A DNA stretch of 43,080 nt from Pirellula sp. (GTDB taxonomy: Bacteria; Planctomycetota; Planctomycetia; Pirellulales; Pirellulaceae), in assembly GCA_025459355.1 (NCBI GenBank), contig JALOQS010000035.1:1-43080 (forward strand). Reading direction: 5' to 3'. Within the stretch, counting starts at the first letter, position 1; each line of letters starts with the position of its first letter. The position numbers and the translations under genes are program-made. Positions 1 to 43,080 of the stretch are shown here, one piece after another. The notes beneath the pieces are model-generated. The model saw nothing but the letters and a program-made list of their open reading frames with translations. It was not told the origin of the DNA and made no database searches.

Positions 1-1
1 A

Positions 2-136
2 GATTTACTGCGAACTCTTCGCATATTGAAATTGTTCGACGTTGCTGTCGACCAGAACGGCAATAGAATAGAGCCTCCTCCACATATGATTGAGGCCGAA
101 AAGCAAGCAGCCCGGACGTTCGCTAGCCGAAGCTAG
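2..136 (+). CDS. C-terminal fragment of an unidentified protein (start lies upstream of window)
   Basis: Frame 2 is open from the window edge to TAG at 134-136: DLLRTLRILKLFDVAVDQNGNRIEPPPHMIEAEKQAARTFASRS*. Same strand as the following operon. Confidence 0.45.
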   Translation, partial: DLLRTLRILKLFDVAVDQNGNRIEPPPHMIEAEKQAARTFASRS

Positions 137-205
137 TCGAATCGAAGCCCGGTTCTGGTTTGTTTTTTGATTCGGTCCGTTTTTCGATAGACAGGAATGG
201 TTGTA

Positions 206-1489
206 ATGCGTCGACGAGTTGTCGTTACTGGTATTGGGATGATCAACCCTCTAGGGCACGACGTTGAAACCGTTTGGAATGCTCTCAAGGAAAGCAAGAG
301 TGGGGTGGGCCCCATTTCTATTTTTGATGCCGCAGGCTACCCCACAACCATTGCGGCAGAAGTGAAAAATTGGAACGTCAGCCTTTGTGGCGAAAACCCC
401 GAAGAATGGAAGCATCGCGGACGGCACACACGATTTGCAATCGGCGCCGCCCATCAAGCGGTTAAGCAATCCGGCATTTTAGACTCGGGGCTCGATCCTC
501 GTCGACTCGGGGTCTACATGGGTGCGGGTGAAGGCAATCAAGACTTTGTCAACTTCACCACGATGATGGCCGCTGCCGTTCGTGAAGGAGATTTTGACTT
601 GGCTGCGTTTCTGCGTAAGGGACGCGAGGTTCTCGATGTTAACGCAGAACTCGAACAAGAGCCCAACATGCCATCAGCCCACTTGGCTGCATTGTTCCAT
701 GCCCAAGGCCCCAATTCGAATTGTTTGACCGCGTGTGCTGCCAGCAGCCAAGCGGTCGGTGAAGCCACCGAGTTGATTCGTGCGGGAGATGCCGATGCGA
801 TGATCGCTGGGGGCGCTCACAGCATGATTCATCCATTCGGTTTAACAGGATTTAGTTTGTTAACCACCTTGTCCCAGCGAAACGGCGATCCGACTCGGGC
901 GTCCCGGCCATTCGATAAAGATCGTGATGGATTCGTTCTTGGTGAAGGAGCGGGGATTGTGATTCTCGAAGAGTACGAACATGCTCGCAAGCGAGGGGCG
1001 GCTATATTGGCCGAAGTGCTCGGTTATGGCAGCACGGCCGACGCGTATCGGATCACCGATATTCATCCTGAGGGGCGAGGGGCCATTGGTTGTATGCGTC
1101 ATGCGATCGCTGACGCCAAGCTCAACATAGAGGACATCGGTTACGTCAATGCCCACGGCACCTCAACATCAGTCAACGATCGAACCGAAACTCTGGCGTG
1201 CAAAGGCGTGTTCGGAGATTTGGCCAGATCGATTCCCGTCTCTAGCACAAAGAGCATGATGGGGCATTTGATCGCTGCGGCTGGCGTGACGGAAATGATT
1301 GTTTGCATGTTGGCCATTCGAGATGGCGTGCTTCCTCCCACGATCAACCAAGAGACTCCAGACCCAGACTGCGATCTAGATTACATTCCGAATGTTGCAC
1401 GGCCGTCCAAGATAAAAGTTGCACTTAATAACAGTTTCGGGTTCGGAGGCCAAAACGTAACGTTGGCTGTTGGCCAGCTTCGTAACTAA
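206..1489 (+). CDS. fabF: Beta-ketoacyl-ACP synthase II-like (KS, FabF family)
   Basis: RRRVVVTGIGMINPLG N-terminus; catalytic Cys in CLTACAASSQAVGEA, His in NAHGTST and His in GHLIAAAGVTE; GFGGQNVTLA C-terminus. ATG at 206 has AGGA about 8 nt upstream, so it is preferred over 197. Confidence 0.93.
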   Translation: MRRRVVVTGIGMINPLGHDVETVWNALKESKSGVGPISIFDAAGYPTTIAAEVKNWNVSLCGENPEEWKHRGRHTRFAIGAAHQAVKQSGILDSGLDPRRLGVYMGAGEGNQDFVNFTTMMAAAVREGDFDLAAFLRKGREVLDVNAELEQEPNMPSAHLAALFHAQGPNSNCLTACAASSQAVGEATELIRAGDADAMIAGGAHSMIHPFGLTGFSLLTTLSQRNGDPTRASRPFDKDRDGFVLGEGAGIVILEEYEHARKRGAAILAEVLGYGSTADAYRITDIHPEGRGAIGCMRHAIADAKLNIEDIGYVNAHGTSTSVNDRTETLACKGVFGDLARSIPVSSTKSMMGHLIAAAGVTEMIVCMLAIRDGVLPPTINQETPDPDCDLDYIPNVARPSKIKVALNNSFGFGGQNVTLAVGQLRN

Positions 1490-1503
1490 AGGTTTCCCAT
1501 TCC

Positions 1504-1905
1504 ATGCATACGATTAGTGACGCAACTCTCCTAGCTTACATCGAAGAGTCTTTGCCGTTGGAGCAAATGACCAACCTCGAGGTGATGCTTCGTCAGAACG
1601 GAGACTTGCAATCAAGGCTTAGGGAACTGATCGCCAAGCGTGAGAGTGGGGTCCATTCCATCGGTGATATTTGGCGTCGTCATAGAATCAGCTGTCCCAC
1701 TCGCGAAGAGTTGGGAAGCTATCTGCTCGGAGCGATGACGGACGAAAAGAGAGACTATATTAAGTTCCATATAGAAGAGATTGGTTGTCGATATTGCCAG
1801 TCCAATTTGTCCGACCTATCGGATAGCCACCACAAAGAAGCGGTTTCCGCTCGGCGCAAGAAATATTTTCAAAGCAGTGTCGGTCGATTAAAGACCGAGG
1901 GGTAA
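1504..1905 (+). CDS. Small conserved protein with a C-terminal His/Cys cluster (zinc-finger/anti-sigma-like)
   Basis: 133 aa ORF, 14 bp after fabF; contains CPTREELGSYLLGAMTDEKRDYIKFHIEEIGCRYCQ (HxxxxxCxxC). Confidence 0.6.
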   Translation: MHTISDATLLAYIEESLPLEQMTNLEVMLRQNGDLQSRLRELIAKRESGVHSIGDIWRRHRISCPTREELGSYLLGAMTDEKRDYIKFHIEEIGCRYCQSNLSDLSDSHHKEAVSARRKKYFQSSVGRLKTEG

Positions 1906-1914
1906 GACATCAAG

Positions 1915-2271
1915 ATGCGGGTTGGAGTCATCATTACACTTTTAGCCGGAAAGAAATTCGGCTTTATTCGTAGCGACCATTTTCGGGATGATGTCTTCTT
2001 TCATCAATCCGTTCTCAAGGGGCTACAGTTTCGAAATCTGGAGGTTGGCACTCCGGTTGAGTTCGAGATCAATGAGATTCTGCGAATGGATGAACAGAAA
2101 CTGGAAGCGACTGTCGTGCAGACTCCCGCTCGCCCATTGTCCAAATCGCTGGATGAGAATCCACAGCGCGAGATATTGGCGGCACACCATCCTCGTGCAC
2201 GCCAACGAAAGCCGACGTGGCGAGAGAAAGAAAACAAAACGCCTGATCAAAGTTCGGAGAATCCTGAATGA
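1915..2271 (+). CDS. Cold-shock-domain-like nucleic-acid-binding protein
   Basis: GVIITLLAGKKFGFIRSDHFRDDVFFHQSVL resembles CSD RNP1/RNP2 (K-G-F-G-F-I / D-V-F-x-H); basic C-terminal tail. Confidence 0.75.
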   Translation: MRVGVIITLLAGKKFGFIRSDHFRDDVFFHQSVLKGLQFRNLEVGTPVEFEINEILRMDEQKLEATVVQTPARPLSKSLDENPQREILAAHHPRARQRKPTWREKENKTPDQSSENPE

Positions 2272-3290
2272 TACGCGTGGGGTTAGTCGGTGTTGGGTTC
2301 ATGGGCTGGATTCATCATCTGGCTTACCAACGTAGTAACAAAGCAAGTATGGTGGCGTTTTGTTCCCGAGATGCAGCCAAGCGTTCCGGCGACTGGCGTT
2401 CGATCAAAGGGAATTTTGGTCCGCCCGGCGAACAAATCTCGCTCGATGGCCTATCCGTCTTCGAAACGTATGAAGACATGCTAAAGTCGGCCAACATTGA
2501 TGTGGTCGATATTTGTTTGCCTCCCCATTTGCATACCGAAGCTGCCATTCAAGCCATCGAGTGTGGCAAAGATGTCTTTATTGAAAAGCCGATGGCTCTC
2601 ACGGGAGATGACTGTCGCAGGGTGCTCCATGCGGCCAAGGCCAACAATCGGCTCGTTATGGTAGCACACGTTTTGCCGTACATGGGCGCCTTTGCGTATG
2701 CCACCAGGTTGGTTCAGCAGGGTGTTTATGGAAAGCCGATCGGTGGTTACTTTAAGCGTGTGATTTCGAATCCTACGTGGATCTCGGATTTCTTTGAACC
2801 CGACCGAGTGGGTGGACCGTTGGTCGATCTTCACGTGCATGATTTGCACTGGATCCAATTGCTTTTCGGAACTCCGACGAGCGTTGATGTGGTTGGTCGC
2901 ATGAGAGGCCGAGTTGCAGAGTACGTGCATGTTTTGCATCGATTTGCAGATCCAGGAATTTGCGTGTCGAGTAGTTCCGGGGTTATCGATGCGCCCGGAC
3001 GCCCCTTTACTCACGGGTTTGAACTGCACCTCGAACACGCGTTGCTCCAGCACGAGTTTGCGGCCTATTCGAATGGATCGGAATCGATGAGTTTGCGTAT
3101 TGCGACTCGTTCGGGGGAGGTGCTAATACCGGAGCTACCCGCGGCCGACGAGGTGGATGCTTTTCGCGAAGAAATCGACGACATGGCGGACAGTGTGAAA
3201 TCGCGTCAGATTGCACCACGATTGGACGGTACGCTGGCGTGCCAAGCGGTCGAGTTGGCTCTTACCATTCAATCGCAATTGGTGTCTTAA
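2268..3290 (+). CDS. Gfo/Idh/MocA-family NAD(P)-dependent oxidoreductase
   Basis: MIRVGLVGVGFMGWIHHLAY Rossmann motif, DICLPPHLHTEAAIQAIECGKDVFIEKPMAL (EKP motif). Start overlaps the previous stop (ATGA). Confidence 0.93.
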   Translation: MIRVGLVGVGFMGWIHHLAYQRSNKASMVAFCSRDAAKRSGDWRSIKGNFGPPGEQISLDGLSVFETYEDMLKSANIDVVDICLPPHLHTEAAIQAIECGKDVFIEKPMALTGDDCRRVLHAAKANNRLVMVAHVLPYMGAFAYATRLVQQGVYGKPIGGYFKRVISNPTWISDFFEPDRVGGPLVDLHVHDLHWIQLLFGTPTSVDVVGRMRGRVAEYVHVLHRFADPGICVSSSSGVIDAPGRPFTHGFELHLEHALLQHEFAAYSNGSESMSLRIATRSGEVLIPELPAADEVDAFREEIDDMADSVKSRQIAPRLDGTLACQAVELALTIQSQLVS

Positions 3291-4597
3291 TGAATCACGC
3301 GACGCAAGCGAGGTGGCTGTTCTGTGTCACGATGATCGGCTTCCTGTTTGCGTTGATTCTTTCGAGTGAGAACTGCCAATCTCAATCCCTATCGGAGCAG
3401 GGCTTTCAGCAGATCAAATCGGAACATATGACCTTGGTTACCGATCTGGAACTCAATAGCGAGCTTCGCAATTGGCCCGTTTATCTCGATCAAGCGATAG
3501 AGCAATGGAAGCAGATCTTTAAGCCTGAACCAAGCAAGCTTCTGCGTCTGCACGCAACGGTTTATCTGGTTGGCGATCGCACAAAGTGGAATGGGACAGG
3601 GCTTTTGAACGAGGTTCCGTTCCTTCAAGACGGATTTCAACTGGGCAACAAGCTTTATGTCGTCGAGCAACCATCGGAGTTTTATCGTCGGATGTTGTTT
3701 CTTCATGAGGCCACGCACTGGATCATGTACGAATGGCTTGGCGGTGCTGGTTCTCCTTGGCTCATGGAGGGAATGGCCGATTATCTCAGTACCCATCAGC
3801 TTCAAAACGATCGAGTTTCGCTAGGCTATTTTCCCGTTGTTGCCGAAGAGGTTCCATCGTGGGGTCGGATTTTGCAAGTGCAGAACTCCATGCAACAGAA
3901 TACTGCACCGAGGCTTTCAGACATCCTCGCCTTTTCCGACATGAGACAGCGTCGGATGGATCGATATTGCTGGAGTTGGGCGGCGGTCTATTTTTTCGAT
4001 CATCATCCCGAACATGGTGAAGATTTTCGTGCGCTGTATCGAGGCCAATTAGATTACTCGTTGGCCGCATCCAAACAGCTAAAAGACTTACTCGCGGATG
4101 ACTGGAATAAGATTTCGATTCAATGGCGTTGTTTCTTGGACGATTTAGAATTCGGGTATTCTCCTCGACTGATGCTCCGTTGGGGGGATGCCAATTTGGA
4201 AACACTGAAATCGGATCAAGTTCGTCGGGTTTCGATTCAGGCGGATCGCGGTTGGCAGTCGACTGGTGTAGTGCTGGAGCCTGGAGACAAGGTTAGTATA
4301 AACGCGTCGGGGTCTGTCAAAGTCATGCGATTCTCAAACGGTGAGTCGTGGCTGGCAACACCGAAAGGTATTTCTGTTGAATATCACCGTGGCAACAAAC
4401 TCGGAGCTTTGATCGGTGTGTTAGCACCTTTGGATGTTGAGCAGCCTAGCGAAGTTTGGAGTCGTGTGCTGGTAGGATCACAGGGGGAATTTCAAGCGAC
4501 ACAGAGAAGCTGTTTGTTGTTGCGAGTGAACGATTCCGTTGCGGGCGTTAGCGACAACTCAGGTGAGTTTGCGATTGAACTAACAACCGCACGGTAG
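3290..4597 (+). CDS. Secreted HExxH metallopeptidase-like protein (DUF1570-like)
   Basis: N-terminal hydrophobic segment; HEATHWIMYEWLGGAGSPWLMEGMADYL (HExxH plus downstream E). Start inferred at 3290 (TAATG overlap with previous gene) rather than the track start 3239. Confidence 0.7.
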   Translation: MNHATQARWLFCVTMIGFLFALILSSENCQSQSLSEQGFQQIKSEHMTLVTDLELNSELRNWPVYLDQAIEQWKQIFKPEPSKLLRLHATVYLVGDRTKWNGTGLLNEVPFLQDGFQLGNKLYVVEQPSEFYRRMLFLHEATHWIMYEWLGGAGSPWLMEGMADYLSTHQLQNDRVSLGYFPVVAEEVPSWGRILQVQNSMQQNTAPRLSDILAFSDMRQRRMDRYCWSWAAVYFFDHHPEHGEDFRALYRGQLDYSLAASKQLKDLLADDWNKISIQWRCFLDDLEFGYSPRLMLRWGDANLETLKSDQVRRVSIQADRGWQSTGVVLEPGDKVSINASGSVKVMRFSNGESWLATPKGISVEYHRGNKLGALIGVLAPLDVEQPSEVWSRVLVGSQGEFQATQRSCLLLRVNDSVAGVSDNSGEFAIELTTAR

Positions 4598-4610
4598 ATG
4601 ATCCCCCCGG

Positions 4611-4638
4611 CCGTAGCGAGCGAGAATCGTCTCTACGG
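4611..4638. terminator. Candidate hairpin between convergent genes
   Basis: CCGTAG...CTACGG 6-bp outer stem with inner CGA/TCG, between the stops of the + gene (4597) and the - gene (4676). No strong T-run. Confidence 0.35.
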
Positions 4639-4675
4639 CGATGAAGTTATTGATCAATCAAAAACCATCTGCGAG

Positions 4676-4996
4676 TTACCGTGCTTCTTCGAGCCGACCG
4701 AGAGTAGAGTCGATTTGCGATCGCATCTTATCAATTGCACTTCGAAGCGATGACATAACCTCTGAAGTGTTTGCGGTGACTGCGAGGGGGTTCATTCCGT
4801 TCATGCGGACTTCGAGTACGCATCTCTTGTCGTTTCCGTAGGATTTTGCAGAGCTGTTTTCATCGTTAAAGTGAACTTCGATGCGCGTAATCCGGTCGTC
4901 GAATCGTCGAAATCGTTCGCGAAGGAGTTCCGCGACTTTTTCGTTAAACGCATCGGAAGCATTGATGTGATTGTCCGTGTTGATCAAGATCTGCAT
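4676..4996 (-). CDS. hpf: Short ribosome hibernation promoting factor / RaiA family
   Basis: MQILINTDNHINASDAFNEKVAELLRERFRRFDDRITRIEVHFNDENSS, typical HPF/RaiA fold pattern; no C-terminal long-HPF domain. Confidence 0.8.
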   Translation of the reverse strand: MQILINTDNHINASDAFNEKVAELLRERFRRFDDRITRIEVHFNDENSSAKSYGNDKRCVLEVRMNGMNPLAVTANTSEVMSSLRSAIDKMRSQIDSTLGRLEEAR

Positions 4997-5311
4997 GATT
5001 GTGCTTTCTGAGAATGGGAGGGAACTCGTTCACACTAAGAGATACTACGAATGAGCTCGGTGAGGGTTCGTTTACTCTCGGAGACAGGACACCCGGGCCG
5101 AGCTGACTGCATTTTTTGTGCCTAAATGGGTGGGTTTCCGATTGAAATTAGGAAATGGCGGTTGGATTGCCGTTGGGAATATTGAGGCATGGAATTAAAC
5201 TTTGGCGACATCGAGTCGGTTGCCAAGCAGTGGTCGGCCGCTAAACAGACACCATACGGTTTCTCCAACCAAAAATTTTGCATAAGGCACGACGATCGCG
5301 TCGCATCGGAT

Positions 5312-6034
5312 ATGGCTAGCAAGGACTTTGATATTGAACAGCTCGCGGATTACCTCCACTTGACCGTGGGGCAGGTGACCAAGATGGCGACGCGGGGAAA
5401 GATTCCCTCTCGACGTGTTAACGGCGAATTGAAGTTTTCCGAAGCGGAAATCCATCATTGGTTAGAGGAACAAATCGGCGTAAGCGATGCTGATGAGTTG
5501 GAACGCATGGAGCGTGTCTTGCAAAAGAACGTTGATGTCAATTCGGATGATCGTGCTATGTTGGTCGACTTTATGTCACCGTATGCAGTTTCCATACCGC
5601 TCAATGTGCGAACTCGAAACTCGGTGATTCGAGAAATGTGTGCATTGGCTGCGAACACGGGTTTGCTCTGGGATGCAGCAGCCATGAGCGAAGCGGTGCT
5701 TGCTCGGGAAGATTTGCATCCCACGGCACTTGAAAATGGGGTGGCGTTGTTACACCCACGTCGACCGCAGTCGTCGATTCTTTCCGAACCATTGGTTGCA
5801 CTGGGGATTTCGCCGCAGCCAATTCCTTTTGGAAATACATCGGGGCATTTGACGGATGTTTTCTTTTTGATTTGTTCGACGGATGATCGCGTTCATTTGC
5901 GAATATTGGCTCGATTGGCTAGGCTCGTAACGGACGAAGTGTTTTTGACCATGTTGCGTTCATCGACCTCGAGCCAAGATGCATTGGACTTGATACGCAC
6001 CACGGAATTGGAACTAACTCAAGCCGCAAGATAA
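5312..6034 (+). CDS. Excisionase-type HTH fused to PTS EIIA type-2 (Ntr-like) domain
   Basis: DIEQLADYLHLTVGQVTKMATRGKIPSRRVNGELKFSEAEIHHWL (MerR/excisionase-type HTH), then EIIA with conserved phospho-His context NGVALLHPR. Start at 5312 (MASKDF) preferred over 5189. Confidence 0.82.
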   Translation: MASKDFDIEQLADYLHLTVGQVTKMATRGKIPSRRVNGELKFSEAEIHHWLEEQIGVSDADELERMERVLQKNVDVNSDDRAMLVDFMSPYAVSIPLNVRTRNSVIREMCALAANTGLLWDAAAMSEAVLAREDLHPTALENGVALLHPRRPQSSILSEPLVALGISPQPIPFGNTSGHLTDVFFLICSTDDRVHLRILARLARLVTDEVFLTMLRSSTSSQDALDLIRTTELELTQAAR

Positions 6035-6046
6035 AGGTGCGAGAGG

Positions 6047-6949
6047 ATGGCAGCTATCCAGCGACGCATTGGGTGGGTTGGTCCGCAGAACAAGTGTTGG
6101 GCTTGGATATTAGATCGATTGCCAGCGGTTGATCATCTGAGTTCGCTCAAGGATTGGAAGCTGGAGTCAGCTGACGATTTATTGATGGTGGCTTTAGAAA
6201 GCCGCCTTGCACCGGAGTGGGACGAAATCTCCGCAGCACTGCCGACTTCTTTAAGCGTGGAAGCTGGCTTATCAAGTCAACTGAAAAAGAGTCGCAAAAA
6301 GAATGACGCCATCTCTTCCTCTCTGGACTCCAGCGTCTGCGTGTTATTGGGGGAGCCATGGGTTGGCCACCGTCGCACTCAGCCGATACCAGAGTCTTTA
6401 AATACGTTTTACTGGTACGAACTATACGATCGGTTGTTACCGAGTTTGGATCTGGGGATCGGTCGGACGGATGTTCATTCCCCAGAAAAAGGGCAGAGGA
6501 TCGCGCGTTGGCATTCCGTTGCTGAGAAGTTGGCTCAGATCGAGGTGTCGGGAAAGAGAGTGCTCGTCGTCGCCGATTCTAGTACGACGCACTCGATGTG
6601 GTGTGAGAGTTTTGAAAATCGATATGCTTCGGTTCTAGGGGTTGATTCCGAGCAATTGCATCGCTTTAGGTTTCAGCCTCATATGGTTCTTATCGATCAT
6701 GAAGCTGGACCACCCATGGCAGACGAACACGCGAGCGAGCGACACTGCCAACGCGTGCTCGATACGTTACAACACGTTCGCAATCGATTCCCCGAGGCGA
6801 TGACAGTCGTTGCAAGTGGTTTTCCACGTTGGGTTGATTGGGAGCGATGGTCGCTGGGCGGCGCAGATGTTCTGGTCCCTAAGCCTGGTTGTTTGCTAGG
6901 TTTAGCGTGGGGCATCCACCGTTGGGAACAAATGCAATTAGCGGAATAG
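6047..6949 (+). CDS. Conserved hypothetical protein, possible degenerate receiver-like C-terminus
   Basis: Long ORF 13 bp after the EIIA gene; ends GGADVLVPKPGCLLGLAWGI. Family not identified. Confidence 0.65.
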   Translation: MAAIQRRIGWVGPQNKCWAWILDRLPAVDHLSSLKDWKLESADDLLMVALESRLAPEWDEISAALPTSLSVEAGLSSQLKKSRKKNDAISSSLDSSVCVLLGEPWVGHRRTQPIPESLNTFYWYELYDRLLPSLDLGIGRTDVHSPEKGQRIARWHSVAEKLAQIEVSGKRVLVVADSSTTHSMWCESFENRYASVLGVDSEQLHRFRFQPHMVLIDHEAGPPMADEHASERHCQRVLDTLQHVRNRFPEAMTVVASGFPRWVDWERWSLGGADVLVPKPGCLLGLAWGIHRWEQMQLAE

Positions 6950-8242
6950 CTCTGGAATGACCTCGCCATCGCGTACCAGCGTGATAGGTCGGCCCGTTTC
7001 GGTTTGGAATTCTTGTTTAGGATCGATTCCCAGGTTGTGGTAAAAAGAGGCCGCCACATCGTCTGGTTTGTAGCCATCGTTTAGAGGGCCTGATCCGGTT
7101 GCGTCACTTTCTCCTAGCACGCGGCCGCCGCCGATTTTGCCACCCGCAAGAATCATAAACATGCATCTAGGATAATGATCGCGGCCACCCAGGGTTGCAC
7201 GCGTGTTGATTTTAGGTGTACGTCCGAATTCACCTGTAACCATCACAGCTGTCGATGACAATAGTCCCTTTTGGTCTAAGCCATTGAGCAAAGACGAAAG
7301 ACCGCCATCTAGCTTTGGTAGCTGTTTGGTCGAAAGAGCGTTAAAGATATCGGTGTGATTATCCCAGCCTCCCAAAGACAGCGAAACGAAACGGACGCCG
7401 GATTCGATCAACCTGATGGCCAGTAAACAGCTTTGTTCAAAGGGATCGCTGCCGAATTGTTCCGCAAACTTGGGAGACTCCTTCGAAATATCGAAAGCCA
7501 ATCTAGCACGCTCGCTGGTAATCATAGAAAAGGCCTTTTGCGAAAACCGGTCGAGGCCTGCTAGCAACTGATCTTTACCGTTTAGCGAATCGAATGTTTT
7601 ATCTAATTGGGTCAGTAGATTCTGACGCCGATCGATCTGATCAACCGTGACGCCGGCCCCCAATGAGATGCCCCGCACATTAAACGGTCGATTGGGTTGC
7701 GGTTGGGCTGCGGTGTTCATGGGACCGTATTCGATCCCAAGAAATCCAGCTCGTTGGCCGCCATTGGGAATTGCAACGAAGGGAGGAATGTCTGGGTCGA
7801 CTGGGCGTTCTTTTGTTACCACAGCGCCGTATCCAGGGTATTCCAACGAGGCTATGGGGCGGCTGCCCGTGTTGACGTACTCGCTACCGAGTCGATGGGC
7901 TGCCAAGGTATGCGACACACCTCGAATGAGTGTGTATTTATCGAAACAAGCTGCCAGTTTCGGAAGCCGATCTGAAATGCGAACTCCGGCAACATTAGTG
8001 GCCACCGTCCCAAAGTCCCCACGAATCTCCGGTGCAGCATCTGGTTTTGGATCAAAGGTGTCGATGTGGGAGGGGCCGCCATTCAGGTCAATGAAGATGC
8101 CTGATGTAGCCGCTCCCTCTTTCACCATACCAGCGTTGGCCATTTTGTAATAGTTCGCCAACGTCAACCCACCCGTGGCGAGTCCACCCATTCGAAGAAA
8201 ATCTCGTCGACGTGTTCCGTCGCAGTTCCTGTAGTTGCTCAT
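6938..8242 (-). CDS. DUF1501 family protein with Tat-like signal
   Basis: RRRDFLRMGGLATGGLTLANYY Tat-like leader; GGPSHIDTFDPKPDAAPEIRG, LSLGGWDNHTD, VMVTGEFGRTPKIN typical of DUF1501. Confidence 0.95.
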   Translation of the reverse strand: MSNYRNCDGTRRRDFLRMGGLATGGLTLANYYKMANAGMVKEGAATSGIFIDLNGGPSHIDTFDPKPDAAPEIRGDFGTVATNVAGVRISDRLPKLAACFDKYTLIRGVSHTLAAHRLGSEYVNTGSRPIASLEYPGYGAVVTKERPVDPDIPPFVAIPNGGQRAGFLGIEYGPMNTAAQPQPNRPFNVRGISLGAGVTVDQIDRRQNLLTQLDKTFDSLNGKDQLLAGLDRFSQKAFSMITSERARLAFDISKESPKFAEQFGSDPFEQSCLLAIRLIESGVRFVSLSLGGWDNHTDIFNALSTKQLPKLDGGLSSLLNGLDQKGLLSSTAVMVTGEFGRTPKINTRATLGGRDHYPRCMFMILAGGKIGGGRVLGESDATGSGPLNDGYKPDDVAASFYHNLGIDPKQEFQTETGRPITLVRDGEVIPELFR

Positions 8243-8282
8243 AGCCGCTCCTGTCGTCGTGTTACGTTAGCTTGAGAGGGGA

Positions 8283-11168
8283 TTAATGATTGAGGATAAA
8301 TTCTTTGGAATTGATGAGTGCCCAGAGAACATCGCTGAGTCCACTAAGTGGATTGGGGGCCTCAGAAATCGACTTGAGTGACAATTGGATTTCTTCGTTG
8401 GTGGGAGCTCGTGACAAGGTTCTGAAAAACGCTTCTTCTACAAGAGTGCGAATCAGCTGCTCATCGTGCCCTTCGCGTGGCTTGGGATTCTTGGTTAGAT
8501 CGGGCGGGCTGACCATGTTCGAGCTCTCGCTTTCTACTGCTGATTCATCGCGACTTTCGGCGTTCTTTTTTCGTTGCTCTTCCAGTTTCTTTTCGGCCCG
8601 TGCTAATCGCGTTTTGATGTTTTGCAGTCGTTCTGGAGGCGTTTCTTTTTGGGAGAGTCGCTCCCATTGTGTTTTAAGGCTTCGGACTTCGCGATCTAGC
8701 GTTTCGATCGTATTGTCGGAGGCTTTCGATTGGCCCATCATGGCGTCAGGCGAATCGGATTTTGTATTGTTTGGATTTCGACTGCCGCGAAGGGAATCGA
8801 TGGGCCAGTTATGCTCCTTTGCGACTTGCGATAGCCAACTTTTGTTCGGATCAACCATAGCTTGCAGGATATCGCTATCGTTTCGGATGAACACGGTTTG
8901 AAGCAGGCTTGGATCGCTGGTTCGATCGCAATCGCAGTTGCTCTCTCGAGTGGATCGTCCGAAAACGGAGAGTGCATAATTGCTGCCGCGATTTCTGGAC
9001 TGTGCACTGGCACCGGGCATTGTGATCGCGCGATCCTCTTGTAGATTGCAGATAGCCAGAGCCCGTTCATCGCTCGAGAGTGCGATCCTCAGAGCATCGT
9101 AAGCGGTTTCAGCGGGCAATCTTCTCAAAAGGGCGTGCGAGAAATTTCGGCGATCTAGTTCGTTGGTTGGATTCGTTCGCCAGCTTCGTTGGTAAGTCGC
9201 AGAGTTAAGGATCGTTCGATGAACCCATTTCAGATCATAGTTGTGTTCAACGAATCCGCGTGCAAGATAATCGAGCAACGCAGCATTGCTAGGAGCGTTC
9301 GCTAGATTGAGATCATCCGCCGGATTCACAATGCCAACTTGAAAGTAATGGGCCCAAACGCGATTGACCAACGCCTTGGCAAAGTACGGATTATTAGGGT
9401 CTCTCAACCATTTCATTAGATCGACACGAGGGTCAGGTGTTTGAGACAGGTCCAATCGATCGCCGCCCAGAAGCTTGGCATAGATCGGCTTGGGCGGAGA
9501 AGCCTCTTTGCCCTTTTTGTTCTTGCCTTTGCTATCATCGCCTGCGCGTTTAGGTTGATTAATCACTTCGGGGAAGGGGATTGTTTTATCGTATTCGCCG
9601 GTTTTGTACTTTTCACGAATCTCGCGAGCGAGTTGGTTACCTTTGGCTGATTTGGAAACTCCCAATTGTTCGACGATGCCATCAATGGCTTTCTTGCCCT
9701 CGGGTGACAGAGTACCTTGTCTTCCAACGACATTGCCAAACAGCAATTCGAATTGATCGAAGTCTTGCTTAGACCATTGATCAAACGGGTGTTTGTGACA
9801 TTGCGCACATTGAATCCTGACTCCGCAGAAAGCGTACGCAAAACTAATGGCCCGCTCTTCAGCCGTTTGTTGATTGTTACGAGCCCAGAAATACGGCATT
9901 TGTGATCGCGACGCAAACAGCCTACCTGTTTTCTCGTTCGCAATTTTGGTCATATTCTCGCAATACTCCATGTACGATTCGTTGGGTTCGCGAGAAACGG
10001 CAGTAACAATTCCCTCGACAATTTGGTCGTAAGGCACGTTTCGTTCGACGCGATCGTAAACCCACTGGTACCAGTAGAGAGATGGCGAGGTAGGCAGATA
10101 CGTCGCATTGCGAAGTTGATCTTCGTTGTTACCGGTGATGTCGCAGAGAAAGGTTGTCCAAACGGCTGCATAACCGGGTGAGTTCAAGAGTTTCTCGATA
10201 AGCCGTTCTCGTTTATCCGAAGATGGGTCGGCCAGAAAGTCTCGTACTTCTTTGGAGGTTGGAAGAGTGCCTGCCACATCGAGGCTCACGCGTCGAAAGA
10301 ATTCTTCGTCCGATGAGAGCTCAGCAGGTTGAATCCCGAGCTTATCAAGTTTGGTTAAGACCAATCGATCTACCTCTAATTCCGACGTAGCGATCATGGG
10401 GCCAAGCGTGCCTGATGGGCCAAAGGGTCTGATCACAGGAATGGGAACGACAGCCACATCGTAGGCGACTACGACATGAGTATCTCCCGTTTGACCAGAG
10501 GTGACGCGACCGAATTCATCGATTTCGGCAATAGACGTGTCGTTGCTAAAGAATCGACTTAGCGAGGTCACATCTTCGCGTGTCCCATCATTCCACACTG
10601 CCACGACATGTAGATTGGCTGATTGCCCCTTGGCTTCAAAAAACAATTCGGTGGGTTCTACGATTAGTTGTTCCAGCTTAAGGTTTGGGGATTTCGATTT
10701 GGTTTTTGAAGCGTTGGCAGCTCCTCGCTCGATCCAGCGCTTTAAGACTTGGTATTCCCATCCTCCTTTTTCAAATCGTTTGCCACCTTCATGAAGTTCA
10801 TCGCTGGTAGGTTTTAAGAGAATCAAACTCTCGTCGGGCTTGTTGACGTTGACTCGGTCTTCGCCAGGCTCGAGCAAGGCTTTATGGTCGACATCAAAAT
10901 CGTAGCCGAACAAGGAAAGCATGAAGCCACCCTGGCCTTGAAATGAACCATGGCATGCACGTCCATTGCAACCCAAGCGGCCTAGCAATGGGGATACGTG
11001 CTTTTGAAAGTCTGGTGTTTCGTCTGTGGCAGCTTCGCCACTATCGGTTGGGGCAAAGCGAGTGGGAATGGGCTTTTGAATTGTGTCGTTTTGTGCGACG
11101 AGGGCGCCCTCAAGCCCGAGACTAACCATGCATAATGTAACGAGGTGCTGTATGAATTTCATAATCAT
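8283..11168 (-). CDS. DUF1549/DUF1553 (PSCyt2/PSD1) planctomycete cytochrome-like protein
   Basis: Signal peptide; GCNGRACHGSFQGQGGFMLSLFG; EVDRLVLTKLDKLGIQPAELSSDEEFFRRVSLDVAGTLPT; CAQCHKHPFDQWSKQDF; DPRVDLMKWLRDPNNPYFAKALVNRVWAHYFQVGIVNPADDL. Confidence 0.95.
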   Translation of the reverse strand: MIMKFIQHLVTLCMVSLGLEGALVAQNDTIQKPIPTRFAPTDSGEAATDETPDFQKHVSPLLGRLGCNGRACHGSFQGQGGFMLSLFGYDFDVDHKALLEPGEDRVNVNKPDESLILLKPTSDELHEGGKRFEKGGWEYQVLKRWIERGAANASKTKSKSPNLKLEQLIVEPTELFFEAKGQSANLHVVAVWNDGTREDVTSLSRFFSNDTSIAEIDEFGRVTSGQTGDTHVVVAYDVAVVPIPVIRPFGPSGTLGPMIATSELEVDRLVLTKLDKLGIQPAELSSDEEFFRRVSLDVAGTLPTSKEVRDFLADPSSDKRERLIEKLLNSPGYAAVWTTFLCDITGNNEDQLRNATYLPTSPSLYWYQWVYDRVERNVPYDQIVEGIVTAVSREPNESYMEYCENMTKIANEKTGRLFASRSQMPYFWARNNQQTAEERAISFAYAFCGVRIQCAQCHKHPFDQWSKQDFDQFELLFGNVVGRQGTLSPEGKKAIDGIVEQLGVSKSAKGNQLAREIREKYKTGEYDKTIPFPEVINQPKRAGDDSKGKNKKGKEASPPKPIYAKLLGGDRLDLSQTPDPRVDLMKWLRDPNNPYFAKALVNRVWAHYFQVGIVNPADDLNLANAPSNAALLDYLARGFVEHNYDLKWVHRTILNSATYQRSWRTNPTNELDRRNFSHALLRRLPAETAYDALRIALSSDERALAICNLQEDRAITMPGASAQSRNRGSNYALSVFGRSTRESNCDCDRTSDPSLLQTVFIRNDSDILQAMVDPNKSWLSQVAKEHNWPIDSLRGSRNPNNTKSDSPDAMMGQSKASDNTIETLDREVRSLKTQWERLSQKETPPERLQNIKTRLARAEKKLEEQRKKNAESRDESAVESESSNMVSPPDLTKNPKPREGHDEQLIRTLVEEAFFRTLSRAPTNEEIQLSLKSISEAPNPLSGLSDVLWALINSKEFILNH

Positions 11169-11219
11169 TCCAGGCTAGGCAAGCTATCACATAAAAGGAA
11201 CGGCCCAAGCAAATATTGC

Positions 11220-11810
11220 TCAAGGTTCCTGGTCTTTGACTTTGGGTTTTTCCCCTCTGAGCCGTTTGAGCATGTTCGCGTATTGTTTATCGACTTGCGA
11301 TTGGCGGTTGCTCTTTAGTTTGGCAACAGATTCAACAAGGCTAACTTTCCGCTGGTCGATCAGTTCGATTTCTCGATTGTTGCGTTGGATTTGATTATCG
11401 ATTCGATTATCCAGAAGCTGCTTTAGATCGCTTTCTTTGAAATTCTTGTCCTTGGCCACTCCCTTTGCTAGGAGCAAATCGATCTTGGACTGAATCTTCC
11501 ATCCTTCGACTTCGAGGGTATAAAGTTTTTCGTCACGTTTCCGTGCTCCTTCAAGTCGTTTAATGACCTTGGAGACATCTTTGATAGCCGAGTTGTATTT
11601 AGCTAGATCCGACGTTTTTAGCACCTCTAAAAGCGTGGCGAGTTCTGGATGATGGCTGCGGATAAACGCAGCGGCTTGTTGTTCATCGGATTGAGTCTCT
11701 GCGACTTCGGATTGTGCTTTCGACTTAATTGCCGATTCCTGAGCTAGACTCAGATTTGCCAAGCATGCGGAACAACCAAGAACCGCCAGGGTTAAACGGA
11801 ACATTCTCAT
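11220..11810 (-). CDS. Exported coiled-coil protein of unknown function
   Basis: N-terminal signal peptide (MRMFRLTLAVLGCSACLANLSLAQ) and charged helical body; overlaps the upstream gene by 4 bp. Confidence 0.65.
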   Translation of the reverse strand: MRMFRLTLAVLGCSACLANLSLAQESAIKSKAQSEVAETQSDEQQAAAFIRSHHPELATLLEVLKTSDLAKYNSAIKDVSKVIKRLEGARKRDEKLYTLEVEGWKIQSKIDLLLAKGVAKDKNFKESDLKQLLDNRIDNQIQRNNREIELIDQRKVSLVESVAKLKSNRQSQVDKQYANMLKRLRGEKPKVKDQEP

Positions 11811-12367
11811 GGCATCGCTCCTGTATCAGTTGTTTGGGAAGAGGTTGCGGCCAGTAGCCATTCAGGCAAATCAGGTAAATCGCCATCCGAATCGTCACTC
11901 ATTAGTACTGAGGCATCGCCGTAATACTCCGCAGAATCCATCGGTGAATCGATTGGTTCGGAAGGGTTGTAAGACGTTGGCTGGTGGTGTAACTCCGACC
12001 ACGTCTGGGCCAGCGATGACAAGGATAGATTCGTTTTGGTTTCTGCGTTCCACTGCGACGGGATAACCAAAAAGACGACAGCAACGGCAATTGATAAAGC
12101 CCATGCGGCATTCACCATGTATCGACTAGCGTGATGGGTCTCTAGAGTTGAGGTGGCCAGTGCGGTCGTATTGGCCTGCGACATGGCCGAGCAGGCGGCC
12201 TGTATCTCCAGATATTCTCCGACGGCTTGGGCGACTAGTTCCGCCAGATGGGGTTCCTTTGGCAATCGATCTTCAAACGTAGCTCGATCCAGAATGGGGT
12301 CATTCCAAGCGTACAATCTCGCTTGCTCCAAATCGTCAATCACAAGTTCATGTTGCTGATTCGTCAT
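11807..12367 (-). CDS. Single-TM protein, candidate anti-sigma factor
   Basis: Overlaps the ECF sigma gene; hydrophobic segment MVNAAWALSIAVAVVFLVI; positional inference. Confidence 0.6.
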   Translation of the reverse strand: MTNQQHELVIDDLEQARLYAWNDPILDRATFEDRLPKEPHLAELVAQAVGEYLEIQAACSAMSQANTTALATSTLETHHASRYMVNAAWALSIAVAVVFLVIPSQWNAETKTNLSLSSLAQTWSELHHQPTSYNPSEPIDSPMDSAEYYGDASVLMSDDSDGDLPDLPEWLLAATSSQTTDTGAMP

Positions 12368-12878
12368 TTTGTTTCCTCAGTTTTTCGAGGGCTAATCTCA
12401 TTCGGGAGAGTGCCGTTCCGAGTGGAATGTTTAGCGTGGTGGCGATCTCAGTAAAAGAACGCTCATCAACGATTCTCATTCGCAAGATGGTTTGCTGTTC
12501 TGGGGGAAGTTGTGCGATCTGGTTCCGAACAAGTTCGACACGCTCTTGTTCGATCAAAGTTGTAAGTGGTGACGAATCGTAGTGACACTCTGGCTCAGCC
12601 ACTAATTCTGTGCTTGGTTGCAACCGCTGCGATTCTCTTAGGCGAATGGCTTCACGATACACAACTTTGAACAACCAACTTTTCCTTGCTTCGGGTGTAA
12701 CATCTCCACCGAATCGCGATAGCGAGACGAACCCGTTCTGAGTAGCGTCTTTAGCCAACGACCAATCTCGCAAAATCGCCCACGCATACCGCTCTAAAAT
12801 CGTCTGGTACTGATTTACGCAGTTCTCAACGATCTCGGGGGGCAACGGTCGATCGCGAGCCAAAGCCTCGCTGTTCAT
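12348..12878 (-). CDS. ECF-family RNA polymerase sigma factor
   Basis: AWAILRDWSLAKDATQNGFVSLSR (region 2) and LPPEQQTILRMRIVDERSFTEIATTLNIPLGTALSRMRLALEKLRK (region 4). Confidence 0.92.
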   Translation of the reverse strand: MNSEALARDRPLPPEIVENCVNQYQTILERYAWAILRDWSLAKDATQNGFVSLSRFGGDVTPEARKSWLFKVVYREAIRLRESQRLQPSTELVAEPECHYDSSPLTTLIEQERVELVRNQIAQLPPEQQTILRMRIVDERSFTEIATTLNIPLGTALSRMRLALEKLRKQNDESAT

Positions 12879-13097
12879 TTCGATCTCGATATCGAGAAAG
12901 TGGAGATTTGACAGGTTAAAGCAGGGGGCACAAAGTTCCCTTTTTGGAGTTCGACTCGTGGGAGCATGAGTAAGAGGCAGGTTAGTCTCGAATTATTCAC
13001 AAGCGAGACTAAGAATTTCCATAATTCGCAATCTGCCAACAAATCGAGCGAAAACTGCAACGATTCTTAGCGTAAAGCGGTTTTGTCGCGAGTGGAA

Positions 13098-13946
13098 TTA
13101 GCACCGCACCCAATGATGCGGGCAAAGATCGGCATCGATAATCTCCTCATTCGTGAACCAACGAGCCGGAGCTATGGTTAGCCCTTTCGACGGCCCTGCT
13201 AACCAAGCACCCCACCAACTAAAGGTGGAGTTGGCGATGATGTGGTGATGCCCCAAACTCATCAATTTTAGATCTGCGAGTCCAGATCGAGGCTTTCCGT
13301 CACCGACAAAGACTGCAGAGTCAGCCAGGTTAAGGTTTTGCTTAGCCCAGGGAATGTCATCGGAGAACACGAACACAGGGCTATGGGCCGGCAGGTACGT
13401 CAGAGCCCGTCGATAGTAGTCAATCGTGCACTCGGCAAAAGTTTTCTTGGCCTTGGGATTGGTAACATAATCGCCACGCCTAACGTGCAGGATCGTTGAC
13501 TGTTGCGTGGAAATTGCCTCGGCCAATCGACGGTTGTCATCCCCCTCCAATTCCGGTGGCTCCAGTTCCTTGCGAATTTCGCTTTCGTGGCCCGCGAAAT
13601 ACTTGTGCGATTGAAAATATCCGATGAGCACAGTCGGTGCATCAATCTGTTCAATAGCGGAAGAGTAATGAAAGGCTTTTTCGCGATACTCACTGCCGTT
13701 GGCGAACGAACTTAGAAACCTTGTGAGTACGGCTCGCAATTTGCCTTTCGGTAACGCGCGAGGCTTGGCCTGGATCGGGAATTGGTTTAGTTCGAAACTG
13801 CGATGACGCCCGCCGTGGTAGAAACTCAGGTCCAAGACCAATTCTGCATCGCAGCGAATGGCGACTGCCCGAGCCGCAGCATATTGGAACAACTGATTTC
13901 CGAGCCCGCCAGAAACTTGGAGCGTTACGATTTTCTTCATGTTCAT
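13098..13946 (-). CDS. Alpha-1,2-fucosyltransferase (GT11)
   Basis: VSGGLGNQLFQYAAARA and HVRRGDYV plus ANSTFSWWGAWL motifs of GT11. Confidence 0.93.
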   Translation of the reverse strand: MNMKKIVTLQVSGGLGNQLFQYAAARAVAIRCDAELVLDLSFYHGGRHRSFELNQFPIQAKPRALPKGKLRAVLTRFLSSFANGSEYREKAFHYSSAIEQIDAPTVLIGYFQSHKYFAGHESEIRKELEPPELEGDDNRRLAEAISTQQSTILHVRRGDYVTNPKAKKTFAECTIDYYRRALTYLPAHSPVFVFSDDIPWAKQNLNLADSAVFVGDGKPRSGLADLKLMSLGHHHIIANSTFSWWGAWLAGPSKGLTIAPARWFTNEEIIDADLCPHHWVRC

Positions 13947-13982
13947 CGGTTCGTTACCGAGGCTCAGGCTTTACGGTCCCGT

Positions 13983-14813
13983 TCACGCAGCAACGGTTCT
14001 AGATTGCTCGGTGAGTTCCAGCATTGACATAGGCACGACGACTCGCATGTTTTCAGGTTGCTTTGCAAGTCGATTCGCGAGCCTTTTTTGTTGCAGCTTT
14101 TTCATCAGTCGGCGTAGGTCGATCAAAGGCCCGTGTCGGAACAATCGTCCACGAGTTTTTTTTCGTTCGATAGTCGAAGCAAAGGTTGCAGGTTGTCCTC
14201 TATGCTGAAGGTCTTTTTGGATGCATAGAGCAGGTTTGCATTGGAGAATTTTGAGCGAAGAAGAAATCTTGGAAAGAGGATTAAACATGGCTTGGTCGAC
14301 TTGATCGGATATCAAATTCGTGGCCTTGGACAATTTCTCGGCACCTTGGAGCGAGATAACGTAACCGGCGGCGCCGCCGTGCCATGATTTGAGTTGATGT
14401 AGCGTTTCGCCGGAGGCAAGACAGGTATGGGATTCCTTGAGGACAACGCTACGAAGAGTTGTCTCCAATTTAACAACATCAAAGGAAAGTTTCGCGTTCT
14501 CGATCGATCGAAACGTGTCGACGATTTGCGGAGCGAGGATCGCATCATCTTCGAAAACGGCAGCCATGCTAACGCGATCACGGATCATTCGTTCCCAGAT
14601 GGCTTTGTGGCTCAGGAATACGGCCACTTCGTAAACGTTGACGGGCTGAAATTCGAATCGTTCATCAACGATCGCTTTCCAAGTCGACTCGGGAAGGGAT
14701 CGCCCGTCGATGGCGAGTACTCTTTCAAATGCAAGTCCGAGCATGCGGGCTTGATCGCTAAAGAACTCTAGTCGGTCTGGAGAACGATCGAGATTAATGA
14801 GATAGGTTTTCAT
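13983..14813 (-). CDS. Glycosyltransferase family 25
   Basis: MKTYLINLDRSPDRLEFFSDQARMLGLAFERVLAIDGR; AVFEDDAIL; GGAAGYVISLQGAEKL. Confidence 0.9.
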   Translation of the reverse strand: MKTYLINLDRSPDRLEFFSDQARMLGLAFERVLAIDGRSLPESTWKAIVDERFEFQPVNVYEVAVFLSHKAIWERMIRDRVSMAAVFEDDAILAPQIVDTFRSIENAKLSFDVVKLETTLRSVVLKESHTCLASGETLHQLKSWHGGAAGYVISLQGAEKLSKATNLISDQVDQAMFNPLSKISSSLKILQCKPALCIQKDLQHRGQPATFASTIERKKTRGRLFRHGPLIDLRRLMKKLQQKRLANRLAKQPENMRVVVPMSMLELTEQSRTVAA

Positions 14814-14816
14814 GCC

Positions 14817-15827
14817 TTATCCACGTTGCGAGTGAGTCTTGAGGGTTTCACGGAACAGATTGAGCATGTGAGGTGATACGGTGTGCCTCAAAGCTTCATC
14901 GCATGTGTCGTAGGGAAACGCTTCACAGATAGCTTGATCTCGTTTGCAGAGAAGTGACTGCTTTTCAGAGAAAAGGGACTTGAGTCCTGACAAGGTTTGA
15001 CGACCTTTTTTCTGCGCCAGTTCACGAAGTGGAATCGTTGGGAACTCATCAGCCAACAATCGATACTTTCGCTGGGCATAGCGACTGCCCTGGTAGTTTT
15101 GCAATTCGTAATTCGCGAAGCCCATTTCCGGTTTTAGATACTTGAGATGCCAATACAGATAACCTGCGAAGCGGCGAGGTATCCCCCCTCGATGAAACTT
15201 CTCGAACCGTCGATCTCTCGTAAAATAGGTGTCATCGGTCACTCGAAAAAAGCCAATATCTCCACCTCCAGAAATCGGGTCTCGGCGGCAGAGCGACATC
15301 TCGTTCGGAGTTGGAAATAAATTCAATCCAGAAAAGCACAACATGCTCTGCTGTCGCGAGGATTGATCACGGATTTGATCGGTCACGCGCTGCAGCACAT
15401 TGGGAATCGCGAGATGGTCATCATCGAGCTTGGTGGCATGGGTGAATCGTGTTGCCGCCAGTGCAAAATTGTAATAGTTGACCAAACTGTTTGGCGAATC
15501 AGCCGGCGTTTTCGAATGATCATCGCTGCCAGGTGGAAAGACGCGATCAACGTAATGAAATATCCGCAGCTTTTCCGGCCCAAACTCTGCTTGTAAACGC
15601 ATGAGAATTTCGGCTGTGGAATCGGTGCACTGGTTATAAACGGCGACGATTTCGTCGAAAAACGCGATGTGGCTCCTGATGGTCAGTTCGAGAAAGTCCT
15701 CACCATTCCGTATTCGCATGAACGCGCTAATGCCAGGCAGCCGATCACCAATCCTCAGATCAGATCTCTTGAACCGATAGCCAGCGACTTCCATGTGTTG
15801 ATTTTCGAGACAGCTGGTTGAGTACAC
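14817..15827 (-). CDS. Glycosyltransferase (family 2-like)
   Basis: GISAFMRIRNGEDFLELTIRSHIAFFDEIVAVYNQCTDSTAEILMRL; HATKLDDDHLAIPN (DxD-like). Confidence 0.78.
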   Translation of the reverse strand: MYSTSCLENQHMEVAGYRFKRSDLRIGDRLPGISAFMRIRNGEDFLELTIRSHIAFFDEIVAVYNQCTDSTAEILMRLQAEFGPEKLRIFHYVDRVFPPGSDDHSKTPADSPNSLVNYYNFALAATRFTHATKLDDDHLAIPNVLQRVTDQIRDQSSRQQSMLCFSGLNLFPTPNEMSLCRRDPISGGGDIGFFRVTDDTYFTRDRRFEKFHRGGIPRRFAGYLYWHLKYLKPEMGFANYELQNYQGSRYAQRKYRLLADEFPTIPLRELAQKKGRQTLSGLKSLFSEKQSLLCKRDQAICEAFPYDTCDEALRHTVSPHMLNLFRETLKTHSQRG

Positions 15828-16013
15828 AGTATGGGGTGCGGTGGAACGGAGTCTTACGGCGGGTTGCCAGATTATCCATGCCTGTCAATCGACCCACCTT
15901 CGCATTAACAACGCTAGCAGAATTAGGGTCATTGAATCAAGATCAATAATGATTTCGGTAGGTATGCTAGCAAACCGTATGCGATCGCTCTGGATAGGCC
16001 CGCAATCGATTTA

Positions 16014-16997
16014 TCAGCTACCAAAGTCGTCGAGATACTCTTCTACAATTTGTTCCAAGGGTGAGACGTTAGGTAAGCCCAGCCTCAGTCCTCGTCGTCC
16101 ATCGATCGCGGTTGGCCAGTTATCAACAATCCGTTGAATGCGTGGCTGAAAGTCGTCGGCGATTTCACCGAGTTTGAGGTTTCGTTTGGCAGCGACTTGA
16201 CGAAGCACCGCAGCGGCTTGGATCGGAGTAACGGACATGGCGGGCAGACCGACGGCGCGATCGTCCCCCAAATCTTCCTTTGGCAAATCATGTAATTCGA
16301 TCAATGATTCAATGACGGTCCGATAACCGGTCATGGGGTGAGATTGACTTCGTCGAATGGGGAGCAAGCACGTTTGGCCGTGAAGTGGTTCCCGAAACAT
16401 ACCGCTGGCCCAACTGGAGGCCGCTGCATTGGGTTTGCCGGGTCGGATGATAACGGTCGGCAATCGAGCGGATCGGCCATCGAAATGTCCTTTGCGTGAA
16501 TGGTCGTTGATGAGAAGTTCGCAAATCGCCTTGGTCATTCCGTAAGTGGTTTGAGGGGTCAATTTCATTCGATCATGACATTCACCTTGCATGGCTTCTC
16601 CACCGAAGCAAGCGATACTGCTGGCGAAAACGACTCGAGAACTGGGTCCTGCTCTCCTCGCAGCCTCAAACAAATGGCGACCACCATCGAGATTAACGCG
16701 TAGTGCATCATCGAATGAATCCTCGCATTCGCCGCTGACCATAGATGCCAGATGAAAAAAGGAAACGCTACGTTTGGTCGGCAACGCGTCTAGAAATTTG
16801 GCTCTATTCGAGATGTCGACTTCGATTTGGCTGACTCGTTCCTCATTCGTTTGGGTTGAGAAACGTTGATCGAGGAGAAGAATTTGTTCGATCGGTTCGC
16901 GATCCCCTTTTTGATTTTCGAGGCTTCCTCGATTGAGAAGAGCGCGGCAGAGTTGTGCCCCTAAAAAACCTCCTCCACCCGTAATAACCACTTGCAT
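16014..16997 (-). CDS. denD: NAD-dependent epimerase/dehydratase, D-erythronate dehydrogenase (DenD)-like
   Basis: VVITGGGGFLGAQLCRALL; FASSIACFGG; TTYGMTKAICELLINDHSRKGHFDGRSARLPTVIIRPGKPNAAASSWASGMFREPLHGQ resembles the DenD family core. Confidence 0.72.
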   Translation of the reverse strand: MQVVITGGGGFLGAQLCRALLNRGSLENQKGDREPIEQILLLDQRFSTQTNEERVSQIEVDISNRAKFLDALPTKRSVSFFHLASMVSGECEDSFDDALRVNLDGGRHLFEAARRAGPSSRVVFASSIACFGGEAMQGECHDRMKLTPQTTYGMTKAICELLINDHSRKGHFDGRSARLPTVIIRPGKPNAAASSWASGMFREPLHGQTCLLPIRRSQSHPMTGYRTVIESLIELHDLPKEDLGDDRAVGLPAMSVTPIQAAAVLRQVAAKRNLKLGEIADDFQPRIQRIVDNWPTAIDGRRGLRLGLPNVSPLEQIVEEYLDDFGS

Positions 16998-17133
16998 CGC
17001 CGCATTCTTTCGTCGTAAGGAAACGTGTATCGCTCATCGGGTTATCGCATATCCCGGAAACGTGGACTTACATCATAACAACCCTGCACAGTTTAGGTCA
17101 TTCGCATGCCTGATTGCACACACGTCCCGTCTG

Positions 17134-18027
17134 ATGTTCAATATAGAGATGATAAACCAAAATAAATTAGCAGGGCAAAGGATTGGTTACATCGGCTTGG
17201 GCAATATGGGGTTGCCGGGTGCGCGGCATTTGCTCGCAGCAGGTGCAGATCTGGTCGTTTGGAATCGAACGCGAGACAAGGGGTCGGAGCTTTTAGAAAA
17301 AGGGGCACGGCGGGCCGATTCGTTACGAGAATTGGCAGAATATGTAAAGGGTGGAATCGTTTGCCTGAACTTAACTCATACGCACGTCGTTCGCGAAATA
17401 GTTCTCGGCGAGGCGGGGCTTGCAGGGTCGCTGGATGCCGAGGCATTAGTGATCGACTTTGGGACAACGAGCGTTGAAGCCACCAAAGAATTTGCTCAGC
17501 AGCTTCGTTGGCTCGATGCCCCGGTCTCAGGTGGTCAAACGGGGGCGGAGCAAGCGAGCTTGACGATTATGGTTGGCGGCTCGGAACAAGACTTTGAACG
17601 AGCCAAAGAGTTGTTGCATACCGTCGGCAAACGAGTAACACGAATGGGGGAATCTGGTGCTGGGCAAGTCACCAAGCTGGCCAATCAGTTGATTGTGGCG
17701 CAGACCATTGATGCTGTTGCACAAGCGATTCGCATGGCTGAGAGGGCTGGTGTGGATCCCAGCTTAGTTCGCGAAGCATTGATGGGTGGTTTTGCAGAGA
17801 GTCGCATTCTGCAGTTGCACGGAGAACGCATGATCAATCGATCGTTTCAGCCCGGCGGGCGTGCAGAGTTGCAGTTGAAAGATGTTCGATTGATCTGCGA
17901 ATTAGCCCAGTCGATTGGCTTTTCTTCTCCCACTTTAGATAATTGTTTACGTCAGTGGGAGTTGTTAGTTGATGAAAAGGGGCTTGGCCAAATCGATCAC
18001 TCGGGGCTGTTCGAGCTGTATCGGTAA
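17134..18027 (+). CDS. 3-hydroxyisobutyrate dehydrogenase / beta-hydroxyacid dehydrogenase family
   Basis: RIGYIGLGNMGLPGARHLLAAG; LDAPVSGGQTGAEQASLTIMVGG; GAGQVTKLANQ catalytic Lys motif. Start at 17134 or 17149 rather than the track start 16933. Confidence 0.9.
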   Translation: MFNIEMINQNKLAGQRIGYIGLGNMGLPGARHLLAAGADLVVWNRTRDKGSELLEKGARRADSLRELAEYVKGGIVCLNLTHTHVVREIVLGEAGLAGSLDAEALVIDFGTTSVEATKEFAQQLRWLDAPVSGGQTGAEQASLTIMVGGSEQDFERAKELLHTVGKRVTRMGESGAGQVTKLANQLIVAQTIDAVAQAIRMAERAGVDPSLVREALMGGFAESRILQLHGERMINRSFQPGGRAELQLKDVRLICELAQSIGFSSPTLDNCLRQWELLVDEKGLGQIDHSGLFELYR

Positions 18028-18030
18028 CGG

Positions 18031-19092
18031 CTACACCTTTTGCAGAATCAATACCGTATCGCATGCATCGGCATTGAGTTTTTGAGTCGTATCGATGTCG
18101 TACCAGAAATCGTGGACCGCGATCAGTTTTAGCTTCGTGCACTTGTCTAGCAATTCTTTTAGCTGCTTGACTGTGTAGATGCGAAGTGTGATGTGATCGG
18201 ATAACCGGAAAGATTCCTCTGGTTTCTTAACTAGCATGGAGATGCGGAGTTTTTCGAGTCTCGTTTTGAGGCTCGTATCAACGACCGTCAAAGCATAATG
18301 AACGGCGACTTCGTCCGACTTGGCACTCCAGCGTTCGGTGCCCCAGAGGTCGGAGCCACGCGGCAATAGATGGAGTGACAAAACAAAGATACCGCCTGTC
18401 TTGAGGTGATCCGCGACGCAGTTCAAGTGGGCTAGTGCAGCCTCTTCGGATTCCAAGTGGCGAAAGGTGTTGATCGCATTAACGGCTGCATCAAACGGTT
18501 CGTCGAAGGAGAACTGGGTCATATCGCCGACGACCAAGTTGGCTTTGTTCTTGTTCTTTTTTAGTTTCTTTTCACAGTACTTGAGAGCGGTTGGATTCAG
18601 ATCCAGACCGGTCATCGAGTAACCTCGACCTGCCATTTCACAGATCAATCGACCAGAGCCGCAGCCGGCTTCCAAGACGGACTTCACAGGGAATGGCACA
18701 TACTTTTCAAAGGCATCGGTGAGAAAATCCGCTTCTTGGGGAGTCTCCTTAAGAAAGCCCATTTCATACAATTCGGGGTAGTCGTACCACGATCGGACGG
18801 TTTCCGATTTGATTTTCTTGGACGAGGTGTCAGCGGGTTTCTTTTTGAGGGGAGCCGACTTTTTGGCTTCAGCGGTTTTCGGATCAAGTTTTGTCGCCGT
18901 TGGCTTGGCCGCTTTTGCTTTAGTAGGTTTGGCTGTCTTGGAGGACTTAGCGGTTCCTTTTTTGGAAGCAGCTGGTTTTGCGGCGGTCGGTTTTGTTGCC
19001 GACGGTTTGTCTAATGCCTTCGCGTTAGCGGTGGACTTTTTTGAAGCAGACGATGCGGAATTCGCGACAGATCGAGCCAAAGGAAACCTCAA
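18031..19092 (-). CDS. SAM-dependent methyltransferase with N-terminal lysine/alanine/proline/threonine-rich (histone H1-like) tail
   Basis: Tail KPSATKPTAAKPAASKKGTAKSSKTAKPTKAKAAKPTATK; class I MTase motif I VLEAGCGSGRLICEMAGRGYSMTGLDLN. Confidence 0.85.
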   Translation of the reverse strand: MRFPLARSVANSASSASKKSTANAKALDKPSATKPTAAKPAASKKGTAKSSKTAKPTKAKAAKPTATKLDPKTAEAKKSAPLKKKPADTSSKKIKSETVRSWYDYPELYEMGFLKETPQEADFLTDAFEKYVPFPVKSVLEAGCGSGRLICEMAGRGYSMTGLDLNPTALKYCEKKLKKNKNKANLVVGDMTQFSFDEPFDAAVNAINTFRHLESEEAALAHLNCVADHLKTGGIFVLSLHLLPRGSDLWGTERWSAKSDEVAVHYALTVVDTSLKTRLEKLRISMLVKKPEESFRLSDHITLRIYTVKQLKELLDKCTKLKLIAVHDFWYDIDTTQKLNADACDTVLILQKV

Positions 19093-19103
19093 TGAATGAA
19101 AAG

Positions 19104-19841
19104 CTATGCTGTGAGTGGTAGCGGGCTATTGGCAAAGGATTCCACCAGTTGTTGCCAATGATGAGAGGCAATTTTCTGGCGAGAGTGAACCAATTGAAGT
19201 CGCATTCTACGGATGACCCCTTTTTCCATAAAGCCGCCAAAGGCTAAAAGCTCGGGTTTTCTAGAGTTGGTTGCACCGACGCGAATGGAGTCGGAGTTGT
19301 TTAACCAAGTGCAATCGGCCACGTCTAGCGGATGAACGATCAAGCCCCGGGTCAAGTCTGCGGACAGGATCTGGCCAGGAGCGGTTTCCTGGAGCGGTGC
19401 GGGCTGATGATTCTCGGTAACGGGTTCGAAGCTCAGTCGCAGTTGGGGGTGAGATTCTAGGGTTGATGTTTGAACGCTCAGCCAAAGCTCTATCACCAGC
19501 AGGTCATTTACGGGTTGTTTCACGCAATAGTAGACTTGAAATCCGAAGGTCAGCGGACTTTGTTCGGGGTAAATAGTAACAAAGTCGTTTTGTCGGATAT
19601 AGCTTTCCGCGAGAGGAGGATTCGCGACGACCGGGACAGCGTGTTGTGCCGGAGTTGAATCGAGTTGTGCCAGAGTTGGTTGGAGCGATAGTCGCGTGCA
19701 AATTCTATCGGATTCCGAGACGACAAATGTTGTATTCGGCTGGCACTGGCATTGCACTCGCCACGGATCGCTTGAGAATGTCGCCCCGGTATCGTTCTTT
19801 TGCCACCCGCGGACACTTTGATTGTTACTGATGGCGGACAC
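19104..19841 (-). CDS. Conserved hypothetical protein
   Basis: 245 aa ORF immediately upstream of and co-directional with the methyltransferase; no recognised domain. Confidence 0.6.
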   Translation of the reverse strand: MSAISNNQSVRGWQKNDTGATFSSDPWRVQCQCQPNTTFVVSESDRICTRLSLQPTLAQLDSTPAQHAVPVVANPPLAESYIRQNDFVTIYPEQSPLTFGFQVYYCVKQPVNDLLVIELWLSVQTSTLESHPQLRLSFEPVTENHQPAPLQETAPGQILSADLTRGLIVHPLDVADCTWLNNSDSIRVGATNSRKPELLAFGGFMEKGVIRRMRLQLVHSRQKIASHHWQQLVESFANSPLPLTA

Positions 19842-19971
19842 GATCCCCTCTTTTCATTCCTATAAAGCAAGCACCTTAAACTACGCAACAAGATCGGAAT
19901 ACGATACCTTGTTGGCAGAAGCGAAACAAGAAACGCATACCTAATCCCAACTCATTTCCGATGGAAAAAAC

Positions 19972-20766
19972 GTGAGCGAACGACTGATAGCGGATGCAAA
20001 AAACATAGCCTTAGAAGCGGCGCGAAACGCTGGGTTAGTGCTGCGGCAGATGTTGTTTCATGCATCCGTTCGGGAAAAGGGGCCTAAAGATCTCGTGACT
20101 GACGCAGACTTGGCCGCTCAATCGATTATTGAAGGAGCCATCAAAAAAAACTTTCCGGACCATGTATTCGTCGGCGAAGAGAGTCCGGGAAACTGGAGAG
20201 ATGCACGTGGCACAGACGAGTGGACATGGTTGGTGGATCCATTGGATGGAACCACAAACTACGTGCATCGATTCCCCTGTTTTGCTGTTTCCATCGGATT
20301 GATCAAAGGGAATGAGTTAAAGCTCGGAGTGGTGTATGACCCCATGGCGGACGACATGTACTGTGCCATTCGGGGTGGAGGTGCGACCCGAAATGCCGAG
20401 CCGATTCAGTCCAGCCGTTGTCAAAAGCTAGAGGATGCGATGGTAGCGGCGAGTTTTCCGCCAAACGTGACCAAAGATTCCCCTGAAGTGCAGCAGTTTT
20501 TGGATATTCTCGTTCAATCGCAAAGTGTGCGGCGGCTAGGCTCGGCGGCCTTAAATCTTTGCTATGTGGCTGATGGTCGGCTCGATGGTTACTGGGCGAA
20601 CCAGCTCAAACCCTGGGATGTTGCGGCAGGAATTCTAATCGTGCACGAAGCGGGAGGGAGTCTTCGGGGAATTAGGCAACAGGAGTTTTCCGTGTGGGAT
20701 GGGGAGCTAATTGCTGCCTCGTCGAGCCCGCTCGCAATAGAAATGTTGACATGCTTGAGGGGTTAG
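19972..20766 (+). CDS. Inositol-1-monophosphatase family protein (GTG start)
   Basis: VGEESPGNWR; WLVDPLDGTTNYVHRFPCFAVSIGL; LKPWDVAAGILIVHEAGG. Confidence 0.93.
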   Translation: MSERLIADAKNIALEAARNAGLVLRQMLFHASVREKGPKDLVTDADLAAQSIIEGAIKKNFPDHVFVGEESPGNWRDARGTDEWTWLVDPLDGTTNYVHRFPCFAVSIGLIKGNELKLGVVYDPMADDMYCAIRGGGATRNAEPIQSSRCQKLEDAMVAASFPPNVTKDSPEVQQFLDILVQSQSVRRLGSAALNLCYVADGRLDGYWANQLKPWDVAAGILIVHEAGGSLRGIRQQEFSVWDGELIAASSSPLAIEMLTCLRG

Positions 20767-20936
20767 GGGCTGTTCGGATCAAAAAACCTCGACAAAATTG
20801 GAGCTTGCATCTAGCCCGTGGCTGCTGGACAAGCGTACTATGATTTTGAACAAGCGGGGACGGACCCTCGGGTTGAATTGAGTTTGCTTGCCATGTCGGT
20901 CAACGAGGAACATCTTCCACTCAACTCTTCTCAGTG

Positions 20937-21257
20937 ATGAACACGACAGGCAAGAACAGTTTCTTGGATAGCGCGGTGGCTTTCCTTTCACAACCGGTCG
21001 TTCAAGCGATTCTGGGAATTCTGATTTTGCTGATCATTTCAATTGTGGCGTACTACACGCTGTTAAAGTTGCGCGGATCGTCCATGGACAACACCGATTC
21101 CCTCGAATTGATACGAAAGAATTTCGAGGAAATGCGTAGTGAAGGTGACATCAGCGAAGCGGAATACCGAAGAATTAATGCGTCGCTAAAAGGAGGGATG
21201 AACTCCAGCATCCCCCGAAGCGATCCGAACACCAAAAGCAATTCTCCTCGCGAGTGA
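20937..21257 (+). CDS. Small single-TM protein with SHOCT-like helical tail
   Basis: TM segment VVQAILGILILLIISIVAYYTLLKL; RKNFEEMRSEGDISEAEYRRINASLK. Starts at ATG 20937 or GTG 20934. Confidence 0.65.
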   Translation: MNTTGKNSFLDSAVAFLSQPVVQAILGILILLIISIVAYYTLLKLRGSSMDNTDSLELIRKNFEEMRSEGDISEAEYRRINASLKGGMNSSIPRSDPNTKSNSPRE

Positions 21258-21574
21258 CGTTCGCAGTCTGCCGGACTACAATGCCCGAACAGATTGAAAT
21301 GAAATTGTTACGCCGAGAGCTGCGGAGTGTGTTAGACTTAAACTGTTTTGACGACTGGTTGGCCTGGGAGGCTAACGTTGCCTCGTGCGAGTTTTGCTCG
21401 TCCGAGTCAACAAGTTTTATCGGCTCGAATTTAGAGGACAAGGATGCCCAAATCGCAAGAAACCCCTGACGACTGTCAACCACTTGTGATGGCTCGAGCT
21501 ACTATAGATCCTATGTCCCAATTCCCATTTCGCTAACGTGGCATACGTTTCCGAAATTAGTTAAGGAGTCGATA

Positions 21575-22763
21575 ATGGCCCAAGGTAAGGATGTCGTGCC
21601 TGGACGTCGAAGCGTCGGTGGTACAGGTAGCGGCAGCAACCGTCGTAATGCGTTCTGTTCAACGCAAGCCACAAAAGAAACTCTTCAGCGATATCCCCAC
21701 TCCTCGCGATATCGTTACGCACCTCGACGAGTACGTAATCGGCCAAACGTCGACCAAGCGATCGCTGGCCGTGGCCGTTCACAACCATTACAAGCGTCTT
21801 AACTCAACGTTTGAACGCAACAGCGACGTCGAAATCGAGAAATCCAACATCCTTTTGGTTGGACCGACCGGTAGCGGAAAAACACTGCTGGCGAGAAGCT
21901 TGGCAAAGATGCTGAACGTTCCCTTTGCCATCGGTGATGCAACCACTCTCACCGAAGCGGGTTATGTCGGCGAAGACGTCGAGAACCTACTTTTGAAACT
22001 ACTGCATGCTGCTGATTTTGATATCGAAGCTGCACAACGTGGAATCCTGTACATCGACGAAATCGATAAGATCGGCAAGACGAGCCAAAACGTATCGATC
22101 ACCCGCGATGTTTCCGGTGAAGGGGTCCAGCAGTCATTGCTCAAGATGCTCGAAGGTACTGTGGCTAACGTTCCTCCTCAAGGTGGACGCAAGCATCCAG
22201 AACAGCAGTACATCCAAATCGACACGACCAATATTCTCTTTATCTGCGGTGGCACATTCGTCGGCGTCGATGAGATCATCAGCAAGAGACTCGGTCGCAA
22301 GTCGCTCGGATTCGGTTCCGGACCGAGCGTTCGCGATGACAGCGACGTTGCATCGCTGCTAGCCCAAGTTCAATCGGATGACATTCTCGAATTCGGTTTG
22401 ATTCCAGAATTGATTGGTCGGTTGCCGGTCGTGACCTCGTTGGCACCACTCGATGTTCCAGGGCTGATCAAAGTTCTTACCGAACCAAAGAACGCCTTGG
22501 TCAAACAGTATCAAGCTCTCTTTGGAATGGAAGATTGCGAGTTGATCTTCACCGAGGCCGCATTATCGATGATCGCCGAAAAGGCACGTGCCAAGAGCGT
22601 TGGAGCTCGTGGACTCCGCGGTATCGTCGAAGAGATCATGCTGGACGTGATGTTCGAGTTGCCTGATCAAGTGGCCGGAACGGTCTACACGATCGATGTC
22701 GATACGACCGATGGCCAAGTCAGACACTTCAAGAGCGTTCCTCAACGCAAAGAAACCGCTTGA
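21575..22763 (+). CDS. clpX: ATP-dependent Clp protease ATP-binding subunit ClpX (no zinc finger); reading-frame discontinuity near the N-terminus
   Basis: Body in the 21591 frame: [19 protein letters not shown] (Walker A), [14 protein letters not shown] (Walker B), [48 protein letters not shown] at 21563-21568 sits 6 nt before ATG 21575, which is in another frame ([25 protein letters not shown]...). Confidence 0.9.
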
Positions 22764-22792
22764 TCGTAAGCGCCGGAACGTATGTGAAACGT

Positions 22793-22816
22793 AGGATGGG
22801 CACTCGTGCCCGTCCT
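22793..22816. repeat. GC-rich intergenic hairpin (REP-like or terminator-like)
   Basis: AGGATGGGC-ACTCGT-GCCCGTCCT: 9-bp stem with one G-T wobble; 30 bp after the clpX stop; no T-run. Confidence 0.55.
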
Positions 22817-22825
22817 TGTGGACCG

Positions 22826-22874
22826 GATTGACTGAGTCGACCTGATTGACTGAGTTGACTGATTGACTGATTGG
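22826..22874. repeat. Imperfect short direct repeats of GATTGACTGA
   Basis: gattgactgagtcgacctgattgactgagttgactgattgactgattgg: repeated TTGACTGA cores in intergenic DNA. Confidence 0.7.
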
Positions 22875-23097
22875 TAGCGAGGGATGATTGACATCTAAGC
22901 GGGCGGTTCCCTCCACTTCTTCGAACGACTCTCGTTCCTAACAACCGGCTCTCTTTACCTGATCTGAACGACACATCGGCTGTCGGCTCTTTCCCGTAAA
23001 TTCCAGATCGGTTTTATCTCTCCTGGCCTGCTTCCGTGTTGTACTCTTCCCCCGGGAAAGGTCTATCGATTTAGGCTGCATTCACAGGACGAATGGA

Positions 23098-25935
23098 ATG
23101 AATACAACGATTGGATTCGACAACCAGAAAGGAATGTTCAGCGTTACTCAACGTGCGGTGCATTCTATGCTTTTTGGTGTCGGGCTTGCCGTTAGTTTTG
23201 TGCTGTTCCTGCTCAGTGGATGTCAGACCTTAACGTTACCTCGCATTGATCCGACAGGGAATCGCATCTTCGCGCCGGGCGGCACAACGCTTGTTAACCC
23301 CCTCACTCCTGCAAGTGGATATCCGAGCACGGCGCCTGCTTTTCGTGATCCACCGACGCCCCCTAAATGCATCGACGGAGAAAGCTGCAAAGGCTGCCTC
23401 GGTTGCTTGTCCAAAAAGAACAACAGCTCGGCCGATTTTGAACGAGGTCGGTGCGGCGAGTTGTTATTAACCCCCAATCGATTGGTCGCACCTGTTGGTG
23501 GCGAGGTCATTCTCTTAGCCGGTGTTTGCGGCAAAGATGGAATGCTCGTGACTGATGAGCAAATCGAATGGATGCTCTCGCCTGAAAGCGTAGGCCAAAT
23601 TGTCGAAGTCGGCGATGATGCCAAAGGTCAAAAGCCATCGTTTTGGAAAAAGAGCGAACCAATCAAAGTCGAGAAACTCGGTGTTGATTTTGCACGCGGT
23701 CGAACAAGCCGTGAGCCGGGAAACATCACCAAAGGGACATCCGACCCATCAGATGATTTACCCTTAAGAAAAGGTCAGACATGGGTCAGCTTGACTAGCC
23801 CGAGCGAAGGAACGTCCAAGGTCACGGTGCTCGCTCCCTCTAGCGACGTATGGGACAAGCGACGACAAACGGCGACCATCTACTGGGTGGATGCCAGTTG
23901 GGATTTTCCGCAGCCGATCACTGTCGTAGACGGATCTCCCGCTGTTCTGGTTACCAAGGTTATGAAGAGAGATGGTTTTGATGCCGCAGAGGGATGGACG
24001 GTTCGGTACCGATCTCTTAATCCCGATTTGGCAAAATTTGCAAATGGTATACCACCCGATATCAGTTACGCCGATTTGAAGGAAGTAAAAGTCGATCAAA
24101 ATGGAGTCGCAGGCGTAACAATTGTGCGTGGGCAAATGAGCGGTGCCATGTCGCCGTCTGCTCCCTCGAACGGTACAGCTCTAGTCGAAGTCGAAATCGA
24201 ACGCCCCGCCGTTGGGGATATGCCCGCCGTGCCACTCGCTCGAACCACAACCTCGGTTACTTGGAGTGCTCCGAATCTGGTGCTCGATGTGTTCGGTCCA
24301 GAGATAGCGACTCCTGGGCAAAACTTGCAATACGTAATCCGCGTTACCAACACGGGAGACTTGGCGGCCGAAAACGTTGAGGTCATCGCAGCATTTCCTC
24401 CCGGAGTTCGAGTCGACTATTCCTATCGACCCATTCAAGAAACCAACGGCTCAGCCGTGTGGGGACAGTTTGGACCGCTAGCCCCGAGAAGCGCGTTCGA
24501 GGTGGTAGCAAATGTAACTCCGGCGACAGAGATGCAAGGCCGTATTCAAGTCGACGTGCGATCATCGAGTGGGCAGCAGGTTCCGCCTCGAATCGTTCCG
24601 ATAGTTGTTCAAGCACCGAAGTTAACGATTCAGTTTGCACCCCGCCAGAATATCACCGAAATTCCCGTAACGGGACAAGTTATCTTTGATGGTCTATTGG
24701 TCAACAACGGAACGCAAACCATCAACGATGTGCGATTGCAAATCGATGCAGAGTCCGGACTCGTTGATGAGCGTTACGGACAAAGTAGTGTGGTGACCAA
24801 CTATGCCGCGATTCGTCCAGGTGAACGAATTCCCTTTGAAGTCCCTTTCCGAGTCACCCGAGAGGGGCAGCTTCGAATCACCGCAGCCGCCATCGTTCAA
24901 GGCCAAACGTTAGCGACTAAGGCAGCCACACTGCTCGGGGTTAACAACACGTCCTCGCCGGTCCCGGGTCGTGCGGGTGGCGCTCAGCAGATTCAGCTCG
25001 ACGTTTTCGCTTCTCCCGACGCGCGACAGATCCCGATCGGCGCGACAGTCGAAGTTCGATGTGTCGTAAGCAACCCGACCGCGATGGTGCTTCCTCGGCC
25101 GGAACTCGTGATAGCACACGACAGTAGTTTCCGCCTGCAAAGTCGCGACCCAGACACGGAGTACGATCCGAATCGTGGGGCTGTGATTTGGCGGCTGCTA
25201 GACATGCAGCCTCAACAAAGACTTGAGTTCACAGCGTCTTTTGTTGCAACCATCGAAAATCGAGAAGCCATCATCGAAATGCAGGCATCAAGCCAAGGAG
25301 CGATATCTCCCAAAAGGATCATCTACTCCATCAATAACACATCACCCGCCCCCTCGACCGACAGCGGAGGACTCCCCTCAATAAATCGGGGTGGTAGCAT
25401 CCTGCCCGGCACCCAGCCATCGGGCATGCCTGCGATGCCAAACGAGCCATCCCCCGGTTCGGTCTTGCCCCCGGTTCCCAGCAACCTGCCATTGCCCGGC
25501 ACCTCCAATGGCAGCAATTCCAATGCACGCCTTCCGTTGCCCGTTTCTCACGCTTCCAGCATCGGCTCAGATCAAAGATTGGATGTCGCCATACAACCGA
25601 TCGGAGATAACTTTCGGCGAGGTGATACCGTGACATATGAGATCAAGCTGACGAATCGAGGCCGAGAGCCCGATCAAAAGGTCTCTTTGCAAATAAATCT
25701 ACCTACGAATGCCAAGCTCGTGTCGGTCAAGGCACTCGCATTGAACTACCGAACGAACGAAGAAGGGCGAATTGTTGAGTTCACGCCGATTCAATTCTTC
25801 CGAGCGAGCGACACGTTCAGTTACATCGTGCAGTTGAAACATGAAAAGTCTGGCAAGTTCGAAATTTCGGCAGCTGCCAAGAGCATCGGCCAGCCCGTGC
25901 CCGTCCTTGCTAAGCAAGCGATATTGGTTCATTAA
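23098..25935 (+). CDS. Large DUF11-repeat surface lipoprotein
   Basis: Lipobox-like LLSGC; repeated modules GPEIATPGQNLQYVIRVTNTGDLAAENVEVIAAFPPGV, PIGDNFRRGDTVTYEIKLTNRGREPDQKVSLQINLP; P/S/G-rich linker near 25340-25560. Confidence 0.88.
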   Translation: MNTTIGFDNQKGMFSVTQRAVHSMLFGVGLAVSFVLFLLSGCQTLTLPRIDPTGNRIFAPGGTTLVNPLTPASGYPSTAPAFRDPPTPPKCIDGESCKGCLGCLSKKNNSSADFERGRCGELLLTPNRLVAPVGGEVILLAGVCGKDGMLVTDEQIEWMLSPESVGQIVEVGDDAKGQKPSFWKKSEPIKVEKLGVDFARGRTSREPGNITKGTSDPSDDLPLRKGQTWVSLTSPSEGTSKVTVLAPSSDVWDKRRQTATIYWVDASWDFPQPITVVDGSPAVLVTKVMKRDGFDAAEGWTVRYRSLNPDLAKFANGIPPDISYADLKEVKVDQNGVAGVTIVRGQMSGAMSPSAPSNGTALVEVEIERPAVGDMPAVPLARTTTSVTWSAPNLVLDVFGPEIATPGQNLQYVIRVTNTGDLAAENVEVIAAFPPGVRVDYSYRPIQETNGSAVWGQFGPLAPRSAFEVVANVTPATEMQGRIQVDVRSSSGQQVPPRIVPIVVQAPKLTIQFAPRQNITEIPVTGQVIFDGLLVNNGTQTINDVRLQIDAESGLVDERYGQSSVVTNYAAIRPGERIPFEVPFRVTREGQLRITAAAIVQGQTLATKAATLLGVNNTSSPVPGRAGGAQQIQLDVFASPDARQIPIGATVEVRCVVSNPTAMVLPRPELVIAHDSSFRLQSRDPDTEYDPNRGAVIWRLLDMQPQQRLEFTASFVATIENREAIIEMQASSQGAISPKRIIYSINNTSPAPSTDSGGLPSINRGGSILPGTQPSGMPAMPNEPSPGSVLPPVPSNLPLPGTSNGSNSNARLPLPVSHASSIGSDQRLDVAIQPIGDNFRRGDTVTYEIKLTNRGREPDQKVSLQINLPTNAKLVSVKALALNYRTNEEGRIVEFTPIQFFRASDTFSYIVQLKHEKSGKFEISAAAKSIGQPVPVLAKQAILVH

Positions 25936-26165
25936 CCGGGGCTGCTGGGCCTGCCGGTGAGTCACGGGAACTGAGATGTCGGAGGGATTTTCGGGAAGCG
26001 GTTCGATTTTTACCTCTCGGCCCCGTGAAAACATGTTACTCCAGCAAAAACTCGTTAGGATATGCCCCAGTTGGTGGGAGGCCAGACTTCGCTTCCCTTA
26101 GCCTCCCCCAAAATCGTCCCTACCGCGTTGTCCCCCCTAGACCCGTCGAGCTTACAGATCAATAC

Positions 26166-27989
26166 ATGATGCGTATTGCCAAGACCCATTCTTACACGGG
26201 CCCGAATCGATGGTCCAAAGAGCCCGTTGCCGAGTATTACATCGAGTTCGATCGCGACACATCGCCAGCAGTGTCCGAGTTATCAAGCATCGTAGACGAT
26301 TTGCATCGATTGTCTGGAGTTGAGGCGGCATCATTTCCTCCACAGCGATTGACAGATTTCTCGTTTTTATTGCCGTTCGAATACGAAGAGCTCGATCTGT
26401 TGACCGAATGTGTTCGGACTGCCATGCGGCTTGTACGGGAGACACCGGTCGGACAAGCGATCGACATCATGACGGAGCACCGTCGGTTGGTAGATTTGGC
26501 AGACGATCTACGGCTAGGCCCCAGTTCGCGGGCTATTTTGCGGGCTGCGAAATCCAAAGGGATTCCTTACTTTCGACTCAATCAAGGGAGCTTGGTCCAG
26601 TTCGGTCAGGGAATTCATCAGCGTCGCACATGGACAGCGGAGACCGACGCGACCTCGGCCATCGCCGAAGCCATCGCTAGTGACAAGCAGTTAACGCGGT
26701 CACTCTTAGAAGCGGTTGGCGTGAACGTTCCGCGAGGGCGTCGAGTTGCAAGCCGAGAAGACGCATGGGCTGCCGCACTCGAAGTCGGATTGCCTGTCGC
26801 CGTCAAACCTAGAAACGCAAATCATGCCGTGGGTGTATCGCTCGACCTATCGGACCGCGATTCGGTTATGGATGCTTTCGACTGGGCTTGCCGGGCCGGC
26901 CATACGACCGATGTATTGGTCGAACAATTCATCAAAGGGGATCATCACCGAATTCTGGTGATCGGAGGAGAATTAGTCGCTGCCGCACGCGGGCAGCGTG
27001 AATACGTTTGCGGAGATGGCGTCAGTTCGGTGCAACAATTAGTTGAAGAGCTGAACCGTGATCCGAGAAGAGGCGAAAATTACACCGACATTTTGCAAGT
27101 AGTCAAACTGGATGATGCGGCTGCGATCGTGTTGCGCAAGCAGGGTTTGGAGTTCCATTCGATACCAGAAGCCGGGCGACAAGTCTTGGTAGTGCATGTG
27201 GGGGATTTGATCGAGGACTGTACTGATAAGGTGCATCCGCAGACGGCCGATGTTGCGATATTGGCGGCCAAAACGGTTGGGCTCGACATAGCCGGCATGG
27301 ATGTCGTCGCAGAAGACATTTCTAAATCTTTGACCGAACAGCGTGGCTGCATCATTGAGGTTAACGCAGGCCCCAGCCTCACTCCTCACGTAGCCCCTCT
27401 CATCGGGTCACCTAGACCGGTCGGCGATGCCGTGGTCAAACTGCTGTACCCATCGGGCACCCCCTCTACGGTTCCGATTTTTTTGTTGGTCGATGCCGCC
27501 CAGCATTCGGACTACGATACCAATGAGTTTGCTCATCGACTCATCGAGTCGCTTCAAACAAAAGGGCATTTCGTTGGCATGTCAGCGGATCGCGAAGTCT
27601 CTGTATCGAATCAAGCCTCTTTCGTTCAGCGGCCTGTTTCAGAGTTCCGCTCGCTTTTGCTTCATCCCAAAGTGACGACCATCGTTCTTCAGATGACGTG
27701 GCGACAAATCTTCGAAACAGGAGTGCCTTGCGGCGGCATTGAAACGATCATTTGCTCCGAAAAAGTGAGCCCTCTCAGTGGCGACCCGAAAAGCAACGAC
27801 TCGCCAGCAGCGGCTTCATGGCTGGGGGCTCTCGCGTCCATAAAAAATGCCATGTCGGATACGGGAGTCTTCTACCGAGTAGGCAATCAAACACCAACAG
27901 ACTTCCATTCCGTCTTCATCGATGCGACCGCTTCTTCATTTCAAAACAGGGAAAGCTTTGCCGGGCTTTCCGAATTGATAGGCATTTGA
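26166..27989 (+). CDS. Cyanophycin synthetase (CphA)-like ATP-grasp ligase with vestigial C-terminal Mur-ligase region
   Basis: GPNRWS N-terminal motif; LGPSSRAILRAAKSKGIPYFRLNQGSLVQFGQGIHQRR; ATP-grasp LPVAVKPRNANHAVGVS ... VEQFIKGDHHRILVIGGELVAAA ... CIIEVNAGPSLTPHVAPLIG. The region after YPSGTPSTVPI lacks a GTNGKTT P-loop. Start inferred at MMRIAKTHSYTGPNRWS (track start 26025). Confidence 0.85.
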   Translation: MMRIAKTHSYTGPNRWSKEPVAEYYIEFDRDTSPAVSELSSIVDDLHRLSGVEAASFPPQRLTDFSFLLPFEYEELDLLTECVRTAMRLVRETPVGQAIDIMTEHRRLVDLADDLRLGPSSRAILRAAKSKGIPYFRLNQGSLVQFGQGIHQRRTWTAETDATSAIAEAIASDKQLTRSLLEAVGVNVPRGRRVASREDAWAAALEVGLPVAVKPRNANHAVGVSLDLSDRDSVMDAFDWACRAGHTTDVLVEQFIKGDHHRILVIGGELVAAARGQREYVCGDGVSSVQQLVEELNRDPRRGENYTDILQVVKLDDAAAIVLRKQGLEFHSIPEAGRQVLVVHVGDLIEDCTDKVHPQTADVAILAAKTVGLDIAGMDVVAEDISKSLTEQRGCIIEVNAGPSLTPHVAPLIGSPRPVGDAVVKLLYPSGTPSTVPIFLLVDAAQHSDYDTNEFAHRLIESLQTKGHFVGMSADREVSVSNQASFVQRPVSEFRSLLLHPKVTTIVLQMTWRQIFETGVPCGGIETIICSEKVSPLSGDPKSNDSPAAASWLGALASIKNAMSDTGVFYRVGNQTPTDFHSVFIDATASSFQNRESFAGLSELIGI

Positions 27990-28219
27990 TCTCGACTGCT
28001 CTTTTTACCTTCGGCTCTTCTTTGCTAGCTAAGCCGTATGTGGTTATTACGTTTTTGCTTGTAGCCCCGGTTGCTTATCGATACGGCACGCGTTAGATTG
28101 ACGATCAGTCTCAGTTACTGAGTCTAAATCCGATGCAGGACCTTAAGTATCGGAGCGAGAGTGAACATCATGAACTACTTGTCACTTTGTCCGCAATCAC
28201 AATCGCATGGAGCAAAAGT

Positions 28220-28972
28220 ATGTCAAAGCAAACGATTTTCTCAGGCAAAGATTCTCGCCGAGGTCGAAATACGATAGCCCTCGTCGATCTATCGGTCGGG
28301 CTCAGTGAAGGGGTTCACGGGCAATCTCGCCTTGATGCAACCTTGAGGCGACTCGATGGACTAACGCTCTTGGAGTGGTGTGTTCGGCGACTGAATGAAT
28401 CGACTCTCATCGATGCGGTCATCGTAACAGGCAGTCGGGAGTGCCGCGATCGAATCAGTCGAACGGGGCTATGTGATGCGAAATGGATACCCAGCGATGC
28501 AGAGACTCCGACACTCCGTGCGATAGAAGTGGCTGAGCAATTCAGCGCCGAATGGATCGTCTTTTCGAGTCCGCTTTGTCCGTTTACTGACCCTACGTTG
28601 CTCGATCGAATGATCTCTCGTGGGTGGGCGCACCCCGATGTCGATTTCGTTGGCTTCTGGTCTCCCAAGCGTCCTGAATTTTCGTTGCAATCGCTCGGGC
28701 TGGTCGGTGAAATGTGTTCGTTCGCGGCGATAAACAAACTGGTTTCGATGAAGCTTCATCACGAGCCATGCGATGTCCCGCATTTGCTTCGTCGGAATCC
28801 AAACTCGTTTCAATCGAAGCTGATTCCATTGCCGGATGAGCTAACCGAGCGAAACCTCCGTTTCGAGCTCGAGACGGCTGAGGATCGCGATCGCGCTGCA
28901 TCATACCTCGAAGCAGCGGGCGATGATCTTTGTTGGCAGCGACTGGCCCAGATGTCAGACCGGTTGGCTTGA
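28220..28972 (+). CDS. NTP-transferase (CMP-sugar cytidylyltransferase/SpsF-like)
   Basis: IALVDLSVG... SRLDATLRRLDGLTLLEWCVRRLNESTLIDAVIVTGS; SAEWIVFSSPLCPFTDPTLLDRMI. Track ORF starts 28133; M at 28220 (MSKQTIF) is more plausible. Confidence 0.65.
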   Translation: MSKQTIFSGKDSRRGRNTIALVDLSVGLSEGVHGQSRLDATLRRLDGLTLLEWCVRRLNESTLIDAVIVTGSRECRDRISRTGLCDAKWIPSDAETPTLRAIEVAEQFSAEWIVFSSPLCPFTDPTLLDRMISRGWAHPDVDFVGFWSPKRPEFSLQSLGLVGEMCSFAAINKLVSMKLHHEPCDVPHLLRRNPNSFQSKLIPLPDELTERNLRFELETAEDRDRAASYLEAAGDDLCWQRLAQMSDRLA

Positions 28973-28975
28973 GCG

Positions 28976-30025
28976 TTATCCGAGTTGTTTTTCAAAAAGC
29001 AGGCCGTGAACTACGGATCGGAAACCTAGTCTCTGGAGCAAGGTTATGGTTTGCTGCTTTTGGGCTGAGGCGACCGCGCGAACCACTCGCTTGCGGTCTT
29101 GCTGCAGTTGCCTCAGCGACTCAGAAAGAAGATAAACAAATCGTTCGCGTTCGATTTCTGTTGTTGGCACGTCAGGAAGCTTTATTCTGACCACCCCGCC
29201 ATCGACATCGGCAACTTCAGGGTCGGGAAACCAGCATGATAGTATGCCCTCTAGAGACGGTGGCGATTTGACCATCAAATGAAAGCGAATTTGTTCGCAA
29301 TGCCCGAGGATCGTGCTTTCGAGCCAATCATCGTAGTCCTCTTCTAGCATCCGACCGATCGTACAGTTGCGCCGAACCTGGATCTGCATACGATCCATGG
29401 GCGGACGAAAGCTGGCCAGCTCCAATTCCCAACACTCGGTCGGGCAGATCGGGGCAAATCCGGCTGAATGAAACCACTCTTGGGATCGCTGATCTTGAGC
29501 CAAAATGCCCATGGAGTTATCCCCTTCGGCGATTCCGAGATAGAACACGCTATCCTCTCCGCATCCCAAGCTTTGACAAGCCGTTGCACCTTGAGATCGA
29601 AGCTGCTCGGCTGCGCAATTGATGAGAAGACTGGCAACCTCCGCTTCATCCGAAGACGGATTGATGCAAAGTCTATGAATTGAGCCGACGTTGGTTCGTG
29701 CTGGATTATTTCGAACAGACACGACTCCAAAGTGGACAAAGCCCACTGGCTCACCGTTGCTGGCAATGGCTAACAGCAACTCATCAGCTTTGAAATACGG
29801 CTTTGAAAAAATGCATGCATCCCAAACAGCCGGCTTGCATTCTAAACCTCTTGATTGCAGGTCTCGGGCATGCGGATCCCGATGAATGGGTTGAGAGGAT
29901 GATGTTGGGCTAGCAACTCCGCCTGAGGCTGTGCCGAGCGTGGGCTGGAAAGACTGGCAATGCTGAGCCCATATCTTGGAAAGAGCAGGTGTGTCCGTGT
30001 TGAGATACGACCTGATGGTCCACAC
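28976..30025 (-). CDS. GNAT-like acetyltransferase, probably tandem domains
   Basis: TIRSYLNTDTPALSKIWAQH; PVGFVHFGVVSV...GSIHRLCINPSSDEAEVASLLINCAAEQLRSQGATACQSLG; second C-terminal half ending AQKQQTITLLQRLGFRSVVHGLLFEKQ. Confidence 0.68.
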   Translation of the reverse strand: MWTIRSYLNTDTPALSKIWAQHCQSFQPTLGTASGGVASPTSSSQPIHRDPHARDLQSRGLECKPAVWDACIFSKPYFKADELLLAIASNGEPVGFVHFGVVSVRNNPARTNVGSIHRLCINPSSDEAEVASLLINCAAEQLRSQGATACQSLGCGEDSVFYLGIAEGDNSMGILAQDQRSQEWFHSAGFAPICPTECWELELASFRPPMDRMQIQVRRNCTIGRMLEEDYDDWLESTILGHCEQIRFHLMVKSPPSLEGILSCWFPDPEVADVDGGVVRIKLPDVPTTEIERERFVYLLSESLRQLQQDRKRVVRAVASAQKQQTITLLQRLGFRSVVHGLLFEKQLG

Positions 30026-30028
30026 GCT

Positions 30029-30319
30029 TCACCCCAAAACGGCAGGGACTCGAAAGCATTCGCTATCGGAAGAAGGAGCGTTTTGCAGCACCTCATCACG
30101 TTTTAGCGAGGGCTGCATTCGGTCAGGTTGCAAAACGTTCGTAATCTCAATGGCATGGACCAATGGCTCGACGCCGTCTGTATCCACCTCACCAAGCTGA
30201 TCGACCAAGCCAAGCACCTTTGCAAGCTGCACGGTCATTTCGGGCAGCTCATCCTCAGAAATGGAGAGCCGAGCCAAATGCGCGACTCTGCGAACCTCGG
30301 TCTCACTAAGCGTCATCAT
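30029..30319 (-). CDS. gatC: Asp-tRNA(Asn)/Glu-tRNA(Gln) amidotransferase subunit C
   Basis: LSETEVRRVAHLARLSISEDELPEMTVQLAKVLGLVDQLGEVDTDGVEPLVHAIEITNVLQPDRMQPSLKRDEVLQNAP. Confidence 0.95.
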   Translation of the reverse strand: MMTLSETEVRRVAHLARLSISEDELPEMTVQLAKVLGLVDQLGEVDTDGVEPLVHAIEITNVLQPDRMQPSLKRDEVLQNAPSSDSECFRVPAVLG

Positions 30320-30346
30320 GCGCACCCAGGGAGTGAAGGAGCAAGA

Positions 30347-30607
30347 CTAAGCTGGGAGGGCAAATGGCTTGTTCTTAACAGCCTTGCGAACTCGACCGCT
30401 GCGGATGCACTGTACACAAACTCGCAATGTCTTCACTTCGCCCGATGGCAAGGAAGCCTTGATGGATTGAAGATTTGGGGTGAACCGTCGCTTAGTAATA
30501 CCGGTGATTTTGGTACCGACCCCACCCAGGTACTTAGCTTTACCGCGTGTTTCGACTTGGTTGCCAACCGAAGCCGATTTTCCGCAAACGTCACAAGCTT
30601 TGGACAT
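30347..30607 (-). CDS. rpmB: 50S ribosomal protein L28
   Basis: MSKACDVCGKSASVGNQV...TKRRFTPNLQSIKASLPSGEVKTLRVCVQCIRSGRVRKAV. Confidence 0.97.
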   Translation of the reverse strand: MSKACDVCGKSASVGNQVETRGKAKYLGGVGTKITGITKRRFTPNLQSIKASLPSGEVKTLRVCVQCIRSGRVRKAVKNKPFALPA

Positions 30608-30860
30608 GGTACACCCTAAAAAATATAAGTAATCACGTTAATCTAGATGTCTTTTCGGCCAAAACGAACCTGATCGTTTGGCGGCTTGTCGTACTAGCAA
30701 GCCCGTTTCCTGCGTTCTCCGAAGGGCAGGGAAGTATATCGGTCTATCGTCCTCTCGCAATGTCAAAAATACAGGACAAGGCACCAATTGCCCAAAAAAG
30801 CTTGGGAAACTACACTGTAAAGACGCCGCCGGGGCCCTTTCGTGCTTTCGTAAACCGTTT

Positions 30861-30905
30861 GCGGCAGTTTTGGACCGACAGATGCTCGATCTGCCGCGTT
30901 TTTTT
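30861..30905 (+). terminator. Rho-independent-terminator-like hairpin in the leader upstream of dacZ
   Basis: GCGGCAG (30861-30867) pairs with CTGCCGC (30891-30897), alternative inner stem CAGAT-GCTCG-ATCTG, then a 7-T run (30899-30905). Confidence 0.55.
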
Positions 30906-30928
30906 GCTCGCCTAGTTTTCGCACCGTC

Positions 30929-30970
30929 TCTCACTCCTCGCATCTCACTCCTCGCATCTCACACCTCGCA
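30929..30970 (+). repeat. 14-bp tandem repeat, 3 copies, ending 6 nt before the dacZ ATG
   Basis: TCTCACTCCTCGCA / TCTCACTCCTCGCA / TCTCACACCTCGCA (one mismatch in copy 3). Confidence 0.95.
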
Positions 30971-30976
30971 AGCGGC

Positions 30977-31921
30977 ATGACTTTCAAGAAATTTACTAGA
31001 GAATTTGCTAGCGTAACCGAGGCGGCGGGCCATTTGGCTGTTGCCATCAAAGCGGATGCGATCCTATTTCTTCTCGATACCGGCACCGACTGGGAACGGC
31101 TTCGGGAGCTGGTGCCGCCGGAGATCAAGCGGATCCTGGTGGCAGCGGACCGGGCTGAGGACCTAGCCGAAGCGGAGGAACATGGTTTGATCCCACTGGT
31201 CCTCAACAAAGAGGATTCTCCTCTGCTGGAACGATTGCAACACGCCCTCATCGAGGCCGTTGCAGACGAACTGTTGGCTAGCCACTGCGACGTGATCGCT
31301 GTCTATTGCGGGTTTGAGGTCAACCGAGTGGATTCGGTGTCCATCATTAGACTTGATGAACGCATGAGACGATTCACCAGCCGCGATCTGCAGCGTCTGG
31401 AGAGCTCGGTCCCGCTCAATACTCTTAAGCTGGTCATCGACCTCGCCGTTCAAATCGGACGAGAAGGTCGCGAGGGAAACAAAGTCGGCACCTCGTTCAT
31501 TGTCGGGGATACTCGCAAGGTTCTGCAACACTGCAAGGACAGTGGTTTTGATCCACTCAAAGGGTACAGCCGAAAGAATCGAAACTTGCATGACCCTCGC
31601 GTGAGAGAGGACATTAAAGAAATCGCTCAACTGGACGGAGCGTTTGTCGTTTCGTCTGACGCAATCGTCGAACGATCTCGCCAAATACTCGAAGTATTGC
31701 ACGAAAATCTTCAACTCTCCAAGGGACTAGGGTCTCGCCATTGGGCTGCCGCTGCTATCTCGCAACGGACCAAAGCAATATCCATTGTGGTAAGCCAATC
31801 TAGCGGAACCGTTCGCGTCTTTCAAAACGGCGCCCTCGTGCTTCGTATCGAACCGATGGACCAAGCGGTTAAGTGGCAGGAATTCAACTACGAGACACCG
31901 GCCGTCGAAGGCGATGATTAA
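30977..31921 (+). CDS. dacZ: DacZ-like diadenylate cyclase (c-di-AMP synthase): N-terminal pyruvate-kinase-C-like domain plus C-terminal DAC domain
   Basis: C-terminal LDGAFVVSSDAIVERSRQILEV...GLGSRHWAAAAISQRTKAISIVVSQSSGTVRVFQNGALVLRI (DGA and RHx motifs); N-terminal KADAILFLLDTGTDWERLRELVPPEIKRILVAADRAEDLAEAEEHGLIPLVL. Confidence 0.82.
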   Translation: MTFKKFTREFASVTEAAGHLAVAIKADAILFLLDTGTDWERLRELVPPEIKRILVAADRAEDLAEAEEHGLIPLVLNKEDSPLLERLQHALIEAVADELLASHCDVIAVYCGFEVNRVDSVSIIRLDERMRRFTSRDLQRLESSVPLNTLKLVIDLAVQIGREGREGNKVGTSFIVGDTRKVLQHCKDSGFDPLKGYSRKNRNLHDPRVREDIKEIAQLDGAFVVSSDAIVERSRQILEVLHENLQLSKGLGSRHWAAAAISQRTKAISIVVSQSSGTVRVFQNGALVLRIEPMDQAVKWQEFNYETPAVEGDD

Positions 31922-32727
31922 TGGGTTCAACTCCGTTCGTTTCCGTTGTGACGGGCTCTTCTTCAGGCATCGGCCGTGCCGTCGCAATGGAACTGGCGAA
32001 GCGTGGTGACTTTCTTGTTGTCCATGGCAACCGCAACGTATCTGGTCTGCAAGCGACGGCGAACCTATGTTTAGCCAGCGGCTCGTCGGGTGTGCTGGCC
32101 ATTGCAGCCGACATTCAATGTCAGTCTTCGGCGCAGGAGTTGGTTCGCACAGCGTTCAATCGATTGGGACACGTCGATGCCTGGGTCCATATGGCGGGTG
32201 CAGATGTTTTGACGGGAGACAGCCGTCAGCGTGGATTCGGTGATAAACTCGAACAGCTCTACCGTACCGATGTTTACGGCACGATGCACCTAAGTCGTCT
32301 CGTCGCAGATCGGATGCTCAACCAAGCAGCCCGCCCATACTTACCCTCTATGATTCATATCGGCTGGGACCAGTCGACGACCGGCATGGAGGGAGACAGC
32401 GGGCAATTGTTTTGCACAATCAAAGCCGCCGTTGCAGCCTTTTCCAAAAGCCTAGCCATGTCTGTGGCCCCAAAGGTTCGAGTGAATTGTGTTGCACCGG
32501 GATGGATCAAAACGGAATGGGGAACCGCAGCATCACCAGCCTGGGACTCGCGCGCCAAAGGGGAGTCCATGCTGGATCGATGGGGTGAACCAAACGATAT
32601 TGCAAAAACGATCGCCTGGCTTTGCAGCCCAGATTCGGCCTTTGTCAACGGTCAAACGATCTGCGTAAACGGCGGCTGGAAAAGCATGTCGCTCTCCGCT
32701 CGTTGCGAAACAACGTACAAGATCTAG
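31921..32727 (+). CDS. Short-chain dehydrogenase/reductase (FabG-like)
   Basis: VVTGSSSGIGRAVAMELAKRGD; AWVHMAGAD; VRVNCVAPGWIKTEWG; FVNGQTICVNGGW. TAATG overlap with dacZ. Confidence 0.9.
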   Translation: MGSTPFVSVVTGSSSGIGRAVAMELAKRGDFLVVHGNRNVSGLQATANLCLASGSSGVLAIAADIQCQSSAQELVRTAFNRLGHVDAWVHMAGADVLTGDSRQRGFGDKLEQLYRTDVYGTMHLSRLVADRMLNQAARPYLPSMIHIGWDQSTTGMEGDSGQLFCTIKAAVAAFSKSLAMSVAPKVRVNCVAPGWIKTEWGTAASPAWDSRAKGESMLDRWGEPNDIAKTIAWLCSPDSAFVNGQTICVNGGWKSMSLSARCETTYKI

Positions 32728-32776
32728 CGGATCAACCGTTGGCGATAACTTGCGCAGCCATTCCATCTGACAGGCG

Positions 32777-33955
32777 TCAAACTCTTAGTGCATTAAGCGC
32801 ATCCTCGATCGCAAGCACGATTTCGCTCGGCTCTTCAAGTCCGCAGGAGAATCGCAACGTCCGTGCGCTGACTCCAATTTTGGCTAAATCCTCAGCGGCA
32901 TAGGAGCGATGACTGGTTGACGCTGGGTGGCTCAAAGTCGTTTTGGCATCACCCAATGACGGGCAAAACGGGACGACATGGGAAATTCGCTCGATAAACG
33001 ATTGGACTGTAGCATTGACGTCTTGGCCGGGAATCGTTTTCAAATGGATCGTCACCATGTTCCCATAGCGGCCCTTTAACAGATCCCTGGCCGTGATGTG
33101 GCTTGGATTGTTAGGCAGCCCGGGATAATCGACCCCATCGAGCGCGGGATGTTGCTGCAGTTTGGATGCTAGCTGCATAGCTAACTCGGACGCATGCTTC
33201 ATGCGGACCGATAGCGTTGCTAAGCCTCGGGTTGTGAGCCAACAATCCAGCGGACTACTTGCCAAACCGAAAGCGCTGACGACGGGACGAATTCTATTCC
33301 AGATGGCATCGGTTCCCGCGAGCATCCCGAGCATGACGTCGCCATGTCCACAGACAAACTTGCTTAAGCTCTCCATCACTAAATCAGCACCCAGACTTAA
33401 TGGCTGGCAAAGCACAGGTGTTGCAAACGTGTTGTCGACCATAACGACAGTATCTTTGGAATGCGACTTTACTAACTGAATGATCGCTTGCAGGTCTGGT
33501 ACAGAAAGCCTCGGGTTGGTAATCGTTTCCAGAACCACCATTCGAACGGACGGGCTCAATTCGCTTTTCCACGATTCCAGATTGCACACATCGACATCCG
33601 CATAAGCAACTCCCCATCGACTTAATTCTTTTTTGACTAGATAAGAAGTCTTGCCATACAGTGGCTGCCCGAGTAGCACTTTGTCTCCTGGCTTGAGAAC
33701 AGCCAAAAATGCGGCGCTAATCGCACTCATGCCTTGCGCGGTTACGATGCAATGATCCGCAGCGTGCATTCGACGCAGTGAATCCTCCAGGGATGCTGCA
33801 TTCGGATGCCCATCTCTTCGGTAGACGAATCCGTTGACGCGCCCACCGAGAATGCCGTCCGCTTGCTCAATGGAATCCATCTCCCACACGCCTGCCAATT
33901 GGATTGGCTCGGAAATGGGACGATCATGTTTATGGTTCAATGTGTTTGCTCCCAA
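32777..33955 (-). CDS. Cys/Met metabolism PLP-dependent enzyme (cystathionine gamma-synthase/lyase family)
   Basis: VMVDNTFATPVLCQPLSLGADLVMESLSKFVCGHGDVMLGML (PLP Lys context); LRFSCGLEEPSEIVLAIEDAL. Confidence 0.92.
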   Translation of the reverse strand: MGANTLNHKHDRPISEPIQLAGVWEMDSIEQADGILGGRVNGFVYRRDGHPNAASLEDSLRRMHAADHCIVTAQGMSAISAAFLAVLKPGDKVLLGQPLYGKTSYLVKKELSRWGVAYADVDVCNLESWKSELSPSVRMVVLETITNPRLSVPDLQAIIQLVKSHSKDTVVMVDNTFATPVLCQPLSLGADLVMESLSKFVCGHGDVMLGMLAGTDAIWNRIRPVVSAFGLASSPLDCWLTTRGLATLSVRMKHASELAMQLASKLQQHPALDGVDYPGLPNNPSHITARDLLKGRYGNMVTIHLKTIPGQDVNATVQSFIERISHVVPFCPSLGDAKTTLSHPASTSHRSYAAEDLAKIGVSARTLRFSCGLEEPSEIVLAIEDALNALRV

Positions 33956-33974
33956 CCTTCGGAATGCCGCATGC

Positions 33975-34301
33975 TCAAAAGATTGCAGTAAAAAAAGGAC
34001 GTAATGCCCAGATGCAGATCGCTACCGTGCCCGCAATCAACGCACAGGTGTAAACGGTATTCACGATGCTCCAAACGAGCTTTTCCGTCAAGCTAAAGCT
34101 CTTGCTCAACCACAAGACCGGTAGCCCTAGAAATCCAGTCACGAAAAACAACATCGCGAGAATCACGATACGCGTTGTTTTTCGATCTAGATCGTTGCTC
34201 TGAAATGGTCTAGCAACGGGAGGGCTAGATGAGGTGTCGCGTGGCGGAGGAATCGGTTGAGGTGTTGACAGACTCTCCGATGGTTCATTGCGATCAACCA
34301 C
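33975..34301 (-). CDS. Small two-TM membrane protein
   Basis: Pro-rich cytosolic N-terminus, hydrophobic segments IVILAMLFFVTGFLGLPVLWL and IVNTVYTCALIAGTVAICIWAL. Confidence 0.6.
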   Translation of the reverse strand: MVDRNEPSESLSTPQPIPPPRDTSSSPPVARPFQSNDLDRKTTRIVILAMLFFVTGFLGLPVLWLSKSFSLTEKLVWSIVNTVYTCALIAGTVAICIWALRPFFTAIF

Positions 34302-34338
34302 GTTGATGGTCCCTTTGGCACGATATGGATGGGGCTAC

Positions 34339-35121
34339 TCAGGAAGGCAACCGTCCCTCGGCGATTTCTCTCTCCCATTGCTCCATCAATGGCCAATCGA
34401 TCGCACATGTTCCAAAATCAGAAAGATGGAGATAACCCTCCAATCGCTGGATGACTTGATTGATCATCGCTTTGTCTTTTCGGAAATAAGGCCCATGGCT
34501 TGGCAGCAACCATTCTACGTTCGAATCGCGAATACGCGTGAGGGATTCAATGAAGGCTGGGATGTCACTCCCATGATGAGCATCGATAGCCCCGACTCCT
34601 CCATCGCGATAAATGTTGTCCCCACTAAACAACAAATTGCCGAGCCTAAATGCCAATTGGCTGTCGGCATGGCCAGGAGTGCTCCACACTTCTAAATCAA
34701 GCTTCCCGACTTTGATGATGTCCCCATCAGAAACATGTCGTTCCACTTTTACCGGCGGCATTTCTTCGTGAATGCCCTGCGCTTCGATCTCGGCAAAAGT
34801 CTTTAGACGATCGCCAGATTCGAGCAACTCGGCGGCGCGTTGGTGCGAAGTAACCGTCGTTTTGAGAATCTGCTTTAGCTTGGCTAACCCCTGACAGTGG
34901 TCAACGTCCGCGTGCGTGGCGATCAATGTCGCACACTTGGACAACCCGAAATCGATATCCCGGATCAAATCGACCACTTCGTCGACGGTCTCTTCGTATC
35001 CGACGTCAATTAAAGTCCAATCCTCCCCGTCATGGATCAAATAGACATTGCAACCGATCAAATGCCCCGCTTGGACATTAAGCTCGATGACGTTGGGGAA
35101 AATGTATTTGCGTTCTAACAT
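34339..35121 (-). CDS. Metallo-beta-lactamase-fold hydrolase (glyoxalase II-like)
   Basis: DWTLIDVGYEE; ATHADVDHCQGLAKL; VEVWSTPGHADSQLAFRLGNLLFSGDNIY. Start inferred at MLERKYIFPNV (track start 35211). Confidence 0.88.
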   Translation of the reverse strand: MLERKYIFPNVIELNVQAGHLIGCNVYLIHDGEDWTLIDVGYEETVDEVVDLIRDIDFGLSKCATLIATHADVDHCQGLAKLKQILKTTVTSHQRAAELLESGDRLKTFAEIEAQGIHEEMPPVKVERHVSDGDIIKVGKLDLEVWSTPGHADSQLAFRLGNLLFSGDNIYRDGGVGAIDAHHGSDIPAFIESLTRIRDSNVEWLLPSHGPYFRKDKAMINQVIQRLEGYLHLSDFGTCAIDWPLMEQWEREIAEGRLPS

Positions 35122-35263
35122 GCGTCGATTCCAATCATCCGAAGAGTATCGCCTGGATTGTAGGTCAATTTCTTCTTTTTGGAACCTAAAACTGACATTC
35201 AACGCTCCCAATTCACAAACATAGGAGCGTTGCAGTCCAAGAATCCGTCAGTCGAAACCTAAT

Positions 35264-38200
35264 CTACGCCGCCGACGCTCCTTCTCCTGAAGCGGGCTTC
35301 GACCTCATCGCCACAACCACCAGCCCAAGTCCGATGAAGACGAGCTGGGCGGCGCCCCAAATGCCGAGCGAGGCAAGAATTTGGCCTTCGAACGCTCCAT
35401 AAGCGTGAAGCCCAATCCCTAATTGATTGGTTCCGAACATCGACCATGCGGTAATGATGTTGCCAAAGATCGCCAAGTTGGCAAATCCCAAAGCCCCCAC
35501 CAATTTGTCCCATCGTGCGTGGAGCAACAACGCATTCCACAACACGATCATCAGGGCGCCATTCTCCTTTGGATCCCACCCCCAAAATCGTCCCCAACTA
35601 TCATCACCCCACAACCCACCAAGAACCGTTCCAACAAAGCTGAAGAACAGTCCGAAACAAACCACGGCATAGGTGATTCGATACAGTACTGGGATGTAAT
35701 CGCTGTACTCTTTACCAGTCGGTGTTTCGCGTCCTGCAATCGCGGCTACGGCTGCTGCGACAACTATCGCTATGCCAAACAAGCCTGCAAAGAACGTTGC
35801 ACTGTAGCCTAGAGTGACCGAAATCACGTGCGTCGACAGCCAAAACTGCGTATCCAAAACAGCTTGTAGCACCGGTGTCGTATCCCCAGTGTCCAAACCG
35901 TATGCGACTAGCAAGCTTAGATACCCCGAGGTAGCTGCGATCAGTAATGACACTCGAATAGGATAGAACAACTCGGATACGATGCAAAAGAGAACCATCG
36001 CCCAGCCAATAAAGATCGCGGCCGAGTACAAACTCACCACAGGTGGACGTTCCGATATCACTATCCGAGCCCAAATACCGTAGGTTTGAAGCAAGAACGC
36101 TCCAATGCAGAGAACAAGTGCCACGACCCTCAATGACCTTGGCATGATTGCAAAACTGAGCGAGGCCAGAATTCCTAGGAGCACATAGAGCCAACCGCAT
36201 TTGTTAAACAAATTGGTTCGCTGGAATTGATGTTCGAACGCGACGTTTTCGGTTCGCATCACTTCTTCTCCGTGCGCTTTGACAGCGGCTTCCCGGTACT
36301 CCTCGACCAAACGATTGATCTTCGCACCTTGGGTTTTGTTCTCTTGATAAGCCATGCTCAGCTGAATGAACTTTTCCAACGCGAGCATGCTGTCGCTCTT
36401 TTTCTCTTCCAATGCTTTGGGCAAGGAGTCGTAGAATAGAGGACCAAACGCGTCCCAGTTGAGCGGTGGCGCACGCTCACCCTCGGTCACAGTAGGCTGG
36501 GTAAACGAGGGAAGAATGGTCGGCCCTTTGGCGCTGCGAACCCGAGAGACTCGCTCTTCCAATTGACTAATTTCCTGACGAAGAGCATTGATGTCACCAG
36601 ACTTGATGCTCTCTGGCGCGATGGGTCGGTAAGCGTCAAATAGGGAATTGATGAGCGAAACCTTGTTTAGAACTTCGAGCAACTTTTCATCCTCGAATGG
36701 CAACTTCCGCTCGCGTTCTCGATCTTGACTTGATTGGATTATCTTTGTCATTCGCGGCCAAATGGCTTGCAATCCATCGACGACTTCGTTGTAGGAATAG
36801 CGATTGGATTTCACTCGTGTTAAGCCTAAAGCTCCAGTAGCTTCCGGTGCATCGATACGAATCAACGGATTGGATCGCGTCCACTCCTCCGTCATCATGA
36901 CATCAAAAAGCCATTGGGAAGCAGGGATGCGAACCTCTTTCGGCTCTTTGCCCTCTCCCTGACTCTCCATCATCAAGGCATAAGGTTTGTTCGACAGGAT
37001 CTGCAAAATCTCGGCACCTGCCGACGAGAGAGGTTTTGTTCGACCTCCATAGTTGACCGTTAACTTTCCGATCGCGTCATAATCGACCTTCTCGCGATCC
37101 GTTTTCGGTGGCAGGAAAATGGAATAACTGTAAGCGGCGAGAAGGAAACTGCTCACCCCGCCCACGATCCATGGCAGGCGACTTGGCTTGCTAGCCGCTT
37201 TCTCGGCTCCTTTCGACGAAGACCTGAGTGCTTGATTTGCCACGGTTTGCGTATCGGGTACGCCGGGAATCACAATGGCACCTCGTTCGTACCGCATGGC
37301 GAACCTCGCAAAGGTTCCGCTAAAGTGGAATAGCATTCCCATCCCGACTAAAACGCAGGATACATAAGGGATCAGCCAACCGGCATTCGTGACGACTTGA
37401 AGCACGGTTTGCTCCGTGCCGTAGGGGCTGCGTTCTCGCGGTGTGTAGCTCGATTGATAAAACGTTTCGCCTCGAAAGCGTAGCGGACTGTTCATCCAGA
37501 CACGCCCATCTTGCAATACGTTTCCGTCGCTATCTTTGATGGTGATATAAGACGAATAGTCTTTGGGTATTGCTGTGTTGGTGTACTCCTCCAGAACAAC
37601 GTCGTCGAGCGTTACGGTGTAATCCTTGTAGTTTCGACGGAACTGCAAACCAATTTCATAGGTCTTGGATGCCGCCTCGACTTTATCAAACAGCTTCATA
37701 GAAACGACATGTTCATCACTCAGCCATTGGCTTGCCAAATAGCGACCGATTTCAGTTTTGTCCGCTTTGTTGATGACGGTGTAGTAAGCCGAGGATATGT
37801 TGGATTCGCTCGTGGCACCACCCGCTTTGCCCGCTTCGTTAACCTCCCAATCCTTGATAAGCCCTGTCATCTTGGCCTCGTCTGAATCAGGCGACGGCGG
37901 TTGCGATCGCGAACGTATAGTGCTGTTCTCCATCCATTTGTCGATCCGAATGGAAAAGGGCAATCCGTCGGCTGTCAATTCGCGCCCCGAGCTGGCAGAG
38001 TCACGCAGCAAGTGCTGGTTAAAGGCGACTACGCGATCCCCCTCGTCCGCACTTCTGTCAATGATCACCAACTCGACGGAATCAATCTCTGCTACAACGC
38101 TGGTCTGTTGACCTTCGACAATGGTCATGCGCTCTTCGCGCTGCGCATCCCCGAAAATGAATTGCCCCAACATGAGCAAACCCACACCAAAGTGGATCAA

Positions 38201-38980
38201 GACGTTGCCGCCTCGTTGACCAAAGAGAATGGTCATTCCCACCAGAAGAACGGCACCAACCCCCAAACTCTTGGTCAATTGCCAAACAATTCGCAAGCCG
38301 GGGTCAGGTATCCGATATGCATCACCCGTGAAAACTAAAAACAAACTGACTGCACCGAAGACAGCCGCAGTAGAAAGCACCGTGTAAAGAATGACGCGAT
38401 TCTTAGGTCGGCTAAACAACAACCAGCCAATCGTTAGCAGCGTCAATGCATGAGCGGACCATTTCGTGCCTAGCCATAACCAATCATAGGAAAAAGGTGG
38501 CTCGCCCTGTAAACCATCTCCCAAGTGCGCGCTCATCACCACAAGCCCGACCAACGCGAAGCCAATCAGAGTGATAAGCAAGCCGCCCCAGAATTGTCCG
38601 CCGCGAGCATTCATCCTGAACCGAGTTAACTTTGCAGCGAACAAGTTGATGAGCAGAATCAATCCGATCGACGCTCCACCCGGCATGAGAAAGCCAAAGG
38701 GAATCGGCTCAGCGTGGGGCCAAATCGTCACAGGCACAAAAACGTCGAACGGAACATACGCGACCCAGCTGTTGAAGTAGTGTCGCTTGACGTCTACGAT
38801 CGTCTCTTGGTCTTGGGCGAGAGTTCCCACAAACAGGAGCAACGTTCCGAGCCCGAACATCACCACCGCGATTCGCAATGACCCAATCGCCGTGAGGAAC
38901 CGCCACAAAACGGCATTAAAATCCAATGTCCCGACAGCAGCTTCGCGGGAGGAGAACGACTTGTTTGCAATGCTTGACAT
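35264..38980 (-). CDS. ccsBA: Fused ResB-CcsA cytochrome c biogenesis (System II) protein
   Basis: N-terminal ResB-like TM and soluble part (VEGQQTSVVAEIDSVELVIID... LRFRGETFYQSSYT), NYGGRTKPLSSAGAEIL soluble segment, C-terminal CcsA WWD motif LWGDDSWGRFWGWDPKENGALMIVLWNALLLHAR. Confidence 0.93.
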   Translation of the reverse strand: MSSIANKSFSSREAAVGTLDFNAVLWRFLTAIGSLRIAVVMFGLGTLLLFVGTLAQDQETIVDVKRHYFNSWVAYVPFDVFVPVTIWPHAEPIPFGFLMPGGASIGLILLINLFAAKLTRFRMNARGGQFWGGLLITLIGFALVGLVVMSAHLGDGLQGEPPFSYDWLWLGTKWSAHALTLLTIGWLLFSRPKNRVILYTVLSTAAVFGAVSLFLVFTGDAYRIPDPGLRIVWQLTKSLGVGAVLLVGMTILFGQRGGNVLIHFGVGLLMLGQFIFGDAQREERMTIVEGQQTSVVAEIDSVELVIIDRSADEGDRVVAFNQHLLRDSASSGRELTADGLPFSIRIDKWMENSTIRSRSQPPSPDSDEAKMTGLIKDWEVNEAGKAGGATSESNISSAYYTVINKADKTEIGRYLASQWLSDEHVVSMKLFDKVEAASKTYEIGLQFRRNYKDYTVTLDDVVLEEYTNTAIPKDYSSYITIKDSDGNVLQDGRVWMNSPLRFRGETFYQSSYTPRERSPYGTEQTVLQVVTNAGWLIPYVSCVLVGMGMLFHFSGTFARFAMRYERGAIVIPGVPDTQTVANQALRSSSKGAEKAASKPSRLPWIVGGVSSFLLAAYSYSIFLPPKTDREKVDYDAIGKLTVNYGGRTKPLSSAGAEILQILSNKPYALMMESQGEGKEPKEVRIPASQWLFDVMMTEEWTRSNPLIRIDAPEATGALGLTRVKSNRYSYNEVVDGLQAIWPRMTKIIQSSQDRERERKLPFEDEKLLEVLNKVSLINSLFDAYRPIAPESIKSGDINALRQEISQLEERVSRVRSAKGPTILPSFTQPTVTEGERAPPLNWDAFGPLFYDSLPKALEEKKSDSMLALEKFIQLSMAYQENKTQGAKINRLVEEYREAAVKAHGEEVMRTENVAFEHQFQRTNLFNKCGWLYVLLGILASLSFAIMPRSLRVVALVLCIGAFLLQTYGIWARIVISERPPVVSLYSAAIFIGWAMVLFCIVSELFYPIRVSLLIAATSGYLSLLVAYGLDTGDTTPVLQAVLDTQFWLSTHVISVTLGYSATFFAGLFGIAIVVAAAVAAIAGRETPTGKEYSDYIPVLYRITYAVVCFGLFFSFVGTVLGGLWGDDSWGRFWGWDPKENGALMIVLWNALLLHARWDKLVGALGFANLAIFGNIITAWSMFGTNQLGIGLHAYGAFEGQILASLGIWGAAQLVFIGLGLVVVAMRSKPASGEGASAA

Positions 38981-39051
38981 ATAGGACCTCTACTCCCATC
39001 GCAACGAGTTAACGAAGCGAAGAAGGTTTTCGTTTTGTTCTTGGGCTGTTT

Positions 39052-40131
39052 TTATAGATGAACGCAGTTTGACAAAGATGCTATGGCTTGATTAATGCTT
39101 TCTTCTTCATTTTTGCTTACTTGCTTTGCCCACATTTTGCAATTTTCCAACGGAACATCGAGAGCTTGGCTCACGACGACTTCGTTGTCGCTCCCTTCGG
39201 CGCCGACGCGAAAGGTGGCCATGCGGAACGGGCTACTCGCCTGTGCAACCCAACCCTCTGGCGTTTCGTACTGCAAACGAGGAGGTGCGGCACCAGATGG
39301 GGCACCAGCTCCACTCTTAAATCCACTGGCACCAGCTCCACCACTGGCGGCCGACATCCCAGGACTTGGCGATCCGCCGGATGCTGTTTCTTGGCCGTCA
39401 CTTTTGGGAATCGATCCTGATTTGGTGTGAGAACCGTCGCGGTCGAAAATATAGGCCGGTATCGAGGAATCGGGCCGGTCCACTCGAACCAGTTGTGTTT
39501 CCCAATCTTCAATCGACAGCCCGCCAAGGCCAACTTGCCCATTCCATCGATCAAGCTGCTCTTTTAAGTAACCTTTCCATTCCGCTTCGGCCGCTGGCGC
39601 ATTGAGCTTGGTGACGGTCATGACCACGGGCTTTCCTCCATCTGGAGCTGGGATTTCAATCTTGGCGTCCGCAATGCCGTCTCCAGGCGCAAGCGTCCAA
39701 CCGTCTGGAAGCTCAGATGTCGGAGCGTAAGATTGAGGATCGACCGTGAACTTGGCTACCACATCGGCGAACGATGCCTTGACACCCTCGATACGAGCAA
39801 TAGTGTCGGTGATCTTCAAAAAGTACCCATAACCCAGGTAAGGAAACACCGCGCCGAGGATTCTTTTCTCCTCCATCGGGATGGAACTGGCCCGCATGCC
39901 AGGCATTCCCCCTCCCATTCCCGAGCCGGCTAACCCTCGCGCACCGGGCATCTTGGGAGGCTGAACCACAAACACGGACTCCTGCTTGGGAGCGGTGTAA
40001 ATCCGAGGCTCGTGCTGAGGCTGACAAGCCGCGATCAAGACCAACCCAAGGCTGGCGATGAGTGTTTTAAGTTGGCTGACTGTAAATTTCGACTTCAAGG
40101 GTGAGGTTCTCAGCAAGGAAAGCGGAATCAC
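39052..40131 (-). CDS. Putative lipoprotein of unknown function, upstream of ccsBA
   Basis: Hydrophobic leader with LIAACQ lipobox-like site; GWTLAPGDGIADAKIEIP...EGWVAQASSPFRMATFRV; co-directional with ccsBA (71 bp gap). Confidence 0.7.
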   Translation of the reverse strand: MIPLSLLRTSPLKSKFTVSQLKTLIASLGLVLIAACQPQHEPRIYTAPKQESVFVVQPPKMPGARGLAGSGMGGGMPGMRASSIPMEEKRILGAVFPYLGYGYFLKITDTIARIEGVKASFADVVAKFTVDPQSYAPTSELPDGWTLAPGDGIADAKIEIPAPDGGKPVVMTVTKLNAPAAEAEWKGYLKEQLDRWNGQVGLGGLSIEDWETQLVRVDRPDSSIPAYIFDRDGSHTKSGSIPKSDGQETASGGSPSPGMSAASGGAGASGFKSGAGAPSGAAPPRLQYETPEGWVAQASSPFRMATFRVGAEGSDNEVVVSQALDVPLENCKMWAKQVSKNEEESINQAIASLSNCVHL

Positions 40132-40519
40132 TTATTGTAATGCTGCTGAACCAGAATCAACCGAAATGGATTGGGTTCTGGTTTTTCGCGATGTCAGGTA
40201 CGTATGCGGGGGGAGGTGGGATTATAGCCGGTGGGGCCAATTAAAAACGGTGGGACCAAGTTGGGCGGGCTTGCTTAGGTAGGCAGGGTGTTGGTGGGAA
40301 TCCTGGAGCATTGTTCGGTTTCAAAGGATTGTCCGTGGGGATTATAGACCCAAACAGTATTGTTACGACACAATAGTTGGGTAGGTTTTCCAAATATGGG
40401 GCTTGGGAGGTTGACCGATACTAAGTTAACCTGCAAGATTCAATGCGAAATTACACGAAACTCCTAGGTCCTGTGTCCCTGTGCCGCACCATTTTGAAAC
40501 AACTTCCTTTATCGGCCAA

Positions 40520-41287
40520 ATGATTTTGCTTGGAACGGGTACCAGCGTCGGCGTTCCGGTCATTGGCTGCGGCTGTTCGGTGTGCCGTTCTCCCGACCCG
40601 CGAAATAATAGGACGCGGTGCAGTGTCGCAGTTGGGCTGCCCGGAGGAAACTTGTTGATTGATACCCCTCCTGATCTTCGCAATCAGCTTTTGAGGGAGA
40701 GGATCGGGGTGGTTCATTCCGTCCTTTTTACCCACGAACATGCGGATCACTTGCATGGCATGGACGATTTGAGGCTATTTCCCTTCATTATTGGAGGGGC
40801 CGTTCCCGTTCACGCCACACTTAAAGTTCAGGAGCGTATCAAGCGAGTTTTCGACTATGCTTTTGAGGATCGCGAGCCGACTCACGCTGGAGCTGCTCCC
40901 AAATTTGACTTGCGAACCATTGATACCGCACCTTTCGAGACCTTGGGCGTTACCATTACACCGATTCCAATGTTGCACGGCCCCTATTGTGATGTCTTAG
41001 GTTTTCGGATCGGAAATGTTGCCTACTGCACTGACACCAACCACATCCCTGACTCGAGTTTGGACTTGCTACGAAATTTAGACTGCCTCGTGATTGATGC
41101 CCTTAGGTTCACTCCCCATCCAACTCACTTTAACGTCGAGCAAGCCGTCGAGGTGATTCGTGAGCTTCAACCTGGTCGCGCATACCTCACACACCTTTCG
41201 CATGATTTGGACTATACCGAGGTGAACGCCACGCTTCCAGCCAACATCGAATTGGCGTACGACGGCCTTAGGATTCCTCTCTCATGA
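40520..41287 (+). CDS. MBL-fold metal-dependent hydrolase (PhnP-like)
   Basis: MILLGTGTSVGVPVIGCGCSVCRSPDPRNNRTRCSVAV; LFTHEHADHLHGMDDLRLF; YLTHLSHDLDYTEVNATLP. Start inferred from homology (track start 40481). Confidence 0.88.
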   Translation: MILLGTGTSVGVPVIGCGCSVCRSPDPRNNRTRCSVAVGLPGGNLLIDTPPDLRNQLLRERIGVVHSVLFTHEHADHLHGMDDLRLFPFIIGGAVPVHATLKVQERIKRVFDYAFEDREPTHAGAAPKFDLRTIDTAPFETLGVTITPIPMLHGPYCDVLGFRIGNVAYCTDTNHIPDSSLDLLRNLDCLVIDALRFTPHPTHFNVEQAVEVIRELQPGRAYLTHLSHDLDYTEVNATLPANIELAYDGLRIPLS

Positions 41288-43080
41288 AGTGCGAAACGAT
41301 CGAATCATCACTCGATACTCGCATTCGCGCAGCCATCGAAATATTGTTAAACGACCTTGCCGTCGCGAAACAGGACCAGCCGAACTGGACCGGCAAACTA
41401 TCCGATTCGGCCCTTTCTACCGCAACCGCCGTTAGCGCTCTCTCGGTTTGCCGTCAAACAACAGGCACTGATCGATTCGATTCCATGATTGAAAAAGGGT
41501 CGTCATGGTTATCAAATTCGCAGAACACGGATGGAGGTTTCGGTGATACAGATCGATCCTTATCTAATATTGCGACGACCCTTCTCGTTCTTGCAGCTTG
41601 GGAATTATCCGGCAACACCACACGTTTCTCGGAACAGACCAAACGAGCTTGGGACTTTGTCGATCGACTTGGTCGCTGGGATGGGCTTCGAAAACGATAC
41701 GGTAAAGACAAAACCTTTGTCGTACCCATCATGACCAATTGCGCCATCGCAGGCTTAATTGATTGGAAGCAGATACCAACCCTACCGTTCGAAGCCGCCG
41801 CATTGCCGCAGTCGTGGTACCGCTTTGCCAAAATGCCCGTTGTCAGCTACGCAGTCCCCGCGTTAGTGGCCATCGGCCAAGCTCAATTTGTTCACAATCC
41901 GCCAAAGAATCCCTTCGCTCACCTTGCTCGTAGGCTCGCGCAACGTCGAACCCTGCAAGTGCTGCAATCGATGCAACCTGAAAGCGGCGGCTATCTCGAA
42001 GCTACACCGCTAACGAGCTTTGTTCTCATGAGTTTGGCGAGCATTGGACAAGCGAACTCGCCAGTCTGTCAAAGTGCCGTTCGGTTTCTAGAAGATTCGA
42101 TGTCCCCGGAAGGAAGCTGGCCCATCGACACCAATCTTGCAACGTGGGTCACCTCTCTCACAACGACGAATTATTACTCCGCACTGCTTGAGAGAGTGCC
42201 GCAAGATTTTAACAGCGCAGTCGACTCTGGTTTTAAGCAATGCGATGCACCGAAGAGCGGCCCGTTGGATCGAGATGCCTCGGAACGCAATTGGCGAGAA
42301 ACTATTGATTGGATTCTTTCGTGCCAACATCGCACTAGACATCCGTTCACAGGAGCCGACCCGGGTGGCTGGGGTTGGACCGATTTGAGTGGCTCCGTTC
42401 CTGACGCAGATGATACGCCCGCTGCGCTCCTGGCGTTAAACGATTACGCAAAGCAGTATCCCTCGGAAGAGCAACGCATCTTGGAACCGGTGACAATGGG
42501 ATGTCGTTGGTTGCTATCCTTGCAAAATCGAGATGGCGGTTGGCCGACATTTTGCCGAGGTTGGGGGCAATTGCCTTTCGATCGGAGCGGATCAGATTTA
42601 ACGGCTCACGCGATACGAGCGTTGTTTGTGTGGCGGGATAGGCTCCCCAATGCCATGCAATCGTCCGTTGCACGAGCGATCGAAAAAGGCTGGCGCTACT
42701 TGGCGAGAACGCAACAATCAGACGGCAGCTGGCTTCCCCTTTGGTTCGGCAATCAGGATCGCATTGAAGAAGACAACCCCTTTTATGGAACCGCACGAGT
42801 GTTGCTTGCGTACGCTCAATGTGGTCGATTTGACGATTTCGCTGCAAAACAAGGGGTTAAATTCCTGTTAAGCCAACAAAACAGCGATGGCGGTTGGGGT
42901 GGTGGCTCATCCATTCACTATGGATCTGAGCCATCCATGTCACGGCCAACGTCCCTCCACCAAATGGGACAGACCTGTAGCACAATCGAAGAAACCGCAA
43001 TAGTATTAGAAGGAATCATGGCTTGCAGTGGCGAAACCGTCGAACCTCGCACTATAATGGGGGGCCTCGAATGGCTGTCG
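41284..43080 (+). CDS. shc: Squalene-hopene cyclase-like terpene cyclase (3' end outside window)
   Basis: Not in the supplied ORF track because it is open at the window edge. Manual translation: MKCETIESSLDTRIRAAIEILLND...; catalytic DxDD-like SVPDADDTPAALLAL (codons 42403-42414); QW-like repeats LQNRDGGWPTF, QQSDGSWLPLWFG, QQNSDGGWGG. ATGA overlap with the MBL gene. Confidence 0.9.
   Translation, partial: MKCETIESSLDTRIRAAIEILLNDLAVAKQDQPNWTGKLSDSALSTATAVSALSVCRQTTGTDRFDSMIEKGSSWLSNSQNTDGGFGDTDRSLSNIATTLLVLAAWELSGNTTRFSEQTKRAWDFVDRLGRWDGLRKRYGKDKTFVVPIMTNCAIAGLIDWKQIPTLPFEAAALPQSWYRFAKMPVVSYAVPALVAIGQAQFVHNPPKNPFAHLARRLAQRRTLQVLQSMQPESGGYLEATPLTSFVLMSLASIGQANSPVCQSAVRFLEDSMSPEGSWPIDTNLATWVTSLTTTNYYSALLERVPQDFNSAVDSGFKQCDAPKSGPLDRDASERNWRETIDWILSCQHRTRHPFTGADPGGWGWTDLSGSVPDADDTPAALLALNDYAKQYPSEEQRILEPVTMGCRWLLSLQNRDGGWPTFCRGWGQLPFDRSGSDLTAHAIRALFVWRDRLPNAMQSSVARAIEKGWRYLARTQQSDGSWLPLWFGNQDRIEEDNPFYGTARVLLAYAQCGRFDDFAAKQGVKFLLSQQNSDGGWGGGSSIHYGSEPSMSRPTSLHQMGQTCSTIEETAIVLEGIMACSGETVEPRTIMGGLEWLS

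Follow-up and report, generated by a model that had tools for sequence, protein, structure and literature searches.

The locus raises the question of whether a short gene in Pirellula sp. that resembles cyanophycin synthetase (CphA), which makes a polymer in which bacteria store nitrogen, is a broken copy or an intact enzyme and, in the latter case, which reaction it would catalyze. The window, the whole stretch of 43,080 nucleotides that was analyzed (contig JALOQS010000035.1, assembly GCA_025459355.1), contains a reading frame that is intact from the ATG at 26166 to a stop codon ending at 27989; its 607-aa product and its homologues are called S here. As proposed in the original prediction, the product is a CphA homologue. 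It matched the cyanophycin synthetase families far above chance, with 476 bits for NF010623 and 365 bits for TIGR02068, which do not reach the cut-offs of 877 and 850. The best PDB match was CphA1 (7lgn, 267 bits), and CphA2 (8fxh) scored lower (155 bits). The scores for N-acetylglutaminylglutamine synthetase (TIGR03103, 144 of 569 bits) and the glutathione synthetase GshF (NF002688, 158 of 425 bits) lay below the cut-offs of both families.

A tblastn search with a complete CphA1 M domain revealed no decayed M domain downstream of the gene, the best match (E 0.031) lying elsewhere. In pairs of S genes close enough to measure, each of the three gene parts had a dN far below its dS; for two close pairs, dN/dS was 0.046 and 0.04 in the G domain, compared with 0.16-0.28 in the ends. 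The identical short architecture was found in 24 genomes. A frameshift or truncation by sequencing error was rejected on these three grounds, and the S gene is an intact family member, not a broken gene. The features of the gene are listed in Table 1.

Table 1. Features of the S gene in the window, and proteins encoded upstream of S in relatives. Residues in brackets after window residues follow SuCphA1 numbering.
Feature	Position	Strand	Evidence or remark
S-type short CphA-like ligase, whole gene	26166..27989	+	607 aa; ORF, family matches, 23 further S-type homologues
N-domain remnant, residues 1-110	26166..26495	+	alignment; ~45 aa shorter than CphA1, Cx19HxxEH absent
ATP-grasp G domain, conserved core, residues 111-428	26496..27449	+	invariant columns, low dN/dS, pLDDT mostly 85-98
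K174 (K220), ATP-grasp lysine, conserved	26685..26687	+	alignment
K214 (K261) to H220 (H267), second ATP lysine and catalytic His	26805..26825	+	alignment
E253 (E300) and R262 (R309), conserved	26922..26951	+	alignment; R309 role PMC9427784
G276 in place of CphA1 R323	26991..26993	+	residue classification
Remodelled omega-module acceptor loop VHVGDLIED, residues 343-351	27192..27218	+	N394 to D347, S396 to I349, 397-401 deleted
D379, E398, N400 (D431, E450, N452), conserved	27300..27365	+	alignment
T406 in place of CphA1 R458	27381..27383	+	residue classification, alignment
Mur-ligase core remnant, residues 436-532	27471..27761	+	alignment and model; without P-loop, lid, DH motif
Variable C-terminal tail, residues 533-607	27762..27986	+	partly low-confidence model; no family match
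Pro/Tyr-rich upstream proteins	L036:9826-11496, L037:2349-4352, L038:6247-7722, L040:9864-11924, L041:663-2528, L042:8804-10537		

The N-terminal and ATP-grasp regions had both been thought to follow CphA closely. This was true of the ATP-grasp region, where the close match starts at about residue 111, but not of the N-terminal region, in which about 45 residues are missing, including the Cx19HxxEH motif. In the alignment C59 corresponds to a gap, and H79, E82 and H83 are all replaced by S in the window protein. This motif is the metallopeptidase-like, primer-making endo-cyanophycinase site of the N domain and is found in about 80% of CphA1 (PMC9262961). In the S-type protein the primer-making site is, judging from the aligned columns, lost.

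At the junction with the Mur-ligase half the window protein reads VPIFLLVDAAQHSDYDTNEFAHRLIESLQTKGHFVG, the CphA1 counterpart being IPIxAVTGxNGKTTT. The P-loop columns T494, G495, N497, K499 and T500 are occupied by V, D, A, H and S, respectively, and there is no counterpart of D585/H586. The alignment was inspected for an intact P-loop or lid and neither was found, in agreement with the prediction of a missing Mur P-loop. Since the Mur ATP site and lid are gone, the second, Arg-adding amidation step has probably been lost, as had also been suggested, and the early end of the protein was verified, 170 aa past the junction. The expected remnant of the Mur fold was recovered as well: VTTIVLQMTWRQIFETGVPCGGIETIICSE matches VAVLETARGGILRAGLAFDSCDVGVVLN column by column, and the predicted structure sits on the M-core fold of CphA1 and CphA2. 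As a query of their own, the C-terminal 177 aa gave no match by sequence; in the family alignment, however, they run along the first half of the Mur core of CphA1, lacking its P-loop, lid and DH motif. The AlphaFold (AF2) model of the window protein had a pLDDT of 88 and a pTM of 0.86, with pLDDT below 50 at residues 537-544 and 575-599 of the tail. The whole-chain Foldseek match was CphA2 (7ta5, TM 0.78/0.81), TMq with CphA1 being 0.71-0.76; identity in the structural alignments was higher with CphA1 (23-29%) than with CphA2 (20-21%).

The G domain has been strongly conserved. A comparison of 13 S proteins gave more than 100 invariant columns, of which nearly all fall within this domain. In SuCphA1 numbering, which is used below for active-site residues, S proteins retain K220, K261, H267, E300, R309 and D431/E450/N452, the last three of which (D379, E398 and N400 in the window protein) we take to be the Mg-binding triad, as in ATP-grasp enzymes. 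Window residues K174, K214, E253, R262, D379, E398 and N400 were invariant across 51 diverse homologues. In CphA1, the growing chain is bound by R309 through its C-terminal carboxylate (PMC9427784). As read from residue conservation, the G-domain site is intact where it binds ATP and the donor, whereas the acceptor side is rebuilt.

In CphA1 the β-carboxylate of the incoming Asp is held by R323 and N394 and its α-carboxylate by R458, and the Asp also occupies the space beside S396, which lies on the omega loop 389-399 (PMC9427784). These positions were classified in 121 CphA1, 24 S, seven CphA2 and nine proteins of a full-length paralogue, called X. Position 323 was R in all CphA1 (121/121) and CphA2 (7/7) and G in all S (24/24) and X (9/9). 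Residues 397-401 were deleted in 24/24 S and 9/9 X, and in no CphA1 or CphA2. N394 was replaced by D in 24/24 S and S396 by T or I, and no S protein of the 24 kept R458. Of 86 positions invariant in CphA1 (conserved in at least 95% of the 121 sequences), S has lost 13 (307, 323, 325, 352, 353, 394, 396-399, 401, 458 and 464), among them neither R309 nor any ATP or Mg position. The pocket residues G323, Y353 and D394 are invariant clade-wide. By alignment, S is thus altered at all the residues with a known role in holding the incoming Asp. The loss of R323 and R458 and the gain of D394 would leave a pocket less fit for a dicarboxylate, which argues for a neutral or cationic acceptor, and with the Asp-gripping residues lost the S enzyme may join another building block.

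The origin of S was analyzed in two G-domain trees, one of 75 rows and one of 83 rows with the trait columns removed, in which the seven CphA2 sequences came from cyanobacterial genomes. In both trees S was nested in Planctomycetia CphA1 and CphA2 formed a distant, separate clade (100/100), so that membership of S in the CphA2 clade was rejected. With the trait columns removed, support was 100/99 for S, 100/96 for X and 100/98 for S+X. CphA2 is defined by the lack of P-loop(M), Mlid and N-domain motif (PMC9427784, PMC9262961), and the window protein has this layout, including the size of about 600-640 aa. Of the suggestion that S is "CphA2-like or a distinct planctomycete class", the CphA2-like layout and the distinct class (its own clade) therefore both stood, and descent from CphA2 did not. 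S seems to have reached the CphA2 layout by a separate route, the layout having apparently arisen a second time, in another phylum. To our knowledge this layout, a G domain with a dead Mur half, has so far been described as a cyanobacterial speciality. A literature search found no description of the S family, an absence that does not prove that none exists.

X is a full-length CphA paralogue of planctomycete family f4 (for example L209:4018-6738 and L210:3802-6459) and forms the sister clade of S. R323G, the loop deletion and the loss of R458 are common to both; unlike S, X has its N-domain motif, Mur P-loop and DH motif all intact. Since full-length X has the same pocket deletion, the surviving X suggests the order of events, the acceptor pocket having been remodelled first and the N and M active sites lost later. 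X usually lies in tandem with a second CphA1, and in the three pairs that were read (L208, L209 and L210, from genomes G428, G514 and G362) this adjoining CphA1 copy lacks the N-domain motif.

The S family was found in 24 Planctomycetia genomes: that of the window, 12 more from its own family, and 11 from other families of Planctomycetia. A distribution limited to family f1 was overturned by a profile search of 398 genomes of the class, in which S also turned up in f4, f5 and f106. Another CphA was carried by 23 of the 24 S genomes. In the f1 sample, CphA1 or a split CphA pair was present in 12/12 genomes with S versus 5/137 without it (Fisher p = 4e-14, a value that ignores shared ancestry). 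A cyanophycin-associated DUF1854 gene was present in 22/24 S, 7/7 X and 8/8 CphA1-only genomes and in 0/10 genomes without CphA. S directly adjoins genes for DUF1854 and an ABC transporter in G023 and G880, which belong to different families; no neighbour gene was conserved across the S family. In the window genome, which is 76.5% complete, a different contig encodes a complete CphA1 next to an NCBIfam "cyanophycin metabolism-associated" ABC transporter and a DUF1854 protein, indicating that the organism has kept cyanophycin synthesis. A search of this genome for cyanophycinase returned an S51 cyanophycinase-like protein just under the family cut-off.

The gene upstream of S was considered as an operon clue and rejected, since the window has a DUF11 protein there, at a distance of 230 bp, that is not related to the product of the upstream gene in relatives of the genus. 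In six genomes of the genus, not including that of the window, a Pro/Tyr-rich, secreted-looking protein (491-686 aa) is encoded directly upstream of S (Table 1); the two that were scanned (L036 and L041) had no Pfam match, and L036 had no NCBIfam match. Elsewhere in the window (30977-31921, + strand) a protein with a DacZ_P sensor domain and a DAC diadenylate-cyclase domain is encoded.

On balance, and with little better than even confidence, we propose that S would be a ligase with a single, ATP-grasp active site and would lengthen or cap peptides of the cyanophycin type, using an acceptor that is not free Asp. A planctomycete CphA1 may have been duplicated to give the S/X ancestor; the acceptor side of the G-domain site would have been remodelled first, a state still visible in X, and the two other sites, for primer making in the N domain and for Arg addition in the Mur half, would have been lost next, leaving S. 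S would phosphorylate the C-terminal carboxylate of a cyanophycin-type peptide, a donor to which R309 alone points, and the activated carboxylate would be coupled to an amine other than free aspartate. Candidate acceptors, guessed from charge, are the β-Asp-Arg dipeptide and a cationic amine or amino acid. The cell may in this way obtain, besides the cyanophycin of CphA1, a form that is longer, capped or chemically altered. A ligase is favoured by the conserved ATP, Mg and donor residues, by a G domain under strong purifying selection, and by the nearly obligate co-occurrence with CphA1 and ABC/DUF1854 genes. The glycine-rich loop counts against it, reading NHAVG instead of NHGRG in the window protein and two relatives. 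Moreover, the acceptor loop is kept in CphA1, CphA2 and the GshF and N-acetylglutaminylglutamine synthetase compared, so its shortening could weaken or abolish catalysis by S.

S could also be a functional CphA2 by convergence, repolymerizing the β-Asp-Arg released by cyanophycinase into cyanophycin as cyanobacterial CphA2 does. The layout, size and losses (P-loop, lid and N motif) are the same, the model resembles CphA2 as noted above, and 19/24 S genomes carry a cyanophycinase-like gene. S and CphA2 also both lose R458 and change positions 352, 353 and 464, but convergence in the lost positions was rejected because the overlap was not significant (p = 0.11), and the two proteins have separate origins. 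R323, N394, S396 and the loop are kept by CphA2 and none of them by S. Furthermore, five S genomes (G023, G059, G098, G736 and G778, with loci L032, L035, L034, L253 and L254; 87-99% complete) contain CphA1, S and DUF1854 and neither a recognised cyanophycinase nor an IaaA-type isoaspartyl dipeptidase, other hydrolases being possible, and would make cyanophycin with no known means of breaking it down; this lack of a known dipeptide source argues against simple CphA2-style dipeptide recycling, and we consider this explanation unlikely.

Slightly less likely still, S may be a weakly catalytic or non-catalytic partner that binds the cyanophycin chain, or CphA1 in a mixed oligomer, and regulates chain length, priming or hand-over to ABC/DUF1854. 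The loop that is shortened in S normally closes over the active site, which leaves room for such a role; S is nearly always found with CphA1, and X is usually in tandem with a CphA1 lacking the N motif, as if the pair shared the work. On the other hand, neither S nor X shows any variation at the ATP, Mg and donor positions, and of the parts of the gene the G domain evolves most slowly; both would be unexpected if catalysis were dispensable. In addition, most S genes are unlinked to CphA1. A decaying duplicate or pseudogene with no present function is very improbable: two of three ancestral active sites are lost and the ends of the gene change fast, but the frame is intact in 24 genomes of several families, dN is well below dS in every domain of the measurable pairs, and the altered pocket residues are themselves invariant in the clade.

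It is conceivable, though we would not count on it, that S and X are ligases of the cyanophycin type whose specificity has shifted to a new acceptor. The cyanophycin of some planctomycetes would then differ in its chemistry or carry a capped end, and the associated MsbA-like ABC transporter and DUF1854 protein may handle it. If the acceptor of S is indeed a different one, the range of cyanophycin-like polymers would grow. Since the pocket changes affect residues whose roles are known from structures, specificity is directly testable by enzyme assay.

Other CphA-type arrangements were observed. In L043:5485-10020 (G040) and L044:1350-6140 (G057) the two copies of a tandem CphA pair have decayed in complementary ways: in one the Mur half is active and the ATP-grasp domain gutted, and the next has an intact ATP-grasp domain and N motif and a dead P-loop (AGTRGRNTT and SGHRGTLAA). 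These pairs look like a CphA1 split into two subunits. Two CphA-type proteins of G057 (L044:1350-4055 and L008:428-3067) contain long in-frame short tandem repeats (VGDLA..., VGQATH...). On a Ruegeria plasmid (L205:6304-8040) cphA is directly followed by a gene for a "Mur ligase family protein" with intact P-loop and DH motif and no working ATP-grasp domain, which resembles an M-only partner. A 1004-aa protein of a Microvirga ossetica plasmid (L079:2027-5041) fuses a CphA-like ATP-grasp domain with a part annotated as CapA family.

Among known systems, the bifunctional CphA1 (SuCphA1 of Synechocystis, 7lg5; TeCphA1 of Trichodesmium, 7wac/7wae) has the G fold, the ATP, Mg and R309 residues and H267 in common with S, but also has Cx19HxxEH, the Mur P-loop, lid and DH motif, R323/N394/S396/R458 and the five loop residues, all of which S lacks. 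CphA2 (Gloeothece citriformis, 7ta5; Stanieria, 8fxh/8fxi) is like S in its length of about 600-640 aa, its P-loop-less Mur core and the lack of the N motif. The seven cyanobacterial CphA2 sequences nevertheless retain R323, N394, S396 and the acceptor loop, none of which S retains, and position 267 is K in CphA2 and H in S; R458 is lost in both. N-acetylglutaminylglutamine synthetase and GshF have a related ATP-grasp domain joined to other partner domains and, unlike S, keep the N-x-x-TGG acceptor loop, which is also kept in the RimK class.
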